Below are positions 1-64,000 of a DNA stretch of 64,000 nt, piece after piece. The notes below the pieces were generated by a model that was not told the origin of the DNA, did no database searches, and saw only the letters and a program-made list of their open reading frames with translations. Source of the DNA: a bacterium (lineage in GTDB: Bacteria; Desulfobacterota; Desulfocorpusculales; Desulfocorpusculum); contig JBBFLE010000001.1 of assembly GCA_037481695.1 (NCBI GenBank), positions 316,989-380,988 of the forward strand. Reading direction: 5' to 3'. The translations under genes were made by a program, and so were the position numbers. Numbering within the stretch: the first letter of the stretch is position 1; each line of letters opens with the position of its first letter.

Positions 1-511
1 CTATGACCGTCTCGCCTATCATGAGATCATTGGAACGACCCATGGGTATGACAGGCAGTTTTTCCTTGGCCTCTATGACAAGCAAGGCCAAGTCAGATGG
101 AGGATCCGCCCCCACCAGCCTGGCCTGATATTCCCTCTGGTCGCTCAGGGTCACCTTGATGGAACTGGCCCCCTGGACCACATGTTCATTGGTTAAGATC
201 ATGCCTTGGGAATCCACTATGACACCGGAACCCAGACTGGTTCTGGCCTGGCCCCTGGGAAAAGGAGACAAGAAATCCCGGAAAAACTCCTCGAAAAGAG
301 AATCCCCCCTGAAGCCCGGGAGCATTCCCGGACGCCTTTGGATCTCCTGCTCTGTACTTACGTTCACTACAGCCGGGCTGGCTCTCTCCACTGCTTTGAC
401 AACTGCGCTTCTCCTCAGTTCCGATGCCTGCAAACTCCCACACAGACAAAGCAATGCAATCCCTGTGGCCGCTGCCCCATGAAGATATCTGGCCCCATTC
501 CCTAGGATCAT
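1..511 (-). CDS. HtrA/DegP-family periplasmic serine protease, N-terminal part, cut by the window edge
   Basis: Envelope quality-control protease of the HtrA/DegP (S1C) family. Only the first 170 codons are in the window; the nucleophile serine and PDZ domains lie beyond the left edge. The visible part has a hydrophobic export signal (about residues 8-25), the ERASPAVVNVSTE entry segment usual in DegQ-like proteins, then GSGVIVDSQGMILTNEHVV holding the catalytic His, and SDLAL holding the catalytic Asp. The ATG at 511 is preceded by AGGTGG. It is divergent from the peptidoglycan recycling operon. Family assignment is firm; DegP versus DegQ/DegS cannot be decided without the C-terminus. Confidence 0.88.
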   Translation of the reverse strand, partial: MILGNGARYLHGAAATGIALLCLCGSLQASELRRSAVVKAVERASPAVVNVSTEQEIQRRPGMLPGFRGDSLFEEFFRDFLSPFPRGQARTSLGSGVIVDSQGMILTNEHVVQGASSIKVTLSDQREYQARLVGADPPSDLALLVIEAKEKLPVIPMGRSNDLMIGETVI

Positions 512-749
512 TTCCCACCACCTGTACATATGTTCTTCCTGGCCCGCCCCTGACTCCCGGGATCCGGCTCGGCCTTAGGCAAAAAGCAAGTCATTTTCGT
601 AAGATCTCTCTTTTTTTTCAAGGCAAAAAGGGTGAATTCACTAGGAATCCCTTTGCACTTTTGTTCCAAGCAGGCAGCTTTAGCTGTGCTATACTATCTT
701 TTCCATTGGATGAGACACAGCAGTTCAAGTTTACGACACCAGGAAGCTC

Positions 750-1316
750 ATGCACAGTCTTTGCCTCCCTGTACCGGTTCGATGGTGGCCTAGCCCTCAT
801 TTCTCAAAGGGCCGCAGCTCCATGGTGGACATGGTAGTGATTCACGCCATAAGTCTTCCGCCAGGGGTATTTGGCACCGGATGTATCATAGATCTCTTCA
901 TGGGAAGACTGGATATCAAAGCCCATCCTTCATTTCAAGGACTTGAGGGACTCAGGGTGTCGGCCCATTTTTTGATCGAGAGGGATGGACAAATTCATCA
1001 ATTTGTACACACGGATGATACGGCCTGGCACGCTGGAGAAAGCCAGTTTCAAGGAAGGCAAGGCTGCAACGATTTCTCTGTGGGTGTGGAGCTAGAGGGA
1101 GATCAGATAAACTCCTTCACAGATGCTCAATATCAGGCACTGGAGATCCTTCTGGTAGCTCTCATGAGAGCCTATCCAGCCATAACCCCGGCCAGGGTGG
1201 TGGGCCACAACCAGGTGGCTCCTGGCAGGAAGTGGGACCCGGGCCCCATGTTCGATTGGGAAAGACTCAGAAGAGCTTTGGAGCACAGCAACACTTTGCG
1301 CGTACAGAGGAAGTGA
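750..1316 (+). CDS. ampD: 1,6-anhydro-N-acetylmuramyl-L-alanine amidase (AmpD)
   Basis: Zinc amidase that removes the stem peptide from 1,6-anhydroMurNAc-peptides, the first cytosolic step of murein recycling. It aligns along its length (188 aa) with enterobacterial AmpD: VVIHAISLPPG carries the first zinc His (residue 32), VELEG the active-site Glu (114), VVGHNQVAPGRKWDPGP the second zinc His (153) and Asp (163). No signal peptide, fitting a cytoplasmic AmpD. The ATG follows AGGAAG closely. It is the first gene of the recycling run; its TGA shares one base with the ATG of nagZ. Confidence 0.93.
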   Translation: MHSLCLPVPVRWWPSPHFSKGRSSMVDMVVIHAISLPPGVFGTGCIIDLFMGRLDIKAHPSFQGLEGLRVSAHFLIERDGQIHQFVHTDDTAWHAGESQFQGRQGCNDFSVGVELEGDQINSFTDAQYQALEILLVALMRAYPAITPARVVGHNQVAPGRKWDPGPMFDWERLRRALEHSNTLRVQRK

Positions 1317-2413
1317 TGGTTATTCCCCAGGTAGGTCAACTCTTGATGGTAGGATTTGCTCCCCACGAGATGGATGAGGTAAGGACTCTGGCAGCCCAGG
1401 GAAGGCTTGGGGGGGTGATTCTGTTTCAGAGAAATGCAACCAAGGCTGTGGAAGTTTATGATATCACAAGGCGTATTGTCTCAGATGCAAGGGGAGGGGC
1501 CTCTCTTCTCGTAGCAGTGGACCAGGAGCATGGCAGGGTTTGCAGGATCAGGGAAGGGGTCACCCTTTTCCCGGGGCCTTCCCAGTTGGGCCTTCTCAAC
1601 AGGCCTGCAACTACGGCCCGGGTGGCCAAGTGGGTGGCCAAGGAGCTTCTCTTGCTGGGCATAAATTTGAACCTGGCCCCTGTGGCTGACCTGCCAGAAG
1701 CCCATTGGTGTCCCCCGGTTTTGGAAGGCCGGAGCTTCTCCACAGACCCTCTGGTTTGCGCCCGACATGTGGCCGCCTGGGTGAGAGGTTCCCAAGAGGG
1801 GGGGGTTGCCTCTTGTGCAAAGCATTTCCCTGGGCATGGGAGCGTTGTGGGGGATACCCACAAAGGAATCCAGGAGGATGTTTCACAAAGACAAAGGATC
1901 CTTGGACATCATCTCATCCCCTTCAGGGCAGCAGTGAAGGCAGGCGCACCATGCGTGATGATATCCCATGTGGTTTACCCAGCCCTGGATTCTTCTGCCC
2001 CGGCCAGTCTTTCCCGGCCAGTCGTGGAGGGTTTGCTCAGAAGGGTCTTGGGATTCAGGGGGGTGGCCCTGACCGATGACCTGGACATGGGGGCAGTGGC
2101 CTCCCGCATGGACACCTTGGATGCAATCCTGGAAGCCCTTGGTGCAGGCGTGGATGTTGCTTTGGTTGGCAGAAACTTGAGGCAAGGCCGCAGCATAAGC
2201 CACCTGGTGGAGGAATTGGAGAAGGCAGTTCGTGGCCGCCACATATCGCCTGAGCGGGTCAGGGAATCCATGGAGAGGGTGAGAGTTTTCAAGTCCCGCT
2301 GGATTTCTCCAAACCACCACGGTTTAAGCAGGAGCGGATCTAAGGCAGCTGCTGGTTTTGCTAGGAGACTCATGAGAGAGGTGGCTCATTGGGGCGCGTC
2401 TTCACGGGAATAG
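1316..2413 (+). CDS. nagZ: beta-N-acetylglucosaminidase NagZ (GH3)
   Basis: Glycoside hydrolase family 3 enzyme that removes GlcNAc from GlcNAc-anhydroMurNAc muropeptides in the cytoplasm. The KHFPGHG signature is at about residues 169-175, followed by the GDTH His/Asp dyad typical of NagZ, and TDDLDMGA near residue 253 carries the nucleophile Asp. I start at the ATG at 1316, which overlaps the ampD stop (TGATG) and has GAGG five bases upstream; an in-frame ATG further up (1232) would lie inside ampD. This gives 365 aa, slightly longer than the proteobacterial enzyme. Its C-terminus overlaps the next start by 25 bases, indicating translational coupling. Confidence 0.93.
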   Translation: MVIPQVGQLLMVGFAPHEMDEVRTLAAQGRLGGVILFQRNATKAVEVYDITRRIVSDARGGASLLVAVDQEHGRVCRIREGVTLFPGPSQLGLLNRPATTARVAKWVAKELLLLGINLNLAPVADLPEAHWCPPVLEGRSFSTDPLVCARHVAAWVRGSQEGGVASCAKHFPGHGSVVGDTHKGIQEDVSQRQRILGHHLIPFRAAVKAGAPCVMISHVVYPALDSSAPASLSRPVVEGLLRRVLGFRGVALTDDLDMGAVASRMDTLDAILEALGAGVDVALVGRNLRQGRSISHLVEELEKAVRGRHISPERVRESMERVRVFKSRWISPNHHGLSRSGSKAAAGFARRLMREVAHWGASSRE

Positions 2414-3570
2414 AGAGATTGCTTGGGCAATCGCCCAGATGGCTAAGAAAACGGGCCAGAGTAGGGCTCTTGGTGCACCCTGCCTCTGTGGTTTGTGACC
2501 TGAAACACTCCGCAGAAGCATTTGTGGAGGCTTTCCCTGGAAGTCTCAAGAGGCTTTTCGGTCCTCAGCACGGCCTTTGGGGAGAGAAGCAGGACAACAT
2601 GGTTTTCTCGGCCCACGAGGCTCAGACACCCTGGAAAGTCCCGGCTTACAGCCTTTACGGAAATCATCTGGCTCCCACAGAAGAGATGTTGCAGGGCCTG
2701 GATGTGTTCATAGTGGATCTCCAAGACGTAGGCTGTCGCGTGTACACTTATGGGGCCACCTTACTGGGTTGTTTGAAGGCCTGCGCAGAAAAGGGCCTCA
2801 AGGTGCTTGTACTTGACAGACCCAATCCCATAGGCGGCCGGAATGTGGAGGGTAATGTGCTGGACACTGCCATGATCTCCTTTGTGGGCCCCCATCCCAT
2901 TCCCATGCGCCACGGTTTGACCCTTGGGGAATTGGCCCGGCTTTTTGTGGGCGAACTGGGCTTGCAAGTGGATTTGGAGGTGGTCCCCATGGAAGGTTGG
3001 AGAAGGCAAATGTATTTTGACCAGACAGGCCTTCCTTGGGTGTTGCCTTCTCCAAACCTGCCAACCTTGCACTCCTGCGTGGTATATCCGGGTCAGGTGC
3101 TTTTGGAAGGCACAAACCTCTCTGAGGGAAGGGGCACGACCAGGCCTTTCGAGATATTCGGGGCGCCGTTCATAGAGCCCTTCTCCCTAAAGAAGAGGCT
3201 GGATGAACTCCGACTACCAGGGGTTGGCTTCCGAGCACTCTATTTTGAACCTACCCATGGCAAATGGGCGGGAAAACGTTGCGGCGGGATACAGATCTAT
3301 GTCCTGGACAGAAACGATTTCAGGCCTTATCTGACTTCCCTGTGGATAATCTATTTGGTCAGGGCCCTTTTCAATGAATCTCTGAGTTGGAAACATCCTC
3401 CCTACGAGTTTGAGACCCATAGGTTGCCTTTGGATCTCTTGACAGGCGACCCGGGAATCAGACAAGGGCTGGAGCAAGGTCTGAGCCCTGAAGAGCTACA
3501 GGCCAGATGGGAGCCGCAGCTGGAAGAATGGTTGAACAGAAGGGAGAGATATCTTGTTTATGGAAACTAG
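2389..3570 (+). CDS. namZ: exo-beta-N-acetylmuramidase NamZ family (DUF1343, GH171)
   Basis: Full-length DUF1343 protein of 393 aa. The family founder, Bacillus subtilis NamZ, is an exo-beta-N-acetylmuramidase that clips terminal MurNAc from muropeptide chains. Seen here: VGLLVHPASV near the start, FGPQHGLWGEKQDN, VDLQDVGCRVYTYGATL, LDRPNPIGG, MRHGLTLGELA, PSPNLP and LLEGTNLSEGRGTT, all landmarks of the family. No signal peptide is evident, so a cytosolic role is likely. The TTG start at 2389 has AGAGG seven bases upstream and overlaps nagZ. Lying between nagZ and mpl, it probably processes imported murein fragments. Family certain, precise activity inferred. Confidence 0.85.
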   Translation: MGRVFTGIERLLGQSPRWLRKRARVGLLVHPASVVCDLKHSAEAFVEAFPGSLKRLFGPQHGLWGEKQDNMVFSAHEAQTPWKVPAYSLYGNHLAPTEEMLQGLDVFIVDLQDVGCRVYTYGATLLGCLKACAEKGLKVLVLDRPNPIGGRNVEGNVLDTAMISFVGPHPIPMRHGLTLGELARLFVGELGLQVDLEVVPMEGWRRQMYFDQTGLPWVLPSPNLPTLHSCVVYPGQVLLEGTNLSEGRGTTRPFEIFGAPFIEPFSLKKRLDELRLPGVGFRALYFEPTHGKWAGKRCGGIQIYVLDRNDFRPYLTSLWIIYLVRALFNESLSWKHPPYEFETHRLPLDLLTGDPGIRQGLEQGLSPEELQARWEPQLEEWLNRRERYLVYGN

Positions 3571-4972
3571 GGTCAGAAAAGTTCATCTTCTGGGCATAGG
3601 GGGCACAGCAATGGCTGCCATGGCTGCCATGTTGAAGGAAAGAGGCTTCCAGGTTAGGGGTTCGGACCAGGCCGTATACCCTCCCATGAGCGATTTCTTG
3701 AGCCTTAAGGGGATCCAGGTGAAAGAGGGCTTCTGTGCCCAGAACCTGGACTGGAACCCGGATTTGGTGGTGGTGGGAAATGCCCTCTCCAGAGGCAACC
3801 AAGAGCTGGAGGCTGTGCTCGAAAGAAGGATACCATATCGCTCTTTTCCGGAGCTGCTCAGGCAATGGTTTCTGGAAGGGAAGCGTGCTTTGGTGGTGGC
3901 GGGAACGCATGGAAAGACCACCACGGCATCCCTGCTTGCCTGGATACTTCTGAGATGTGGTAAAGATCCCTCTTTCCTTGTTGGGGGAATACCCAAAGGG
4001 CTGGGGGCCGGCTACCGCCTCGGAGAAGGGGATTTCTTTGTGGTGGAGGGCGACGAGTATGACACCTGTTTTTTTGACAAGAGGCCCAAGTTTCTCCATT
4101 ACCTGCCATGGATAGTGACCTTGGGGGCAGTGGAGTACGATCATGCTGACATATATGGAAGCATGGAGCAGATGCTGGGAGCCTATAGAATGCTCTTGAG
4201 GGTTCTTCCCAGAAACGGCAGGCTGATCTTTAATCTGGAAGACCCCCAGGCAAATATTCTGGCTCGGGAATCACCCTGCCATGTGGTCAGCTGCGCCCTG
4301 GAGCAGGATGCTGATTGGAGGGCTGACAGAATAAAAGTGGAGAAGGGAGGAGTTTCCTTTAGGGTATTCTATAAGGGCGCCCACGTAGGAGACTGCCACT
4401 GGGGTCTGCCTGGCCGCCACAATGTGCTCAATGGCCTGTTGGCCCTCGGGGCTGCCCGGGAAGCAGGCCTGGAGGCAGAAATAGCCCTTGAAGCCATGGG
4501 TGAGTTTCAGGGGGTGAGGCGACGTCTGGAGTTCTTGGGAGAAATGGGAGGGGTTTATGTTTACGACGATTTTGCCCATCACCCCACGGCTATTAGGGCC
4601 GGCCTGGAGGCCCTCAAGGATATTTATCCCAAAGCCCGTCTCTGGGCAGTCTTTGAGCCTAGGAGCAACACCATGTGCAGAAAGGTTTTCCAGGAGGAAC
4701 TGCCAGCAGCCTTCTGCCATGCAGACAGGGTAGTTCTGGCAGGGGTGCACAGGGCAGAGAGGATTCCCCAGGAGCAACGGATGGATCCCATGGCCGTGGT
4801 GGAAGCCATCAACAGTAGGGGCTCGAGGGCTTGGTATTTGCCTGCAGTACAGGAAATAGTAGATCTCTTGGCTGATCAGACCAAGCCAGGAGACGTGGTA
4901 TGCCTCATGAGCAACGGTGGCTTCGGAGCCATTCAAGAACTGCTCTTGGAAGCCTTGAGAGCCAAGAGTTAG
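3554..4972 (+). CDS. mpl: UDP-N-acetylmuramate:L-alanyl-gamma-D-glutamyl-meso-DAP ligase (Mpl)
   Basis: Mur-ligase family enzyme that attaches recycled tripeptide to UDP-MurNAc, returning murein peptide to synthesis. The N-terminal Rossmann-like motif HLLGIGGTAM, the ATP loop GTHGKTTT (about 117-124), EGDEYDTCFFDK, the central EYDHAD and the C-terminal YDDFAHHPTA are characteristic of Mpl rather than MurC. Length 472 aa is normal. Start is uncertain between TTG 3554 (GGGAG seven bases upstream) and ATG 3560. It overlaps namZ by 17 bases and is followed 16 bases later by the M16 gene, so it belongs to the same transcript. Confidence 0.92.
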   Translation: MFMETRVRKVHLLGIGGTAMAAMAAMLKERGFQVRGSDQAVYPPMSDFLSLKGIQVKEGFCAQNLDWNPDLVVVGNALSRGNQELEAVLERRIPYRSFPELLRQWFLEGKRALVVAGTHGKTTTASLLAWILLRCGKDPSFLVGGIPKGLGAGYRLGEGDFFVVEGDEYDTCFFDKRPKFLHYLPWIVTLGAVEYDHADIYGSMEQMLGAYRMLLRVLPRNGRLIFNLEDPQANILARESPCHVVSCALEQDADWRADRIKVEKGGVSFRVFYKGAHVGDCHWGLPGRHNVLNGLLALGAAREAGLEAEIALEAMGEFQGVRRRLEFLGEMGGVYVYDDFAHHPTAIRAGLEALKDIYPKARLWAVFEPRSNTMCRKVFQEELPAAFCHADRVVLAGVHRAERIPQEQRMDPMAVVEAINSRGSRAWYLPAVQEIVDLLADQTKPGDVVCLMSNGGFGAIQELLLEALRAKS

Positions 4973-4988
4973 ATCCAAGGAGAGGCCA

Positions 4989-7625
4989 ATGGGTTTGAGA
5001 GTCTTTTTAGCATTGTCAATGCTTCTGTTATCCATGGGAAGTTGTGCCTGGGCAGGTGCAGCTTCCGGTCCCACGGTTCATTTCTTGCCCAATGGTCTTA
5101 CCGTGGTAGTGGATGAGGACCACTCGGCCCCGGTGGCTGCCATACAATACTGGGTTAGGGCTGGAAGCCGTACCGAGACCCACAGACAGGCCGGGATCAC
5201 CCACCTTATCGAACACATGATCTTCAAGGGAACTCAAAAGAGAAAACCGGGTGAGCTGGCCTGGGAAATAGAGAGCCTGGGTGGGACCATCAATGCTTAC
5301 ACGACTCCTGACTACACGGTATACCACGTAAGCATTGCGAGCCGTTTCGCTTGGGAGGGACTGGAGCTTCTCACGGACGCCATACAGAATGCTTCCCTGG
5401 ACTCCAGTGAACTGGAGCAGGAAAAAAGAGTTGTTCTGGAAGAAATCAGAATGGGGGAGGACAGGCCCCAGGTGAAGCTTCAAAAGGCTCTCTTTGCAGA
5501 GGCATTTAAGGTGCATCCTTATGGTAGGCCGGTCATTGGATATCCTGAAACGGTCTCTTCTTTCATGCGGGAAGATCTTCTGGCATATGTGGAAAAACTC
5601 TATGTGCCTGCCAACATGACCCTGATTCTGGCCGGTGACTTGGAAACGGGGATTGCCCTTCAATGGGCCAGAAAGCTCTGGGAGGGGTGGGACCGTCCCC
5701 AGGCAGAGGCTCCCCAGGTCAAACAGGAGCCCCAGCAGGAAACCCTCAGGACAGTGCTCTTGAGAAAAGAGGTATCAGAGGCCCATCTCAGGTTGGCCTT
5801 CCCCATCCCTGAGGCATCCCATCCTGATGTGCCGGCCCTGGATGTATTGGCCATGATTCTGGGAGACGGCGAGAGTTCACGGCTGGAGCAGAGGCTCAGG
5901 GTCCAAAGCGGCCTTGTATACACAGTGGGAGCAGACAGCTACACTCCCTTGGATCCAGGCCTGTTCATCATACATGCCAGTTTGGATCCGGTGAATCTGA
6001 ACTCAGCGATCAGACTGGTCTTTGAGGAGTTGGAGAAGGTCAAGGCCATGGGGGTATCCCCATCGGAGCTGGAAAAAGCTCGACTTCAGGTGGAAGCCAA
6101 CCTTATTCACGCCAGGGAAACCATGTCGGGAAGGGCTAGGGTGCTAGGTCAATTCCTCATGCTGCAAGGGGATATCTCCAAAGAGAAGGAATACCTGGAG
6201 GCCGTGGGGAAGGTAGGCTCAGAGGAGATTCGCCGCGTGGCCTTGAAATACCTCTGTGGCAAGAAACTGACAGCGGCATTGCTTCTGCCCCAGGAAAGCC
6301 ACAAGGAAATGGACCAACAAGCTCTGAAAGAATTGCTGGAACAGGCCTCGGAGCAGAAGATCCATCGTGCCCAGCCAGAGACCTCTCCTGCACTTTCTGT
6401 GCACAGAGAAGTACTTCCCAACGGTCTGACACTCTTGGTCAGGGAATCCCACCAGGTGCCCACAGTGGCCATAAGAGCGGTTTTCCTGGGAGGATCTAGG
6501 TTCGAAACTCCACAGACTGCAGGACTCAGCAAGGTGGTTGCTCATATGCTCACCAGGGGAACCCAAAGCCGCTCTGCTCAGGATCTGGCTCAGGAGGTAG
6601 AGGCCATGGCTGGCTCCCTGGAGGGTTTCTCTGGAAGAAACACTTTTGGCGTGCAGGCCGACTTCTTGAGCCGTTTTTTTCCCCAGGCAATGGAGCTCTT
6701 GAGCGATGTGATCATGAACCCCACTTTCCCTGAGCAGGAGCTGGAAAGGGAAAGGCCAAGGCTTATTGCTTCGGTGCGAAGGGAAAAGGATCAACCCACC
6801 GCCCAGGTGATGCGCATCTTTGCCCAGACCCTTTTTAGGGTTCATCCTTACGGGCTTCGCCAGCACGGCACAGAGGAATCCCTTGGGGCCCTCAAGAGGG
6901 ATGACCTCAAGGCCTTTGCCTCCAGGTGGCTGGTGCCCAACAACGGGGTGATCTCCATAGCGGGGGACGTGAGCCTTCATGAGGCTCGCAAGTGGGTGCA
7001 ACGCTTTATGGGTGGCTGGAGATCAGCAGAGTTTGTACCTCCGCCTGTGCCCCAGGAACCTGCTTTGGAACAGGTTCGCCAGGTCCGCCAGGAGGCTCCT
7101 TTGCAGCAAGTACACGTGGTTCTGGGATTTCCGGGTACGACTCTCCAAAGCCCTGAGCGTTTCGCCTTGGAGGTGCTTGACAATGTTCTCTCAGGGCAAG
7201 GAGGAAGGCTTTTCAAGGAGCTCAGGGACCGCCAGGGCCTTGCCTACTCCGTCACATCCTTCTCGCAGGTGGGATTGGATCCGGGATATTTTGGGACTTA
7301 CATAGCAACTGCCCCGCAAAATCTGGAAAGAGCTCTGGAAGGCCTTAGGAAGGAACTCCAAGAGGTGACCAGGCAGGAGATTTCCCCTGAAGAGCTTCAA
7401 AGGGCCAAGAACAACATAGTTGGGACTTACGAAATCAGCCAGCAGACCAATGCCGCCAGGGCCATGAGCATGGCCCTTGACGAGCGATACGGTCTGGGAC
7501 ACGATTTTGGGGAAAAGTATCCCAGGCTCATCCAGGAGGTGACAGCCCAGCAGGTACTGGAGGCGGCTCGCAATTATCTGAACTTGGATCGATGTGTGAC
7601 AGTCATTTTGGGTCCGGGTCCTTGA
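4989..7625 (+). CDS. M16-family zinc metallopeptidase, two tandem M16 units in one chain
   Basis: Exported peptidase of the insulinase/pitrilysin superfamily, 878 aa. A signal sequence covers about residues 1-22; SMGSC could be a weak lipobox. The first M16 unit carries the inverted zinc motif HLIEH (72-76) and a downstream EKRVVLEEIRMGE ligand region. A second full unit starts near residue 475, but the equivalent site reads KVVAHM, so it lacks HxxEH and is probably a non-catalytic partner. Many bacteria encode the two units as separate genes; here they are fused. Good Shine-Dalgarno (AGGAGAGG). Last gene of the recycling run, so it may trim periplasmic peptides; the substrate is unknown. Confidence 0.9.
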   Translation: MGLRVFLALSMLLLSMGSCAWAGAASGPTVHFLPNGLTVVVDEDHSAPVAAIQYWVRAGSRTETHRQAGITHLIEHMIFKGTQKRKPGELAWEIESLGGTINAYTTPDYTVYHVSIASRFAWEGLELLTDAIQNASLDSSELEQEKRVVLEEIRMGEDRPQVKLQKALFAEAFKVHPYGRPVIGYPETVSSFMREDLLAYVEKLYVPANMTLILAGDLETGIALQWARKLWEGWDRPQAEAPQVKQEPQQETLRTVLLRKEVSEAHLRLAFPIPEASHPDVPALDVLAMILGDGESSRLEQRLRVQSGLVYTVGADSYTPLDPGLFIIHASLDPVNLNSAIRLVFEELEKVKAMGVSPSELEKARLQVEANLIHARETMSGRARVLGQFLMLQGDISKEKEYLEAVGKVGSEEIRRVALKYLCGKKLTAALLLPQESHKEMDQQALKELLEQASEQKIHRAQPETSPALSVHREVLPNGLTLLVRESHQVPTVAIRAVFLGGSRFETPQTAGLSKVVAHMLTRGTQSRSAQDLAQEVEAMAGSLEGFSGRNTFGVQADFLSRFFPQAMELLSDVIMNPTFPEQELERERPRLIASVRREKDQPTAQVMRIFAQTLFRVHPYGLRQHGTEESLGALKRDDLKAFASRWLVPNNGVISIAGDVSLHEARKWVQRFMGGWRSAEFVPPPVPQEPALEQVRQVRQEAPLQQVHVVLGFPGTTLQSPERFALEVLDNVLSGQGGRLFKELRDRQGLAYSVTSFSQVGLDPGYFGTYIATAPQNLERALEGLRKELQEVTRQEISPEELQRAKNNIVGTYEISQQTNAARAMSMALDERYGLGHDFGEKYPRLIQEVTAQQVLEAARNYLNLDRCVTVILGPGP

Positions 7626-7757
7626 CGGGCCAAGGGGTTTTTGATAGGGTTTACCAACTTGATGGGAGGGGCCGTTTGTCCAGGGCAGAAGAGGTCTCGG
7701 CCAGTTTTGGTCCCGGCTTGAAGTATAGGCTGGAATCCGTGGAGGTACAGGATCGAG

Positions 7758-8891
7758 ATGAAGAGGATCCGGACGGGTATAATCGGGGTCGGGAATTGTG
7801 CCAGCTCCTTGGTGCAAGGCAGATTCTACTATGCAGACAGCCAGGCTGATATTCCCGGGCTCATAACCCGCAATTTTGCGGGCTATTACGCCTCAAGCAT
7901 CCAGTTCGTAGCTGCCTTTGACGTAGACCGCAGAAAGGTGGGCCTGGATCTCTCCCAGGCCATATTCGCCCAACCCAATTGCACTACCGTGTTCCAAAAG
8001 GAGGTGCCTTTTCTGGATGTGCCAGTGGAGATGGGCTTTGTAATAGACAGCATCCCAAACCATGCAGGGGAGTATCCCGAGGCTGAGCGCTTTGAGCCTC
8101 TTCCCCAGCGTTACCGAAACCAGAAGGAAGCACGCAAGGCCATTGTTCAAATCTTGAGGGAAAAAAAGGTGGAGGTGCTCATAAATTACCTTCCGGTGGG
8201 AAGCGAGCGAAACACCTATTTTTATGCAGACTGTGCGCTGGAGGCAGGCTGTGCGCTTGTGAATGCCATACCGGTTTTCGTATGCAAGGAGTATGGGGAG
8301 CGATTCCGCCAGGCAGGGCTTCCTGTGTTGGGTGATGACATAAAGAGTCAGGTGGGCGCCACCATAATTCATCGCGTCCTGACGCGTCTGTTCGAAGACA
8401 GAGGAATGCCGGTGCGCAGGACTTACCAGCTCAATGTGGGAGGAAACACCGATTTCCTAAACATGTTGGACAGAAGCAGGCTCCAAAGCAAGAAACAAAG
8501 CAAGACCCAGGCCGTCACCAGCCAGATGAACGGCGGGCCTGAGGATCCGCGCCTGGTGCACATCGGCCCCAGCGACTATGTGCCCTGGCTTAAGGACAAC
8601 AAACTCTGTTTTCTCAGAATCGAGGCTGAGCATTTCGGTGGGATACCTATGCATGTGGAGGTGCGCCTCTCCGTGGAGGACTCACCCAACTCCGCTGGGG
8701 TCATAATGGATGCTATCCGGGCAGCCAAGGTGGCTCTGGACAGGGGGCTTTCAGGTCCCATCGAGGAAGCCAGCGCCTACCTTTTCAAATCACCTCCTGT
8801 TCAATACGATGATGCCATGGCCCGCGAGATGCTGAAACGCTTTGCGGAGCCGACCTTCCAGGCCAAAGTGGCGGCCAAATCCGGTGCATGA
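7758..8891 (+). CDS. ino1: inositol-3-phosphate synthase (archaeal/actinobacterial type)
   Basis: NAD-dependent isomerase converting glucose-6-phosphate to 1L-myo-inositol-1-phosphate. Seen: N-terminal dinucleotide fold TGIIGVGNCASSLVQG, the central NYLPVGSE, LGDDIKSQVGAT, the hallmark QLNVGGNTDFLNM and KSKTQAV. The 377-residue length matches the short archaeal/actinobacterial form, not the roughly 530-residue eukaryotic form. The ATG has GGAGGT upstream at a long spacing. It sits 132 bases after the M16 gene. No phosphatase, phosphatidylinositol synthase or di-myo-inositol-phosphate gene is near, so its product could serve inositol lipids or a compatible solute. Confidence 0.93.
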   Translation: MKRIRTGIIGVGNCASSLVQGRFYYADSQADIPGLITRNFAGYYASSIQFVAAFDVDRRKVGLDLSQAIFAQPNCTTVFQKEVPFLDVPVEMGFVIDSIPNHAGEYPEAERFEPLPQRYRNQKEARKAIVQILREKKVEVLINYLPVGSERNTYFYADCALEAGCALVNAIPVFVCKEYGERFRQAGLPVLGDDIKSQVGATIIHRVLTRLFEDRGMPVRRTYQLNVGGNTDFLNMLDRSRLQSKKQSKTQAVTSQMNGGPEDPRLVHIGPSDYVPWLKDNKLCFLRIEAEHFGGIPMHVEVRLSVEDSPNSAGVIMDAIRAAKVALDRGLSGPIEEASAYLFKSPPVQYDDAMAREMLKRFAEPTFQAKVAAKSGA

Positions 8892-9151
8892 GCTCCACTT
8901 GCTTTGAGCGTAGCTTATGGGCCTGCTCCAGAAGGAATAATTCAACGAGCCCCAAGTATTTGCGAGCTTTATTACCTGGGAGAGGCAGTGGCATGACATT
9001 CGGGGCCATTTCCCCAGGCAAACCCAAGAAACATTCGGTTTCCCGGGGCTCTGGACTGGCTCCAGGATGTTGTTGAATCGGCCGATTACCTCAGCCTTTG
9101 TGGATGACATGCTTCCCAAGGGGTGAGCATTTCGGCTGGGAAAGGGCTTTC
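8892..9151. other. intergenic stretch without a confident gene
   Basis: About 260 bases between ino1 and the flavoprotein gene. A minus-strand reading frame from 9119 and another from 9027 are open here, but both run antisense through the end of ino1 and neither has a convincing ribosome site. No strong hairpin or promoter was found. Confidence 0.4.
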
Positions 9152-10765
9152 ATGGAAAGGGTTGAGGTGGATGTGCTTGTGGCAGGAGCAGGAGCTGCCG
9201 GGCTAAGAGCAGCCTTGGAAGCCTCCCTGCAAGGGGCCAGGGTGCTTGTATTGTGCAAGGGGGCACCAGGGGGAGGCACCTCCACAGTGCTCAGCGGAGG
9301 AGTCTTTCGTGGTGCCTCTGGTGGAGTAGATCCTGCTTCTCATCTTTTGGAGACCCTGAAGGCGGGCAGAGGCCTCAACCAGAAATCCCTGGTGGAAATC
9401 TTGGTGCAGGAATCCCCGTCACGGCTTCAAGAACTCTTGGATTGGGGGCTAAGAGGCGAAACAAGGGGAGCATTTCTTTTTGCAGGAGGAGTGGCACCCA
9501 TATGGGGAAAGCCCATTTTGGATTGTCTGATGGCCAAAGCAGGCCAAAGAGGAATCGGTTTTCTGGGCTCCACCATGCTGTGTCGCATATTTCCCACAGG
9601 CTCAGGGCTGGGGGCATTGGCTTATAACATCAAGGGGGGCAGATGGCTGGGATTCCACTGCAAGGCTTTGATTCTGGCCACTGGTGGAGCAGGCGCCCTG
9701 TATGCACGCCATGACAACCCCCGTAGCATGTTTGGAGAGGGCTACACCCTGGCTCTCCAAGCCGGGGCACAACTGCAGGACATGGAATTCGTGCAATTCT
9801 ATCCTCTTGGCCTGGCTGAACCTGGGCTCCCAAGCTTTTTGATTCCCCCCCGCTTGGCCGATAAGGGAAGGCTTTACAATGGGCAGGGGCAAGACATACT
9901 TTCCAAATACAGTATCCAGGAAAGGCCGGCTGCAGAACGCGCCAGGGACAGGCTCTCCCAAGCGATTTTCTTGGAGATCCAAGAGGGTCAGGAGATCTTC
10001 TTGGATCTTCGGGCAGTAAGCCAGAAACAATGGATGGAGGACCCACTTTCGGCATCCTGCAGTGATCTGCTGGGTAAAAAGTTCGGAGGCTTTGAGAGGC
10101 CTCTCAGGGTGGCTCCCATGGCACATTTCCTCATGGGGGGCATAAGCATAGCTGAGAATGGAGAAACCTCTGTGCCAGGGCTTTTTGCAGCAGGGGAGGC
10201 CGCAGGAGGAGTTCATGGAGCCAATCGTTTGGGTGGAAATGCTCTGGCCGAAACCCTGGTCTTTGGCGCCAGGGCCGGAAGGGCAGCAGCCCTTTGGGCA
10301 CTGGAGGCTGATGAGCCACAGGATTTGGGACCTCTCATGGAACAAAGCCTCAAGAGCCTTCTTGCTCGTCCTGCACAGGGATTCCGGCCACAAACCAGGC
10401 AGTTGCGGGAGAGGCTTCGCCAATGCATGTGGGAAAAAGGTGGGATCCTGCGAGATAGAAAAGGGCTGCAGGAGGCTTTGGAGTGCCTGACCCAGATGAG
10501 CCTGGAGTTGGAGGCTTCCCCTATTTGCTCTGAGTGCTCTGGGCTTGCCCGCACAATGGAGTTGCACCTGGGAGTTGGAACAGGCATCCTCATATTGAAG
10601 GCAGCCCTTAGAAGAGAGGAAAGCCGTGGGGCTCATTTCAGGTCAGATTTCCCTTCTCAGGACGATCGATGTTGGCTGGGTCACTTGAGGGTCAGGCTGG
10701 ACCCTCAAGGATCTGAATCATGGAGCTTCCAACCTGTTACACCTCAGGAGGCCTCCGGGCCATGA
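9152..10765 (+). CDS. orphan fumarate reductase/succinate dehydrogenase-type flavoprotein
   Basis: FAD oxidoreductase of the SdhA/FrdA/NadB superfamily, 537 aa from the ATG at 9152. N-terminal FAD motif DVLVAGAGAAGLRAALEA, a second FAD segment ALILATGGAGAL, MAHFLMGGISI and HGANRLGGNALAETLVFG follow the family, and the C-terminus ends in the usual [12 protein letters not shown]. Compared with the SdhA in this window the FAD-linking His is absent (TSTVLSGG in place of SHSGAAQGG), so FAD should be non-covalent, and QFHPTG is QFYPLG. No iron-sulfur or membrane subunit is adjacent. Candidates are a soluble fumarate-reductase-like enzyme or an L-aspartate oxidase relative. Its stop overlaps the next gene (ATGA). 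Confidence 0.8.
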   Translation: MERVEVDVLVAGAGAAGLRAALEASLQGARVLVLCKGAPGGGTSTVLSGGVFRGASGGVDPASHLLETLKAGRGLNQKSLVEILVQESPSRLQELLDWGLRGETRGAFLFAGGVAPIWGKPILDCLMAKAGQRGIGFLGSTMLCRIFPTGSGLGALAYNIKGGRWLGFHCKALILATGGAGALYARHDNPRSMFGEGYTLALQAGAQLQDMEFVQFYPLGLAEPGLPSFLIPPRLADKGRLYNGQGQDILSKYSIQERPAAERARDRLSQAIFLEIQEGQEIFLDLRAVSQKQWMEDPLSASCSDLLGKKFGGFERPLRVAPMAHFLMGGISIAENGETSVPGLFAAGEAAGGVHGANRLGGNALAETLVFGARAGRAAALWALEADEPQDLGPLMEQSLKSLLARPAQGFRPQTRQLRERLRQCMWEKGGILRDRKGLQEALECLTQMSLELEASPICSECSGLARTMELHLGVGTGILILKAALRREESRGAHFRSDFPSQDDRCWLGHLRVRLDPQGSESWSFQPVTPQEASGP

Positions 10766-11073
10766 TCTTCATAGGGGGGGTCCAGCCTAAGACAAGAGAC
10801 CTGGAATCAACACCCAGGGTTTGTCCTTCTTGTGGAAGACCCCAGGCCTTCCTGAAACGCACAGATCATTACATAAGCCTCTTTTTCATCCCTCTAATAC
10901 CCATCTCCAGAGGCAAGCCTTTTCTGGCCTGTGAGGCCTGTGGAAGGGTGGTACAGGAAGGTGGAGATCCTCTGGAGGAGCTAAGGGCAGGGATGAGAAG
11001 AGTCTGTCAGGGTTGCGGAGAAAGGATGGATCCGGTCTTTCAGTTTTGCCCTTTCTGCGGCAGGAAACTCTAA
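10762..11073 (+). CDS. double zinc-ribbon small protein
   Basis: 103-residue protein from the ATG at 10762, overlapping the flavoprotein stop by four bases. It has three CxxC pairs: CPSCGRP near the start, CEACGR in the middle and, at the C-terminus, CQGCGERMDPVFQFCPFCG, a typical pair of zinc-ribbon knuckles. A hydrophobic patch (ISLFFIPLIPIS) sits between the ribbons and may touch the membrane. Translational coupling suggests a structural or electron-transfer-linked role with the flavoprotein, but no catalytic motif is visible. Function unknown. Confidence 0.75.
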   Translation: MIFIGGVQPKTRDLESTPRVCPSCGRPQAFLKRTDHYISLFFIPLIPISRGKPFLACEACGRVVQEGGDPLEELRAGMRRVCQGCGERMDPVFQFCPFCGRKL

Positions 11074-11095
11074 GGGTACAGGCCAGGAGCTGGCT

Positions 11096-11368
11096 ATGGG
11101 AAAGACTCTCAAGCTCATCTGGGGTGTGGCTCTTCTTATGCTTTTTTTCATATGGATCTTCCCTTCCTGGGTCTATGTGTGGGAGGGCCCGGATTTTGCC
11201 TTCAAAGCCAAGATTGGCTCCTCATGGCTCTGGGCGCCCCCCATGCCTTATGGAGCCAGCCTGGACTGGTTCAAGAACATTTCCTACAGCCTGGCCATAA
11301 TCCTAGCGGCCACAGGACTGCAACTCTGGGCCTCCATGGGGAACAATACTAATCTCGAGGGAAAATGA
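11096..11368 (+). CDS. small two-helix membrane protein, unknown
   Basis: 90 aa with a short basic N-terminus, a first membrane helix (about 8-26, Leu/Phe/Trp rich), a loop rich in Trp and Pro, and a second helix (about 64-82) ending in a polar tail. AGGAG lies seven bases ahead of the ATG. It begins 22 bases after the zinc-ribbon gene and probably shares its transcript with that gene and the flavoprotein. I do not recognise the family; a membrane anchor for the flavoprotein is a possibility only from context. Confidence 0.6.
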   Translation: MGKTLKLIWGVALLMLFFIWIFPSWVYVWEGPDFAFKAKIGSSWLWAPPMPYGASLDWFKNISYSLAIILAATGLQLWASMGNNTNLEGK

Positions 11369-11550
11369 TCCTTTTTCTCATCTGGGGCCCTGACTGCATT
11401 TGAAGGCACTCTGGGGGCAGAAGGCGGATTTGATTTATTTCCCAGCAAACCCAAACATCATAAGACCGTTCGGTCTCACACATCCTTCCGGAGAAGAATT
11501 GCAGAGCCATCCCTGGACAATTACACGGTGGTGGATGTAAAAAGGTCTGC

Positions 11551-11991
11551 ATGATGCGTGAGTATCCGTCTGGTCCCATCCTGGCTGTGGGCGCAGTGGT
11601 GCTGGATGCCAACAGGGTGCTCTTGGTCAAAAGGGCCCAGCAACCAGGCAAAGGTACCTGGAGCATCCCCGGTGGCGTGGTGGGATTGGGTGAGACCCTG
11701 GATCAAGCCCTGAGGAGAGAAATCCTGGAAGAGACAGGCCTCTTGGTGCAACCTTTGGAGCTGGTGGGAGTAGCTGAAAGGATACTCATGGAAGCCGAGC
11801 GTGTCCAGTATCATTACGTGATCCTGGATTACCTATGCCTTGTACAAGGGGGAGCCCTGCAGGCCTCCAGTGACGCAGAGCAGGCCCGCTGGTTCCATCT
11901 GGAGGAGATAGCTTCTCTGGGGCTCAATGCCCAGGCCCTGGAAATCATCCAGAAAGCCAGGCGCCTGGCCCAAATTGGGGAAGGATTCTAG
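11551..11991 (+). CDS. Nudix hydrolase
   Basis: Nucleoside-diphosphate-X pyrophosphohydrolase, 146 aa. The Nudix box is complete: GGVVGLGETLDQALRREI followed by LEETGLLV, matching GX5EX7REUXEEXGU, which binds the catalytic divalent metal. The preceding IPGG and beta-strand pattern resemble ADP-ribose or NADH pyrophosphatases, but the substrate cannot be read from sequence. AAAGG precedes the ATGATG start. It stands between the flavoprotein cassette and the ABC-class ATPase gene. Confidence 0.9.
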   Translation: MMREYPSGPILAVGAVVLDANRVLLVKRAQQPGKGTWSIPGGVVGLGETLDQALRREILEETGLLVQPLELVGVAERILMEAERVQYHYVILDYLCLVQGGALQASSDAEQARWFHLEEIASLGLNAQALEIIQKARRLAQIGEGF

Positions 11992-12051
11992 ATTCGGGCA
12001 AGGGAGATCTTCAACTCCGGCCCACAGGCCTTAAGTGGGAGATAGGCTTTC

Positions 12052-13779
12052 ATGGCGCACAGCGAACAGTTGCGCAAGATTCTTCAACGTATTGACCATA
12101 GAGGTTACAAAGCCTATCAGGAGATTGCAGGCTCTTACGAGTTCCAGGGCTTTGAGCTGGTGGTGGATCACGTACAGGGGGATCCTTTTGCCTCCCCATC
12201 CCGCATGAGGATCTTGGTGCCCTGGGAAAAGGCACCTTTCGAAAAATGGCTGGTGGCCAACAGCAGCCGTGCAGTGGGGTTCAGGGATTACCTGACCAGA
12301 ACGTTTCATGAAGCCATCTGCGCTTTTAGCAGGGGCAGAAGAGGCATCGGCCACAGTGGGCAGATTTCCATAGATAAACCGGGCCAGGAGATCCTGGATA
12401 GATCTTCTGTCCTGGTCTCCAAGGAGGGCTTGGAGGTGAGATTCCTTTTGGGTCTTCCTGCAGAGGGCCGCACCATCCTGGGCAGACAGGCCGAGGAGAT
12501 GCTCCTAGGGGAGATCCCACGAATAGTGGAAGCCTCCTTGAGACCCTGGAGCCTGGATTTGGCCAAGCTGAAAAACCATGTGGCATGCTCGGAAGACCAG
12601 GATGTCATGAGAGCACAGCTGGATGGCATGGGTCTGGTGGGCTTCGTGGCTGAAGGCTCCATATTGCCCAGAAGAAGCGGCGTGGACGACCGGCCCTTGG
12701 AATCCAGTTCTCAAGCCCCTGGGGTGATCCCGTTCAAGTCTCCTCCCAGCATGGAAGTTGTGCTTCACCCTCCCAACCAGGGCCCTGTAAAGGGCATGGG
12801 CATATTCAAGGGAGTGAGCCTCATAGTGGGAGGGGGTTTCCACGGGAAGTCCACTTTATTGCAGGCCCTGGAGAGGTCTGTGTACAACCATGTGCCCGGG
12901 GATGGGAGAGAGGCTGTGGTGACAGAACCCTCGGCCGTGAAAATCAGAGCCGAGGACGGCCGCTTTGTACAAGGTGTAGACATATCACCTTTCATCAGGA
13001 ATCTGCCTTTGGGAAAGGATACCCGAAGCTTCTCTACGGAAAACGCCAGCGGCTCCACCTCCCAGGCTGCCAATATCATGGAAGCCCTGGAAGTGGGGGC
13101 AAAGGTTCTTCTCATAGATGAGGACACCTCAGCCACCAACTTCATGATAAGAGACAGAAGAATGCAGGCTCTGGTCTCCAAGGAGAGGGAACCCATTACA
13201 CCTTTCATAGACAAGGTGAGACAGATGTACAAAGAATTGGGGGTCTCCACAATTCTGGTGATGGGCGGCTCGGGGGATTATCTGGATGTGGCCGACAGAG
13301 TAATTCTTATGGATCATTACAGGCCCCTGGATGTCACAAGAGAGGCCATGCGTGTCAGGCAGGAGTTCAGCTCTGGCAGGAAGCCCGAGGGGGGAGAAAG
13401 CTTCGGCCATATAACCCATCGTATCCCTTTGAGGGAAAGCTTTCAGGCACGCAGGGGGTCCAAAGAGGTAAAGATAGACGCAAGGGGAACCAGGCAGATA
13501 ATATATGGCTCCACTCCCATCGACTTGGACAGGGTCGAGCAGCTCGTGGATCAGAGTCAGACCCGGGCCTTGGGAGAGCTCATCTACTATTTTTCCACTC
13601 ACTATGTGGACGGCAGAACCTGTCTTAGGGAGGCTCTGGAGAAACTCTTTGAGGAGCTTCAGAAGAAGGGATTCCAGGTGCTGGGGCCTCGCAAGGCTGG
13701 CAACTGGGCCATGCCCAGAAAGCAAGAGATGGCTGCAGCCATTAACCGCATGAGGACCCTCAGGGTGAGACAAAGATGA
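12052..13779 (+). CDS. ABC-class P-loop ATPase (COG3044, PF09818-like)
   Basis: Soluble 575-residue ATPase of the uncharacterised predicted ATPase of the ABC class family. The N-terminal half holds the family-specific region (FELVVDHVQGDPFASPSR), the central part the Walker A loop GGGFHGKSTLL, then a FSTENASGSTSQAANIMEAL segment in the signature position and Walker B VLLIDEDTSATNFMIRD. There are no membrane segments or transporter partners. Some relatives bind RNA (the trypanosome MRB1590 protein), which is established for that relative only. Its last codon overlaps the ATG of the sigma-54 activator gene (ATGA), so the two are co-translated; the functional link is unknown. Confidence 0.85.
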   Translation: MAHSEQLRKILQRIDHRGYKAYQEIAGSYEFQGFELVVDHVQGDPFASPSRMRILVPWEKAPFEKWLVANSSRAVGFRDYLTRTFHEAICAFSRGRRGIGHSGQISIDKPGQEILDRSSVLVSKEGLEVRFLLGLPAEGRTILGRQAEEMLLGEIPRIVEASLRPWSLDLAKLKNHVACSEDQDVMRAQLDGMGLVGFVAEGSILPRRSGVDDRPLESSSQAPGVIPFKSPPSMEVVLHPPNQGPVKGMGIFKGVSLIVGGGFHGKSTLLQALERSVYNHVPGDGREAVVTEPSAVKIRAEDGRFVQGVDISPFIRNLPLGKDTRSFSTENASGSTSQAANIMEALEVGAKVLLIDEDTSATNFMIRDRRMQALVSKEREPITPFIDKVRQMYKELGVSTILVMGGSGDYLDVADRVILMDHYRPLDVTREAMRVRQEFSSGRKPEGGESFGHITHRIPLRESFQARRGSKEVKIDARGTRQIIYGSTPIDLDRVEQLVDQSQTRALGELIYYFSTHYVDGRTCLREALEKLFEELQKKGFQVLGPRKAGNWAMPRKQEMAAAINRMRTLRVRQR

Positions 13780-15269
13780 ACACAGAACAAACCTTGGAGT
13801 TGCTTCAGAGGGCCATGGAAGAACTGGGCCGGGAAGATACACCCTTGCAGGACTGGATGCAGCTTACCAGGGAAGAGCTCCTTTATCTTGCCCAGACAGC
13901 CGAGGCTGTGGAGTTTCAGCCTGGTCAGGTGATCTTTCGGGAAGGAGATCCGGGGGACGCTCTTTATTTAGTGGGGAGCGGTAGGGTGAGCGTCTTGAAG
14001 GCCACGCAAGAGGATTCCCCAAGCCAGCTCTTGATGGAACTGGGACCTCCTGCCATCCTGGGGGAGATGTCCTTGTTGGACCTGGCTCCCAGATCAGCCA
14101 CTGTCAAGGTCTCGGGGCAAGAAACAGCCATCTTGCTTCGCATATCCAGGGAGCGGTTTCAGGAACTACTGGCCAGCTCCTCTCCCCTGGCCTTGAAGCT
14201 TACATACAGATTAGCCCGTCTCTTGAGCCACCGCCTGAGGACCTCCAATGTGGAAAGGATTCGCCTGGAAAGGGATCTTCTCAGGGAAGAGGTGCGCGAG
14301 CTTCGTCGGCAGGTGCACGGCACATACGCCATGGAGGGGATCGTGGGAAACAGCCCGGCCATGCGCAGGGTCTTTGACCTCCTGCACAAGGTTCTACCCA
14401 GCTCCATCTCGGTGTTGATCCAGGGGGAGACCGGCACGGGTAAGGAGTTGGTGGCCAGGGCGCTGCACTACAATGGCCCTCGCAGGGAAAAACCATTCAT
14501 GGCCGTCAACTGCGCCACCCTGCACAAGGAACTGCTTGAGAGCGAGTTGTTCGGACACGAGAAAGGTGCCTTCACAGGAGCCGATCATCGGCACATAGGC
14601 AGACTAGAGAGAGCCCACAGGGGGACCCTGTTTCTGGATGAGATAGGAGACATGCACCCCTCCATTCAGGCCAAACTTCTCAGAGTGCTGCAGGAGAAAT
14701 GTTTCGAGAGGTTGGGGGGCTCGGAGACCATCAAGGTGGATGTGCGAGTTATTGCAGCCACCAACAGGGATCTGCTAAGCGCTGACTCTGAAATGGGCTT
14801 CCGCAGAGACCTTTACTTTCGCATAAGCGTGCTCACCATTCAACTGCCCCCTTTGCGGGAAAGAAAAGAGGACATACCACTTTTGGCAGAACACTTTCTC
14901 CAGAAATACCTTCCCCCTGATAGTCACATCCGCGGCTTTCACAGAGAGGCCCTAAGGGCTCTACAGGCTCACCCCTGGCCCGGAAATGTGAGGGAGCTGG
15001 AAAATGTCATCCAGAGGGCCACACTCATAGCCCAGGGCCCACTCATAGGGCCTGAAGAGCTCTTGTTGGAAGAGCCCCCTCAAACTGAAGAGAGGGCCCT
15101 CACCGGTAAGGATCTGGACCTGGAGCGCCTGGAGGTGGAAGCCATTCGAGAAGCATTGCGTAGAACCAATGGGGTGCAGGTGGATGCTGCCCGACTCCTG
15201 GGAATCACACGAAGGGTCCTTCATTACAAGCTACGCAAATACGGGCTCAATTCCGAGCCCCCCTATTGA
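13776..15269 (+). CDS. sigma-54-dependent activator with N-terminal cyclic-nucleotide-binding domain
   Basis: Bacterial enhancer-binding protein of 497 aa. Residues about 40-150 form a cNMP-binding fold; its phosphate-binding cassette ILGEMSLLDLAPRSATV keeps the conserved Glu and Arg, so it may truly bind cAMP, cGMP or a relative. A helical linker rich in charged residues (150-185) follows. The AAA+ domain has Walker A GETGTGKE (217-224), the sigma-54 contact loop GAFTGA (264-269) and Walker B GTLFLDEIGD (283-292). A Fis-type helix-turn-helix closes the chain (VDAARLLGITRRVLHYKLRK). It is coupled to the ABC-class ATPase gene and converges on rdgC with a 23-base overlap. Confidence 0.93.
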   Translation: MNTEQTLELLQRAMEELGREDTPLQDWMQLTREELLYLAQTAEAVEFQPGQVIFREGDPGDALYLVGSGRVSVLKATQEDSPSQLLMELGPPAILGEMSLLDLAPRSATVKVSGQETAILLRISRERFQELLASSSPLALKLTYRLARLLSHRLRTSNVERIRLERDLLREEVRELRRQVHGTYAMEGIVGNSPAMRRVFDLLHKVLPSSISVLIQGETGTGKELVARALHYNGPRREKPFMAVNCATLHKELLESELFGHEKGAFTGADHRHIGRLERAHRGTLFLDEIGDMHPSIQAKLLRVLQEKCFERLGGSETIKVDVRVIAATNRDLLSADSEMGFRRDLYFRISVLTIQLPPLRERKEDIPLLAEHFLQKYLPPDSHIRGFHREALRALQAHPWPGNVRELENVIQRATLIAQGPLIGPEELLLEEPPQTEERALTGKDLDLERLEVEAIREALRRTNGVQVDAARLLGITRRVLHYKLRKYGLNSEPPY

Positions 15270-15867
15270 CCCAATCCCCTTCTCGAATCCATTTCTCAAG
15301 AAGGGGGAATTCCTCTTGCTCCCATTGAGGAGAAACCCTTAGGCTAACGAACATTGAAAAAAGACGATCCAGCACATCCAACGATTTCTCAACCAATTTG
15401 ACTCTTTCGAAGAAAACCCCATCGGGATCTTCCCTCAGATCCACCCCAGATGCAGGCAGTCTCATGGATTGGAAGCTCAGCCTTGCGGCCTCCCATCCAA
15501 AACTCCATTCATCTTCTCCCAGACTCATGCGGAAATGGGCCTTGGTAACCTTCTTGCCTTGAGCCAGTGCAAAGCGCGCCTCTTTTAGCCCCGGATTCTG
15601 ACCAGAGCAGCTCACCCTTTCTGTATGCTCTTGCTCCTCTGACTCCAATGTGACCTTGTTCTCAAGCCAGATGGCCACTGGCCCCAGTCCCTGTACCTCT
15701 ATGCTTCCATCTCCTTTTTCACTTCTGAACCAAAGCCAGGTCAGGAACTCTTCTCCCAAGAAGCTCCATCTGGATATTCGCTCTGCCAGCTCCACGAGTT
15801 CACTCCCCTGTAAGACCCCAGGGTCTGATCCCTGAGAGCCTTGATGTATCAAAACCGCGCTGTCCAA
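15247..15867 (-). CDS. RdgC-like protein, C-terminal fragment (second half of a frameshifted gene)
   Basis: C-terminal half of an RdgC-family protein. FLGEEFLTWLWFRSEKG, then LKEARFALAQGKKVTKA and VFFERVKLVEKSLDVLDRLF match the distal part of the long RdgC variant I recall from Desulfobacterota. The frame begins with a TTG at 15867 inside the coding part of the upstream half and lacks its own ribosome site. Removing one G from the GGGG run near 15805-15808 would join it to the upstream half as ...LTG-SELVELAERI. It may be an intact gene with a sequence error, a recent pseudogene, or a recoded gene. Confidence 0.7.
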   Translation of the reverse strand: MDSAVLIHQGSQGSDPGVLQGSELVELAERISRWSFLGEEFLTWLWFRSEKGDGSIEVQGLGPVAIWLENKVTLESEEQEHTERVSCSGQNPGLKEARFALAQGKKVTKAHFRMSLGEDEWSFGWEAARLSFQSMRLPASGVDLREDPDGVFFERVKLVEKSLDVLDRLFSMFVSLRVSPQWEQEEFPLLEKWIREGDWVNRGARN

Positions 15868-16420
15868 GATGCCTCAGCATCAACTCGTACGGATACAATG
15901 GTATTACCCTGAGCAAGAAGGTCTTGTGAAAGTGTTCTGCAAAAAGATCACAAATCGCCGGCTGGTTGGTGCCCAACAAAACAGATCCTGTCTGAAGATT
16001 CCAAACCACCTCGTAGGTCGAGGAGTTGGGAATACTCCTTCTTAGAAGCTTCCATCTCACCTGTTCTTGAATTTCTTTTTTCCGCTCTTTGGGCAGAAAC
16101 GCCAGGCCTTCTTTTTTTGCCACCTCCCTCTGGGCCTTCAAGACATGCTGGCGAAGGATCCTGGCAGGCACCACCCTGGTGTCCACCCTGAGAGCCAAAA
16201 CCAGGTACCCCTCCTTGAAAAACCCTTCTCCCGCAAACTCGGCATCAAGGGAATCCATCATGTCCACCCAGCCCAAGGAGCGCTCTTGGTCCGAGTTCTC
16301 GTCCAGTTCCCGAAATCCAAATCGTCTTATCCTACCGGGAAACTCCTCCTTGTAATTGGGTGGGATCTGCCCTTCCAGAGAAAACCGAGAGAAGCTCAAT
16401 CCACCCCTCAAGAATCCCAT
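15800..16420 (-). CDS. rdgC: RdgC-like recombination-associated protein, N-terminal fragment (frameshifted)
   Basis: N-terminal half of an RdgC-family protein; enterobacterial RdgC is a ring-shaped DNA-binding protein that restrains RecA. The start MGFLRGGLSFSRF, the SLGWVDMMDSLD segment, LALRVDTRVVPARILRQHV, a basic KERKKEIQEQVRWKLLRR stretch and VPLYP-like VIPLYPYELMLRHLG are typical of the variant. GGAG lies eight bases ahead of the ATG at 16420. The frame hits a TGA at 15802-15800, while the rest of the family sequence continues in the +1 frame. It lies 62 bases downstream of the Tim44-domain gene. Confidence 0.75.
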   Translation of the reverse strand: MGFLRGGLSFSRFSLEGQIPPNYKEEFPGRIRRFGFRELDENSDQERSLGWVDMMDSLDAEFAGEGFFKEGYLVLALRVDTRVVPARILRQHVLKAQREVAKKEGLAFLPKERKKEIQEQVRWKLLRRSIPNSSTYEVVWNLQTGSVLLGTNQPAICDLFAEHFHKTFLLRVIPLYPYELMLRHLGQRGFDTSRLSGIRPWGLTGE

Positions 16421-16482
16421 GATGTCATCTCCAAGGTTCTAGGCCCCCAGCATCTTATCCGCGGGCCCTCTCTCATATCTTC

Positions 16483-17445
16483 TCAAGTCTGGGTAATGGC
16501 TGAAAGCTTCCAGGGGTTGGGGCCCACACTACGGGTGAAGGTCCAATACTCCTCGAACTTGACCGGATTCTTGTCACTACCCGATACCAACTTTCCTGTG
16601 GCCTCATCCACTGTGTAATCCAGGAGATTGGCACAGATCCTGACTGTGATGAAGTCTTGTCCCGACTCCTGCCACACCTCCACTGGTTCTACTGCCCTGA
16701 CAGCCACGTTTTCCAACCTGTTGATCCTTCTCTGGGCTCTAAGATTTTCCACCTGAGTTTGGAGGCTTCTGAACATCTCCTCAGTCAAGAACTCCCGGGC
16801 CTGATCCATATCTCTCTGAGCCCAGGCAGCCTGCACCTTGAAGAAGATGTCCATGGCCTCCTCTTGGAAGCTCTCGAGATCAAATCCAGGATCCATCTGC
16901 CTGATATGGCCAAATCCCTGCAGGAGAGACTCCTGTTGTCCTGGAATTCCAGGGGAGAAGACCTCCACGGACTCAACACCCTGGGAAAGGCTCTGGGAGG
17001 AATATGAAGAAGTCTCGGGTGCCAGTCTTTTTCTTTTCACCACAAACCAGTAAATCCCATACATCAAAGCCCCGATGAGAATCAGGTCAAAGAGCCCAGG
17101 GCCTCCCCAACCACCTGCTGTGTGACCTGCCAGGCCAAGGCTCCTGAAAAGCATGCCCCCGATGAGACCTCCCAGAAGCCCTCCTGCCAGCCCTTGCCAA
17201 AAGGGACTCCTGGAAGGAGAGGGAGGCGGCGCACTGGGAGCATATTGCCGCTGCTGCTGGGAAGGCTGGGAGGGAGATGGACTGGTGTAGGATTTGGAAG
17301 GAGGTGACAGGGGCCTGGAACCCCTGCTCCCATGGCTTCCCCCGCCCCCCGCTCTGGCCAATACCTCTACTTCCATGCCGTACAAGAACAAGAAAGTGAG
17401 GGTTGTCATAAGAGCCGCCCTCACAAACCACCTGAACCCATACAT
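16483..17445 (-). CDS. Tim44-like domain membrane protein
   Basis: 320 aa from ATG 17445, chosen because GGGAGGGG lies 9-11 bases upstream; a TTG 13 codons earlier is the alternative. After an N-terminal hydrophobic signal/anchor come a Gly-rich SHGSRGSRP and a Pro/Ser/Gln-rich low-complexity linker (about 30-80), a Gly-rich membrane segment (GLLGGLIGGMLF), another helix (FDLILIGALMYGIYWFVV), then a soluble C-terminal domain of Tim44/MRPL45 type (FQEEAMDIFFKVQAAWAQRDMD, FITVRICANLLDYTVD, EEYWTFTR). Bacterial members are common but of unknown role. It is transcribed away from the amidohydrolase gene. Confidence 0.85.
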   Translation of the reverse strand: MYGFRWFVRAALMTTLTFLFLYGMEVEVLARAGGGGSHGSRGSRPLSPPSKSYTSPSPSQPSQQQRQYAPSAPPPSPSRSPFWQGLAGGLLGGLIGGMLFRSLGLAGHTAGGWGGPGLFDLILIGALMYGIYWFVVKRKRLAPETSSYSSQSLSQGVESVEVFSPGIPGQQESLLQGFGHIRQMDPGFDLESFQEEAMDIFFKVQAAWAQRDMDQAREFLTEEMFRSLQTQVENLRAQRRINRLENVAVRAVEPVEVWQESGQDFITVRICANLLDYTVDEATGKLVSGSDKNPVKFEEYWTFTRSVGPNPWKLSAITQT

Positions 17446-17586
17446 TGCCTTTTTCCCCTCCCTAAGTTTCTCTCGATCTGACAAAGGCTTCTGAATGATA
17501 CAATGGCAGTCTTCGAACCAAAGCGGTTTATGTGCCCAAGACCACCAAGGCCCAACCCCCTTGGTGTGGTTGAGTCAGCAGTTGCT

Positions 17587-17622
17587 TCTTGACATTATCT
17601 GTCTCATGGGACGGTGTCAAGA
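17587..17622. repeat. inverted repeat in the divergent promoter region
   Basis: Arms TCTTGACA (17587-17594) and TGTCAAGA (17615-17622) are perfect 8-base complements with a 20-base spacer that contains a smaller GTC/GAC pairing. TTGACA is thus shown on both strands between the divergent Tim44-domain and amidohydrolase genes. Possible operator or overlapping -35 boxes (on the minus strand GATAAT lies 15 bases on). No test of function. Confidence 0.45.
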
Positions 17623-17641
17623 CAAAGGCCCAACAAGACCA

Positions 17642-17670
17642 TTGTGCACAAGGGCTTGGGTGAACATAAT
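17642..17670 (+). promoter_or_regulatory. candidate sigma-70-like promoter for the amidohydrolase gene
   Basis: TTGTGC (17642-17647), a 17-base spacer, and CATAAT (17665-17670; five of six consensus). The predicted RNA would start about 20 bases before the GTG at 17697, whose AGGAG ribosome site lies between. The -35 box is weak, so confidence is modest. Confidence 0.35.
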
Positions 17671-17696
17671 AATGCTTTGGGTGCAAAGGAGCAAAG

Positions 17697-19418
17697 GTGA
17701 GGGCTCTTCTTTTGAACATGAAGGCCTGGATGATTTTTTGGGGATTTTTGTGCTTGGGGTTTCCTGCTCATTCGTCCGGAGAGCCCGACTTCTTTTCCCT
17801 TAGAGCCTCCCAAGAGATCATGGAGCCGACCTACGATTGGGTGATTCGAGGAGGGTTGATCTACGACGGAACAGGAGCGCCCCCATGGATAGGGGATCTG
17901 GGGATAAGGGGCGACAGGATAATAGATCTTGCCCCTTTTATCCCTGGCAGGGCACTGAGGGAAGTCCATGCCAGTGGGCTGGCAGTAGCCCCAGGCTTCA
18001 TAAACATGCTCAGCTGGGCCACAGAATCCCTGCTTGTGGACGGAAGCTCACAGAGCGATATCCGCCAAGGCGTCACCCTGGAAGTCTTTGGCGAAGGACG
18101 CTCCATGGGCCCCCTCAACGAGCCCATGCGCCGAGAGCTTATCCGCTCTCAGGGAACCTTAAAGTACGAGGTTCCATGGACAACCCTGGGGGAGTACCTG
18201 GAGCATCTTGTGTCCAGGGGAGTATCTACCAATGTTGCCTCTTTTGTTGGGGCCACAACCTTGCGCATGCACGTCATGGGCGAAAGGCCCCAGGCTCCCT
18301 CGCCCAAGGAACTGGAGCACATGTGCCAGCTATTGCGCCATGCCATGGAAGAAGGGGCCATGGGCCTTGGAAGCGCACTCATCTACACACCCGGGGCTTA
18401 CGCCAAGACCCAGGAGCTCATCGCTCTGGCCAGGGTGGTTTCCCAGTACAACGGGCTGTACATCTCCCACATCCGTAACGAGGGCAGCTGGCTGCTGGAT
18501 GCCCTGGACGAGTTCATCCAAATAGCCAGACAGGCGGGCGTAAGGGCCGAGATCTACCATCTTAAGGCTGCCGGAAGGGAGAACTGGGACAAGCTTGATG
18601 AGGCCATAGCCAGAATAGAGGCTGCCAGGCAGCAGGGGCTTCAAATAACCGCCAACATGTACGTGTATGATGCCAGCTCCACTTCCCTGGATGTTCTGCT
18701 ACCTCCTTGGGTGCACAGGGGAGGCTCCGAGGCCATGATAAGAAGGCTCAAAGACAAGGAAACCAGAAAGAGGATCCTCAAGACACTCAGGGTCAGGGAA
18801 CCAGAAGGGATTCGCCTTCTCAACCTTAGGAAGGATTCCCTGAAACCCCTGGCAGGCAAGACTCTGTTGGAGGTAGCAGAGCTTTGGAATATGACGCCAG
18901 AAGAGGCGCTTTGCGAACTGGTGCTCAGGGATGGAGCCGGGGTAAAGATGCTCAGGTTCACGATCTCTGAAGAGAACATCCGAAAGCAGATCCTGCTGCC
19001 TTGGGTGAGTTTCGGCTCTGACGGAGGCTCTTTTTCAACAGAAGGTCCTTTTCTTGGTTTCAATACTCACCCACGAGCCTTCGGAAATTTCGCCAGGCTG
19101 TTGGGAAAATATGTTCGGGAAGAAAAACTGATCCCTTTGGAAGAGGCCATTCGAAGACTCACTTCACTTCCTGCTTCTAATCTCAGGCTCAAGGAGCGAG
19201 GAAAGCTAAGCCCAGGCTATTTCGCGGACGTGGTTGTCTTGGATCCCAAGAACATAAAAGACCACGCCACTTACCAAGACCCCCACAGGTACTCTACAGG
19301 TGTTCTTCATGTTTTTGTAAACGGCGTGCAGGTTTTAAAAGATGGCGAGCACACAGGGGCCAGGCCAGGAAGGGTGGTCAGGGGGCCAGGATGGAAGGGT
19401 CTGCCATCTTCTCCTTGA
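17697..19418 (+). CDS. exported N-acyl-D-amino-acid deacylase-like amidohydrolase lacking the HxH motif
   Basis: Amidohydrolase-superfamily protein of 573 aa resembling D-aminoacylase. The GTG start has GGAG five bases upstream and gives a signal peptide (MKAWMIFWGFLCLGF). The family frame is clear: DWVIRGGLIYDGTG, IRGDRI, the ISHIRNEG and EIYHLKAAG strands with metal/catalytic His, FGSDGGSF, THPRAFGNFARLLGKYVRE, and the C-terminal PGYFADVVVLDP. The usual PGFIDxHTHxD metal site is PGFINMLSWATE instead, so the first two metal His are absent. I recall other homologues with this NMLSW form; their activity is not settled. Possible substrates are D-amino acid derivatives. Confidence 0.85.
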   Translation: MRALLLNMKAWMIFWGFLCLGFPAHSSGEPDFFSLRASQEIMEPTYDWVIRGGLIYDGTGAPPWIGDLGIRGDRIIDLAPFIPGRALREVHASGLAVAPGFINMLSWATESLLVDGSSQSDIRQGVTLEVFGEGRSMGPLNEPMRRELIRSQGTLKYEVPWTTLGEYLEHLVSRGVSTNVASFVGATTLRMHVMGERPQAPSPKELEHMCQLLRHAMEEGAMGLGSALIYTPGAYAKTQELIALARVVSQYNGLYISHIRNEGSWLLDALDEFIQIARQAGVRAEIYHLKAAGRENWDKLDEAIARIEAARQQGLQITANMYVYDASSTSLDVLLPPWVHRGGSEAMIRRLKDKETRKRILKTLRVREPEGIRLLNLRKDSLKPLAGKTLLEVAELWNMTPEEALCELVLRDGAGVKMLRFTISEENIRKQILLPWVSFGSDGGSFSTEGPFLGFNTHPRAFGNFARLLGKYVREEKLIPLEEAIRRLTSLPASNLRLKERGKLSPGYFADVVVLDPKNIKDHATYQDPHRYSTGVLHVFVNGVQVLKDGEHTGARPGRVVRGPGWKGLPSSP

Positions 19419-19547
19419 AGCAAACCCCTCAAGCCGCCTTTTTTGGCTGGCCTTTGCAAGAGAGTTGAGCCCTCAATTCACCAAGCTCTTAAAGCGCGGG
19501 CAGACTTAAATGTATTAGAGATACAGGCTCAACAGAATAATGCCTTT

Positions 19548-20237
19548 TTAGGGGCTGGCTTCAAACACCTCCATCATCTCCACCCGCGCCTGGGGAGCTA
19601 TGATTCTGACATTGGTCTCTATGTCATGGAGATGGGCTTTGACATCTTCCCGGCAGATCCCTCGAGGAGCGTATATTGCAAAGATCACGTCTCGGGTCTG
19701 CGGTCTTATGCGGGTGCGCTTGTCAGGGCCGTAGAGGACACTGGATATGACTCCCTCTTGGTCCCTCATGATCATGTCCCTGGGCTTGAGAGACTGTTCC
19801 TTTCCATTGAGCAACACGTAGGACTCTTCTTTCTGTGAAGCTTGGAGCCTCACGGGTGGCCGGATGCTGTCCAGGTCGTGTCCGGCCGTTAGGATCATGT
19901 TTTTGAGCTCTGCTAGAAACATGGCATCCACCAGCGAGAAGCCGCCTCCTATGGGCTTACCCTTGAATACAACAGACTCTAGCTGTAGCTTCACGTGGTA
20001 GGTCTTATGAAAGAGCCTGTAGTAATCACTATAGGCCATTATCACCGGATGCTTATCCACACGGGATCTGCCGGCTCCAGAGTACAGAGTGCGCAGTTGT
20101 CTTTCCAGATCCCTTTTCTTCTCATCCAGGGCTGGATGACCCGGCGGGTTGGCCACATCCCGCATGAGAAGTACTGCGGCGTAAGAACCATTGAAAACCT
20201 CCTTCCAGGATTCGGATACCTCAAAGACAAATCCCAT
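19548..20237 (-). CDS. B3/B4 tRNA-binding-domain protein (COG3382)
   Basis: Stand-alone relative of the B3/B4 editing domain of bacterial phenylalanyl-tRNA synthetase beta chain, 229 aa. Recognisable features are the GFSLVDAMFLAELKNMILTAGHDLDSI segment (partly shown) with its GHD turn, LLNGKEQSLKPRDMIMRDQEG and ISSVLYGPDKRT. In PheT this fold clears mis-charged tRNA; free-standing members have no proven job but are often suspected of similar editing. No membrane or signal segment. It converges on the amidohydrolase gene and diverges from the Cys-rich mini-protein. Confidence 0.78.
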   Translation of the reverse strand: MGFVFEVSESWKEVFNGSYAAVLLMRDVANPPGHPALDEKKRDLERQLRTLYSGAGRSRVDKHPVIMAYSDYYRLFHKTYHVKLQLESVVFKGKPIGGGFSLVDAMFLAELKNMILTAGHDLDSIRPPVRLQASQKEESYVLLNGKEQSLKPRDMIMRDQEGVISSVLYGPDKRTRIRPQTRDVIFAIYAPRGICREDVKAHLHDIETNVRIIAPQARVEMMEVFEASP

Positions 20238-20340
20238 GTCTCAACCTCCCATGAGGGAACACCCTGGGCAGGATCTTAACTCCGCCTTTGTCATGCATGA
20301 GGATATAAGCACCACCCAAACAATCCCTATCATAGCAGTT

Positions 20341-20359
20341 CATGGCCTGTCAGGCCATG
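20341..20359. repeat. perfect 19-base palindrome in a divergent intergenic region
   Basis: CATGGCCT, GTC, AGGCCATG: 8-base arms and a 3-base centre, about 87 bases upstream of the Cys-rich mini-protein ATG and 104 bases from the B3/B4 gene start. The position suits a dimeric regulator site or a tight hairpin; no run of T follows. Confidence 0.4.
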
Positions 20360-20445
20360 GTGCCAGAAGGTTTGCCCCGTTGCCCCATGAGCCACAGCAG
20401 GGTATCCTCAATCTTGGACGCTTGAAGGCAGCTGGAGATAAAACT

Positions 20446-20655
20446 ATGAAGTGCAAGAAACATCCGGAGCAAGAGGCCATGGCGCTGTGCGAGAAGTTCC
20501 AGGTGGGCTACTGCCATCTGTGCTGTGATGATCCTGAGCTCCCAGATGGCTGTATGTGCACAAGCCCCACAGTTCATTGTCAGTTCCGCACCCGGTGCAT
20601 AGTCTGGGAGATGTCCAAGAACAGGAGAAGAAGACTCTTGGAGAAACAAGACTGA
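20446..20655 (+). CDS. Cys-rich 69-residue protein, unknown
   Basis: A compact ORF from the ATG at 20446 (GGAG nine bases upstream). The frame is open further upstream, but that part lacks composition typical of protein. The protein has eight to nine Cys and several His in a spaced pattern: CKKHPEQEAMALCEKF, then YCHLCC, CMCTSPTVHCQF and CIVWEM, ending in a basic NRRRRLLEKQ tail. CxxH and CxxC spacing suggests one or two zinc sites of B-box-like type. It lies 26 bases before the M20 hydrolase start, probably co-transcribed. I do not recognise a function. Confidence 0.6.
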   Translation: MKCKKHPEQEAMALCEKFQVGYCHLCCDDPELPDGCMCTSPTVHCQFRTRCIVWEMSKNRRRRLLEKQD

Positions 20656-20681
20656 CCCAGAGGTTACAGGGGCTGATTTTC

Positions 20682-21941
20682 ATGAGGAGGCGGCAAGTGA
20701 AGGTGGCTCAACTGCGTGTAAATGGAAAACGCTTGAGAGAATCCATGGAGACAATGGCACGAATCGGTGGAACAAAGGGCGGAGGCATGTACAGACTCGC
20801 TTTGAGCAAAGAGGATCGGGAAGCCAGGGATTTGCTCATTAGCTGGCTTGGGGAGCTCAACCTCAAGGTAACAGTGGACCAGATGGGCAACATTTTCGCT
20901 CGAAGATCGGCAATACGCGAGGAACTTCCTGCGGTGCTCATGGGTTCCCACCTGGACACCCAGCCTTTCGGAGGCAGATTTGACGGGGTGTTGGGAGTCA
21001 TGGGAGCACTTGAGGTAATGCGCACCTTGCAGGATCGATCCATACAGACCACCAGGGCTCTTGTGCTTTGCGACTGGACCAATGAGGAAGGCTCTCGGTT
21101 CAGTCCAGGTGTCATGGGCTCCGGGGTATGGGCGGGAAAGCTTCAGTTGGAAGAGATCCATAAACGCCAGGATTTACAAGGCCGAAGCGTAAAAGAGGAG
21201 CTCAGGCGCATAGGCTACCTTGGGCAGAGCCCTTGTAGGGCTTTCCCGGTACATGCTTACTATGAGCTGCATGTGGAACAAGGCCCTGTTTTAGACAAAA
21301 TGGGCATTCCCATAGGGGTTCCTAGGGGAGTAGTGTGCATTCACTGGTACGAGGTGCTGGTACAAGGAGAGAGCAACCAGGTAGGTCCAACTCCCATGGA
21401 AGCACGTCATGATGCCCTGTGTGCAGCCTCGGAGATGATCCTGCATGTGGAATCAGTGGCAAAGGCTGCTGGAGCCGGGCTTGTGGCCACAGTGGGGCGC
21501 ATACAAAACCATCCAGACTCACCCAACATCATTCCTGGAAGAGTGCTTTTCACGGTGGACATACGTTCATGGGATGAGGAGCTGGCTCTGCGCTCATGGC
21601 AGGAAATGGAAAAGGGATTCCGGGAAATGGCTGCCCGAAGGGGATGCTCCATAGAAATCCAGACTCTCTGGAGAGTGGATCATGTGGAGTTCGATCCCAA
21701 GCTTCTCCATAGGGTTCGCGAAAAGGCCAGAGCCTTGGGTTACGAGACCTTGGACATGCAAAGCGCTGCAGGCCACGATGCAAGCTATCTGGCCATGGTT
21801 GCTCCCACTGCCATGATATTCGTGCCCAGCATTGGGGGCAGGAGTCATGTGGAACTCGAGGAAACAAGCTGGGAGCACTGTGAGGCAGGAGCAAATGTGC
21901 TCTTGCAATGCGCCCTGGCATCTGCCCAAGAGGAAGATTAG
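20682..21941 (+). CDS. M20-family carbamoylase / allantoate amidohydrolase-type hydrolase
   Basis: Zinc- or manganese-dependent amidase of the AllC / N-carbamoyl-L-amino-acid hydrolase / beta-ureidopropionase group, 419 aa. Metal and catalytic motifs are in order: GSHLDTQPFGGRFDGVLGV, TNEEGSRF, ELHVEQGP and AGHDASYLA near the C-terminus, with the dimer-domain IIPGRVLFTVDIR between. Start 20682 has AGGGG nine bases upstream; the frame is open further upstream. Product would be an amino acid from a carbamoyl or ureido compound; which one is undecided. No hydantoinase or purine catabolism gene is nearby. Confidence 0.9.
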   Translation: MRRRQVKVAQLRVNGKRLRESMETMARIGGTKGGGMYRLALSKEDREARDLLISWLGELNLKVTVDQMGNIFARRSAIREELPAVLMGSHLDTQPFGGRFDGVLGVMGALEVMRTLQDRSIQTTRALVLCDWTNEEGSRFSPGVMGSGVWAGKLQLEEIHKRQDLQGRSVKEELRRIGYLGQSPCRAFPVHAYYELHVEQGPVLDKMGIPIGVPRGVVCIHWYEVLVQGESNQVGPTPMEARHDALCAASEMILHVESVAKAAGAGLVATVGRIQNHPDSPNIIPGRVLFTVDIRSWDEELALRSWQEMEKGFREMAARRGCSIEIQTLWRVDHVEFDPKLLHRVREKARALGYETLDMQSAAGHDASYLAMVAPTAMIFVPSIGGRSHVELEETSWEHCEAGANVLLQCALASAQEED

Positions 21942-22297
21942 TGGACTAGGCCCTCATTTTCAGGATTTCTGGATGATCATGGCCAACTTCACCATATCCT
22001 GGGACGAGCCCATCTATGCCCAGAGCCAGCCCGATTTTTTCTGTGGAGTCCTTCCCCGGTCCAGACCCGGAAAAAAGCGCCAGGTTTCAAGGACAAAGCC
22101 CCAACCTCATGGATTATGGAAAATGATCTGGTTTGGGATGGCTGGATCCTGGCTCAATGAGGCCAGGATCTTTCATTTGGGATCTTGCAGGGGGTCCATT
22201 CCTGTAAAATGCCGGTGACCTGGCCGCTGGACTCCAAAGAGCAGCCTTGGGCTGATCTGCATTTGTGACATGGGGCTTATGCCGGATAAATAATGCC
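21942..22297. other. intergenic region between convergent genes
   Basis: 356 bases between the M20 hydrolase (plus) and moaD-like gene (minus). An open plus frame to 22218 has no ribosome site and reads out of the M20 gene in another frame. The only structure seen is the hairpin at 22145-22170. Confidence 0.5.
22145..22170 (+). terminator. hairpin between convergent genes, possible terminator
   Basis: GATCCTGGC, eight-base loop, GCCAGGATC (perfect 9-bp stem), followed on the plus strand by TTTCATTT. The T-tract is imperfect, so efficiency is doubtful; it could serve the M20 hydrolase transcript. Confidence 0.4.
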
Positions 22298-22540
22298 TCA
22301 TCCCCCGTTTAAGACCGGAAGAATTTCTATTTTCTGGCCTGGCTTGGGGCATTCTGAAAGGGGAAAGCTCTTACCGTCTACCAGAGCCAACATCACCTCT
22401 TCCCTTGGGATTCCCAGCTCCTCCAGCACCTGGGCCAGGCTCTTTCCCTGCTGCCAAGGGACATGCTGCTCAGGATCCTTTGCCCCAGCGTATCTCCACA
22501 GATGTCCGCGAAGCAGGATCCTAACCCTTGTCTCAAACAT
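22298..22540 (-). CDS. MoaD/ThiS-family sulfur carrier beside the AOR gene
   Basis: 80-residue ubiquitin-fold protein. It begins FETRVRILLRGHLWRYAG, has the ALVDGKSFPLSE turn and PKPGQKIEILPVLNGG at the C-terminus; the terminal Gly-Gly is required for adenylation and thiocarboxylation in this family. The ATG at 22540 shares one base with the stop of the aldehyde:ferredoxin oxidoreductase gene (TGATG), so the pair is co-translated. Such MoaD-like genes frequently accompany AOR family enzymes and are thought to supply sulfur for the tungsto- or molybdopterin dithiolene. Confidence 0.85.
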   Translation of the reverse strand: MFETRVRILLRGHLWRYAGAKDPEQHVPWQQGKSLAQVLEELGIPREEVMLALVDGKSFPLSECPKPGQKIEILPVLNGG

Positions 22541-24390
22541 CAGCCCAGTGTCCAGCCCAATCCGAGTTCTTCCAATTTCTCCCTTGCGGGAATCCCTTCC
22601 TGGCTCCAACCCCTGAGGCTGTAATACTCCTGAAGCATTCTACCCAGGTGCGGCAAGACCCCTTTTGCCCTGCCTTGTGGCCTGGGATGCACTAGAAATC
22701 TGGACGGCAGCCAGTCGTCTTTCCTGGTGATTCCCAGTCGAAGGTTGTACATGCGTTTCAGGTTGAAGATCCTCTCCCCCACCAGGAGAAGCTCTTGCTG
22801 GTCCATTTCCCATCCTGTCACCAGCTCCACCCACCTGGCTATGGTGCTGGGCCCTACCCTGCCTATAAAGAGGAACTTGCACAACCCCAGAGGGTTATAC
22901 ACGCTCATGTAGTTCTGCAGGTCAAAGGTTATCTTGGCCTTCCCATCCACGCCGTGAGGATCCGGGGGTTCCATGTAACCCATGTCAGCCAGTGGTATAC
23001 CCCTGCCCAGGAAATAACTTAGAGACTCCAGGTGGCATGCTCCCCTGTTGGCAGTGGCATAGTTGGCGGCCATGCACGTGAAAGCCCGTGGGTCATGGTA
23101 GGCCATCTCCAGGCCCTTGACATCGGTGCGGAATTCATGGGCCAGAGGCCCAAGCACACGGGCCGCCTCCCTGGTTCCCTGAGCCAGGAGTGCACCTAGC
23201 CCCTCGTTCCTACCCATCCAATCCACCAGTGCCAAAATGGTCTGGGGATCCCCCCACCTAAGCTCCAACCCGCCTGTGTCCTTGGCCGTGATCAGACCCT
23301 TCTCAAAGCATTCCATGGCAAAGGCCGCTGCCGCACTGGCGGATATAGTGTCAAGGCCATAACGGTTGCATTTCTCATTGGCCAGGGCAATGGCTTGGAA
23401 GTCAGAGTTCAAGAGATTTCCCCCGAATCCAGCCACGGTCTCGTACTCGGGCTGGTGTGAGTCCACCAAAGTTTCTGAACCGTTTTGGATCCGGATGGAT
23501 TTCCCACACCCGATGGGGCAGCCAAAACAGGCATAATGCCCACTGAAGTATTTGGGCAAATTGGTCTGGCCGCATGTGGCCCTGGCGCCATCAGGCCAGG
23601 AACCGCCCCTCCAGTTACTTATGGGCAGGTCCCCGTGGGCCTCCACTGCCTCGACTCCGCCAGGAGTCCCGAACCTGCTTAGGCCCGCAGCCCCTTTTTT
23701 TATCTTGGGGAGTTGCTCTTTAACTAGCAGCTTCAATCCCTCTGGGTCATGGCCATGAAGCTTACCCACACCCCTTACGACCAAGGCCTTTAGGTTCTTG
23801 GAGCCCATCAAGGCTCCAAAACCGCAACGTCCCGCAGCCCTGGAATGTCTGCCTTCGAAAATCACCGAAGCTATCCTTGCTAGCCCCTCTCCTGCGGGGC
23901 CTATGGCCGCCACCCTAGCCCTTGGATCTGTCTCCAAACAGAGCCTCTTTTCGGTCTCAAAGGTATCCAGCCCCCAAAGATGCCGTGCATCCCTGATTTC
24001 CAATTTGCCCTTGGTTATCCAGAGGTACACTGGAGATTCGGCCCTTCCCCTCAGGATGAGCCCATCCACCCCTGTGGCCTTGAGGGCCGCACCCCAATAG
24101 CCTCCTGCTGTGGACTCACCCCATATGCCCGTCAAAGGCGACCTGCCGCAAAGCACGGTCCGGCATGCCGTAGGGGCAGTGCTGCCAGTAAGAAGCCCGG
24201 CAATGATAAGAAGCGGGCTTGAAGGCTCCAAGGGGTCTGTGCCACCATCCAGCTCTGCCATCAGGATCTTGGCACCGATTCCGCTTCCCCCAAAATACTG
24301 CCTGAGGTCCTGTTCTGAGACCTCTGTTTTGGATACCACTCTGTCAGAAAGATCTACCTCCCAGAAAACGCCCCAATAGCCTTTACCCAC
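22540..24390 (-). CDS. aldehyde:ferredoxin oxidoreductase family protein (tungsten-type)
   Basis: 616 aa, GTG start with AGGAGG just upstream. N-terminal GGSGIGAKIL and a long bis-pterin domain with ESTAGGYWG and GRCGFGALMGSKNLKA; the [4Fe-4S] site is built from CFGCPIGC near residue 290 and a distal Cys in YNPLGLCKF, the standard AOR pattern. In this family aldehydes are oxidised to acids with ferredoxin as acceptor, or acids reduced; substrate range cannot be told from sequence. It lies 106 bases after the CoA transferase in the same direction, so it may be the tail of the methylmalonyl-CoA operon or a separate unit with moaD. Confidence 0.93.
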   Translation of the reverse strand: MGKGYWGVFWEVDLSDRVVSKTEVSEQDLRQYFGGSGIGAKILMAELDGGTDPLEPSSPLLIIAGLLTGSTAPTACRTVLCGRSPLTGIWGESTAGGYWGAALKATGVDGLILRGRAESPVYLWITKGKLEIRDARHLWGLDTFETEKRLCLETDPRARVAAIGPAGEGLARIASVIFEGRHSRAAGRCGFGALMGSKNLKALVVRGVGKLHGHDPEGLKLLVKEQLPKIKKGAAGLSRFGTPGGVEAVEAHGDLPISNWRGGSWPDGARATCGQTNLPKYFSGHYACFGCPIGCGKSIRIQNGSETLVDSHQPEYETVAGFGGNLLNSDFQAIALANEKCNRYGLDTISASAAAAFAMECFEKGLITAKDTGGLELRWGDPQTILALVDWMGRNEGLGALLAQGTREAARVLGPLAHEFRTDVKGLEMAYHDPRAFTCMAANYATANRGACHLESLSYFLGRGIPLADMGYMEPPDPHGVDGKAKITFDLQNYMSVYNPLGLCKFLFIGRVGPSTIARWVELVTGWEMDQQELLLVGERIFNLKRMYNLRLGITRKDDWLPSRFLVHPRPQGRAKGVLPHLGRMLQEYYSLRGWSQEGIPAREKLEELGLGWTLG

Positions 24391-24496
24391 AATACCTCCT
24401 CATGGTCCCCCTGGCATGGGGGGCCGGTTATTATTCATTGCTTCAGCCCGGATCATTCAGCTATCATGAATCATGTGGGCTCACTATGAACTGTCA

Positions 24497-25729
24497 CTAG
24501 ATTACCCCTTGTTGTTGCAGGAGGCCAATCTCCTCATCCCCCATCTCCAGCATCTCTCGAAGGATCTCCTGGGTGTGCTGGCCCAACAAGGGTGGTGGGA
24601 TTCTCAGAGAGCCAGGGCTTCTCTCCATGCGAATGGGGATTCCTGTCACCTTAATACGGCCGGCCGTGGGGTGGTCCATTTCCTGGACCATGTCCAGGGC
24701 CATTGTCTGAGGTGAACTGAGGGCTTCCCCTATTGTCCACACAGGACCATTGGGGATACCGGCCTTGTCCAAAATATCCCTCAACTCCTGGCTTGTGTAA
24801 TTCATGGTGCGTTCTTCTATTACCTGGATGAGGGCAGGACGGTTCTCAACCCTCTTGGGATTGGATTCGAATCTGGGATCTTTTTCGTATGCCTCCATTG
24901 CCAGGACGCGGCAGAGGGTGGACCAAAGGGAGTTGTTGCCCACGGCTATGTTGATGTGCCCGTCCTTGGTGCGAAAGCTCTCGTAGGGGGCTATGAGGGG
25001 ATGCTGGTTCCCCTGGGGTTTGGGGGAAACCCCCAAGGCAAAGTATCTGCCTGCCTGGAAGGTAAGCTGCGCCAGCTGTCCCTGGAAAAGAGAAGTCTCC
25101 AAGCGCTGCCCCTCTCCTGTGCGTTCCCTGTGGAAAAGGGCCACCATGATGCCGTAGGCCGCAAACATGCCTGCCACGATGTCGGCCTGGGCTATTCCCA
25201 CTCTGTAAGGTGGCCCCTCAGGCGGGCCTGTTACACTCATTATTCCGCCCATGCCCTGAGCTATGAGGTCATAGCCCGGTCTTTGGGCTTCCGGGCCTAT
25301 GCTTCCAAAACCAGTTATGGCGCAGTAAACAAGTCTGGGCTGAAGCTTACTGAGTTCTTCATACCCAAGCCCCAACTCATCCATGGTACCCGGCCGGAAG
25401 TTCTCCACCAACACATCTGAGCGCTTGGCCAGCTCTTTTAAGATCTCTTTGCCCTTTTGGGACTTCAGATTCAGGGTCATGCTCCGCTTATTCCTGTTGA
25501 CGCTCAGGAAATAGCTGCTCTCCCCCTCTTGGAATGGAGGCCCATAGTGACGGGCCTCATCCCCGACCCTGGGCATTTCCACCTTTATGATCTCGGCCCC
25601 CATGTCTCCCAACATCATGGTGCAATAAGGACCAGCCAAAGCCCTGGAAAGATCAAGCACTCTTACCCCTTGGAGCGCCAAGCTGCCCATTTCCATTCCT
25701 CCTGCCAAGGTCTCCCTTGGATCTTTCAT
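24497..25729 (-). CDS. family III CoA transferase (CaiB/BaiF)
   Basis: 410 aa from ATG 25729, which overlaps the epimerase stop (ATGA). The N-terminal GVRVLDLSRALAGPYCTMML, IIKVEMPRVGDEAR, VENFRPGTMDELGLGYE and the RPGYDLIAQGMGG segment are diagnostic; the Asp of GYD is the active-site residue that forms a CoA-linked intermediate. It transfers CoA between carboxylic acids, for example from succinyl-CoA to an incoming acid. Its place at the end of a propionyl-CoA/methylmalonyl-CoA operon suggests activation of propionate or a related acid, with succinyl-CoA as donor; this is inference. Confidence 0.92.
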   Translation of the reverse strand: MKDPRETLAGGMEMGSLALQGVRVLDLSRALAGPYCTMMLGDMGAEIIKVEMPRVGDEARHYGPPFQEGESSYFLSVNRNKRSMTLNLKSQKGKEILKELAKRSDVLVENFRPGTMDELGLGYEELSKLQPRLVYCAITGFGSIGPEAQRPGYDLIAQGMGGIMSVTGPPEGPPYRVGIAQADIVAGMFAAYGIMVALFHRERTGEGQRLETSLFQGQLAQLTFQAGRYFALGVSPKPQGNQHPLIAPYESFRTKDGHINIAVGNNSLWSTLCRVLAMEAYEKDPRFESNPKRVENRPALIQVIEERTMNYTSQELRDILDKAGIPNGPVWTIGEALSSPQTMALDMVQEMDHPTAGRIKVTGIPIRMERSPGSLRIPPPLLGQHTQEILREMLEMGDEEIGLLQQQGVI

Positions 25730-26133
25730 TTGTGTCTCTCGCAAAGCTCCAACAAGACTCCGTGGGTCTCTTTGGGATGGATGAAGGCTATGCGCGCCCC
25801 CCCGGCTCCCCTCCTGGGTTTCTCATCTATGAGCCTGACCCCCTTGGCCTTGAGCTCCTGGAGGGCCTGCTCCAAATCATCCACCCTGAGAGCTATGTGT
25901 TGTACACCTTCTCCCCTGGCTTCTATGAATTTGGCCACAGGGCCATCAGGCCGGGTCGACTCCAGTATCTCTATCTCTCCCTCCCCCAGAGGCAGGAAGG
26001 CCACCTTTACGGCCTGATCCTCTATGGTTTCAAAACCCTCAGAAACCATGCCCAGCTTCTCAACGAAAAACTCCAAAGCGGCCTTCATGTCCTTGGAGGC
26101 CACACCTATGTGGTCGATGTGCAGTATCTTCAT
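25726..26133 (-). CDS. mce: methylmalonyl-CoA epimerase
   Basis: 135-residue glyoxalase-fold enzyme interconverting (S)- and (R)-methylmalonyl-CoA. HIDHIGVASKDMKAAL supplies the first metal His, VKVAFLPLGEGEIEILE and GVQHIALRVDDLEQAL further ligands, and IHPKETHGVLLEL the last. Start at ATG 26133 has AAGGAGAG close upstream; an in-frame ATG at 26211 is not supported by a ribosome site. It is four bases into the CoA transferase gene and 212 bases after mcmA2. Confidence 0.93.
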   Translation of the reverse strand: MKILHIDHIGVASKDMKAALEFFVEKLGMVSEGFETIEDQAVKVAFLPLGEGEIEILESTRPDGPVAKFIEARGEGVQHIALRVDDLEQALQELKAKGVRLIDEKPRRGAGGARIAFIHPKETHGVLLELCERHK

Positions 26134-26231
26134 ACTTCTCTCCTTCCTGAGCCTGGCATCTTTTATAAGACCGGGTATGGATAGAACTCCGTGCCAAGAT
26201 CTTGATCCCATAAAACTTTTGGGCCTAAAGG

Positions 26232-26249
26232 CTCAAAGCTTTCTTTGAG
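26232..26249 (-). repeat. hairpin in the mcmA2-mce spacer
   Basis: CTCAAAG, AAAG, CTTTGAG on the minus strand: a perfect 7-bp stem with a four-base loop in the longest gap (212 bases) inside the CoA-pathway genes. No clean T-run follows, so RNA processing or stability is as likely as attenuation. Confidence 0.35.
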
Positions 26250-26345
26250 GCTCAGAGACTGCTTAGCCCCCAAGCCCAGGGGTAAGCTCAAACATGTCAG
26301 GTAGAGGGCCGTCTCTTCTCCCAACCCATTTGCCCCCATCTGGTC

Positions 26346-26753
26346 TTAGGGCCTCAGCCTTACGTTTTCCTGGATAAACTTTACTATGTCACTGGTGAAG
26401 GAACCAGGGCCGAATATGCCTGCTATGCCTGCCTCCTTTAGAGCCGGGATATCTTCCTCTGGTATTATACCGCCTCCCAGCACAAGCACATCCGGCGCAC
26501 CTTTTTCCTTCAGAAGTTCCATTATCCGGGGGAAAAGGTAATCGTGGGCGCCAGAAAGACTGCTCAAACAAAGAACATCCACATCTTCCTGGATCACCGC
26601 ATTGACCACCTGCTCAGGACTTTGCCTAATGCCCGTGTAAATCACCTCCATGCCTGCGTCCCTAAGGGCTCTGGCCAGCACCTTGGCGCCCCGGTCGTGT
26701 CCATCCAGCCCAGGCTTGGCCACAAGAACCCGAATCCTTCTCGAAGCCGTCAT
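26346..26753 (-). CDS. mcmA2: methylmalonyl-CoA mutase, B12-binding subunit
   Basis: 135 aa, the cobalamin-binding half of a split methylmalonyl-CoA mutase. [19 protein letters not shown] contains the DxHxxG loop whose His ligates cobalt, followed by [22 protein letters not shown] and [12 protein letters not shown], the usual binding-fold landmarks. GAGGAGG precedes the ATG. It begins 11 bases after mcmA1; together they form one functional mutase that rearranges (R)-methylmalonyl-CoA to succinyl-CoA. Confidence 0.94.
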
Positions 26754-26764
26754 GGCGAGCCTCC

Positions 26765-28441
26765 TCAGATGCTCACGGATGCCTGATATTCACCAAAAAC
26801 ATCCCTCAACACATCGCAGATCTCCCCCAGAGTTGCCTGGGCCTGAACAGCCTCCAGAATATGGGGCAGGATGTTTTCAGTGCCCCTGGCCGCTCGGTGT
26901 AAGCCCTCCAATGCCCTGTTCACCCTCTGGGAATCCCTCTTCTTGCGAATCAGCTCCAGTCTCTCCACCTGCCTCTGTCTTACTGCCGGGTCCACTCGCA
27001 GGATCCCCTTGAAGGGTGGCTCCTTTGTCTGGAAGCGATTCACCCCCACCACCACACGCTCCCCGCTTTCTATTTCCTTCTGGTAACTGTACGCCGCCTC
27101 CTGGATCTCCTTCTGGATGAACCCCATTTCTATGGCCCTGGGAGAGCCACCCATCTCATCTATCCTTCGGATATAGTCCATGGCTCTCTCTTCTATCTCA
27201 TTGGTGAGGCTCTCCACGTAGAAGGAACCGCCCATGGGGTCAACGGTGTCTGCCACCCCGAACTCATGGGCCAGAAGCTGCTGAGTGCGAAGGGCTATCT
27301 GCACTGCCTCCTCGGTGGGAAGAGCCAGGGCCTCGTCCATGGAGTTGGTATGGAGGGACTGGGTGCCCCCAAGCACTGCTGCCATGGCCTGATAAGCCAC
27401 CCTGACTATGTTGTTCTTGGGTTGTTGAGCCGTGAGGGTGCAACCTGCTGTCTGGGTGTGAAAACGCAGCATCCAGGAGCGGGGGTTCTTGGCCTTGAAC
27501 CTGTCGCGCATGATCCTGGCCCAAAGCCTCCTGGCAGCCCTGAACTTGGCCACTTCCTCGAAGAAATCCAGATGGCAGCAGAAGAAGAAGGCCAGCCGAG
27601 GCCCGAACTGATCCACCTCCAGCCCGGCCCTGAGCCCTGCCTCCACATAAGCTATCCCATTTGCCAGGGTGAAGGCCACCTCCTGCACTGCGGTGCAGCC
27701 CGCCTCTCGCATATGGTACCCGCTTATGCTTATGGTGTTCCAATTGGGTACCTCTTTGGAGCAAAAAGAAAAAATGTCCGTCACGATCCTCATGGAGGGC
27801 TCAGGTGGAAATATGTAGGTGCCCCTGGAGGTGTATTCCTTGAGTATGTCGTTTTGAATGGTTCCGTTTAGCTGTTCCCCCTTCACCCCTTGCTCCTGAG
27901 CCACTGCCATGTACATGGCCAGCAATATGGCAGCAGGGGCGTTTATGGTCATGGAGGTGCTGACCTTGTCCAGTGGAATCCCATCAAAGAGAATTCTCAT
28001 GTCTTGGATGGTATCTATGGCCACCCCCACCTTGCCCACCTCCCCGAAGGCGCTGGGATGGTCCGAGTCGTAGCCTATCTGGGTGGGAAGATCAAAGGCC
28101 ACACTGAGCCCGGTCTGTCCCTGTTCCAGGAGATAGCGGTAACGTCTGTTGGACTCCTCGGCGGTACCGAAACCAGCATACTGCCTCATGGTCCAAAACT
28201 GACCCCTGTACATGGTGGGCTGCACCCCTCGGGTGAAGGGATAGCCTCCTGGAAAGCCCAGGTCTCTCTGGTAATCCAGATCCGCCACCTGGCAAGGCAG
28301 ATAGACCCTCTGGATGGGAATCCCCGAGGTGTTCAAAAAGGCCGGCTTGCGCTCAGGCCTCTTGCTCACCAGGGGTGCTATGGACTCCTCCCATCTCTTG
28401 GCCGCTTCTTTTAATTCCTCCAGAGCCCTTTCATCGAACAT
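26765..28441 (-). CDS. mcmA1: methylmalonyl-CoA mutase, catalytic subunit
   Basis: 558-residue TIM-barrel half of the mutase, lacking the B12 domain, which is encoded next door. Seen: [20 protein letters not shown] and [56 protein letters not shown], then [20 protein letters not shown] and [19 protein letters not shown], all standard for this subunit. ATG 28441 is chosen over GTG 28450 because AGAGG sits nine bases upstream of the ATG. Position between pccB and mcmA2 matches the pathway. Confidence 0.95.
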
Positions 28442-28481
28442 GGCCTGCACCTCTCAGCTAGCCTGCCCCCTGGGGTATGTA

Positions 28482-30032
28482 TCACAGGGGGATATTGGCG
28501 TGTTTCCTCTTGGGCCTTATGTCTTCCTTATCTCTGAGCAGTTCCAGGGCCCTTATGAGCTTCTTTCTGGTTTGGCGGGGCTCGATGATCTCGTCTATGT
28601 ACCCCAATGAGGCCGCCAGGTAAGGGGTGGCTATGGTCTCTCTGTATTGTCTTACCAGTCGTTCCCTTTCTTTTTCAGCATCCGGGGCGTTTTGGATCTC
28701 CCGCCTGAAGATGATGTTAACCGCTCCTTCAGGGCCCATGACAGCTATCTCTGCCGTGGGAAAAGCATAATTTATGTCTCCCCTGAGGTGTTTGCTGGAC
28801 ATGACGTCATAGGCTCCGCCGTAAGCCTTTCGGGTGATCACCGTGACCTTTGGCACCGTTGCCTCAGAATAGGCAAAGATGATCTTGGCCCCATGCTTTA
28901 TGATGCCCCTTTCCTCCTGATCTATGGCTGGCAGAAAACCAGGCACATCCACGAAGGTCACAAGGGGCACGTTGAAACAATCGCAAGTGCGCACAAACCT
29001 GGCGCATTTCAGGGATGCATCCACATCTATACAGCCAGCTAGATACATGGGCTGGTTTGCCACTATCCCCACAGGGTGGCCGTTTAGCCTTGCGAATCCC
29101 ACCACCATGTTGCGAGCGTATTGCTCATGCACTTCGAAGAAGTAACCCTGGTCCACCACCGCCCGGATCACGGCTTTGATGTCGTAAGGCTTCCTGGGGT
29201 TGGCAGGTATCATGCTCTGGAGGGCCTCTTCCTCCCGATCAGGGTCATCCTGCGGGGTTATGGAAGGGGGGCGCTCTCTGTAGTTCTGAGGCAGAAAATT
29301 CAAGAGCTCCCTTATGCGCCTCAGGCAGGATTCATCATCAGGATCCACAAAATGAGCCACACCGCTTCTCTGAGTGTGTACCTTGGCTCCTCCCAGTTCC
29401 TCGCTGGTGACCTCCCTGTGGGTCACTGCCTTCAGCACCTCGGGCCCTGTGATGTGCAAGTAACTGGTCTTGTCCACCATGAGGATGAAGTCCGTCAGAG
29501 CAGGGGAATACACCGCCCCTCCGGCACAAGGACCCATTATTGCCGAGATCTGAGGGATCACCCCCGAACAAAGAACATTTCTCAAAAATATGTCCCCGTA
29601 GCTGGCCAGGCTCACCACGCCCTCCTGGATCCTAGCCCCACCAGAATCATTTAGACCTATGACCGGACAGCCGGATTTCACGGCCAGGTCCATGATCTTG
29701 CACACCTTCTCTCCGAAGGGTCCGCTTAAGGAGCCGCCAAACACGGTGAAGTCCTGGGAGAAGACGAATACCGGCCTTCCATTTATACGCCCATAACCTG
29801 TTACGACCCCGTCACCCAGGATCTTTTTCTTCTCCATGCCGAATTCATGGCAGCGATGCACCACAAACTTGTCAAATTCCTCAAAAGTACCCGGATCCAG
29901 CAGTTTGTAGACCCTTTCCCTGGCCGTGAGCTTGCCTTTGGCATGCTGGGCCTCTATGCGTTCCACCCCTCCACCCAGCTCCGCCTCTTCATTCATGGCC
30001 TTGAGCTTCTTGTAATGCTCTTCCAGCTCCAT
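28482..30032 (-). CDS. pccB: propionyl-CoA carboxylase beta / methylmalonyl-CoA decarboxylase alpha carboxyltransferase
   Basis: 516-residue biotin-dependent carboxyltransferase. The N-terminal crotonase-type domain has [54 protein letters not shown] and [16 protein letters not shown]; the C-terminal domain has [19 protein letters not shown] and [17 protein letters not shown]. It exchanges CO2 between biotin and propionyl-CoA/methylmalonyl-CoA. No biotin carboxylase, biotin carrier or sodium-pump subunit is encoded in the operon, so partners must lie elsewhere; it could act as carboxylase, decarboxylase or transcarboxylase. GGGAGG precedes the ATG. Confidence 0.93.
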
Positions 30033-30053
30033 TTCTTACCTCCCTTGGGGCCC

Positions 30054-30923
30054 TCAGCTCAATGCAGCCTGCACCAGCTCGGCCACCTTGTCGGGGGTCC
30101 TGGCCACCGGTATTCCAGCTCTCTCCAGAGCCCGCATCTTCTCCAGCGCAGTGCCCCTTCCTCCCGAGATTATTGCTCCTGCATGTCCCATGCGCTTGCC
30201 AGCCGGAGCGCTCTGACCGGCTATGAAGGCTGTCACGGGCTTTGGAAAACCCTGCATCACCAACTGAGCTGCCTCCTGCTCGGCCGTGCCACCTATCTCG
30301 CCTATGAGCACCACCAGTTGGGTCTGGGGATCTCTGGCAAAAATATCCAGGATTTCCACAAAAGAGCTTCCCACTATGGGATCTCCTCCTATGCCTACAC
30401 AGGTGGACTGACCAAGACCCTTCTGGGTCAAGTGATCCACGATTTCATAGGTCAGGGTGCCGCTTCTGGAGATGACCCCTATGTTGCCTTCCCGGAAGAT
30501 GGCCCCAGGCATTATCCCCACCTTGGCCTTGCCCGGTGAAATCACTCCAGGACAGTTGGGCCCTATGACTCTGCTGGCCGAGCCTTTCAAGGCGGCCTTA
30601 ACCTGAAGCATGTCCCTGGCTGGTATCCCCTCTGTGATGCAGATTATCAGATCAACCCCAGCCTCAATGGCTTCCAGCATGGAATCCGCTGCAAAAGGGG
30701 CCGGCACAAATATCAAAGAGGTGTTGGCTCTGGTCTCTTTCACTGCCCTGGCCACCGTGTCAAACACCGGAACCCCTTCCCAGAGGGAGCCTCCCTTCCC
30801 AGGGGTGACCCCTGCCACCACCTTGGTGCCGTACTGGATACACTGCCTGGCATGGAAACTGCCCTCCTTTCCAGTTATCCCATGCACCACAACCCGGGTA
30901 CTCTCATCCACCAGAACAGCCAT
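30054..30923 (-). CDS. sucD: succinyl-CoA synthetase alpha subunit
   Basis: 289 aa ligase subunit carrying the phosphorylated His. [61 protein letters not shown], and [17 protein letters not shown] near the end are family marks; the [12 protein letters not shown] segment holds the active-site His. ATG 30923 overlaps the sucC stop (TGATG), supporting a one-to-one complex. It makes ATP or GTP at the succinyl-CoA step when the pathway runs in the propionate-oxidising direction. Confidence 0.95.
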
Positions 30924-32086
30924 CAATCCCTCCCCAAGTCAGCCGCAATCCTTGCTGCTTCTCTCATGGACTCGGCCACCCGCATACTCAGCCCGCTTTT
31001 CTGCAATATTTCCTTTCCCTCCGAGGCATGGGTGCCTGCCAAGCGAACCACCAATGGAACACCAATTTGCATCTTGGAAGCGGCCGAGACGATCCCCCTT
31101 GCTATTACGTCCCCCCGAACTATGCCCCCAAAGATGTTTACCAGAACCACCTTCACCCTGGGTTCCAGCATCAGGATCCTGAAGGCTTCGGCCACTGCAT
31201 TCTCGTTGACCCCGCCTCCCACGTCCAAAAAATTTGCGGGTTTAGCCCCCATCTCCTGGATGAAATCCATGGTGGCCATGGCCAGTCCGGCTCCATTTAC
31301 CATGCATCCGATGGTTCCGTCCATCTTGACGTAGTTGAGCCCATAACGGGCTGCCTCCAGTTCCAGGGGATCCTCCTCTTCAGGGTCTCTTAGATCAGCC
31401 CAGGCAGGATGCCTGAAGGCTGCGTTGTCATCCAGGTTTATCTTGGCATCCAGAGCCAGAACATCCCCTGAGCCTGTTATAACCAGAGGGTTTATCTCCG
31501 CCAGGGTGCAATCCTCCTGGTAAAAGACCCTGCACAGCTTCTGTAAGGTCTCCTGCAGCTTGGTCCTGGTTTCTGCCCTTACTCCCAGCTCAAAACAAAC
31601 CCGTCTGGCCCTGTAAGCAGGGAGTTCTCCCCAGGGTTCCAGATGCTCTCTGAAAATGGCCTCGGGGTGCTCCAAGGCAAGGGCTTCTATTTCCATACCC
31701 CCTGACCTACTGGCCATGAGCACCGCCTGCCCTTTAGATCTGTCCAAGATGACTCCTGCATAAAGCTCAGTTTCGATGTCCACCTGTTCTTCCACAAGGA
31801 GCCTGCGCACCAGCTTGCCTGTGGGGCCTGTCTGAGGAGTCACCAGCCTCTTACCCAGGAGGGAGGAAGCCTGCTGTTCTACTTGCTCCAAGCCTTCTGC
31901 CTTCAAGATGCCCCCGGACTTACCCCTTCCTCCAGCATGTATCTGGGCCTTTATGACCCAGGCCTTTCCTCCCAAATCCATGGCAGCTTCGGTGGCTTCC
32001 TGACAGCTGATGACCATCTTGCCCCTGGGGGTTCTTATGCCGTAATTCCTCAAGATCTCCTTGGCCTGATATTCGTGGATATTCAT
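30923..32086 (-). CDS. sucC: succinyl-CoA synthetase beta subunit
   Basis: 387 aa with an ATP-grasp fold. [17 protein letters not shown] is the classic start, [14 protein letters not shown] binds nucleotide, [20 protein letters not shown] and [18 protein letters not shown] follow, and [19 protein letters not shown] and [18 protein letters not shown] complete the CoA-side domain. The true start is ATG 32086 with GGGGGGAG nine bases upstream, although the frame is open for another 49 codons. It lies 38 bases after sdhB and overlaps sucD by one base. Confidence 0.95.
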
Positions 32087-32124
32087 GGATGCTAAGCTCC
32101 CCCCTTTGGACAGGCTTCCAGGAT

Positions 32125-32823
32125 TTAGAACTTCTCCCTTATGACCTTCTGTTTCAGCTTCCCTATGGCCCAAGTGGGGTTCAGGCCCTTGGGACAGGCC
32201 TCTGCACAGTTGAATATGGTGTGACATCTCCAAAGCCCATGCTTGTTGTCCAATATCACAAGCCTCTCCTGGGTGCCCTCGTCCCTGGAATCAAATACAA
32301 ACCTGTACGCCTTAAGAAGTGCTGCGGGGCCCAGGAAATCCTTGTCCGCCCAGTAGGAAGGACAAGAGGAAGTACAGCAGCCGCAAAGGATGCATTCATA
32401 GGAACCATCCAAGAGCTTCCTCTGTTCAGGGCTTTGAAGCCGCTCCTTGTCCGTGGGAGGAGTGCCTGCAATGAAATACGGCTTCACGGCCTTCAACCTC
32501 TCGTAAAAAGGCTCCATGTCCACTATTAGGTCTTTGATGATGGGGAAAGACCTCAGGGGCTCCACCCAAATCACTCCCTTGAGGGTCTCCACCTGCGACT
32601 CGCAGGCCAAATTGTTCTTGCCGTTTATGGTCATGGCGCAGGAACCGCATATGCCGTGTCTGCAGGAGCGCCTGTAAGAGAGGGTACCGTCTTGGCGCCA
32701 CTTGATCTCATTGAGGGCGTCCAGAACCGTGGAGCCCTTGGGGCATTCCACTTGATATTCCCTGTAGCTAGGCTCCTGGTCCTTCTCGGGGTCGAATCTG
32801 AAGATCCTGAATGTTCTAATCAT
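32125..32823 (-). CDS. sdhB: succinate dehydrogenase/fumarate reductase iron-sulfur subunit
   Basis: 232 aa from ATG 32823 (GGAGG six bases upstream). The plant-type ferredoxin domain binds [2Fe-2S] through SCRHGICGSCAMTI and a later Cys; the C-terminal domain has CILCGCCTSSCPSYW and CHTIFNCAEACPKGLNP for the [4Fe-4S] and [3Fe-4S] clusters. It relays electrons from SdhA to quinone at SdhCD. The alpha-helical loop CGCCTSSCP is standard. Part of a complete sdhCDAB block. Confidence 0.95.
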   Translation of the reverse strand: MIRTFRIFRFDPEKDQEPSYREYQVECPKGSTVLDALNEIKWRQDGTLSYRRSCRHGICGSCAMTINGKNNLACESQVETLKGVIWVEPLRSFPIIKDLIVDMEPFYERLKAVKPYFIAGTPPTDKERLQSPEQRKLLDGSYECILCGCCTSSCPSYWADKDFLGPAALLKAYRFVFDSRDEGTQERLVILDNKHGLWRCHTIFNCAEACPKGLNPTWAIGKLKQKVIREKF

Positions 32824-32878
32824 CTCAGTCCTCCGGGTGGGCAAGGACCCATCAGATCCTGCCTGCACGAGGTTAGAA

Positions 32879-34621
32879 TCAATATTTCCTCTCCTCTGGC
32901 TGGAACCTGGTGATCACCACAGGCTTGAAATCCAGCCTTATGGAATCCCCTTCTTTCCAGGCCAGGGTGTGCTTGAGCCAGTTTTGGTCGTCTCTCTTGG
33001 GATAATCCTTCCGAAAGTGTGCCCCACGGCTCTCCTTACGCGCTATGGCCCCAACAACTATGGGTTCCACAAAGTCCAGCATGCTGCCCAGCTCAATGGC
33101 TTCCATCAGCTCGGTGTTAAACACACGGCCCCGGTCCTGCAGGCCTATCTTCTTGTAGCGCTCCTGGAGTTCCTTTATTTTTGCCAGACACTCCTTCATG
33201 GTTTCTTCCCGTCTGAAGATGCCCATCTTTTCGGTCATGGTACTTTGAAGAATCTCTCGGATCTGTGCTGCGGACTCGCTTCCCTTGCTCTCCAGGAGGC
33301 CCTCAACCCTTTCTATGGACTGATCTGCAGCATCCTGGGGAAGATCAGGCAGGCAGGGATCCTCCCTGAGGTACTTGAGCATGGAGATGCCGGCCCGTCT
33401 TCCGAACACGCAGCATTCCAGTGTGGAGTTGGTGCCCAGCCGATTGGCCCCATGGGTGGAAACACATGCGCACTCCCCTGCTGCAAAGAGGCCTTCCACG
33501 ATATCGCCTGCGCTGTTCTTGAGCACTTGAGTCTGCGTGTTTGTGGGGATTCCACCCATGGAATAATGGGCCGTGGGAAGAATGGGAATGGGCTCCTTCA
33601 GGCAGTCCACTCCCGTGAACTTCAGAGCCAGCTCGTGGATCTGGGGGAGGGCCTCCATTATCTTGGCCTCACCCAGGTGGCGCACATCCAGGTGCACGAA
33701 GTTCTTGCCCCCGATGCCTCTGCCCTCGTCTATCTCCGTTTGAATGGACCTGGAGACCACGTCCCTTGGCGCCAGCTCCATCTTTTGCGGAGCATAACGC
33801 TCCATGAACCTCTCTGCTTTGTCGTTGAGAAGATAGCCCCCTTCTCCCCTGGCCCCTTCTGTCACCAGTATTCCCGATGGGTAAAGACCGGTGGGATGGA
33901 ACTGGACGAATTCCATGTCCTCCAGGGGAAGCCCGGACCTAAGCACCAAGCTCAAGCCATCACCGGTATTTGCGTGGGAATTGGAGGTCACCTTCCAGGC
34001 CCTGGCATAGCCTCCTGTGGCCAGAAGCACTGCCTTGGCATGGAAGACATGCATCCCTCCTCGCCTCAGGTCCCAGGCAACTATCCCTCGACAGGCTCCG
34101 TTTTCCGCGAAGATGAGTTGCAGGGTAAAGAACTCACTGTAAAATCGCACATCCTGCTTTACGCAGGTCTCGTACAGGGTATGAAGCTGCACATGCCCGG
34201 TGCGATCCGCCGCATGGCAAGCCCTTTTCTGGGGTCCCTTGCCAAAGTCGCTGAAATGCCCTCCAAAGGGCCTCTGGGAGATCTTTCCCTCGGGGGTGCG
34301 AGAGAAGGGAACCCCAAGATGTTCGCATTCATAAATCACAAGGGGTGCCTCCCTGCAAACGATCTCCTGGGCATCCTGATCCCCCAGGTAGTCGCTACCC
34401 CGCACCGTGTCGTACATGTGCCATTCCCATCTGTCTTCCATCATGTTTCCCAAGGAGGCTGCACAGCCTCCCTGGGCTGCTCCGGAATGGGAGCGGATGG
34501 GATACACCTTGCTCACCACAGCCGTGTCAAACTCCCGGCTGGTGTAAAGGCCTGCAAAAAGCCCGGCCAGCCCAGCACCCACTATCACAACATCATGACG
34601 ATGGAATTCCATCTGTCCCAT
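32879..34621 (-). CDS. sdhA: succinate dehydrogenase/fumarate reductase flavoprotein subunit
   Basis: 580 aa. [19 protein letters not shown] binds [12 protein letters not shown] contains the His that carries covalent [48 protein letters not shown] and [14 protein letters not shown] are the substrate-site elements. The ending [19 protein letters not shown] is typical. Start taken at ATG 34621 just after a GGGGGG run; ATG 34612 is an alternative. In propionate oxidation this oxidises succinate to fumarate, an uphill electron transfer at low redox potential. Confidence 0.95.
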
Positions 34622-34691
34622 ATCCCCCCCTTCTTGTTTCAAGAGGCAAAGGGCCCTGCATGCTCACATCAGGATTTTCCTGAGCTTTGGC

Positions 34692-35057
34692 TTAGGCCTT
34701 CACCCCAAAAGGAATTATGGTTAGTCCCCCGAGACTGGCCATGAGAAGCCCCAGCATGAGAAGAGCTCCCAGGATGGCCGCCCGCCAGCCTCCCCTGTGC
34801 ACATAGTCCTGGGTTATCATCCAGATGCCGTTTAGTCCGTGATATATGCACAGAAGGAGAAAGAAAATGTAAAAGAGCTTCCAGAGGGGATAAGCCATCC
34901 TGCTGGCCACCCACTCGTAGCTCAACCCACCCTGGGGGACCGTGTAGTGCGCGATGAACGTATGGACTGCTATGAGTACCACCAGACATATTCCAGTCAC
35001 CCTTTGCAGGAACCAGTGGATGGCACCCCCGCTCTGGATTCCCTGATCAGCCCTCAT
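34692..35057 (-). CDS. sdhD: succinate dehydrogenase membrane anchor subunit D
   Basis: 121 aa, three membrane helices (about 13-35, 57-78, 93-115). LQRVTGICLVVLIAVHTFIAH (partly) and CIYHGLNGIWMITQDY carry His residues placed like the haem ligands of the anchor subunits, and the HGLNG motif recurs in the neighbouring sdhC. It is 13 bases after sdhC and 70 bases before sdhA. The pair binds quinone and haem b in related complexes; the number of haems here cannot be fixed from sequence. Confidence 0.85.
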   Translation of the reverse strand: MRADQGIQSGGAIHWFLQRVTGICLVVLIAVHTFIAHYTVPQGGLSYEWVASRMAYPLWKLFYIFFLLLCIYHGLNGIWMITQDYVHRGGWRAAILGALLMLGLLMASLGGLTIIPFGVKA

Positions 35058-35070
35058 GAGCTTACCTCCA

Positions 35071-35424
35071 TCACAAATGGGAGATTATGGGAATTGCTGC
35101 TGCCACGAATATGGCAGCTCCAACCCCCATAGCCGCCCAGAAGAGTTTCTTTTGGACAAAGACCCCACCTGAAACAAAATCCACCAGACAGATACGAATA
35201 CCGTTTAAACCATGGAAGAGCAGACAGCCTATGAGACCCAACTCCAGGAGCTTGTTAAGAGGCTGATCGGCAAGCCTCACAAACAAAAATCCCTCGAAAG
35301 CCTCCTTGCCCAGTCCCAGGTGGCTAAGAACAAAAAGGTGCACCAAAAGAAAGATCACTATGAGCACCCCAGAGATGCGCATAAGGAGCCAAGCCACAAA
35401 TCCCAAGTCCCAACGATAGCGCAT
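35071..35424 (-). CDS. sdhC: succinate dehydrogenase cytochrome b subunit C
   Basis: 117 aa from ATG 35424, preceded by a GGGAGGGTTGGGGG purine stretch; the frame continues 46 codons upstream without a start site of comparable strength. Three helices: WDLGFVAWLLMRISGVLIVIF, a middle one with LIGCLLFHGLNGIRICLV, and a C-terminal AAMGVGAAIFVAAAIPI. His in VHLFVLSHL and FHGLNG are the likely haem ligands. It is 188 bases after fumB, the widest gap in the front half of the operon. Confidence 0.85.
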   Translation of the reverse strand: MRYRWDLGFVAWLLMRISGVLIVIFLLVHLFVLSHLGLGKEAFEGFLFVRLADQPLNKLLELGLIGCLLFHGLNGIRICLVDFVSGGVFVQKKLFWAAMGVGAAIFVAAAIPIISHL

Positions 35425-35612
35425 TCCCCCAACCCTCCTTCCCTGCTTATTGTCCCGGCCTTTCCCCAACCCTTTCCAAGGCCTTTGAATCTGCCCAGCA
35501 TGGAAAACCCAAGACCCTAGGGCTTCCTGACATGCCCAGGGCTGACTTAAAAAAACAACCACTCGGCAATGACTTTCTTTGCCTGACTAGCTGGCAAGGG
35601 CCAAGAGCCTTC

Positions 35613-36167
35613 TCATCTGGCGTATCTGCGCACCCCTTCCTCGTAAAGATCCTGCCCCAGCACGTCGTTTACCACCATCACCGGAAGGTCTTTGACCACT
35701 AGTCTGCGTATGGCCTCAGGCCCCAGATCCTCATAGGCCACCACTTGAGCCTCCAGCACGGAACGGGCCAACAAGGCTCCTGCTCCTCCTGTGGCACCAA
35801 AGTAAACGGCCTTGTAACGCACCATGGCCTGGATGACCTCCTGGGCCCTTTTCCCTTTACCGATCATGCCCTTGAGGCCCAGTTCCATGAGTTTGGGGGC
35901 ATAGGCATCCATGCGGTAGCTGGTAGTAGGCCCGGCCGAACCTATGGGACGGCCAGGCTTGGCAGGGCTCGGGCCCACGTAATAGATCACCTGCCCTCTT
36001 ATGTCTATGGGCAGTGGCTGTCGGGCTTGAATCAGATCCATGAGACGCTTATGGGCTGCATCCCTGGCCGTGTACACAACCCCGTTTAGGAAAACCTTCT
36101 GGCCTATGCGAAGCTTTTCCACATCCTCGTCTCTAAGGGGTGTTGTGAGTTTTATGACATCGCTCAT
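35613..36167 (-). CDS. fumB: fumarate hydratase class I, beta subunit
   Basis: 184 aa swivel-domain subunit. IGQKVFLNGVVYTARDAAHKRL, GQVIYYVGPSPAKPGRPIGSAGPTTSYRMD, GMIGKGKR and AVYFGATGGAGALLARS are all conserved in the two-subunit iron-sulfur fumarases and tartrate dehydratases. ATG 36167 has GGAG seven to eight bases upstream and lies 65 bases from the end of fumA. The product is malate; given sdh and suc genes downstream, fumarase rather than tartrate dehydratase is the better call. Confidence 0.92.
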   Translation of the reverse strand: MSDVIKLTTPLRDEDVEKLRIGQKVFLNGVVYTARDAAHKRLMDLIQARQPLPIDIRGQVIYYVGPSPAKPGRPIGSAGPTTSYRMDAYAPKLMELGLKGMIGKGKRAQEVIQAMVRYKAVYFGATGGAGALLARSVLEAQVVAYEDLGPEAIRRLVVKDLPVMVVNDVLGQDLYEEGVRRYAR

Positions 36168-36232
36168 GGTGGCTCTCCCCTGCAATGGACCGCCCCGGGA
36201 ACCCACATGGGGTTCGCCGGGCAACGGGTTTC

Positions 36233-37072
36233 TCAGATGACCGCCTCCTTGTGGCGTGAGGCATGGCACTGGAGGTTCACCGCCAAAGGCAGGCTGGCTA
36301 TGTGGCATGGGGTCATCTCTATGAACACTCCCAAGGCCGTGGTTCTGCCTCCATATCCCTGGGGTCCGATGCCCAGGTCATTTATCCTACGGAGCAACTC
36401 CTCTTCCATCTCGTTCAACTCGGGATCTGGGTTGGAAGACCCAAGAGGCCTCAGCAACGCCTTCTTGGCCAAAATGGCGGCCTTTTCAAAGGTGCCCCCT
36501 ATGCCCACACCCACTATGACCGGAGGACAAGGATTGGAACTGGACTCCCTGACCCTCTCCACCACATAATCCATGATTCCCTTCTTGCCCACAGATGGAG
36601 TAAGCATGACAACGCGGCTCATGTTCTCGCTGCCTCCTCCCTTGGGCACGGCCAGTATCCTGAGACTGTCCCCTGGTACCAGATCCAGGTGAATGATGGC
36701 CGGAGTGTTGTCACCGGTGTTTACCCTGGTAAAGGGATGACAGGCCGACTTGCGAAGATAGCCTTCTTTGTATCCCCTTCTCACCCCTTCCTGAATGGCA
36801 TCGTAAAGATATCCTCCTGTCAGGTGCACATCCTGGCCCAATTCCACAAAGACCACAGCCAGGCCCGTATCCTGGCACATGGGAACCTGCTCCTGCTTGG
36901 CTATCCTGGCATTCTCCAAAAGCTCCCCCAGCACTTCCTGTGCTGTGGGAGATTCCTCTTGTTCCCTGGCCTTTTCGAGGGCCTCCAGCACGTCTTTTCC
37001 CAGATCGGTGTTAGCCTCCATAAACAAACGGCTCACCACTTCCGTGACCTTCTGCACGCTTATCTGCCTCAT
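36233..37072 (-). CDS. fumA: fumarate hydratase class I, alpha subunit
   Basis: 279 aa catalytic subunit binding an oxygen-sensitive [4Fe-4S] cluster. The cluster cysteines are in VPMCQDTGLAVVF, SSNPCPPVIVGVGIGGTFE and NLQCHASRH at the C-terminus. SACHPFTRVNTGDNTPA and GPQGYGGRTTALGVFIE are further marks. AGGAGG stands eight to nine bases ahead of the ATG, and the gene begins 11 bases after tetR, so regulator and enzyme genes share a message. Confidence 0.95.
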   Translation of the reverse strand: MRQISVQKVTEVVSRLFMEANTDLGKDVLEALEKAREQEESPTAQEVLGELLENARIAKQEQVPMCQDTGLAVVFVELGQDVHLTGGYLYDAIQEGVRRGYKEGYLRKSACHPFTRVNTGDNTPAIIHLDLVPGDSLRILAVPKGGGSENMSRVVMLTPSVGKKGIMDYVVERVRESSSNPCPPVIVGVGIGGTFEKAAILAKKALLRPLGSSNPDPELNEMEEELLRRINDLGIGPQGYGGRTTALGVFIEMTPCHIASLPLAVNLQCHASRHKEAVI

Positions 37073-37083
37073 CCAAGCGCCTC

Positions 37084-37707
37084 CTAACCCTTTCTGAGAG
37101 CCCTTATTCTCTTGATGAGCCCTCCTGCCTGGGCCTTGACCAGGTAGTCTATTACCTGTTTGCGGGTGTAGCGCGGCCGTAGAATCCAGCGCCTTATTAC
37201 CCCAAAGACTCCACTGTAAACAAGGAAATTGGCCTCCATGAAGGGATCCATGCCCCAGGCCCCATCCAGGGCTTCTTCGATGATCCTTTGGAAAAACTCC
37301 ACGATCTCCGATTCCCTTTGGAGGATGATCTTTAGGTAGTCGGCCCTCACGTACTTGGCCTGGGTGTAGGCCAACATAACCTGGTCTTCCAACTCCATGG
37401 CGCTTTCCACAAATGCCCTGAAGGTGGACTCCAGTCTCGAGAGGGGATCCTGGCAGGGAGGCCCCTGCGCCTTGAGCTTTCCATAAAAGGAGTTGCAGTA
37501 GTTCTCGAAGAAGAGATAGAGAATATCGTCTTTGCTCTTCACATAGTCATAGATGCTTCCAAGCCCTATGCCGGCCTCTTCGGCTATTTCCCTAACCGTG
37601 GCTTTGTGGTAGCCCTTCTCCTTGAAGACCCTAATGGCCCCCTCTATGATTTGCCTTCGCTTCTCGTCTATGAGCTGACGGTCCTTAACCTTGGATTCCA
37701 CCTGCAC
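37084..37707 (-). CDS. TetR-family regulator heading the methylmalonyl-CoA operon
   Basis: About 207 aa. The N-terminal helix-turn-helix runs RRQIIEGAIRVFKEKGYHKA and VREIAEEAGIGLGSIYDYVKSKDDILYLFF; the C-terminal ligand domain (YRF-type FRAFVESAMELED, EIVEFFQRII) resembles regulators of acyl-CoA genes. The frame opens at ATG 37764, but the predicted promoter puts RNA start near 37760, so I prefer GTG 37707 with GGGAG nine bases upstream. As the first gene of the operon it probably represses itself and the pathway, released by an acyl-CoA; ligand is unknown. Confidence 0.9.
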   Translation of the reverse strand: MQVESKVKDRQLIDEKRRQIIEGAIRVFKEKGYHKATVREIAEEAGIGLGSIYDYVKSKDDILYLFFENYCNSFYGKLKAQGPPCQDPLSRLESTFRAFVESAMELEDQVMLAYTQAKYVRADYLKIILQRESEIVEFFQRIIEEALDGAWGMDPFMEANFLVYSGVFGVIRRWILRPRYTRKQVIDYLVKAQAGGLIKRIRALRKG

Positions 37708-37750
37708 GGGTGATTTCTCCCAAGTGGCATATGTTTTTGGGGCAGGTCCC

Positions 37751-37762
37751 GAACAAACGTTC
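37751..37762. promoter_or_regulatory. candidate operator in the tetR leader
   Basis: GAAC, four bases, GTTC: an imperfect 12-base inverted repeat right at the predicted transcription start of the tetR-fum-sdh-suc operon. Short, so it may be chance; position fits autorepression. Confidence 0.3.
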
Positions 37763-37766
37763 ATTC

Positions 37767-37794
37767 ATCATATTCAGAGATCGGTTATTGTCAA
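37767..37794 (-). promoter_or_regulatory. sigma-70-type promoter of the methylmalonyl-CoA operon
   Basis: On the minus strand TTGACA (37794-37789, six of six) and TATGAT (37772-37767, five of six) are separated by 16 bases. RNA would begin near 37760 and cover tetR and the downstream genes. Nothing else in the adjoining intergenic stretch comes close to consensus. Confidence 0.7.
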
Positions 37795-38097
37795 GTGGAA
37801 ATTAGCCAGGCCTGAACCGGGGAAGACCACTTTGGGGGAATAAGGCTTCTTTGAGCATAAAGGAGTTCATCCAGAAGATCGTGGAGCTAGCCCCCCAATT
37901 CAGTGGTTGTAAATAGTTTGGAATATGTGCACAAGCAGTAGGCTTGGAGGCTCGGCTGTACCGATCCTTGGAGTTCCTGGCTCTTTGTCAGGTGAGTCTT
38001 TCTAGGGAGGGCAACCTGGCAGCATCTTGCCTTACAAGCTGGTCATAGTTGGCACCCTATGCCCTAGCAGCAGTTTCAGTTGCTCATTTGTAGCCTA
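37795..38097. other. intergenic region upstream of the operon promoter
   Basis: About 300 bases between the promoter and the radC stop. No plausible ORF, no strong hairpin with T-tract, no tRNA-like fold seen. The radC transcript reads toward the promoter here. Confidence 0.5.
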
Positions 38098-38835
38098 TCA
38101 ATGCGGGTAAAAACCCTTTCGGTCCAGTTCTTCCTGGAAACGTTCTATGTGACCCAGCTCTGCCAGACTGCTGTACGTTCCCTCACCTATTATGAGATGA
38201 TCCAAGAGCCTCATGCCCATCACCCGTGCGGCCATGACAAGATCCCTGGTTATGCGAATATCATCCTGGGATGGTTTGGGATCTCCTGAGGGATGATTGT
38301 GAACCGTCACCATGGCTGCTGCATGCACCTCCAAGGCCCTCCGGATCACTTCCCTGGGGTACACTGCGCTGGTGTTGATGGTGCCCTGGAACATATCCTC
38401 CACTTTCAGAATACGGTTTTGGCTGTCCAGAAAGAGGACCTTGAAAACCTCCCTTTTTAGGTCCCTCATGCTGTGGTACAGGTATTCGAAGACCTCTTGG
38501 GAAGATCCCAGCTTGTACGGCATGCCCTCCAGCCTGTCCTCCAGGAATCTCCTGGCCACACCATGCACCAGTTTGAGGGCCAGGGAATTGCGAGGACCTA
38601 CACCAGGAATCTCGAGCAACTGTTCGGAGGGGGCCTCAAGTACATGCCTCAGGCTTCCGAATCTTTTTATGGCCGCCCGGGCCATGGGCTTACAATCTCG
38701 CCTGGGTGTGCCGAGAGTAAGCAGAAGTTCCAGAAGCTCCTCATCAGTGAGGGCTTCAATACCTCGATCCAGAAACTTCTGTCTGAGCCTCTCTCTGTGC
38801 CCTTCCAGTTTTGAGTTCCTTGCTCGTTGCCCCAT
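38098..38835 (-). CDS. radC: RadC / MPN (JAMM) domain protein
   Basis: 245 aa. An N-terminal helix-hairpin-helix segment (ELLELLLTLGTPRRDC, LLEIPGVGPRNSLALKLV) precedes a JAMM domain with VHNHPSGDPKPSQDD plus an upstream Glu (KVEDMFQGTINTS), the metal-binding pattern of the RadC family. A historical link of RadC to DNA repair is not firmly proven. Start at ATG 38835 is by analogy with homologues (MGQRARNSKLEGHRERL); the ribosome site is weak. It lies downstream of a strong terminator. Confidence 0.92.
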   Translation of the reverse strand: MGQRARNSKLEGHRERLRQKFLDRGIEALTDEELLELLLTLGTPRRDCKPMARAAIKRFGSLRHVLEAPSEQLLEIPGVGPRNSLALKLVHGVARRFLEDRLEGMPYKLGSSQEVFEYLYHSMRDLKREVFKVLFLDSQNRILKVEDMFQGTINTSAVYPREVIRRALEVHAAAMVTVHNHPSGDPKPSQDDIRITRDLVMAARVMGMRLLDHLIIGEGTYSSLAELGHIERFQEELDRKGFYPH

Positions 38836-38873
38836 GGAAAAGCAGCATAACAGAACCAGGCCCTTGTTTCCAG

Positions 38874-38901
38874 AAAAAAAGCCGGGGGGCATGCCCCGGC
38901 C
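38874..38901 (-). terminator. Rho-independent terminator
   Basis: Minus strand: GCCGGGG and its complement CCCCGGC around a six-base loop (38881-38900), followed directly by seven T (38880-38874). It closes the small zinc-protein gene and separates it from radC. The strongest terminator seen in the window. Confidence 0.85.
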
Positions 38902-38922
38902 TTTCATGAAAATTCATGATCT

Positions 38923-39144
38923 TCAGGCAATGGCCTTGGGCTTGCAAAGATGCTGGGCACTGGTGGCCACCCTGCCGCAGCTTTCGCAGAAGTACTGCAT
39001 GGCCCCCAGCTTTCCGCTGCAGACATGCTGCGGGCTCACCTTGGGAGTCCCGCAGAAGCTGCATTCTGTCTCATCCCCGCATGGGTTGCAAAGATGCCCT
39101 GGCTCATCGGCTATGGCCCCGCAGTTCTTACATGTGTAAGCCAT
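38923..39144 (-). CDS. 73-residue multi-CxxC zinc-binding protein
   Basis: Very good start: AAGGAGG six bases ahead of ATG 39144. The chain is a series of metal knuckles: YTCKNCGAIADEPGHLCNPC, ECSFCGTP, QHVC, YFCESCGR and AQHLC, so ten or so Cys and several His could hold two or three zinc ions. No other motif. I believe similar proteins occur in other Desulfobacterota but cannot name a function. It has its own promoter and terminator, so it is a stand-alone transcript of about 300 bases. Confidence 0.8.
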   Translation of the reverse strand: MAYTCKNCGAIADEPGHLCNPCGDETECSFCGTPKVSPQHVCSGKLGAMQYFCESCGRVATSAQHLCKPKAIA

Positions 39145-39193
39145 CACACTCCTCCTTAAGTTGGTTTCCGGCCCGGGCAGGCCTTTATTTTTC

Positions 39194-39221
39194 ATTAAAA
39201 CATCCCCTGGGCCCAGGTCAA
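39194..39221 (-). promoter_or_regulatory. promoter of the small zinc-protein gene
   Basis: Minus strand: TTGACC (39221-39216) and TTTAAT (39199-39194), each five of six consensus, 16 bases apart. Predicted leader about 43 bases to ATG 39144. The remaining stretch to 39477 shows no other clear signal. Confidence 0.55.
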
Positions 39222-39477
39222 GCACCTTATCTTTCTGGATGACTCCCAGGGTATGCCCTCTTTTTTTCTAGCCTGACCTCAACGGGCGGCAAAGGCCTAA
39301 CCCGTATGTTCTGCCCTCAGAAAACAAGGGAGCTCATCCCCATTAAATCTTCCTATGAACTGATTCATGTTCCAATGCGGCCTGCTTTCCCCTGAGGGGG
39401 CCTTTTGGAAAGAGGCTCAAGGGCAAACTAGCCCATACTGGGCAATGGTGCGGGCCAATCCCCAGAGGTGTGGTAAA

Positions 39478-40038
39478 ATGGTTTTGCAGATCTGGGAGAC
39501 ATATAAGATGCTTGTTCACGAATCTCCGGAGAAACTCACTTTACGGGAAGATCCAGGATGGGGGTGGGGGCTGGGGGGTGTTCTTGCTGCCATCGCAGTG
39601 GTTAGCCTGGCAGCTTCTTCAGGACTTTTCCAGGGCATCAGGTGGGTGTATCCCCTGACAAGAACCTTGGTCGCAACAGCTGCTTTGGGCATGCTTGCCG
39701 CCTCGGTGGTACTGCTTCTTAGGCCCAAGCATTGGATCCTGGAGATGGACCGCAAGCAAAGAAAAATGGTTCTTCTCAAGAAAAAACTTTGGCCTCGGAC
39801 AGTAAACATCTGGAGCTTTGGGGAGGTGGTGGGCACCAGGATTGTTGAGTCGGAGCAAAAAGGAAATTGCTGTTTCCTGGAGATTCTGGTGGGCTCCCAG
39901 GAGGGGACTCGGGTGGTGCATCGCTTTTTTTCTGACAAGCCCAGCTGCCAGAGGGCTGGCAGGGCCATAAAGCGCATACTTGAAGAACCCCCATGGGAGC
40001 CCCCTGCTGTGATACTCAGGGCCCGCATACGCATGTGA
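39478..40038 (+). CDS. two-helix membrane protein, unknown
   Basis: 186 aa from ATG 39478, chosen for GAGGTG eight bases upstream; the open frame extends to 39367. After a short polar N-terminus come two membrane helices (LGGVLAAIAVVSLAASSGLF and LVATAALGMLAASVVLLL), then a soluble C-terminal part of beta-rich character (HWILEMDRKQRKMVLLKKKL, FLEILVGSQEGTRVVHRFF) like bacterial PH-type or DUF membrane proteins. It ends four bases before the DUF1848 gene, so the two are probably one transcript. No known function. Confidence 0.65.
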   Translation: MVLQIWETYKMLVHESPEKLTLREDPGWGWGLGGVLAAIAVVSLAASSGLFQGIRWVYPLTRTLVATAALGMLAASVVLLLRPKHWILEMDRKQRKMVLLKKKLWPRTVNIWSFGEVVGTRIVESEQKGNCCFLEILVGSQEGTRVVHRFFSDKPSCQRAGRAIKRILEEPPWEPPAVILRARIRM

Positions 40039-40042
40039 TAAG

Positions 40043-40957
40043 ATGCAGATCATCTCGGCAAGCAGAAGGACCGACATCCCTGCCTTTTACATGCAATGGT
40101 TCATGATAAGGGTGGAGGAGGGCTTTGCCTACTATCCCAACCCCTTTGGCATGACCCTTCAGCGGGTATCTTTGCTTCCCACGGACGTGCACAGTATAGT
40201 GTTTTGGTCCAAGCATTACGGACCTCTCCTGGCAAATCTGGGGAAATTGCTGGATAAGGGCTACTGCATGTGTTTCCATTACACCATAAACAATGCCCCC
40301 CGCCTCCTGGAGCCCCACAGTCCTCCTTGGGAACTCTCGGTAAAGATCTTTGGGGAACTTGCCCTGGCAACCAGTCCCAAACAAGTCTTCTGGAGATTTG
40401 ACCCCATAGTCCTCACAAAAGAGCTTGACCACCGTTTTTACCTGAATCGCTTCAGGGAAATCGGGAGTAAGCTTCAAGGACTCACCGAACGCTGCTATTT
40501 CAGCTTCGTGAACCTCTATGGTAAGACCAAGAGCAAGATGCTGAAAAAAGGCATTTCCTGGATACAACCTTCCTTGCAGGAAAAAAGGGAGCTGGCTGGG
40601 GCCATGGCCGAGCTGGCAAGAGACTGGGGCATGAAGCTCCTGGCCTGCTGCCAGGAAGATCTCCTGGGTGACGGGATCCAGGGGGCCAGATGTATAGACG
40701 GGGAGCTTCTCTCAGAGCTTTTCCCAGATAAGCCTCCAGCACTGGACCCAGGATCTACAAGGCCAGGCTGCGGCTGCAGCAAAAGCCGCGACATAGGCAT
40801 GTACGACACATGCCCCATGGGATGCGTGTACTGCTATGCCTATCAGAGCAGGCAGCAGGCCTTGAATCATTTCAAGAAACATGACCCTATGGGCTGGACC
40901 CTGGTTGATATGTACAGAGGAAATCAAAGAGTTCCACAACACGTTACGCTGAAATAG
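40043..40957 (+). CDS. DUF1848 protein with C-terminal radical-SAM-like Cys motif
   Basis: 304 aa. The family start QIISASRRTDIPAFYMQWF and YYPNPF is plain, as are IVFWSKHYGPLL, FWRFDPIVLT and FSFVNLYGKT. Near the C-terminus CGCSKSRDIGMYDTCPMGC continues into VYCYA: Cys 257, 261 and 264 form CX3CX2C, the spacing that binds the [4Fe-4S] cluster of radical SAM enzymes, but at the end of the chain and not at the beginning. The catalytic activity is unknown. Its 3' end overlaps the convergent M20 gene by 14 bases. Confidence 0.85.
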   Translation: MQIISASRRTDIPAFYMQWFMIRVEEGFAYYPNPFGMTLQRVSLLPTDVHSIVFWSKHYGPLLANLGKLLDKGYCMCFHYTINNAPRLLEPHSPPWELSVKIFGELALATSPKQVFWRFDPIVLTKELDHRFYLNRFREIGSKLQGLTERCYFSFVNLYGKTKSKMLKKGISWIQPSLQEKRELAGAMAELARDWGMKLLACCQEDLLGDGIQGARCIDGELLSELFPDKPPALDPGSTRPGCGCSKSRDIGMYDTCPMGCVYCYAYQSRQQALNHFKKHDPMGWTLVDMYRGNQRVPQHVTLK

Positions 40958-42044
40958 CCCGCATGAGCTCCAGGTAAATTTCTGCAGCTTTATGTACTTG
41001 CTCCAGATAGACCCACTCTTGAGGGGAATGTGCCTGCTCCAGGCTACCAGGCCCCAGAAGAATGGTTTGAATGCCGGCTCCCCAAAGCAGGCTGGCATCC
41101 GAGTGGCTGGGGAAGGGTCCAGGCTCCCATGGTATGCCCTGCCTCTGGCAGATGTTTTTGAGAGCCTCCAGCACAGGGCCCCTCTCCACCACCCTGTATC
41201 CCCCGTGCACCGTGGTGAAACGTACCAAGGCTTCTAATTTGAGCTCTTCCTTAAGCCTAGAGATCATGTCTTCCAGCTCGGCCATGAGACTGCCAGCTGG
41301 CAGCTCCGGAGGCATGTGAAAGTCCAGCCATGCCTCACAGCGCTCAGGCACTGCAAACCCGCACGGAGAACTGAAAAGGTCCCTTATGTTGTATACCACC
41401 TCAGGCCTTTTCTCCCCCAGGTGTCTGGTCAGGCCGGAGATGATTTCCAACATGGCCTCCACAGGACTTTGCACCTGACGGGCCAGGGAGGCATGGACCC
41501 TTTTGCCTTGGGTGGAAAGCTGCATCTCCAAATAACCGTACTGACCCAGGCAGGCCTTGAGCTCAGTGGGCTCGCCTATGAGGGCCCAGGGGCAATGGAA
41601 GTCCTCCACAAGAACCCGTGCCCCGTCGCCTTCTTCCTCCTCCCCCACCACCAGCAACACACACGCAGCGGCCCGACTCCCCATCTGTTCCCATACAACG
41701 GTGAAGGCCTCCAACATGGCTGCACACCCGCCCTTCATGTCGGCTGTGCCCAGCCCCCAGGCCCTCTGTCCCCTTTGTTCGAAGCCGAACCGATCCAGAT
41801 CGTAGGCTGCCACAGTGTCCAGATGCCCCACCAGGGCCAGCTTGGGTTCACGGTCAGGAGGCACCAGAAGCAAGTTGTACCTGCGCTCGTCCACCTCTTG
41901 CCTCAGCACCGGAAGCCCCCGCCTTCGGCAATAGCTCCAGAGAAAATCCAGAATTTCCTCCTCCTTCCCCGAGGGGCTATAGATGTCTACCATGCGGCGC
42001 AGCAATCTTTTGAGGCGAGCAGGCTGAATAAGCGGCAACCTCAT
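40944..42044 (-). CDS. M20-family metallopeptidase/deacylase (ArgE/DapE-like)
   Basis: 366 aa from ATG 42044, which overlaps the GNAT stop by one base. LALVGHLDTV gives the first metal His and catalytic Asp, WGLGTADMKGGCAAMLE the bridging Asp, VVGEEEEGDGAR the catalytic Glu, IGEPTEL the next ligand and PSHSDASLLW the last His region. The central dimerisation domain is present. Likely removes an acyl group or dipeptide from an amino acid; acetylornithine, LysW-lysine or succinyl-DAP cannot be separated by eye. Coupling to an acetyltransferase is notable. Confidence 0.88.
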   Translation of the reverse strand: MRLPLIQPARLKRLLRRMVDIYSPSGKEEEILDFLWSYCRRRGLPVLRQEVDERRYNLLLVPPDREPKLALVGHLDTVAAYDLDRFGFEQRGQRAWGLGTADMKGGCAAMLEAFTVVWEQMGSRAAACVLLVVGEEEEGDGARVLVEDFHCPWALIGEPTELKACLGQYGYLEMQLSTQGKRVHASLARQVQSPVEAMLEIISGLTRHLGEKRPEVVYNIRDLFSSPCGFAVPERCEAWLDFHMPPELPAGSLMAELEDMISRLKEELKLEALVRFTTVHGGYRVVERGPVLEALKNICQRQGIPWEPGPFPSHSDASLLWGAGIQTILLGPGSLEQAHSPQEWVYLEQVHKAAEIYLELMRAISA

Positions 42045-42652
42045 CACTGTTTGCCCTGGCCATCTCGTTTGGAAGCTCCCTTGGCCGAAGCTTTTCTCCC
42101 ACCCAGGCGCTGGCGCATGTTGTCCAGGTTCATGGCCAGGTAAATATGCTCCTGGGGATGAGAGAAGCCCATCTTCTTGAAGAAACGAAGGGCCTGCTTG
42201 TTGTCGGCCTCGGTGTCCACAACCAGGATCCTGACCCCGCTTTCCAGCATGAGATCCAGGAGAGCATTGAAGAGTTTTTCGGCAACTCCTGTGCCGTGGA
42301 ACTCAGGTGCAACCCCCAGCCAGACCAGGTGTCCGTACTTCCAAGCTGAGCGACTCTTGGTCACCGTGGTCCCCATGGCAAAGCCCACCATGCGATCCCC
42401 TTCTTCAGCCACCAGGCATAATTCAGGATCGCTGTGGAAAAGATCTATGACCTCATGTTCATCCCATGTGCGATAAAGGTTGGGAACCTCTTCTGCAGTG
42501 AAAAGAGCCTCCCCCAGATGGAACACCTGGGCCAGGTCATCTATTTCCATGGGCCTGACACTTATGGACCATCTTTTTCTCCTCTTGTGCAGACTATGCA
42601 CCTGTGCCCCGTTGCCAGGCTGTGATTCAATTGCACTGGATTCTTGTTTCAT
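42044..42652 (-). CDS. GNAT-family N-acetyltransferase
   Basis: 202 aa. The GNAT core starts at ISVRPMEIDDLAQVFHLGE; the acetyl-CoA binding motif A is VWLGVAPEFHGTGVAEKLFNAL and motif B ends in QALRFFKKMGFSHPQEHIYL (partly). A basic, Gly/Lys-rich C-terminal tail (GGRKASAKGASKRDG) is unusual and may bind nucleic acid or be unstructured. ATG 42652 has GGAGG five bases upstream and a strong promoter. It is translationally coupled to the M20 gene, giving an acetylate/deacylate pair on one message; substrates unknown. Confidence 0.87.
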   Translation of the reverse strand: MKQESSAIESQPGNGAQVHSLHKRRKRWSISVRPMEIDDLAQVFHLGEALFTAEEVPNLYRTWDEHEVIDLFHSDPELCLVAEEGDRMVGFAMGTTVTKSRSAWKYGHLVWLGVAPEFHGTGVAEKLFNALLDLMLESGVRILVVDTEADNKQALRFFKKMGFSHPQEHIYLAMNLDNMRQRLGGRKASAKGASKRDGQGKQ

Positions 42653-42678
42653 GACGCCTCCGGCTTTCCTCCAGATCC

Positions 42679-42706
42679 ATTGTAGGGCAGTGTTGGGCCT
42701 TGTCAA
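42679..42706 (-). promoter_or_regulatory. promoter of the GNAT-M20 transcript
   Basis: Minus strand: TTGACA (42706-42701, perfect) and TACAAT (42684-42679, five of six) with a 16-base spacer; RNA would begin about 20 bases ahead of ATG 42652, leaving room for the GGAGG site. Confidence 0.65.
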
Positions 42707-42722
42707 CGCAACCCTTTATAAA
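42693..42722 (+). promoter_or_regulatory. weaker divergent promoter candidate for the alcohol dehydrogenase gene
   Basis: TTGGGC (42693-42698), 18-base spacer, TATAAA (42717-42722). It overlaps the opposing GNAT promoter, so the two could interfere. A perfect 12-base palindrome GGCTAGCTAGCC sits at 42764-42775 in the leader. Confidence 0.35.
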
Positions 42723-42831
42723 TGACCCCGTCCCGAATTAGAATCCAGAGGAAAGAGCCTTCGGGCTAGCTAGCCTGTGAAGGCCTGGGCTTGAGCCTCT
42801 ATATCCTTAGGAGACACAGGAGGGTCTATTC

Positions 42832-43875
42832 ATGCGGGCCATGGTCATAGACAAGATAAGCAGCCTTGTCCAGGAGCCGGATCCCCTTAGGCTGGTGGAG
42901 CTCCCCATGCCCGAACCCGGGCCCAAGGAGCTGCTGGTGGAGGTCTCCACATGCGGGGTTTGCCACACCGAGCTGGACGAGATAGAAGGTCGCACTCCTC
43001 CTGCCAGCCTTCCGGTGGTGCCAGGGCACCAGGTAGTGGGCAGGGTGAAGGCTTGCGGCAGCAAAGTGAGGCTTTTCAAGCCTGGAGATAGGGTGGGCAT
43101 AGGATGGATTCACGGCTCCTGCGGCCGCTGCGGGCACTGTAGATCAGGAAATGAAAACCTTTGCCCGGAATTCAGGGCCACAGGCAGGGATGTCAACGGG
43201 GGGTACGCTCAATACATGGTCGTGGGAGAAGAGTTTGCCTTCAAGGTGCCCCACGTGTTTTCTGACTCCGAGGCTGCCCCATTGCTCTGTGCCGGGGCCA
43301 TTGGATACAGGTCCTTGATGCTGGCCCAGATGAAAGACGGGGAAGCCTTGGGACTCACTGGCTTCGGAGCCTCAGCCCACCTGGTGTTGCAGATGGCGCG
43401 TTATCTTTATCCCAGAAGCCGGATCTATGTCTTTGCCAGAAGTGAGAAGCAGAGGGAATTTGCCTTGGAAATGGGAGCAACCTGGGCAGGGGACACCCTC
43501 GACATGCCACCAAGGCCACTGGATCGCATCATAGACACCACCCCGGCCTGGCTGCCGGTCTTGGAGGCCCTGGCCAGACTGGCTGGAGGTGGCCGCCTGG
43601 TCATAAATGCCATCAGGAAGGAGGACAGGGACAAGGAAGTATTGAAGGAGCTGGACTATGTGAAGCACCTCTGGATGGAAAAGGAGATAAAGAGCGTGGC
43701 CAATGTCTCCAGAAGAGACATCAGAGAGTTCCTTGAGCTTGCAGCGCAGATCCCCCTGAGGCCTCAGGTGCAAGAATTCTCCCTGGAGCAGGCGAATCTT
43801 GCCCTCAGGGAACTAAAGGCGCGCAAGATCCGGGGGGCCAAGGTCCTGTGTCTCAAGAAAACCCAAGACCCATGA
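42832..43875 (+). CDS. zinc-dependent alcohol dehydrogenase family protein
   Basis: 347 aa medium-chain dehydrogenase. Catalytic zinc: CGVCHTELDEIEGR and PVVPGHQVVGRV; structural zinc: GSCGRCGHCRSGNENLC; NAD(P) site: LGLTGFGASAHLVLQMA. The pattern of GHQVVG with HTELDEIEG matches the zinc-binding alcohol dehydrogenase family of the AdhA type that often acts on short aldehydes and alcohols. AGGAGGG ribosome site upstream. Neighbours do not fix the substrate. It could pair with the AOR in aldehyde/alcohol metabolism, but the two are 18 kb apart. Confidence 0.9.
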   Translation: MRAMVIDKISSLVQEPDPLRLVELPMPEPGPKELLVEVSTCGVCHTELDEIEGRTPPASLPVVPGHQVVGRVKACGSKVRLFKPGDRVGIGWIHGSCGRCGHCRSGNENLCPEFRATGRDVNGGYAQYMVVGEEFAFKVPHVFSDSEAAPLLCAGAIGYRSLMLAQMKDGEALGLTGFGASAHLVLQMARYLYPRSRIYVFARSEKQREFALEMGATWAGDTLDMPPRPLDRIIDTTPAWLPVLEALARLAGGGRLVINAIRKEDRDKEVLKELDYVKHLWMEKEIKSVANVSRRDIREFLELAAQIPLRPQVQEFSLEQANLALRELKARKIRGAKVLCLKKTQDP

Positions 43876-43938
43876 TTGGCCTCAAGGGCCTGTGAGCTTG
43901 GGGCTTTGGTCCTTGGGCAGAAAGGCCTACAGGCTGGC

Positions 43939-44637
43939 TCAAGTCTTGATCACTTCCTCTGTGTAAAAATCTCTGGGTAGGGAACCCTCTGCCATTTCCA
44001 TCAGGCGGATCCAGCCCTGCACCCTTTGTTTTCCGTAGGCCTCTTCCCAAGCCCTGACTATCCTTTGTACAGGCACGTCCTGGAAGCTTCCGTGGAAGGC
44101 CACATATTCCATGAACCTTTTTTGCTCTGAGTTGTAGGGCTGGAATATGGAGTCATGCCTGCCGTCAAACTCCAGGGGTTCAACTCTGTGCTTCTCACAA
44201 AGCTCCTTGTTGAAGGCCGGGGTGGCCTTCACCCACTTGCCCTCCAAGTGAAACTCCGTGAAGCCGTGGTAAACAAATAGGTCCGTGCCCATCCACTCTA
44301 TGAGCTGGCGAGTGGCCAGATGATTCCTGACATCGGCAAATCCCAGCCTGGAGGGGATCCCACAGGCCCTTCCCATAGCGCAAAGCAAGGAGGCCTTGCT
44401 CACGCAGTAACCTCTCTTGAGCTTTAGCACGCGGCTGGCCCTGTAATGCTCAGGCTTGTAAAAAGGAACATATGGATCGTACCAGATATTGTCCCTCACC
44501 CAGTAATAGAGCCTGACGGCCTTGTCAGTGGGATCAAAGGCCTTGCAGGTCACCTCCTGGGCCAAGATTGCCAGCTCAGGATCACAGCTATCCAGGATTG
44601 GGGTGGGCTCCAGATAAATTCTCAAATCCTCTTGCAT
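43939..44637 (-). CDS. transglutaminase-like cysteine protease-fold protein
   Basis: 232 aa. The transglutaminase core has AVRLYYWVRDNIWYDPY, the nucleophile region KRGYCVSKASLLCAMGRACGIP, the His in VYHGFTEFHLEGKWVKATPAF and the following Asp/Asn position (FN). Eukaryotic transglutaminases crosslink; bacterial relatives act mostly as peptidases or amidases. No signal peptide, so cytoplasmic. AGGAGGAG precedes the ATG. It is 18 bases after the phosphoethanolamine transferase gene and closes a five-gene run. Confidence 0.88.
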   Translation of the reverse strand: MQEDLRIYLEPTPILDSCDPELAILAQEVTCKAFDPTDKAVRLYYWVRDNIWYDPYVPFYKPEHYRASRVLKLKRGYCVSKASLLCAMGRACGIPSRLGFADVRNHLATRQLIEWMGTDLFVYHGFTEFHLEGKWVKATPAFNKELCEKHRVEPLEFDGRHDSIFQPYNSEQKRFMEYVAFHGSFQDVPVQRIVRAWEEAYGKQRVQGWIRLMEMAEGSLPRDFYTEEVIKT

Positions 44638-44655
44638 GAGAACTCTCCTCCTGGC

Positions 44656-46194
44656 CTATTTGCTCCCTTGGGATTCCTCTGAAGTCTCCTGGCACAGACT
44701 CAGGTGCCTGTCCACCACCTCTGAGCGCACCCCGGCACAATCTATCAGGCTGTGAAACAGGTTGTCATGGCTCAAAGGCATTTTTCCCCTGGCCAGGAGA
44801 TTTCTCCAGCTTCCCCCGTGCGTCTCCATATACCTTGGGGATGCCCACACCAACATGGGCACCTTCCTTTGCTCGGGTATTTCTTCAGCTTGGCCGTGCC
44901 CCCATCTGCCTTCCTCCCCAAGGGACTCCCCATGGTCCGAAACGTACCAGACCATGGCCTTGCTGTGCTTCACCCTCTCTATCACCTGGGAGATGAAATG
45001 GTCCGTATGAAGTATGCTGTTGTCATATGAGTTGATTATCTCCTCCAGGGTGCATGATTTGGGAGACCTCCTGGCACAAACTGGCCTGAAGACCCTGAAT
45101 TCATCCGGATAGTGATGATCATAAAGCCAGTGGCTACCCACCGTATGCAATACTATGAGAGTCTTGCCTGAGCCGCTTGCCAAGGCCTGCTCCAGGGGCT
45201 CTAGAAGCTCCTGATCAGTGAAACTCATGAGCACATTGTCTGCCTGCGGATAATTGTAGTGGATAGTATGGGCCTCTTTTGCTATGGCCGAGACCACGGT
45301 GTTGGCTTTGCCCAGAAAGCTCTGGTTGGAGATCCAGGCCGTTTGGAAACCTGCGGCCTTGAAAACAGAGATCAGGGAAGTCTCTCTCACTGCGAGGCTT
45401 GGGTCCCCCTGGCTGGCCCTGGTGAGCATACAGGGCACAGCGGTGCGGGTGGTGGTGCCGCAAGAGGTGACATCCCTGAAGCTCACCAATCCCAGCTCCA
45501 GGGCCTTGGGTGTTGTGGGCCTGGGATATCCATTTATCTGGAGATGATCCGCTCTGGCAGACTCCCCCAGGATGAGTACAACGAGCATCTCCTCATCCGA
45601 GGATTGGGCAGGGGGTAAGGAAAGCTCTGCCCTTCTCTCCATGAGCTGCTCAAGCCTTTTTTTCTCGACCAGGTAAGATGCACTGTGGGCCAAAGCTTCA
45701 AACGGAAGGCCCATGGGTAGTTTTGTCAGCAGGTGAGGCACAGCGCAAAGTGCAAGACAGCCTCCAATGAGAAGCAGCCTTCTTTTTCTGGGAAAACGCT
45801 TAAGAGACCTGATGCTCACCAGCACTAGGAGCACGGAGGCCACCACTGTGATGCCGGCCTGGATCAGAAGCTCCCTGCTCAGAAACCCCGCTGCCTCCTC
45901 CCAATTGGTCTCCCAAGCCAAAGCCACGGTGTTGGGTCCAAAGGCCCGGATCTCAAAGGTAGAGACAAAATAGCTCACAATGCAGCTCACCAGGGCCAGC
46001 AAGGGAAGCACCAGTCCCATGAGCCAGGCCTGCAATGAAAGGGTCAGACTCAGCCCCCAGAACATCACTGTCTGCAGAGCCCCCAAGGCCAAGGCCTGGC
46101 CTGGATTCCCCTTGACAAACCACAGAATGGAGTCCCTGTTGAAGGCCAAGGTATGCGCTATTGCAGCAGCCAGAAGCAAGATGAGTGCCTCCAT
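44656..46194 (-). CDS. phosphoethanolamine transferase (EptA-like, alkaline-phosphatase superfamily)
   Basis: 512 aa from ATG 46194; TTG 46260 or GTG 46257 next to the HIT stop are alternatives. Five N-terminal membrane helices, then a periplasmic sulfatase-type domain: LGESARADHLQINGYPRPTTP with the metal-binding Glu, and SCGTTTRTAVPCML with the Thr nucleophile; HTVGSHW, WYVSDHGESLGE and WGHGQA complete the zinc sites. Paired Cys (VCARRSPKSC and others) match EptA disulfides. In enterobacteria EptA adds phosphoethanolamine to lipid A, giving resistance to cationic peptides; here the acceptor is inferred to be lipid A or a glycan. Confidence 0.9.
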   Translation of the reverse strand: MEALILLLAAAIAHTLAFNRDSILWFVKGNPGQALALGALQTVMFWGLSLTLSLQAWLMGLVLPLLALVSCIVSYFVSTFEIRAFGPNTVALAWETNWEEAAGFLSRELLIQAGITVVASVLLVLVSIRSLKRFPRKRRLLLIGGCLALCAVPHLLTKLPMGLPFEALAHSASYLVEKKRLEQLMERRAELSLPPAQSSDEEMLVVLILGESARADHLQINGYPRPTTPKALELGLVSFRDVTSCGTTTRTAVPCMLTRASQGDPSLAVRETSLISVFKAAGFQTAWISNQSFLGKANTVVSAIAKEAHTIHYNYPQADNVLMSFTDQELLEPLEQALASGSGKTLIVLHTVGSHWLYDHHYPDEFRVFRPVCARRSPKSCTLEEIINSYDNSILHTDHFISQVIERVKHSKAMVWYVSDHGESLGEEGRWGHGQAEEIPEQRKVPMLVWASPRYMETHGGSWRNLLARGKMPLSHDNLFHSLIDCAGVRSEVVDRHLSLCQETSEESQGSK

Positions 46195-46253
46195 GCCAGG
46201 CACCCTGTCTCGGACTCTCCAGGCCCTCGAGGAATCCTCCTGCCTCAAACCCG

Positions 46254-46628
46254 TCACCAACCTCCCAGGAGGTGCATGTGCAGATGGAAGATGAGCTGTC
46301 CCCCTCCCCTCTCCACATTCAAGATAAGCCTGTAGCCTCTTTTGGCTATGCCCAGAGCCTGTGCTGTTTCTTTGGCCCTTAGGAACATCTCGCCCAGGAT
46401 CTGGGAGTCCCCCCTTGAGAGCTCGTTCACACTAGGTATGTGTCGGGTGGGCACAACCAAAAGGTGCACGGGCGCCTCTGGCCTTATGTCCTTGAATATG
46501 ACCACGTCTTGGCCCCTGTACAAGAACTCTGCCGGGCTTTCTCCCTTTATTATCCGGCAGAATACACAGCCTTGGACCTCCTTTTGGCCCAAGGTGGGCT
46601 CCCGGCTATCTTCCAGAATCTCTTTCAC
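46254..46628 (-). CDS. HIT-family nucleotide-binding protein (HINT type)
   Basis: 124 aa. CVFCRIIKGESPAEFLY, RPEAPVHLLVVPTRHI and the histidine triad LIFHLHMHLLGGW are those of the HINT branch, which hydrolyses adenosine phosphoramidates. The CxxC with His suits the zinc site of some members. It starts at a GTG that overlaps the uspA stop (GTGA), so translation is coupled. The 3' end abuts the EptA-like gene. Confidence 0.9.
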   Translation of the reverse strand: MKEILEDSREPTLGQKEVQGCVFCRIIKGESPAEFLYRGQDVVIFKDIRPEAPVHLLVVPTRHIPSVNELSRGDSQILGEMFLRAKETAQALGIAKRGYRLILNVERGGGQLIFHLHMHLLGGW

Positions 46629-47068
46629 TTGACCAACATCACCTCCACCGAGGTCCTTTTGCGCAGCTCATCCACATGGTCCTCCACCTCCTCCTGCTTG
46701 AAGAGCACCTTCTCGAAAAAAGAGGGTTTTTCCTTGCCCAAAACCAGAAGATCGGCCCCTTCTTCCAAGACCACCTTTTTTATTACGTCCATCAGACGGC
46801 CCCTCTTGAGCAACCCCTTTGCCTGTACACCCTCTTTTCTGGCTATCTCCTCCATCCTCTCCAGGATTTGGCGACCCATATGCTCCAAGGACTTCTCCGC
46901 GAACTCCGGGCGCACCTCCACGGTCATGCCATGCACAAAGGAAGCATCCACCGCATAAAGGAAAACCAAAGGGGCCTGGCTCTCCCTGGCCAGAAAAGCA
47001 GCTTCTAAAGCAGCCCTCTCCGAGGCCTCTGAGCCCGTCACCGCGCACACTATTTTCTTGTAGCCCAT
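46625..47068 (-). CDS. universal stress protein (UspA family)
   Basis: 147 aa with the YKKIVCAVTGSEASERAALEAA start and the LLVLGKEK/SFFEKVLFK nucleotide-loop region. The usual ATP loop G-2X-G-9X-G(S/T) is only partly present (LGKEKPSFFEKVLFKQEEVEDH), so ATP binding is doubtful. Preceded by GAGGAGGGG. It follows the transporter gene by 26 bases and overlaps the HIT gene. Confidence 0.88.
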   Translation of the reverse strand: MGYKKIVCAVTGSEASERAALEAAFLARESQAPLVFLYAVDASFVHGMTVEVRPEFAEKSLEHMGRQILERMEEIARKEGVQAKGLLKRGRLMDVIKKVVLEEGADLLVLGKEKPSFFEKVLFKQEEVEDHVDELRKRTSVEVMLVK

Positions 47069-47094
47069 TTCCCCTCCTCAGCGGTCATCTTGCA

Positions 47095-48831
47095 TCAAAT
47101 CTCCACCAGAAGAAGCCATCCCATGCCGAGAGCTATGGTGACCAACATGGGCAGGAATGCCACCTTGGCATATTCCATGAAGGATATGGAATAGCCTGCC
47201 TTTTCAGCCATTCCCACTGTGACCACATTGGCGCTGGCCCCGATCATGGTGCCATTGCCCCCCAAGCAAGCCCCCAGAGCCAGAGCCCACCATAGAACAC
47301 CCCCTTGGGCACCTGGGATCACCCCGGTCAGATATGCCACTATGGGCAACATGGTGGCGGTGAAGGGAATGTTGTCTACTATGGCCGAGACAATAGCAGA
47401 GACCCAAAGAATCATGATGATGGCCATCACAAGGGATCCGCCCGAGACATCTTTGACCCAGTCCGCTATCATCTGTATGAGCCCTGTGTGCTCTGCCCCA
47501 GCCACCACAACGAAGAGCATCATGAAGAAGATCAAGGTGGGCCATTCGATCTCGTGCTCCAGCATCTCAACTATGTTTACCCCACTTACGACCAAAAGCA
47601 CCGCGGCCCCTATCATGGCGGCTATGCTGGGTTCCATGTGAAGGGCTCCGTGGATGATGAAGAGAAATATGGTGGTAAACAGGATCACCCCGCCTTGGGT
47701 GAGGAGCTTTCTGTCCGTGATCTGGTACTGTTCTCTAAGCCTCTGGATCATCTCCTCCACATTTCCCACCTGGGCCTTGGCATACTCCTTTCTGTACCAG
47801 GCCAGGCAATAAAGGATTGAGAAGGCCAGGCAGATGAAGCAGATTATGGTCAGGTTGGTCACAAAGTCCATGAAGGAGAGTTTTGCATAGGAGCCTATCA
47901 TTATGTTGGGAGGGTCTCCGATCAAGGTGGCGGTTCCACCCACGTTGGATGCAAAGGCCTCTGGAATGAGCAAGCTCACGGGGTTTATCTTGAGGGTCAC
48001 GCACACCTCCACGGTCACTGGAATGATCAGGAGCATTGTGGTGACATTGTCCAGAAAGGCTGAACAAATGGCAGTTACGAACATGAGAAGCGCTGAAAGG
48101 ATGTAAACATTGCCCCTGGCCACCTGAAAGCTCTTATAAGCTATCCACTGGAACACCCCAGTTCTCTTTAATACCCCCACTATGATCATCATGGCCATGA
48201 GCAAGAATATCACATTCATGTCTATGGCCTTTATGGCCTCTTCAAAGGAGAGAATGGAGTAACCCGGGAAAAAAGTGCCGGCCGTATAAGTAACAAACAA
48301 AAGGGCCGAAGCCCCAAGCAGTGCCGCCAGGGTCCTGTGCATGACCTCCAGGGCGATGAGTCCGTATACTGCCACAAGAACGGCTGCGGCTATCCAAAAT
48401 GCCGGAGAGAGGGTCCTCTCCAGCCTGAGGCTCTGATGAGCCACATAAACCTTGTTGCCTTCCTGATCCATATGGTCTTCAAAGATTCTTTCCAGCCGCA
48501 CAGGCCCCCAGGGTTTGAAAGAAGGCCTCTGAACCTCCATCTCCACCTTGGCCCCAGGCAGTGAACCTTTGGGAAGTCTAAGCTCCACTTGATAAGTGCC
48601 CAGCTCAGAGCTGCGAGCCTCCTCCAGATCCAGCTGCTTGCCTTCCAGAAAGAACTTTATCTGTGCGTCTCCTATGCCCTTACCCTGGGCCGTCTTCACA
48701 GATCCGTTCACAATAAGGATATCCAGGGGCCCCAAGGCGCTTTTCTTCTCATCCCCTGCCCAGCAAAGGCCCCCAAAAAGAATCCCCATCAGCAAAGAAA
48801 AAGAACCTGCAACACCAACCCAGCGTCTCAT
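47095..48831 (-). CDS. ArsB/NhaD-type ion transporter with exported N-terminal domain
   Basis: 578 aa from ATG 48831 (GGAG seven bases upstream). A signal peptide (GVAGSFSLLMGILFGGLCWAG) leads into a periplasmic beta-sandwich of about 130 residues like carboxypeptidase-regulatory/Ig-like domains. Then come about ten to eleven helices of the ion-transporter superfamily with two inverted repeats: FLDNVTTMLLIIPVTV, GGTATLIGDPPNIMIGSYA and IVDNIPFTATMLPIV, NGTMIGASANVVTVG. The GDPPN and DNxxF signatures occur in NhaD antiporters, ArsB pumps and the human P protein. Ion and direction are unknown. First gene of a five-gene run. Confidence 0.88.
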   Translation of the reverse strand: MRRWVGVAGSFSLLMGILFGGLCWAGDEKKSALGPLDILIVNGSVKTAQGKGIGDAQIKFFLEGKQLDLEEARSSELGTYQVELRLPKGSLPGAKVEMEVQRPSFKPWGPVRLERIFEDHMDQEGNKVYVAHQSLRLERTLSPAFWIAAAVLVAVYGLIALEVMHRTLAALLGASALLFVTYTAGTFFPGYSILSFEEAIKAIDMNVIFLLMAMMIIVGVLKRTGVFQWIAYKSFQVARGNVYILSALLMFVTAICSAFLDNVTTMLLIIPVTVEVCVTLKINPVSLLIPEAFASNVGGTATLIGDPPNIMIGSYAKLSFMDFVTNLTIICFICLAFSILYCLAWYRKEYAKAQVGNVEEMIQRLREQYQITDRKLLTQGGVILFTTIFLFIIHGALHMEPSIAAMIGAAVLLVVSGVNIVEMLEHEIEWPTLIFFMMLFVVVAGAEHTGLIQMIADWVKDVSGGSLVMAIIMILWVSAIVSAIVDNIPFTATMLPIVAYLTGVIPGAQGGVLWWALALGACLGGNGTMIGASANVVTVGMAEKAGYSISFMEYAKVAFLPMLVTIALGMGWLLLVEI

Positions 48832-49043
48832 CCCATCTCCCCTTCCACCTGAGCTTGAGTGCCTGCCATTTCCCGTTTGCCCCAAAAAGCGGCATTATGG
48901 GCCGTCTCATTCTGTCAGTGGATCATACTCATCCCCAAAAGAGCCGTCTGTTCTTCCCCTTAAGGAAAATTCTCCCAAGCCACATCAAAACACCCAGGGA
49001 CTCTCGAGCCTTTGAGCTCTCAAAAGGGCCTTTTGGGGCTGGG

Positions 49044-49065
49044 CTGTTGCCCTGTAAGGCAACAG
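49044..49065. repeat. hairpin between divergent-end genes
   Basis: CTGTTGCC, six-base loop, GGCAACAG; perfect 8-bp stem in the 260-base gap between the transporter gene and the 85-residue ORF (minus strand). No T-run on either side, so terminator function is uncertain. Confidence 0.35.
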
Positions 49066-49091
49066 GGTAAGGGGCAGTCAAAACATGGCCC

Positions 49092-49349
49092 TCATCCAAC
49101 AAAGTCACCCACCCGATCTGCTACCCACTTGGCAATGGGTTTGGCCTTGTCATGCTCCCAATAAGGCTTGGAGGACATGGCAGTGGTTTCATCCTTTCCT
49201 ACCCAGAGCAAATATTTTTTCCCTTCGGCATTGTTCAACTGGATCAAGGCCACTCCTCCTCCAAAGGTGTTGGGGATGGAAAACTTGAGGCTCTCTCCCT
49301 TGGCCAGCTTCTCCATCTTCTGGATTATCTCCTCTCTGCTCAGCACCAT
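49092..49349 (-). CDS. 85-residue protein, unknown
   Basis: Starts at ATG 49349 with GGGAGGTGGAG six bases upstream. VLSREEIIQKMEKLAKGESL is a helical start; FGGGVALIQLNNAEGKKYLLW and KPYWEHDKAKPIAKWVADR read as a small alpha/beta globule, soluble, with many charged residues. No motif recognised. A longer frame upstream has poor composition and no ribosome site. Its separate RBS and coding-like composition argue that it is real. Confidence 0.6.
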   Translation of the reverse strand: MVLSREEIIQKMEKLAKGESLKFSIPNTFGGGVALIQLNNAEGKKYLLWVGKDETTAMSSKPYWEHDKAKPIAKWVADRVGDFVG

Positions 49350-49631
49350 GCTCCACCTCCCAATAGATCTACCTAGATTGAGTATGCTCCAGATCTCCCA
49401 CATCCTGGGGGCCGGAAAACACAATTTTATCCTGCTCTGTTTCGGAATCCTAGGGTGTCTTGGGGAGGCCCCAAACCTTACTCTGGATTGCAAGATAACC
49501 TCATATTCGCCCATGGGAGTACTTAATGGAAGGAGAATTTGCAACCAGCCGGTGACTTGACACCTTGTGCCCGGCCTCTCTAGACTGCCTGTGTCTGCGC
49601 TATGAAACAGTCATACACCGAGAGGTTTACA

Positions 49632-50114
49632 ATGCCCCATCTCACCCACCTGGATGACAAGGGTCGCCCACGCATGGTGGATGTGGGGGCCAAAGAGCCC
49701 ACCCATAGGGAGGCCTTGGCTTTCGGATGCGTGCGCATGCATCCCCAGACCCTCCAGGCCATACTGGGAGGCCAAGTCCCCAAGGGCAATGTTATGGTAG
49801 TGGCTCAACTGGCAGGCATCCAGGCGGCCAAGAAGACCTGGGAGCTGATCCCCCTTTGTCATCCCCTGGCCTTGACCTCCATAGAGGTGAATTTGGAGCC
49901 AGATCACTCTCTTCCCGGCATAATAATAAAGGCCAGGATCCAGGCTGTGGACAGAACAGGTGTGGAGATGGAAGCCCTTACGGCCGTAAGTGCCGCTGCC
50001 TTGACCATATATGACATGTGCAAGGCTTTGGACAAGGACATGGTCTTGTCTGAAATCAGGCTGGAGTTCAAATCAGGTGGGAAAAGCGGGACATACAGCA
50101 GAAAACAGCCCTAG
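49632..50114 (+). CDS. moaC: cyclic pyranopterin monophosphate synthase MoaC
   Basis: 160 aa from ATG 49632 (GAGAGG six bases upstream); 49602 is an alternative. [23 protein letters not shown], then the active-site region [18 protein letters not shown] and [24 protein letters not shown] are diagnostic. MoaC works with the radical SAM enzyme MoaA to build the pterin of molybdenum or tungsten cofactor. MoaA is not in the window; the AOR with its MoaD-like partner, 25 kb away, would use the product. It precedes tatD by 59 bases. Confidence 0.95.
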
Positions 50115-50173
50115 CTCCTCTGATTTACCCAAGCAGGCTGTTTTTGCAACTGGCCCTCTCAGGAGCCCCGGGT

Positions 50174-50962
50174 ATGAGAGATCCATTTGATCCCCACTGG
50201 ACTCTTGTGGATGTACACGCACATCTGTACGGAGAAGCCTTTGCCAGGGATTTGGAGCAGGTGCTGGAAAGGGCCCGCAGGGCAGGTATCCAGTGCATCC
50301 TGGCTGTAAGCGAGACCCTGGAAGATGCCGAGGAAATCCTAGAGCTCTCTCAAAGAGAGCCCATGGTAAGGCCTTGTGCAGGACTTCATCCAGAGTCTGC
50401 AAGTGAGCAAGATCTCTCAGCAATGCTTTCTTTCATAAGGGCGCACTCCACAGAACTGGCTGCCATTGGAGAGGTGGGGCTGGACTACTGGGTGGCCAAA
50501 GATCAGAGGGCAAGGGAGATCCAGAGAAAGGTGCTTGCATCTCAGGTGGCCCTGGCTCTGGAGTTGGATCTTCCCTTAAACGTGCACTCTCGCTCTGCTG
50601 GCAGGCACACCATAGAGGCCTTGAAGGAGTTGGGAGCCCAAAAAGTCTTATTGCACGCCTTTGACGGAAGAGCCTCTTCAGCGGCCATCGGGCTTGAGGC
50701 AGGCTATTACTTTTCCGTGCCTCCCTCCTTGGTGAGATCCCCCCAGAAGCAGAAGCTAGTTCGAAGCCTTCCCCTGGAAAGACTTCTCCTGGAGTCCGAT
50801 TGCCCGGTTCTGGGCCCCACGGTTCAGGAGAGAAACGAACCAGCAAATCTCAGGATCACATGCGCAGAAATAGCCAGGATCAAAGGTGTGAGTGAAGAGC
50901 AGGTGGCTCGCATCACCACAGAAAACGCCCTAAAACTTTTCCCCAAGGCCCTTTCCCATTGA
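50174..50962 (+). CDS. tatD: TatD-family metal-dependent hydrolase
   Basis: 262 aa from ATG 50174 (AGGAG eight bases upstream). The metal residues are in VDVHAHLYGE, IGEVGLDYW, PLNVHSRSAG, LLHAFDG and LLESDCPVLG, the complete TatD set. Family members are 3'-exonuclease or D-tyrosyl-tRNA deacylase-type hydrolases. It ends next to the terminator-like hairpin shared with the convergent acetoacetyl-CoA synthetase gene. Confidence 0.93.
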   Translation: MRDPFDPHWTLVDVHAHLYGEAFARDLEQVLERARRAGIQCILAVSETLEDAEEILELSQREPMVRPCAGLHPESASEQDLSAMLSFIRAHSTELAAIGEVGLDYWVAKDQRAREIQRKVLASQVALALELDLPLNVHSRSAGRHTIEALKELGAQKVLLHAFDGRASSAAIGLEAGYYFSVPPSLVRSPQKQKLVRSLPLERLLLESDCPVLGPTVQERNEPANLRITCAEIARIKGVSEEQVARITTENALKLFPKALSH

Positions 50963-50970
50963 TAGGAAGG

Positions 50971-51001
50971 AAAAATCAAAGGGGGAGCCGAACCGCTCCC
51001 C
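50971..51001 (-). terminator. terminator at the end of the TRAP/BKACE operon
   Basis: GGGGAGC and GCTCCCC (7-bp stem, 50982-51001) with a six-base loop; on the minus strand it is followed by TTTGATTTTT (50980-50971). It lies just past the acetoacetyl-CoA synthetase stop at 51009 and may also brake the opposing tatD transcript. Confidence 0.7.
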
Positions 51002-51008
51002 TCAGAAA

Positions 51009-52973
51009 TCATTTTTGGAGCTCAGGAAGGATGCTCTCGAAGTAATCCAGCACCTCGGGGTTGGCCAGGGCATCCCTGTTGGTCACCGGTCTTCCATGGA
51101 TGATGTTGGTGACCGCGCTTTCCACCTTCTTCATGTTGAGTGTGTAAGGAGCCCCGGGCATCTCCATTATGATGGCAGGCACATGCCTGGGAGAGGCCTT
51201 TTCCCTCAAAGTCCTCTTTATCTTGTCTTTCAGCTCCTGGGTGAGGCTGTAGCCTTCGTTTAGTTTCACGAAGAGTATGATTCTTTGATCACCCTGCCAA
51301 TTCTGCCCTATGGCCAGGCTGTCTGCTATTTCGGGAAGCTTCTCCACCTGGTTGTAGATCTCGGCGGTCCCTATGCGAACCCCCGAGGGTTTCAAAACAG
51401 CGTCTGAGCGGCCGTAGAAGGTGATGCCCCTGGTGTCGCTATGCATCACAATGTAATCTCCGTGACGCCACACTCCTGGGTAAACCTCGAAGTAGGCTGC
51501 CCTGTACTTGGAGCCATCAGGATCATTCCAGAAATGGATAGGCATGGAGGGGGCTGGGGCCTCGCACACCAGCTCAGCCTGCTGATCCCAGACGTGGTTT
51601 CCCTTCTCGTCGTAAGCCTTCACCTTCATGCCCAGGGCAGGGCTTTGGAGTTCCCCTGCGTAAACGGGCAGAATGGGGCTTCCTATGGCAAAGCAGCCGT
51701 TTATGTCCGTTCCTCCTGATATGGAATTGAAGTGCAGGTCCTTCTTTATCTCCCTGTAAACGTACTCAAACCCCTCGGCAGAAAGGGGAGATCCTGTTTG
51801 GGATATCTGCTGGAGAGCGCAAAGGTCATACTGCTTGCCGGGACTGACTCCTTGAGCCCTCAACGCATTGACATAGCTTGCACTTAGCCCGAACACCGTT
51901 ATATTGAGATCCTGGGCCAGTTTCCACATGGCCCCTGCATCTGGATGCATGGGATTGCCATCGTAGAGCACCACCGTGGCCCCGGCTCCCAGGGAGCTCA
52001 GAAGCCAGTTCCACATCATCCAGCTGCATGTGGTGATGTAGAAGATGGTGTCCTGCCTCTTGAGATCCGTGTGGATGATTAGTTCCTTGAGATGATTGAT
52101 GAGAATGCCTCCGGCTGATTGCACCATGCACTTGGGCTTTCCAGTGGTGCCAGAGGAAAACATTATGTAAACAGGATGCTCAAAAGGAAGCTGCTCGAAG
52201 GGGATCTCCAGGCCTTTGGTCTCAGAGAGAAACTCCTCATAAGCCACGGCATTGGGCAGGGCCTTGAGATCAGCCTTGCCACCCGCATAATTCACCACAA
52301 TTACCTTCTGGAGGGAGGGGATGTTTCTGGCCACCTCAACGGCATTCCCAAAGGAGTCAAAGACCTTTCCCTTGTAAAAGTAACCATCCACCGTAAACAT
52401 GACCCTGGGTTCCACCTGACCCAAACGGTCCAAGGCGGCCTGGGCACCTATGTCTGTGGCGCAGGAAGACCAGACCGCCCCTATGCTTGTGGCAGCCAAC
52501 ATGGCAATGGCAGTCTCCATGAGATTGGGCATGTAACCAACCACCCTGTCCCCCGGCTTGATCCCAAGCTTTTTTAGGGAGTTAGCCAAACGGGCCACCG
52601 TGTCGTAAAGCTCTGCGTAAGTCATCTGAGCCCTCTTTTGGGTCTCCCCAACAAACTTGAAGGCCACCTGATCGTCCCTGTAGCGCAGCAGGTTCTGGGC
52701 GAAATTCAATCTGGCCCCAGGAAACCACTTGGTTCCAGGAAACCTCTTTAGATCCTCCACAACTCTCTCGTAGGGTGCCGAGGATTGAATCTGCACAAAT
52801 TCCCACACAGCAGCCCAAAAATCCGGTATCTCCGCAACCGACCAGTCGTAGAGTTCCCAGTAATCCTTGAAGGACTTTCCGTACTTTCGATTCACCTGAT
52901 CTATGAAGCGGGTGATATTGGCCTTGGCCTTTCGTTGCTCTGAAGGCTCCCAAAGAGGGGTTTTCTTGGTCAT
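51009..52973 (-). CDS. aacS: acetoacetyl-CoA synthetase
   Basis: 654 aa adenylate-forming ligase that activates acetoacetate with ATP and CoA. ATG 52973 has GGAGG ten or so bases upstream. The N-terminal LWEPSEQRKAKANITRFIDQ and WELYDWSVAEIPDFWAAVWEF are those of AacS; the ATP loop is IMFSSGTTGKPKCMVQSAGG, then SGGTDINGCF and the A8-region GRSDAVLKPSGVRIGTAEIY. The C-terminal Lys lies in YTLNMKKVESAV. In the operon it should capture acetoacetate released by the BKACE enzyme. It is the last gene before the terminator; its start overlaps the SDR coding end region. Confidence 0.93.
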   Translation of the reverse strand: MTKKTPLWEPSEQRKAKANITRFIDQVNRKYGKSFKDYWELYDWSVAEIPDFWAAVWEFVQIQSSAPYERVVEDLKRFPGTKWFPGARLNFAQNLLRYRDDQVAFKFVGETQKRAQMTYAELYDTVARLANSLKKLGIKPGDRVVGYMPNLMETAIAMLAATSIGAVWSSCATDIGAQAALDRLGQVEPRVMFTVDGYFYKGKVFDSFGNAVEVARNIPSLQKVIVVNYAGGKADLKALPNAVAYEEFLSETKGLEIPFEQLPFEHPVYIMFSSGTTGKPKCMVQSAGGILINHLKELIIHTDLKRQDTIFYITTCSWMMWNWLLSSLGAGATVVLYDGNPMHPDAGAMWKLAQDLNITVFGLSASYVNALRAQGVSPGKQYDLCALQQISQTGSPLSAEGFEYVYREIKKDLHFNSISGGTDINGCFAIGSPILPVYAGELQSPALGMKVKAYDEKGNHVWDQQAELVCEAPAPSMPIHFWNDPDGSKYRAAYFEVYPGVWRHGDYIVMHSDTRGITFYGRSDAVLKPSGVRIGTAEIYNQVEKLPEIADSLAIGQNWQGDQRIILFVKLNEGYSLTQELKDKIKRTLREKASPRHVPAIIMEMPGAPYTLNMKKVESAVTNIIHGRPVTNRDALANPEVLDYFESILPELQK

Positions 52974-53011
52974 GGTCCTTGCCTCCAAAGAATGGAAATC
53001 TCGAGCTTTTT

Positions 53012-53971
53012 TCACTCGTAGCGTTCTGGGTGCAAACGCAGTTCCTTCAGGAAATCCTCCACTATACTTTCCTGATCATACTGAGGCTGCCAGCCCCATT
53101 CCTTTCGCGCCAGGCTGTCATCCAAAGGTAGAACGAGCCTGTCTATTATCTTCTGTTTTTCCTCGTCCACCTGGAATTGAATCCTGGCATCTGGAAGCTT
53201 CGCCTTTACCATTTCCACCAGCTCCTGCGCGCTGGCCGCCGGGCTAGGACCTGCCACCACGTAGTTCACCATCTGAATGTTCTCCCTGGGCGCATCCCCC
53301 AGCATCACAATGGCTCTGGCAGCGTCTTTGAAATACATCACCGGACAGCGCGTATCTGGCCTCACGTACATCACGTAGGGCCTGCCTTTGGCGCACTCCT
53401 CTATGACCCATGCATTGTATTGCACGATACCAGGTGTCTTGACCCCTGGCCCTACTATGGAAGGATAACGTACTCCCCTGAAATCAAGACCGTACTTGCG
53501 TCTGTAAAAAAGCCCCATTAGCTCGGAAAAGACCTTGGTACAGCCATAGAAGAGCTGGGGCCTCTGTAAGGTGTAATCGTCTATCTTTGCCTCCCGGATG
53601 TCCAGCCCATAGGTGGCTATGGTGCTTGAAAACAGGACCTTCTCCACATCGAAGAGCCTGGCCGCCTCCAATACATGGAATGTGCCCATGGCATTGGCGC
53701 GGAATGAGGCCTGCGGATCTGCGTCAGATGGTACCGACAACATGCCCCCCAGGTGATATATGGCCGTGGGATTGCATTGCTTGACCACGCTTAGGACATG
53801 GCTGAAATTCCCAAGGTCCCCCTTGACCACCCGCACCTTTTCCACAACGTCCTGGAGCAGTTTCGTCGAGGGATTGATGTCAAAGGCTGTGACTTGCTCC
53901 CCTCTGGCCAAAAGTAGACGAACCACTTCGGCTCCTATGAATCCGGTCCCACCAGTTACCAAGACTGCCAT
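53012..53971 (-). CDS. extended SDR: NAD-dependent epimerase/dehydratase, L-threonine-3-dehydrogenase-like
   Basis: 319 aa. VLVTGGTGFIGAEVVRLLL binds NAD; the catalytic YGCTK motif (Tyr and Lys) and upstream SSTIATYG are present; MLSVPSDADPQASFRANAMGTFHVLEAA and SIVGPGVKTPGIVQY resemble the UDP-galactose-epimerase-like threonine dehydrogenases. GGGAGGCGGG precedes the ATG. In this operon it would oxidise or reduce an alcohol/ketone carbon of the imported substrate; exact reaction unknown. It lies between hydroxyacyl dehydrogenase and aacS. Confidence 0.85.
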   Translation of the reverse strand: MAVLVTGGTGFIGAEVVRLLLARGEQVTAFDINPSTKLLQDVVEKVRVVKGDLGNFSHVLSVVKQCNPTAIYHLGGMLSVPSDADPQASFRANAMGTFHVLEAARLFDVEKVLFSSTIATYGLDIREAKIDDYTLQRPQLFYGCTKVFSELMGLFYRRKYGLDFRGVRYPSIVGPGVKTPGIVQYNAWVIEECAKGRPYVMYVRPDTRCPVMYFKDAARAIVMLGDAPRENIQMVNYVVAGPSPAASAQELVEMVKAKLPDARIQFQVDEEKQKIIDRLVLPLDDSLARKEWGWQPQYDQESIVEDFLKELRLHPERYE

Positions 53972-53985
53972 GTCCCGCCTCCCTC

Positions 53986-54948
53986 TCAGTCCTTCCAGTA
54001 GAGTTCCTTGAGTCTCCTCAAAAACTCCTTGTCCCTCCTTCGGATGGCCTCATCCAGCTCTGCCTTGGAAAAATCCACAGCATAGTCATAGAAACCTTTG
54101 CCTGACTTGATGCCCAAATGCCCTTGGGAGATGAGTTCCCGCACCACATTGGGAACCTCTGTGGAACTGCAGATCTCTGGTACAAGGTTATCGTAGACCC
54201 TCACCCAGAGATCCAGGCCCCCCAGGTCTGCCGTGAGAAGAGGACCTATGCTGGCCAGCCTGAACCCAATACTGCCTTTGACAGCCTTGTCTATGTCTTC
54301 TGCACTGGCAATACCCCTGGCGTAGAGATCCCACACTTCCCTGATAAGGGCGGTTTGAATTCTGTTGACTATGAAGCCGGGAAGCTCCTTTTGGATCCTC
54401 ACAGGCATCTTACGGATCCTCTGTAAGAGTCCCACTGCCACCTCCATGGTTTCATCAGTGGTCTTGGGCCCTCGCACCACCTCCACAGTAGGCACTATGT
54501 GAGGAGGATTGAACCAGTGAGTCACAACCAGCCTTTCTTTGTCTTTGACCTTTTGGCCTATGGCCGAGAGGGTAAGAGAAGAAGTGTTAGTGGCTATTAT
54601 GGCCTGGGAAGGGCAAAGACTCTCCACCTGGGCGAAGAGCTCCTGCTTCAGGCTCAGATCCTCTGGAGCCGCCTCCACGATGAAGTCTGCCCCCTCAACT
54701 GCCCGAGCCAGTTGTGTGGTGGTAAGAAGTCTCTCCATGGCCGGCTCCACGGCCCCTGACTCAAGAAGTCCCTCCTGGGCGAACATCTGCATGTTCTCTT
54801 TGATGTGAGAACGAGCCGTCTTCAACACGGCCTCACTTATGTCATAAAGGCCAACGGGATATCCTCCCATCAGGAAGGCCTGGGCAATGCCATGGCCCAT
54901 GATCCCGGCACCCAGCACAGATACCCTCTTCACATCTTCCAGCTTCAT
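53986..54948 (-). CDS. 3-hydroxyacyl-CoA dehydrogenase-family protein (possible hydroxy-acid or carnitine dehydrogenase)
   Basis: 320 aa, NAD domain VSVLGAGIMGHGIAQAF and catalytic His/Asn region TNTSSLTLSAIG, THWFNPPHIVPTVEVV, then the C-terminal domain PGFIVNRIQTALIREVWDLY and HLGIKSGKGFYDY. It lacks the long hydratase fusion of FadB. Stand-alone members of this size include 3-hydroxybutyryl-CoA dehydrogenase, L-carnitine dehydrogenase and L-gulonate 3-dehydrogenase. Adjacency to BKACE and AacS favours oxidation of a free beta-hydroxy acid such as carnitine. Which, cannot be shown. Confidence 0.85.
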   Translation of the reverse strand: MKLEDVKRVSVLGAGIMGHGIAQAFLMGGYPVGLYDISEAVLKTARSHIKENMQMFAQEGLLESGAVEPAMERLLTTTQLARAVEGADFIVEAAPEDLSLKQELFAQVESLCPSQAIIATNTSSLTLSAIGQKVKDKERLVVTHWFNPPHIVPTVEVVRGPKTTDETMEVAVGLLQRIRKMPVRIQKELPGFIVNRIQTALIREVWDLYARGIASAEDIDKAVKGSIGFRLASIGPLLTADLGGLDLWVRVYDNLVPEICSSTEVPNVVRELISQGHLGIKSGKGFYDYAVDFSKAELDEAIRRRDKEFLRRLKELYWKD

Positions 54949-55009
54949 AGCGCGCCCCCTCCTGGTCCCACCCTTGGGGATTAAGAAAGCTCAACCTCAG
55001 CCAGCAATC

Positions 55010-55930
55010 CTAATAGCTCACCTTGTCCAACCCCTTGAGTCCCAGGATCTGTCTGGCTTCATCAGGTGTGGCGGGCTCAATGCCCAGCTCACGGGCGATT
55101 CTGACGATCTTTTCCACCTGCTCGGCATTGCTCTTGGCCATGCGGCCCTTTTCCACGTAGAGGCTGTCTTCGAGCCCCACTCTGGCATTTCCGCCCATTA
55201 CCAAGGCAGCAGTACACATGGGCATCTGATTACGGCCCGCCGCACAAACCGACCATTGAAAATCCCCTATGAGGTTCTTGGCCGTCTGATAAAGGAACAC
55301 CAGGTTCTCCACTGTGGCTGGAATCCCGCCCAAGATCCCCATGACAAATTGCAGGTAAACGGGCTTTTGAATATGGCCAGCCTGGATCATGAAGGCCAGG
55401 TTGTTTATCATTCCCACGTCGTAGATCTCTATTTCAGGCTTGGTCTGAGATTCCTTGAAAAACCCGCAGAACTCCCTCATGGTCTTGAAGGTGTTGGGAA
55501 AGATCAGATCCTCGGTCATTGCCAGATACTGGGGCTCCCAGGGGTGCTTCCACTCTTTGATCTTCTGAAGTATTGGGAAAAGGGCGAAGTTAAGAGATCC
55601 GAAATTGAAAGACGCAAGCTCTGGCCTGAATCTCCTTACCACCCCAACCCTCTGCTCGGCGGTCATGCCGAGGCCCCCACCAGTGGTGGTGCAAAGGATA
55701 ATGTTGCAGCGGGATTTCACCTCGGTCAGCACCTCACCAAAAAGCTCCAGAGAGGGTGAGGGAGCCCCGGTTTCAGGATCCCTGACATGGATGTGAGCCA
55801 CCGCTGCCCCAGCCTCCCATGCCCTTACCGCCTCATCGGCTATCTGCTTGGGGGTTATGGGCAGATAAGGGGTCATGCTGGGGGTGTGGATGCTACCTGT
55901 GATGGCTGCTGTTATGATTGCCTTGGACAT
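55010..55930 (-). CDS. beta-keto acid cleavage enzyme (BKACE, DUF849)
   Basis: 306 aa TIM-barrel zinc enzyme of the Kce/BKACE family. AIITAAITGSIHTPSMTPYLP, GAAVAHIHVRDPETGAPS (the HIH zinc motif with catalytic Arg/Asp nearby), LCTTTGGG, PELASFNFGSLNF, and GGNARVGLEDSLYV are signature segments. Known members take a beta-keto acid and acetyl-CoA and yield a CoA ester plus acetoacetate. The acetoacetate is then the natural substrate of the aacS product in the same operon. AAGGAGG ribosome site. Substrate specificity is open; the dehydrocarnitine group is one candidate. Confidence 0.9.
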   Translation of the reverse strand: MSKAIITAAITGSIHTPSMTPYLPITPKQIADEAVRAWEAGAAVAHIHVRDPETGAPSPSLELFGEVLTEVKSRCNIILCTTTGGGLGMTAEQRVGVVRRFRPELASFNFGSLNFALFPILQKIKEWKHPWEPQYLAMTEDLIFPNTFKTMREFCGFFKESQTKPEIEIYDVGMINNLAFMIQAGHIQKPVYLQFVMGILGGIPATVENLVFLYQTAKNLIGDFQWSVCAAGRNQMPMCTAALVMGGNARVGLEDSLYVEKGRMAKSNAEQVEKIVRIARELGIEPATPDEARQILGLKGLDKVSY

Positions 55931-55964
55931 GGAAACACCTCCTTTTGCCTGAACTCCAGGCTGC

Positions 55965-57290
55965 CTACTTGGCCCCTTCCAAAGCCTTGGGGAGCCAGAT
56001 ACAAAGCTCAGGAAACGCTATGCAAAGCGCGGTCACTATTGCCTGTATGCATACAAAGGGCACTATACCTCTGTATATGGCTGGAAGGGGGATCTCTGGG
56101 GCTATGCCTTTGAGATAGAAGATGGAGTAAGCGAAAGGAGGCGTTAGGAAAGATATCTGGAGGCTCACACACACCACCAGCCCCACCCACAAAGGATCAA
56201 AACCCAGCTTCATGAGGATGGGGGAAAAAATGGGCACTGTGATGAGCAGAATCCCGATCCAGTCTATGAAACAGCCTAGAATAAAGATGATCACCAGGAT
56301 GGTGATGAATACCCCCCAAGAGCCGAATCCCAGGGAAAGCAGAAAATCCGTTATTACCTGACCGCAGCCTGCGCTCAAGAAAGCCCCAGTGTAAAGATTG
56401 GAGGCTATGGCAATGAAGATTATCATGGAGGTTATTCTCAAGGTGAGGTAGCAGTTCTCCCTAAATGCCTTCCATGTCAAGCTCCTGTTTATCATGGCCA
56501 GGCCCACTGCCCCCACAGATCCTACGGCTCCAGCCTCTGTGGGGGAAGCCACCCCGAAAAATATGGAGCCCAGCACCAAAAAAACCAAAAACACAGGTGG
56601 TATCAAATACTTGAAGCCCGTCACAAGGGATTCCCTGGAGAAAAAGGGAATCCTTTCCTCTGGGGCCAAAGGAGGGCCCATTTGGGGGTTCAAGGCCGTA
56701 CGGATCAGGACATAGAGCATGTAACCCACACCCAGAAGCATTCCCGGAATCAGAGCTCCTGCATACATCTGAGTCACAGAAACCCCGGCCATGGGCGCAT
56801 ACAAGATCAACATGACGCTTGGGGGAATAAGGATTCCCAGTGTGCCTCCAGCGCACACCACTCCACTTGCCAATCCCTTGTCGTACTTGGCCTTGAGCAT
56901 GGAGGGCACTGCCAAGAGCCCTATGGCAGTCTCGGAAGCCCCCACGACCCCAGTACAGGCTGCAAAGATTATGGCCAGGGCCACGGTGGCCACGGCCAAT
57001 CCACCCCTCAGACCTGCCATCCACCTCCTGAGGATGGTGAAAGCCTTCTCGGCCACCCCAGAGGTTTGCATCATGGCCCCCATGAAGATAAAAAGAGGCA
57101 CCGCTGCCAGAATATACTCCGAGAGGGTCCCGTTTATTATTCTTTGGGGCATCATGTACAGGTAGGCCTTTCCCGTGGTCAGGTACCCGAACAGAAGCCC
57201 CATGGTGCCTATCCCGAAGGCCAGGGGAAATCCTGCCAAGAGCACAAAGAGGCTAAGAAGCATGAGGATGGTCACAAGCTCGGGGCTCAC
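55965..57290 (-). CDS. dctM: TRAP transporter large permease (DctM)
   Basis: 441 aa with about twelve helices. LLSLFVLLAGFPLAFGIGTMG and the PLFIFMGAMMQTSGVAE, AACTGVVGASETAIGLLAVPSM, LGILIPPSVMLILYAPMAGVS, FLGCFIDW-type ILGCFIDWIGILLITVPIF segments are typical of DctM. GTG start overlaps the dctQ stop (GTGA). It carries solute coupled to sodium or proton with DctP delivering the ligand. Confidence 0.95.
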   Translation of the reverse strand: MSPELVTILMLLSLFVLLAGFPLAFGIGTMGLLFGYLTTGKAYLYMMPQRIINGTLSEYILAAVPLFIFMGAMMQTSGVAEKAFTILRRWMAGLRGGLAVATVALAIIFAACTGVVGASETAIGLLAVPSMLKAKYDKGLASGVVCAGGTLGILIPPSVMLILYAPMAGVSVTQMYAGALIPGMLLGVGYMLYVLIRTALNPQMGPPLAPEERIPFFSRESLVTGFKYLIPPVFLVFLVLGSIFFGVASPTEAGAVGSVGAVGLAMINRSLTWKAFRENCYLTLRITSMIIFIAIASNLYTGAFLSAGCGQVITDFLLSLGFGSWGVFITILVIIFILGCFIDWIGILLITVPIFSPILMKLGFDPLWVGLVVCVSLQISFLTPPFAYSIFYLKGIAPEIPLPAIYRGIVPFVCIQAIVTALCIAFPELCIWLPKALEGAK

Positions 57291-57793
57291 CTGGCACCTC
57301 CCTTAATCACCTTCTCTAAGGTTCTCAAGAAGTCCACTAGGCCCTGGAAGAGAAAAAGAAGGAACCCAAAGGTGATGGCCAGTTTGAAGGGCCAAAGGTG
57401 GGGCCGCCATACGCTCACCGAAGAGCGCTCCCCTGAGCTCAAGGTCCAAAGCCCATGTTCCCCGCATTTGTAGGTCAATACCAGCAGGAGGGGGAAAAAA
57501 AGCAACAAATAACAAATTGCCTCAACCACAGCCTGCGTCCTGGGAGACAGCCTTGCATAGAGCAGATCCATCCTGACATGAGTCTTGAGGGCCTGACAGT
57601 ATGCCACACCCAACACCGAGTAAGCCCCGTAGGTCATGTAAGTGACCTCGAAGGCCCAGTGGGTAGGCTTGTTGAATACGTATCTCATCACTATGTCGTA
57701 GCATATGGCCATGACCAGTGCAGGCATAAGATAACTTGAGAACTTTCCCGTCCACTCGCTGGCCCTATCCACTGCCCGAAAAACCTTCTCCAA
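57287..57793 (-). CDS. dctQ: TRAP transporter small permease (DctQ)
   Basis: 168 aa, four helices: LMPALVMAICYDIVMRYVF, HWAFEVTYMTYGAYSVLGVAY, AVVEAICYLLLFFPLLLVL and LAITFGFLLFLFQGLVDFL. Residues RYVFNKPTHWAFE follow the DctQ pattern. A TTG start at 57793 with GGGAGG upstream is used. There is a 137-base gap after dctP, in which small hairpins may set the higher expression of the binding protein. Confidence 0.9.
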   Translation of the reverse strand: MEKVFRAVDRASEWTGKFSSYLMPALVMAICYDIVMRYVFNKPTHWAFEVTYMTYGAYSVLGVAYCQALKTHVRMDLLYARLSPRTQAVVEAICYLLLFFPLLLVLTYKCGEHGLWTLSSGERSSVSVWRPHLWPFKLAITFGFLLFLFQGLVDFLRTLEKVIKGGAR

Positions 57794-57930
57794 CGATCAC
57801 CTCCCTAAACTTCAAGGGAGGGGCCCCCTGTTCGGGGAAGCCCACTCCCGGAAGTATTCTCAGACCTCTGCTGCCTTATAGCCTCTCAAGGCCCCTTTTT
57901 TGGCAAAGAGGGCACATTGCCTCAGAGGCT

Positions 57931-58980
57931 TCAATGGGGCAGGGAAAACATCTTGGAATACGGATACCACTTCTTGCCAAAGGCCTTCTGGGACTCCCAC
58001 ACCTTCTTGAAGAACTCGTCCTTGGCCGACATCTCGTCCAGATAGTCTTCAGCCCACTTGATGAAGGTCTTGACGGTCTCAGGATCCACTTCCACTATCT
58101 CTATGCCCTTCTCCTTGAAGAAGTCCATGGCCTTGATGTTTTCAGACTCCATCCATAGCCAGTTCAAAAGCCTCATCTTGCCTATGGCGGCCTCCACCTG
58201 CACCTTGAGATCCGCAGGCAACGCCTCCCAGGCTTTCTTGTTGACCACTATCTCCAGCTGGGAGGCGGGCTGGTGGACACCGGGCAGGTGCAGGTACTTG
58301 CACACCTCCCAAATGCCCAGGGTCTTGTCAAAGGCTGGAATGCTGTACTCCGCCGCATCTATCACACCTCTTTGAAGGTTGGGCATGATCTCCCCTGCTG
58401 GCATGAATACCACAGAAAGGCCGTGCTTGGTCAGCACATCTCCCATTACCGGCATCATCCTGAACTTGATACCCTTCCAGTCCTCCAGCTTCTTCAAAGG
58501 CTTCTTGGCCCACATGAAGATCTCCATTGCTATGGGGGCATCATGGAAGACCTTCACCTTGTAGCCGTACTTGTCATACATCTCCTGATGAAGCTCCTTG
58601 CCTCCTCCATGCTCCAGCCACATCTGCATGTCCAGGGCATTGAGACCTCCAGGGGCTGCCGTAAAAAGCGGTGAGACGGGAATCTTTCCAACCCACTGCC
58701 CGGTGTACCCGAAGTTTGCTTCATAGACCCCATCGCTTACGGCCTTGAGCCCCTCGAAGGGAGGCACCAGAGCCCCGGCAGGGAAACATTCCCAAACAAG
58801 GCGGCCATTGGTTACCTTCTTTACCTCTTCCGCGGTCCTAAGCATGGCCTCGTGATACAGCATGCCTGCTGGCACAAAACCCTGGACCTTCCACTTGATG
58901 ACCTTTTCCTGAGCCATTGCTGGCATGACCAAACAAACGGCCAAGGCCACCGTCGCCAAAACCAATCCCATCTTCCTCAT
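57931..58980 (-). CDS. dctP: TRAP transporter solute-binding protein (DctP)
   Basis: 349 aa periplasmic receptor. ATG 58980 has GGAGG eight bases upstream; a Sec signal GLVLATVALAVCLVMPAMAQ ends at the AQ-E cleavage site. KWKVQGFVPAGMLYHEAMLRTAEEVKKVTNGRLVWECFPAGALVPPFEGLKAV (in part) and the FRMMPVMGDVLTKHGLSVVFMPAGEIM segment with its Arg-containing carboxylate-binding region are those of DctP7-type receptors. The ligand should be a carboxylic acid; its identity is unknown. It heads the catabolic operon. Confidence 0.93.
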   Translation of the reverse strand: MRKMGLVLATVALAVCLVMPAMAQEKVIKWKVQGFVPAGMLYHEAMLRTAEEVKKVTNGRLVWECFPAGALVPPFEGLKAVSDGVYEANFGYTGQWVGKIPVSPLFTAAPGGLNALDMQMWLEHGGGKELHQEMYDKYGYKVKVFHDAPIAMEIFMWAKKPLKKLEDWKGIKFRMMPVMGDVLTKHGLSVVFMPAGEIMPNLQRGVIDAAEYSIPAFDKTLGIWEVCKYLHLPGVHQPASQLEIVVNKKAWEALPADLKVQVEAAIGKMRLLNWLWMESENIKAMDFFKEKGIEIVEVDPETVKTFIKWAEDYLDEMSAKDEFFKKVWESQKAFGKKWYPYSKMFSLPH

Positions 58981-59077
58981 GGCCCACACCTCCCCGAAAA
59001 TGATTCCCCCTCTCTGGGGCATTGTACCCTCCAAGCATTCCAAGTGTTTTATTTTTCTAGCCGGTCTCCTATGGTGA

Positions 59078-59101
59078 CTTTGGCCTAGTATGAGGCCAAA
59101 G
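59078..59101. promoter_or_regulatory. operator-like perfect inverted repeat upstream of dctP
   Basis: CTTTGGCCT, AGTATG, AGGCCAAAG: two 9-base arms in perfect symmetry, starting right after the predicted transcription start (about 59103) of the dctP-aacS operon. Position and symmetry match a repressor site. The repressor is not encoded in this part of the window. Confidence 0.65.
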
Positions 59102-59109
59102 CGCTCCCT

Positions 59110-59138
59110 TTCATATCGCGAGTGGGCCTCTGTGTCAA
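59110..59138 (-). promoter_or_regulatory. sigma-70-type promoter of the TRAP/BKACE operon
   Basis: Minus strand: TTGACA (59138-59133, perfect) and TATGAA (59115-59110, four of six) with a 17-base spacer. RNA would start near 59103 and pass through the inverted repeat toward dctP. Confidence 0.65.
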
Positions 59139-59437
59139 GCTAAAACTATTTTTGAAAATTCTCTTTTCCCATAGGAAACTCAAACCAGGCCAAGAGCACG
59201 ATTCAGAGAAACACTCTTATGCCGGCCAGTCCCGCTTCTTTTACTCGGCCCCATCTTGAATAGGCCTTTGCATGAGATCTTTGCCTTGGGCCATGGGAGC
59301 CCTTGTGAAAAGCTATTGTGTACAAAACTCTATCCCTGGGGTAGCTCACTGAAGCCCCCTCGGCTCCACATGCAAAGTGGTTTTGACATCCTGTCCCGAA
59401 TAGGCTAAACACTCGGGCAAGGGAGGCACAGGCCAGC
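59139..59437. other. intergenic region before the hypothetical gene
   Basis: About 300 bases with no ORF of coding character and no clear promoter for the plus-strand gene at 59438. The AT-richer part near 59140-59170 lies just upstream of the dctP promoter and could hold activator sites. Confidence 0.45.
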
Positions 59438-60244
59438 ATGAACTGGATCCATCGAATAAATCAGCTTCCATCTCAGGAAAAAGAGGGACTCTACAGGATT
59501 TTGATTCCCCCTTCCCTCTATAAGAGGTTCCAGATTCATCCCCTTAGGCTCACCTCCCCAACGGGTCATAGGGCTGTACGCATCTGGGGGCCCCCTGGTG
59601 ACAGGACAGCCCTGGTGGAGATCAAGCTTGAGCAAATGGAAGAGCCTCTTTATTCCATTCAAGTATCAGACACACAGGATTTCACACAACTGGACTGGGA
59701 CTTCTTGATTGTGAACGATCCTCAAGGTCCCAGGTTCTTGACCCAGGTGGACTCCCATGGGAGGGACACCCTCTTTGGTTGGGCTTTCAGAAATCTAGAG
59801 GAAGAAACAAGGGCCATGGAGGCAGGGCTCTGTCCAGGCCAAAGCAGGAAAGGTCTTAGGCTAACCGGGGAAGCCATTGAGTGCTTGGAGTTCTTCTGCC
59901 GCATCCTGGATATCCGCATCATACGTCTGGAAGCCCTCTTTTATCATAATGCCATCACCTACGAGCGACACGGCTTCTCCTATTTCAGCGGGTATCCCCT
60001 GATGAAGAGCATCCACCAGGAGTTTCAGCCTGGTGGAAAACTTTATGCGCTTATGGACGGAAGCACCCCTTTTAGACGCCCCGAGATGGCCCAGACGGTT
60101 CGAGGCAGAAGCTGGGCCATTCACGACGGGATCCTCCTGGAAGTTGAGGACGATCTGCTCAGCCAGGGCTGGATCTCCCCGGTCATGTACCGCATGGTGG
60201 GAAAACCCAGGCCCATGACCACCTTTCCTGACCCCATCTATTGA
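59438..60244 (+). CDS. conserved-looking hypothetical protein
   Basis: 268 aa, soluble, start at ATG 59438 with GGGAGG upstream. The composition and reading frame are protein-like (WDFLIVNDPQGPRFLTQVDS, ALFYHNAITYERHGFSYFSG, MAQTVRGRSWAIHDGILLEV). The YERHGF-with-aromatic segment faintly recalls the end of GNAT folds, but no acetyl-CoA motif is visible. There is no DNA-binding domain, so it is an unlikely regulator for the divergent TRAP operon. I do not recognise the family. Confidence 0.65.
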   Translation: MNWIHRINQLPSQEKEGLYRILIPPSLYKRFQIHPLRLTSPTGHRAVRIWGPPGDRTALVEIKLEQMEEPLYSIQVSDTQDFTQLDWDFLIVNDPQGPRFLTQVDSHGRDTLFGWAFRNLEEETRAMEAGLCPGQSRKGLRLTGEAIECLEFFCRILDIRIIRLEALFYHNAITYERHGFSYFSGYPLMKSIHQEFQPGGKLYALMDGSTPFRRPEMAQTVRGRSWAIHDGILLEVEDDLLSQGWISPVMYRMVGKPRPMTTFPDPIY

Positions 60245-60359
60245 AAAAAGCACGTTTTTTGCTACAAGGATCTCCAGAGGATTGACTGCCGCTGCTTTAC
60301 AGCACCGTAAGGCTGTGTTCTAATGGCTGAGGTCGCCTCCTGATAAAAAGTACAGTCAC

Positions 60360-63158
60360 ATGTTGAGCATACGAGATCTCAGCATAAGGACCAAGCTTGT
60401 GAGTCTCACTTTGCTGCTGGTCTTGGTCCCACTTTTGGCAGTGTCCTTCCTTTCTCTGAATAGATTTGACAGTGCCCTCAGAAGAGCAGCCGAGCAGGAC
60501 CTGGAGCATCTTGTACAGAATATGTACTCCATGTGCAGCCTCCAGGAGGAGATGGTACAGAGGGAACTGGACAGAAAAATGGCATTGGCTAGGATGCTGC
60601 TTCTGGGAGATGCCCGGCAGGTTCAGGCTGACTCAAGCAGGCCCATTAGGTTTGTCTTGAGAGATCCTGAGGCTCAAGAGCTCATGAGTATCGAGGTCCC
60701 ATCCTGGAAGCTGGACGGGGCATGGGTAAACCTGGATCCGGATTTCATCGACAGGGTGGGAGAGCTCATAGGGGGCATCTGTACCATCTTCCATGTCTCG
60801 GAGACCGGGGAGCTCCTGCGCATTGCAACCAACTTAAAAGACAAACAGGGCAGCCGCGCCATCGGCACCTTTCTGCCCAGGGAAAGCGCCGTTTCCATGA
60901 TGCTGGCGCGGGGACAGCCCTTCAAAGGTAGAAGCCTTGTCTTGGAGGAATGGTACATAACCGTGTACGAACCAGTTCTGGATCAAGACCAAAGGGTCCT
61001 GGGTGCCCTGGGCGTGGGAGTCAGGGAGCCGGCGCTTTCCCTCAAGACCCAGGTCAAGGACATAAGGGTGGGGTACACTGGCTACGCTTACATAATGGAC
61101 AGCCAAGGGGTCCTGAAGGTGCACCCTGTCAAAGAGGGCGAGAACATAATAGATGCTCAGGATTCTGAGGGCTTTCACTACATAAGGGCAATGGTGGAGG
61201 TTGCCACGAAAATGCCCGAGGGGCATGTGGAGACCATCCGCTACCCCTGGATGAACCCTGAGCTGGGGGAGAGAGCCCCCCGGCAAAAGATCACCAAATA
61301 TACTTACTTTCGGCCCTGGGACTGGATAATCGCCGCTGGCACATACGAGGAAGAGATCTACCAGGCCCTTTACGAGACCCAGCGGTTCATAGTGGCAGTG
61401 GTGCTGGTTAGCCTGCCTCTGGTTTTTATTTTCACCGTGGGACTCTCCAAGATCCTTACCCGCAGGATCGGGGAGCTGACCCAGGCCACCGCCCGCATGC
61501 TGGACGGAGATCTTTCCCAGCGAGTGGAGGTGCATGGAAGGGACGAGGTGGGAATTCTGGGACTGTCCTTCAACAGGATGGCAAGTCAGATCCAACAGTA
61601 CACCACCAGTCTCCAGAACATGGTCAATGAAAGAACCAGGGAACTGGCCGCTTCCAGGGAACGGTACAGGGAACTCTCCACTTTTCTCAACAGCATACTG
61701 GAAAGCGCCACCCAGTATGCCATCATGGCCTTGGACTTCAAAGGCCAGATAATGGAATTTAACAAGGGTGCAGAAAGGCTCTTTGGCTGGAGCAAGCAGC
61801 AGGTCGTGGGCAAAGAGAACATAGCAATAACCATCCCGCCAGAGGAAATAGAAAGAGGCATTCAAAAGAAAATAGCGGCCCGAACTCGCACCGAGGGGCT
61901 CTGCGAGATAGAGATGGAAAGAGTCCGAAAGGACGGAAGCAGATTCCCGGCCCACTCGGTGGTGACCGCCATGATGGATCCAGAGGGCAGAATCTCTGGT
62001 TTTGTGGAGATTGTTGGAGACCTTACCCGCAGGAGGCTTTTGGAAAAAGAACTGAGGGAAACCAAAGAGTTCCTGGAAAACGTGATGGCCAGCTCTGTGG
62101 ACGGTATAGTCACCACGGACCTCAAGGGACACATCACCTTCCTAAACCGTGGAATGGAAGAGATGCTGGGCTTTAGTAAGGCGGAGCTTCTTGGAACCCA
62201 TATCTCAAGACTTTATGTCAAGGGTATCCAGGAGGCCAGACAAATAATGGAGATCCTCAGATCCCAACAAAGGGTAGAGAACTACGAGATGCAGATCCTG
62301 CGCAAGGACCAAGAGGTGCTTTCCATCATCAACTCAGCTTCTCTTCTCAGAGATGGCGAGGGCAATGTGATAGGCACGGTGGGGGTTTTCAAGGACTTGA
62401 CCCAGCAGAAGAAATTGGAGGCCAAGCTCAAGGAGACCCAGGCCCATCTGGTGGAGGCTTCCAAATTGAGGGCCTTGGGAGAGCTGGTGGCAGGAGTGGC
62501 CCACGAGCTCAACAATCCTCTGATGGCTTCCCAGACCATTCTCCACGTCATGGAGACGGAACTTCACCAGGATTGCCCCAACAAGAACAGACTGGAGGTC
62601 ATCAGGCGTTGCAATGACAGGATAGCCAGGATAGTGGATCACTTGCGGGAATTCTCAAGGCAGGCCAGACCAGAGCTGAGGCCCACAGACATAAATCTTC
62701 CCATTGAAAACGCCCTACTCATAACAGGCCAGCAGCTCTTGGATCATCAGATTCACCTGGAAAGAAGGCTGGCCCAAGGACTTCCCCCTGTAATGGCTGA
62801 TCCCAATCAGATGGAACAGGTGCTCTTGAACCTGATCTCCAATGCCAGAGATGCACTGGACGAGAAGCAGGATGCCAAAAATCTGTTGATCGAGACAGGC
62901 CTGGAAAAACGTGGCGAAAGCTCCTGGGTGGCGGTGACGGTCAAAGACACAGGGCCAGGGATCCCCCCTGAACTCCTGGAAAAGGTCATGGAGCCCTTCT
63001 TCACAACCAAACCTGTGGGACGGGGCACAGGGCTGGGGCTTTCTCTTTGCTTCAAGATTGTGGAGGATCATGGTGGAATGTTGGAAATCAAAAGCCAGGT
63101 GGGAATGGGTACCGAGGTCAAGGTTCTCCTTCCGGCCCTGGGTGATGATGCTTCTTAG
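60360..63158 (+). CDS. membrane sensor histidine kinase: Cache, HAMP, two PAS, HisKA, HATPase
   Basis: 932 aa. A first membrane helix (TKLVSLTLLLVLVPLLAVSF) precedes a large periplasmic Cache-type sensor (about 35-340, with GYTGYAYIMDSQGVLKVHP and WDWIIAAGTYEEEI), a second helix (FIVAVVLVSLPLVFIFTV), a HAMP segment (RRIGELTQATARMLDGDL), then two PAS domains (about 445-560 and 570-690), the phospho-acceptor box AGVAHELNNPLMASQ, N box NLISNARDALD and G boxes DTGPGI and GTGLGLSL. No receiver domain; a separate receiver gene follows 157 bases later. The ribosome site is weak. Signal unknown. Confidence 0.93.
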   Translation: MLSIRDLSIRTKLVSLTLLLVLVPLLAVSFLSLNRFDSALRRAAEQDLEHLVQNMYSMCSLQEEMVQRELDRKMALARMLLLGDARQVQADSSRPIRFVLRDPEAQELMSIEVPSWKLDGAWVNLDPDFIDRVGELIGGICTIFHVSETGELLRIATNLKDKQGSRAIGTFLPRESAVSMMLARGQPFKGRSLVLEEWYITVYEPVLDQDQRVLGALGVGVREPALSLKTQVKDIRVGYTGYAYIMDSQGVLKVHPVKEGENIIDAQDSEGFHYIRAMVEVATKMPEGHVETIRYPWMNPELGERAPRQKITKYTYFRPWDWIIAAGTYEEEIYQALYETQRFIVAVVLVSLPLVFIFTVGLSKILTRRIGELTQATARMLDGDLSQRVEVHGRDEVGILGLSFNRMASQIQQYTTSLQNMVNERTRELAASRERYRELSTFLNSILESATQYAIMALDFKGQIMEFNKGAERLFGWSKQQVVGKENIAITIPPEEIERGIQKKIAARTRTEGLCEIEMERVRKDGSRFPAHSVVTAMMDPEGRISGFVEIVGDLTRRRLLEKELRETKEFLENVMASSVDGIVTTDLKGHITFLNRGMEEMLGFSKAELLGTHISRLYVKGIQEARQIMEILRSQQRVENYEMQILRKDQEVLSIINSASLLRDGEGNVIGTVGVFKDLTQQKKLEAKLKETQAHLVEASKLRALGELVAGVAHELNNPLMASQTILHVMETELHQDCPNKNRLEVIRRCNDRIARIVDHLREFSRQARPELRPTDINLPIENALLITGQQLLDHQIHLERRLAQGLPPVMADPNQMEQVLLNLISNARDALDEKQDAKNLLIETGLEKRGESSWVAVTVKDTGPGIPPELLEKVMEPFFTTKPVGRGTGLGLSLCFKIVEDHGGMLEIKSQVGMGTEVKVLLPALGDDAS

Positions 63159-63243
63159 CCCGAAACGGGCATTGATATCTTGGGGCCATCCGAGAAAATA
63201 GCTGGCTCAACTGCTTTGTGTTCAATGAAGCATAGGTTTTCCA

Positions 63244-63256
63244 GGGGAACTTCCCC
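63244..63256. repeat. 13-base perfect palindrome ahead of the receiver gene
   Basis: GGGGAA, C, TTCCCC in the 157-base gap between the kinase and response-regulator genes. Could be a regulator site; no other sign of function. Confidence 0.3.
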
Positions 63257-63315
63257 GGTGTGGGGATGAAAATGGATAATTGTTGAGGAATGATTCAGGC
63301 TTGGGAGGAGCCCTC

Positions 63316-63681
63316 ATGAGCAAGAAAATACTCATTGTGGATGACGACGAGCTGATCTTGATAGCCTTAAGTGAGCTCCTTCGTCCCCAAGGCTATGAGG
63401 TCCATACCATTGGAAAACCCCTGGAGGCCTTGGAAAGGCTTGAGAAGGAAAGTTTCGACCTGTTGTTGCTGGATGTTATCATGCCTGAGATGGATGGGTT
63501 CGAGCTTTGCCGCAGGATAAGGGAAAAAGAGATTCAGAAAGACACACCCATAATTTTCCTGACAGCCAAAAGCAAAGATGAAGACAGGGAAAAGGCTCTG
63601 GAGGTAGGAGCCAATCTTTTCTTGTCCAAGCCCATATCCCCGGACCGGCTTCTGGCCCTCATATCCCAGGCTTTGGGCTGA
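63316..63681 (+). CDS. single-domain response regulator
   Basis: 121 aa receiver (CheY-like). KKILIVDDDELILIALSEL has the acidic pair, LLLLDVIMPEMDGFEL the phospho-acceptor Asp, IIFLTAKSKDED the switch Thr and LFLSKPISPDRLL the conserved Lys-Pro. No output domain. ATG 63316 has GGAGGAG upstream. It most likely takes phosphate from the preceding kinase and passes it to a partner outside the window. The 3' end overlaps the convergent next gene by 23 bases. Confidence 0.93.
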   Translation: MSKKILIVDDDELILIALSELLRPQGYEVHTIGKPLEALERLEKESFDLLLLDVIMPEMDGFELCRRIREKEIQKDTPIIFLTAKSKDEDREKALEVGANLFLSKPISPDRLLALISQALG

Positions 63682-64000
63682 GTTGTCCTGCCTGGCTGCC
63701 AGCCAGCCCCAAGGAGCTCCAGAGCTCCTCCAGCCGCCCACCTGCAGCAAGCCACCTGCCCATTCTTTCTGCCCTGGTTTCACTTTGAGCAGAGAGCCTG
63801 GGCGCGGCCCCCTCCAGCTTCTCCAGTGTGGCAAAGGTGTCCTGGAAGGAAAGAACCAGGGGAATATCCATCCTCTTTGCTGCCTCAAGCACAACAGAGG
63901 GAGGCCTTCGGCCAGAAGTAAGAATTATTCCCACAGGCCGGGCAGTCCCTTCTATGTCGGGATCCTGTGGCCCCAGGAGCAGGATTCGATTGTAAAACCG
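63659..64000 (-). CDS. C-terminal part of a probable DRTGG-domain protein, cut by the window edge
   Basis: The last 113 codons of a gene that enters from the right edge. Visible sequence: RFYNRILLLGPQDPDIEGTA, then VGIILTSGRRPPSVVLEAAK, DIPLVLSFQDTFATLEKLEG and a charged tail. The pattern (a buried strand, GIILTSGRxPP, then IPLVLS-DTFATLEKLE) resembles DRTGG domains found with phosphotransacetylase and CBS proteins, but this is from memory of the fold, not a firm motif. The true start lies outside. Confidence 0.5.
   Translation of the reverse strand, partial: RFYNRILLLGPQDPDIEGTARPVGIILTSGRRPPSVVLEAAKRMDIPLVLSFQDTFATLEKLEGAAPRLSAQSETRAERMGRWLAAGGRLEELWSSLGLAGSQAGQLSPKPGI

Follow-up and report, generated by a model that had tools for sequence, protein, structure and literature searches.

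The locus upstream of dctP raises a single question: what is a perfect inverted repeat doing exactly where transcription of a catabolic operon should begin? A preliminary description of the window (here meaning the whole stretch of 64,000 nucleotides) reported a consensus-like promoter, TTGACA-17-TATGAA, with a perfect 9-bp inverted repeat at its transcription start, and read the repeat as the operator of a distant repressor. Both elements are present in the sequence as described, and are laid out as follows.

59133–59138, minus strand: -35 hexamer TTGACA, read from the sequence, with a 17-nt spacer to the -10 hexamer
59110–59115, minus strand: -10 hexamer TATGAA, read from the sequence
59102–59105, minus strand: likely transcription start, 5 to 8 nt past the -10 hexamer, placed by promoter geometry
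59078–59101, minus strand: perfect inverted repeat CTTTGGCCT-N6-AGGCCAAAG, 9-bp arms with 0 mismatches between them
58981–59105, minus strand: putative 5' leader of about 120 nt, with GGGGAGGTG as the ribosome site ahead of the ATG

The two hexamers together carry 10 of the 12 consensus bases, the gap between the -10 hexamer and the repeat is 8 nt, and the repeat lies about 120 nt upstream of dctP. A standard promoter scan called nothing at TTGACA-17-TATGAA because it requires a T at position 6 of the -10 hexamer. Downstream of the promoter lies a series of transport and catabolism genes, and the opposite strand carries three divergent genes.

57931–58980, minus strand: dctP, TRAP solute-binding protein, first gene of the operon (Pfam DctP, 3.4e-39; ATG at 58980)
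57287–57793, minus strand: dctQ (Pfam DctQ)
55965–57290, minus strand: dctM (Pfam DctM; NCBIfam TIGR00786 above cut-off)
55010–55930, minus strand: beta-keto acid cleavage enzyme, BKACE (Pfam BKACE, 8.7e-109)
53986–54948, minus strand: 3-hydroxyacyl-CoA dehydrogenase family protein
53012–53971, minus strand: NAD-dependent epimerase/dehydratase family protein (SDR)
51009–53015, minus strand: acetoacetate--CoA ligase (NCBIfam TIGR01217, 878 bits against a cut-off of 521)
59438–60244, divergent strand: first divergent gene, encoding a 268-aa protein without a Pfam or NCBIfam match
60360–63158, divergent strand: Cache_3-Cache_2/PAS sensor histidine kinase (Pfam)
63280–63681, divergent strand: receiver-only protein (Pfam)

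The genes from dctP through the acetoacetate--CoA ligase (51009–58980) are probably transcribed as a single unit, and two other loci, L035 and L036, share the gene order from dctP as far as the SDR. The best NCBIfam model for the BKACE is the 3,5-dioxohexanoate type, at 421.1 bits just below the cut-off of 430; a passage of PMC10470551 describes an enzyme of this type in phloroglucinol breakdown, yielding acetoacetate and acetoacetyl-CoA. Judged from its gene content, the operon plausibly serves a TRAP-fed hydroxy- or dioxo-acid pathway. Among the matches listed in a literature search on the beta-keto acid cleavage enzyme, TRAP transporters and regulators, no title or opening of an abstract concerned a dctP–BKACE operon.

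The TetR, GntR and LacI classes comprise dimeric repressors with start-point operators. In keeping with such systems, a dimeric repressor encoded elsewhere might bind the 24-bp dyad, centred at about +14, and block promoter escape until the substrate of the operon appears. Perfectly symmetrical 9-bp arms where a near-consensus promoter should start transcription are what such a site should look like, and we regard this explanation as possible, albeit below an even chance. The preliminary description had stated that no regulator gene adjoins the repeat; this holds for DNA-binding regulators, which counts against an operator, but needs qualifying for regulators at large, given the divergent histidine kinase and receiver-only protein 1.3–4.6 kb away. 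Neither of these two proteins has a DNA-binding domain in Pfam (E 1e-5). The best NCBIfam model for the kinase is AtoS, at 319.5 bits far under the cut-off of 646, and the pair adjoins an acetoacetate-handling operon. The only DNA-binding regulator domain found by Pfam among 14 window proteins, the remaining window genes having been judged at most by a glance at their translations, belongs to a TetR-family protein (37084–37707), whose gene lies about 21 kb from the operon. By eye, the region of this gene (37084–37820) shows an upstream TTGACA followed by the dyad-like stretch gaatgaacgtttgttc, which differs from the dctP repeat and may be the operator of the TetR-family gene itself, and which would offer the operator explanation a possible local precedent.

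Regulators of another type occur beside orthologous TRAP/BKACE operons. Genes for HTH_3-cupin proteins adjoin the operon at two remoter loci (L129, 3433–3993; L042, 2201–2758), showing that such operons can have a DNA-binding regulator, and these proteins are candidate pathway regulators in other families. This genome encodes 4 homologues of the L129 protein (E 1e-5), 23–36% identical to it. The best of the 4, at 36%, follows the apparent end of an acyl-CoA dehydrogenase gene, and no repeat of the dctP type was seen in 0.5 kb read there by eye. We rejected an HTH_3-cupin protein as the missing repressor on the identities of the 4 homologues and the inspection of the best one. In the contig of the relative G002 discussed below (L125), translations inspected by eye revealed no obvious regulator within 8 kb upstream.

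A repressor acting from a distance might be expected to have further sites. We searched the genome (4.10 Mb in 52 contigs) with the 24-mer pattern, which matched exactly at one place and at 10 others with 3 mismatches each in the 18 fixed bases; the 22-base core of the element matched 9 others with 2 mismatches each. Together, the ten and the nine constitute 15 distinct looser places, 12 of which fall within mechanically called open reading frames (L002/L084, L004, L083, L085, L086, L088–L091, and L138–L140). The patterns outnumbered their backward controls (11 versus 2 for the 24-mer and 10 versus 1 for the core), which looks like enrichment but, since 12 of the 15 places are in reading frames, is tentatively taken as an effect of base composition. 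The other three places look non-coding (L003 and L137 with 3 mismatches, L087 with 2) and could be counted in favour of an operator, although 3 of 15 is near the non-coding share of about 12% in a 460-kb piece of the genome, and none of the three was seen before a regulator gene. At L087 an ATG with a ribosome site follows the place after 20-odd nt, although a longer frame starting from TTG covers the place. At L137 (1501–1524), CTTTGG-N12-CCAAAG directly precedes an ATG and its ribosome site. The long frame beyond that repeat starts in a different reading frame, which may mean a broken gene or a misplaced start. Allowing the exact arms any spacer of 2–14 nt added one further place, inside a 404-aa reading frame, and a search across relatives was uninformative, with matches within 2 mismatches in at least 99 of 148 genomes, this one included. 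With no second exact copy, no regulator gene bears an identical site; the genome sequence thus lends no support to a distant repressor that has a strict site ahead of its own gene, whereas one that reads its sites loosely is possible. The exact element being single-copy is as expected for a part of one messenger.

Conservation, the other property expected of an operator, was assessed upstream of orthologous dctP genes. A locus search gave 17 loci and whole-genome searches added more; 15 upstream regions, from genes whose DctP is 54–84% identical, were tested (L049, L035–L042, L129–L131, and L054–L056). Homologues at 32–43% (among them L043–L048, L050, L051, and those from L057 onward) did not enter the test, and L053, L100, and L101, which look like records of L038, L040, and L041, were set aside. 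The element was absent before all 15 genes, including that of the same-family relative: the best matches had 6–8 mismatches in 18 bases, against shuffle means of 7.0–7.6 (60 shuffles each), so that none of the 15 did better than shuffled sequence and the conservation anticipated for the repeat did not materialize. Four of these regions, and perhaps more, are weak tests because dctP there follows other operon genes (L038, L042, L131, and L055). Long repeats of different sequence and place precede dctP in L037, L054, and L056, and were reached by 5, 3, and 4 of 100 shuffles, respectively; most of the other orthologues have no long repeat. In L037, a Smithella dctP, two long tandem repeats with 12-pair arms, G-T pairs allowed, lie about 130–40 nt upstream, the first of them having 8 Watson–Crick pairs. 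Hence, of the original proposal, the promoter with its start-point dyad is real and an operator is possible, whereas the distant repressor finds no support in either the copy search or the orthologue comparison.

The repeat might, alternatively, be fortuitous, a functionless chance neighbour of a working sigma-70 promoter. We consider this unlikely, although the sequence of the repeat is not conserved and perfect repeats of such size are not exceptional in intergenic DNA here. A 460-kb stretch, 11% of the genome, contains 21 perfect repeats with arms of at least 9 bp and loops of 3–8 nt, 7 of which fall between mechanically called genes; the 55.7 kb of intergenic DNA in that stretch would be expected to hold about 1.3 by simple 4^-9 arithmetic. 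Outside the window, an intergenic perfect repeat with the same 9-6-9 layout (AAGGTCAAA-N6-TTTGACCTT, G000:C1:307442-307465) sits between convergently facing genes. When the 300 nt immediately upstream of dctP were shuffled 100 times, a 9-bp Watson–Crick repeat arose in 2 of the shuffled sequences. By itself, then, a repeat of this size is uncommon, not rare, and its occurrence by chance at the local level is unlikely. Given the frequency of similar repeats between genes, the notable feature is less the repeat than its position directly past a near-consensus -10 hexamer. This exact placement speaks against coincidence, as do a folding energy reached by no shuffle and an identically placed repeat in a relative (both below). 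Start-point hairpins as a general habit of the genome were rejected: hairpins of at least 6 pairs occur at 2 of 33 promoter-like places (sites in the 460-kb piece that have good hexamers and lie upstream of genes), the dctP promoter included, versus 10 of 152 shifted control positions, which is no enrichment.

A comparison bearing on operator versus RNA hairpin comes from within the class, for which three genomes were compared, this one included. One of the other two, G001, has no close dctP orthologue (best 42%). The other, the same-family relative G002, which appears to be one record with L049, has the first 109 codons of a dctP before its contig ends, 76–79% identical over these 109 residues. 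Its promoter, TTGACA-17-TAGAAA, is followed after 5 nt by CGCTTTC-N11-GAAAGCG, such that the positions of promoter and repeat are kept between the two genomes whereas the letters of the repeat, its loop length, and its span differ. A 7-bp repeat arose at that position in 63 of 5000 shuffles, and 17 of 100 shuffles had one anywhere in the 300 nt. Because an outer CGCTTT and AAAG are common to both stems, few pairs are truly compensatory. The G002 hairpin folded alone has a modest predicted energy of -9.8 kcal/mol, reached by 4.9% of shuffles, and the minimum-energy fold of its whole leader lacks the hairpin (-50.6 versus -45.1 kcal/mol with the hairpin enforced). Coming from one relative, this comparison tilts only mildly toward RNA pairing over a fixed operator.

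In the window, a folding energy of -15.3 kcal/mol is predicted for the 5'-most 32 nt of the putative transcript. None of 2000 shuffles reached this value, and the 9-bp stem can be extended by an outer G-U pair. The hairpin is present in the minimum-energy fold of a 146-nt leader that includes 21 coding nt; in the fold of a slightly shorter leader, ending at 58970, it is lost to pairing with the ribosome site. Rfam returned no family above its gathering score, the only match being RF01108 at 21.2 bits against a gathering score of 38 (E 0.86), and a known structured leader RNA was rejected accordingly.

We tentatively favour a 5'-terminal stem-loop, most likely protecting the 5' end of the messenger from decay, and rank it, though likewise below an even chance, slightly above the private operator, since a repeat lies at the same place in G002 while letters, loop, and span have changed. 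The repeat would be transcribed as the first 25–30 nt of the dctP operon mRNA, the stem-loop would form with few unpaired bases ahead of the stem, and, like the ompA stabiliser, it could then shield the long dctPQM–BKACE messenger from 5'-end-dependent decay. 5'-terminal stem-loops are described as a known mRNA stabiliser in a passage of PMC7509114, citing Emory et al. 1992 and Chen et al. 1991. Both the folding of the hairpin in the cell and its effect on mRNA stability are extrapolated here from predicted structures. Weighing against the stem-loop are the single relative and its hairpin-free best fold, the disruption of the hairpin in the fold ending at 58970, the few truly compensatory pairs, the lack of a promoter-wide habit, the lack of an Rfam match above threshold, and the absence of a long repeat before most remoter orthologues.

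The competing pairing suggests a more elaborate device, in which the left arm would pair with either the right arm or the ribosome-site region and thereby switch translation. The predicted duplex between the 5' 28 nt and the ribosome-site region reaches -21.0 kcal/mol in the window and -24.6 in G002, and the two states of the window leader are close, each appearing in one fold at slightly different leader lengths. In G002, pairing equal to this was found at 13 (28 nt) or 7 (20 nt) of 372 other gene starts, but 2.3%, 8.0%, and 17.7% of three kinds of shuffles equal it as well. For the window, the corresponding figures are 12.8%, 34.1%, and 37.5% of shuffles and 95 (28 nt) or 37 (20 nt) of 372 gene starts, and the energy of the whole leader has a z of only -0.78. 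By these predictions the ribosome-site pairing does not stand out in the window, is weak in G002, and is not convincing. It is very improbable that the leader is bistable, and equally so that it represents a new small translational switch of a TRAP/BKACE catabolic operon, in which the arm and its pairing partner would have changed in concert between two genera. In view of the whole-leader fold of G002, the more complete shuffle results, and the three looser places in non-coding DNA, we weighted both the bistable leader and the stem-loop slightly down.

Whether a hairpin at the tip of an mRNA or a single-copy repressor site, the repeat is an ordinary kind of control element, and either would show how a TRAP/BKACE pathway is controlled in a bacterium from a sparsely sampled class. 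The locus also carries two lessons: a perfect start-point dyad alone does not equal a repressor site, and comparison with as little as one relative can sway the decision whether such a dyad is an operator or an RNA hairpin.

Among known systems, intrinsic terminators share with the dctP element a hairpin with G-C pairs, but the latter has no T run on either side and stands after a promoter and before a gene, and we rejected a terminator on these grounds. The start-point operators of TetR, GntR, and LacI repressors resemble it in the perfect dyad that overlaps a sigma-70 promoter at about +1 to +25, and differ in that here there is no adjacent DNA-binding regulator and no second exact site, and the dyad is not kept in orthologues. 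Compared with the ompA-type stabiliser of Escherichia coli, the 5' end is placed here from the promoter alone and a counterpart exists in one relative at best; the likeness lies in a leader about 120 nt long with a stable predicted hairpin a few nucleotides from its putative 5' end.
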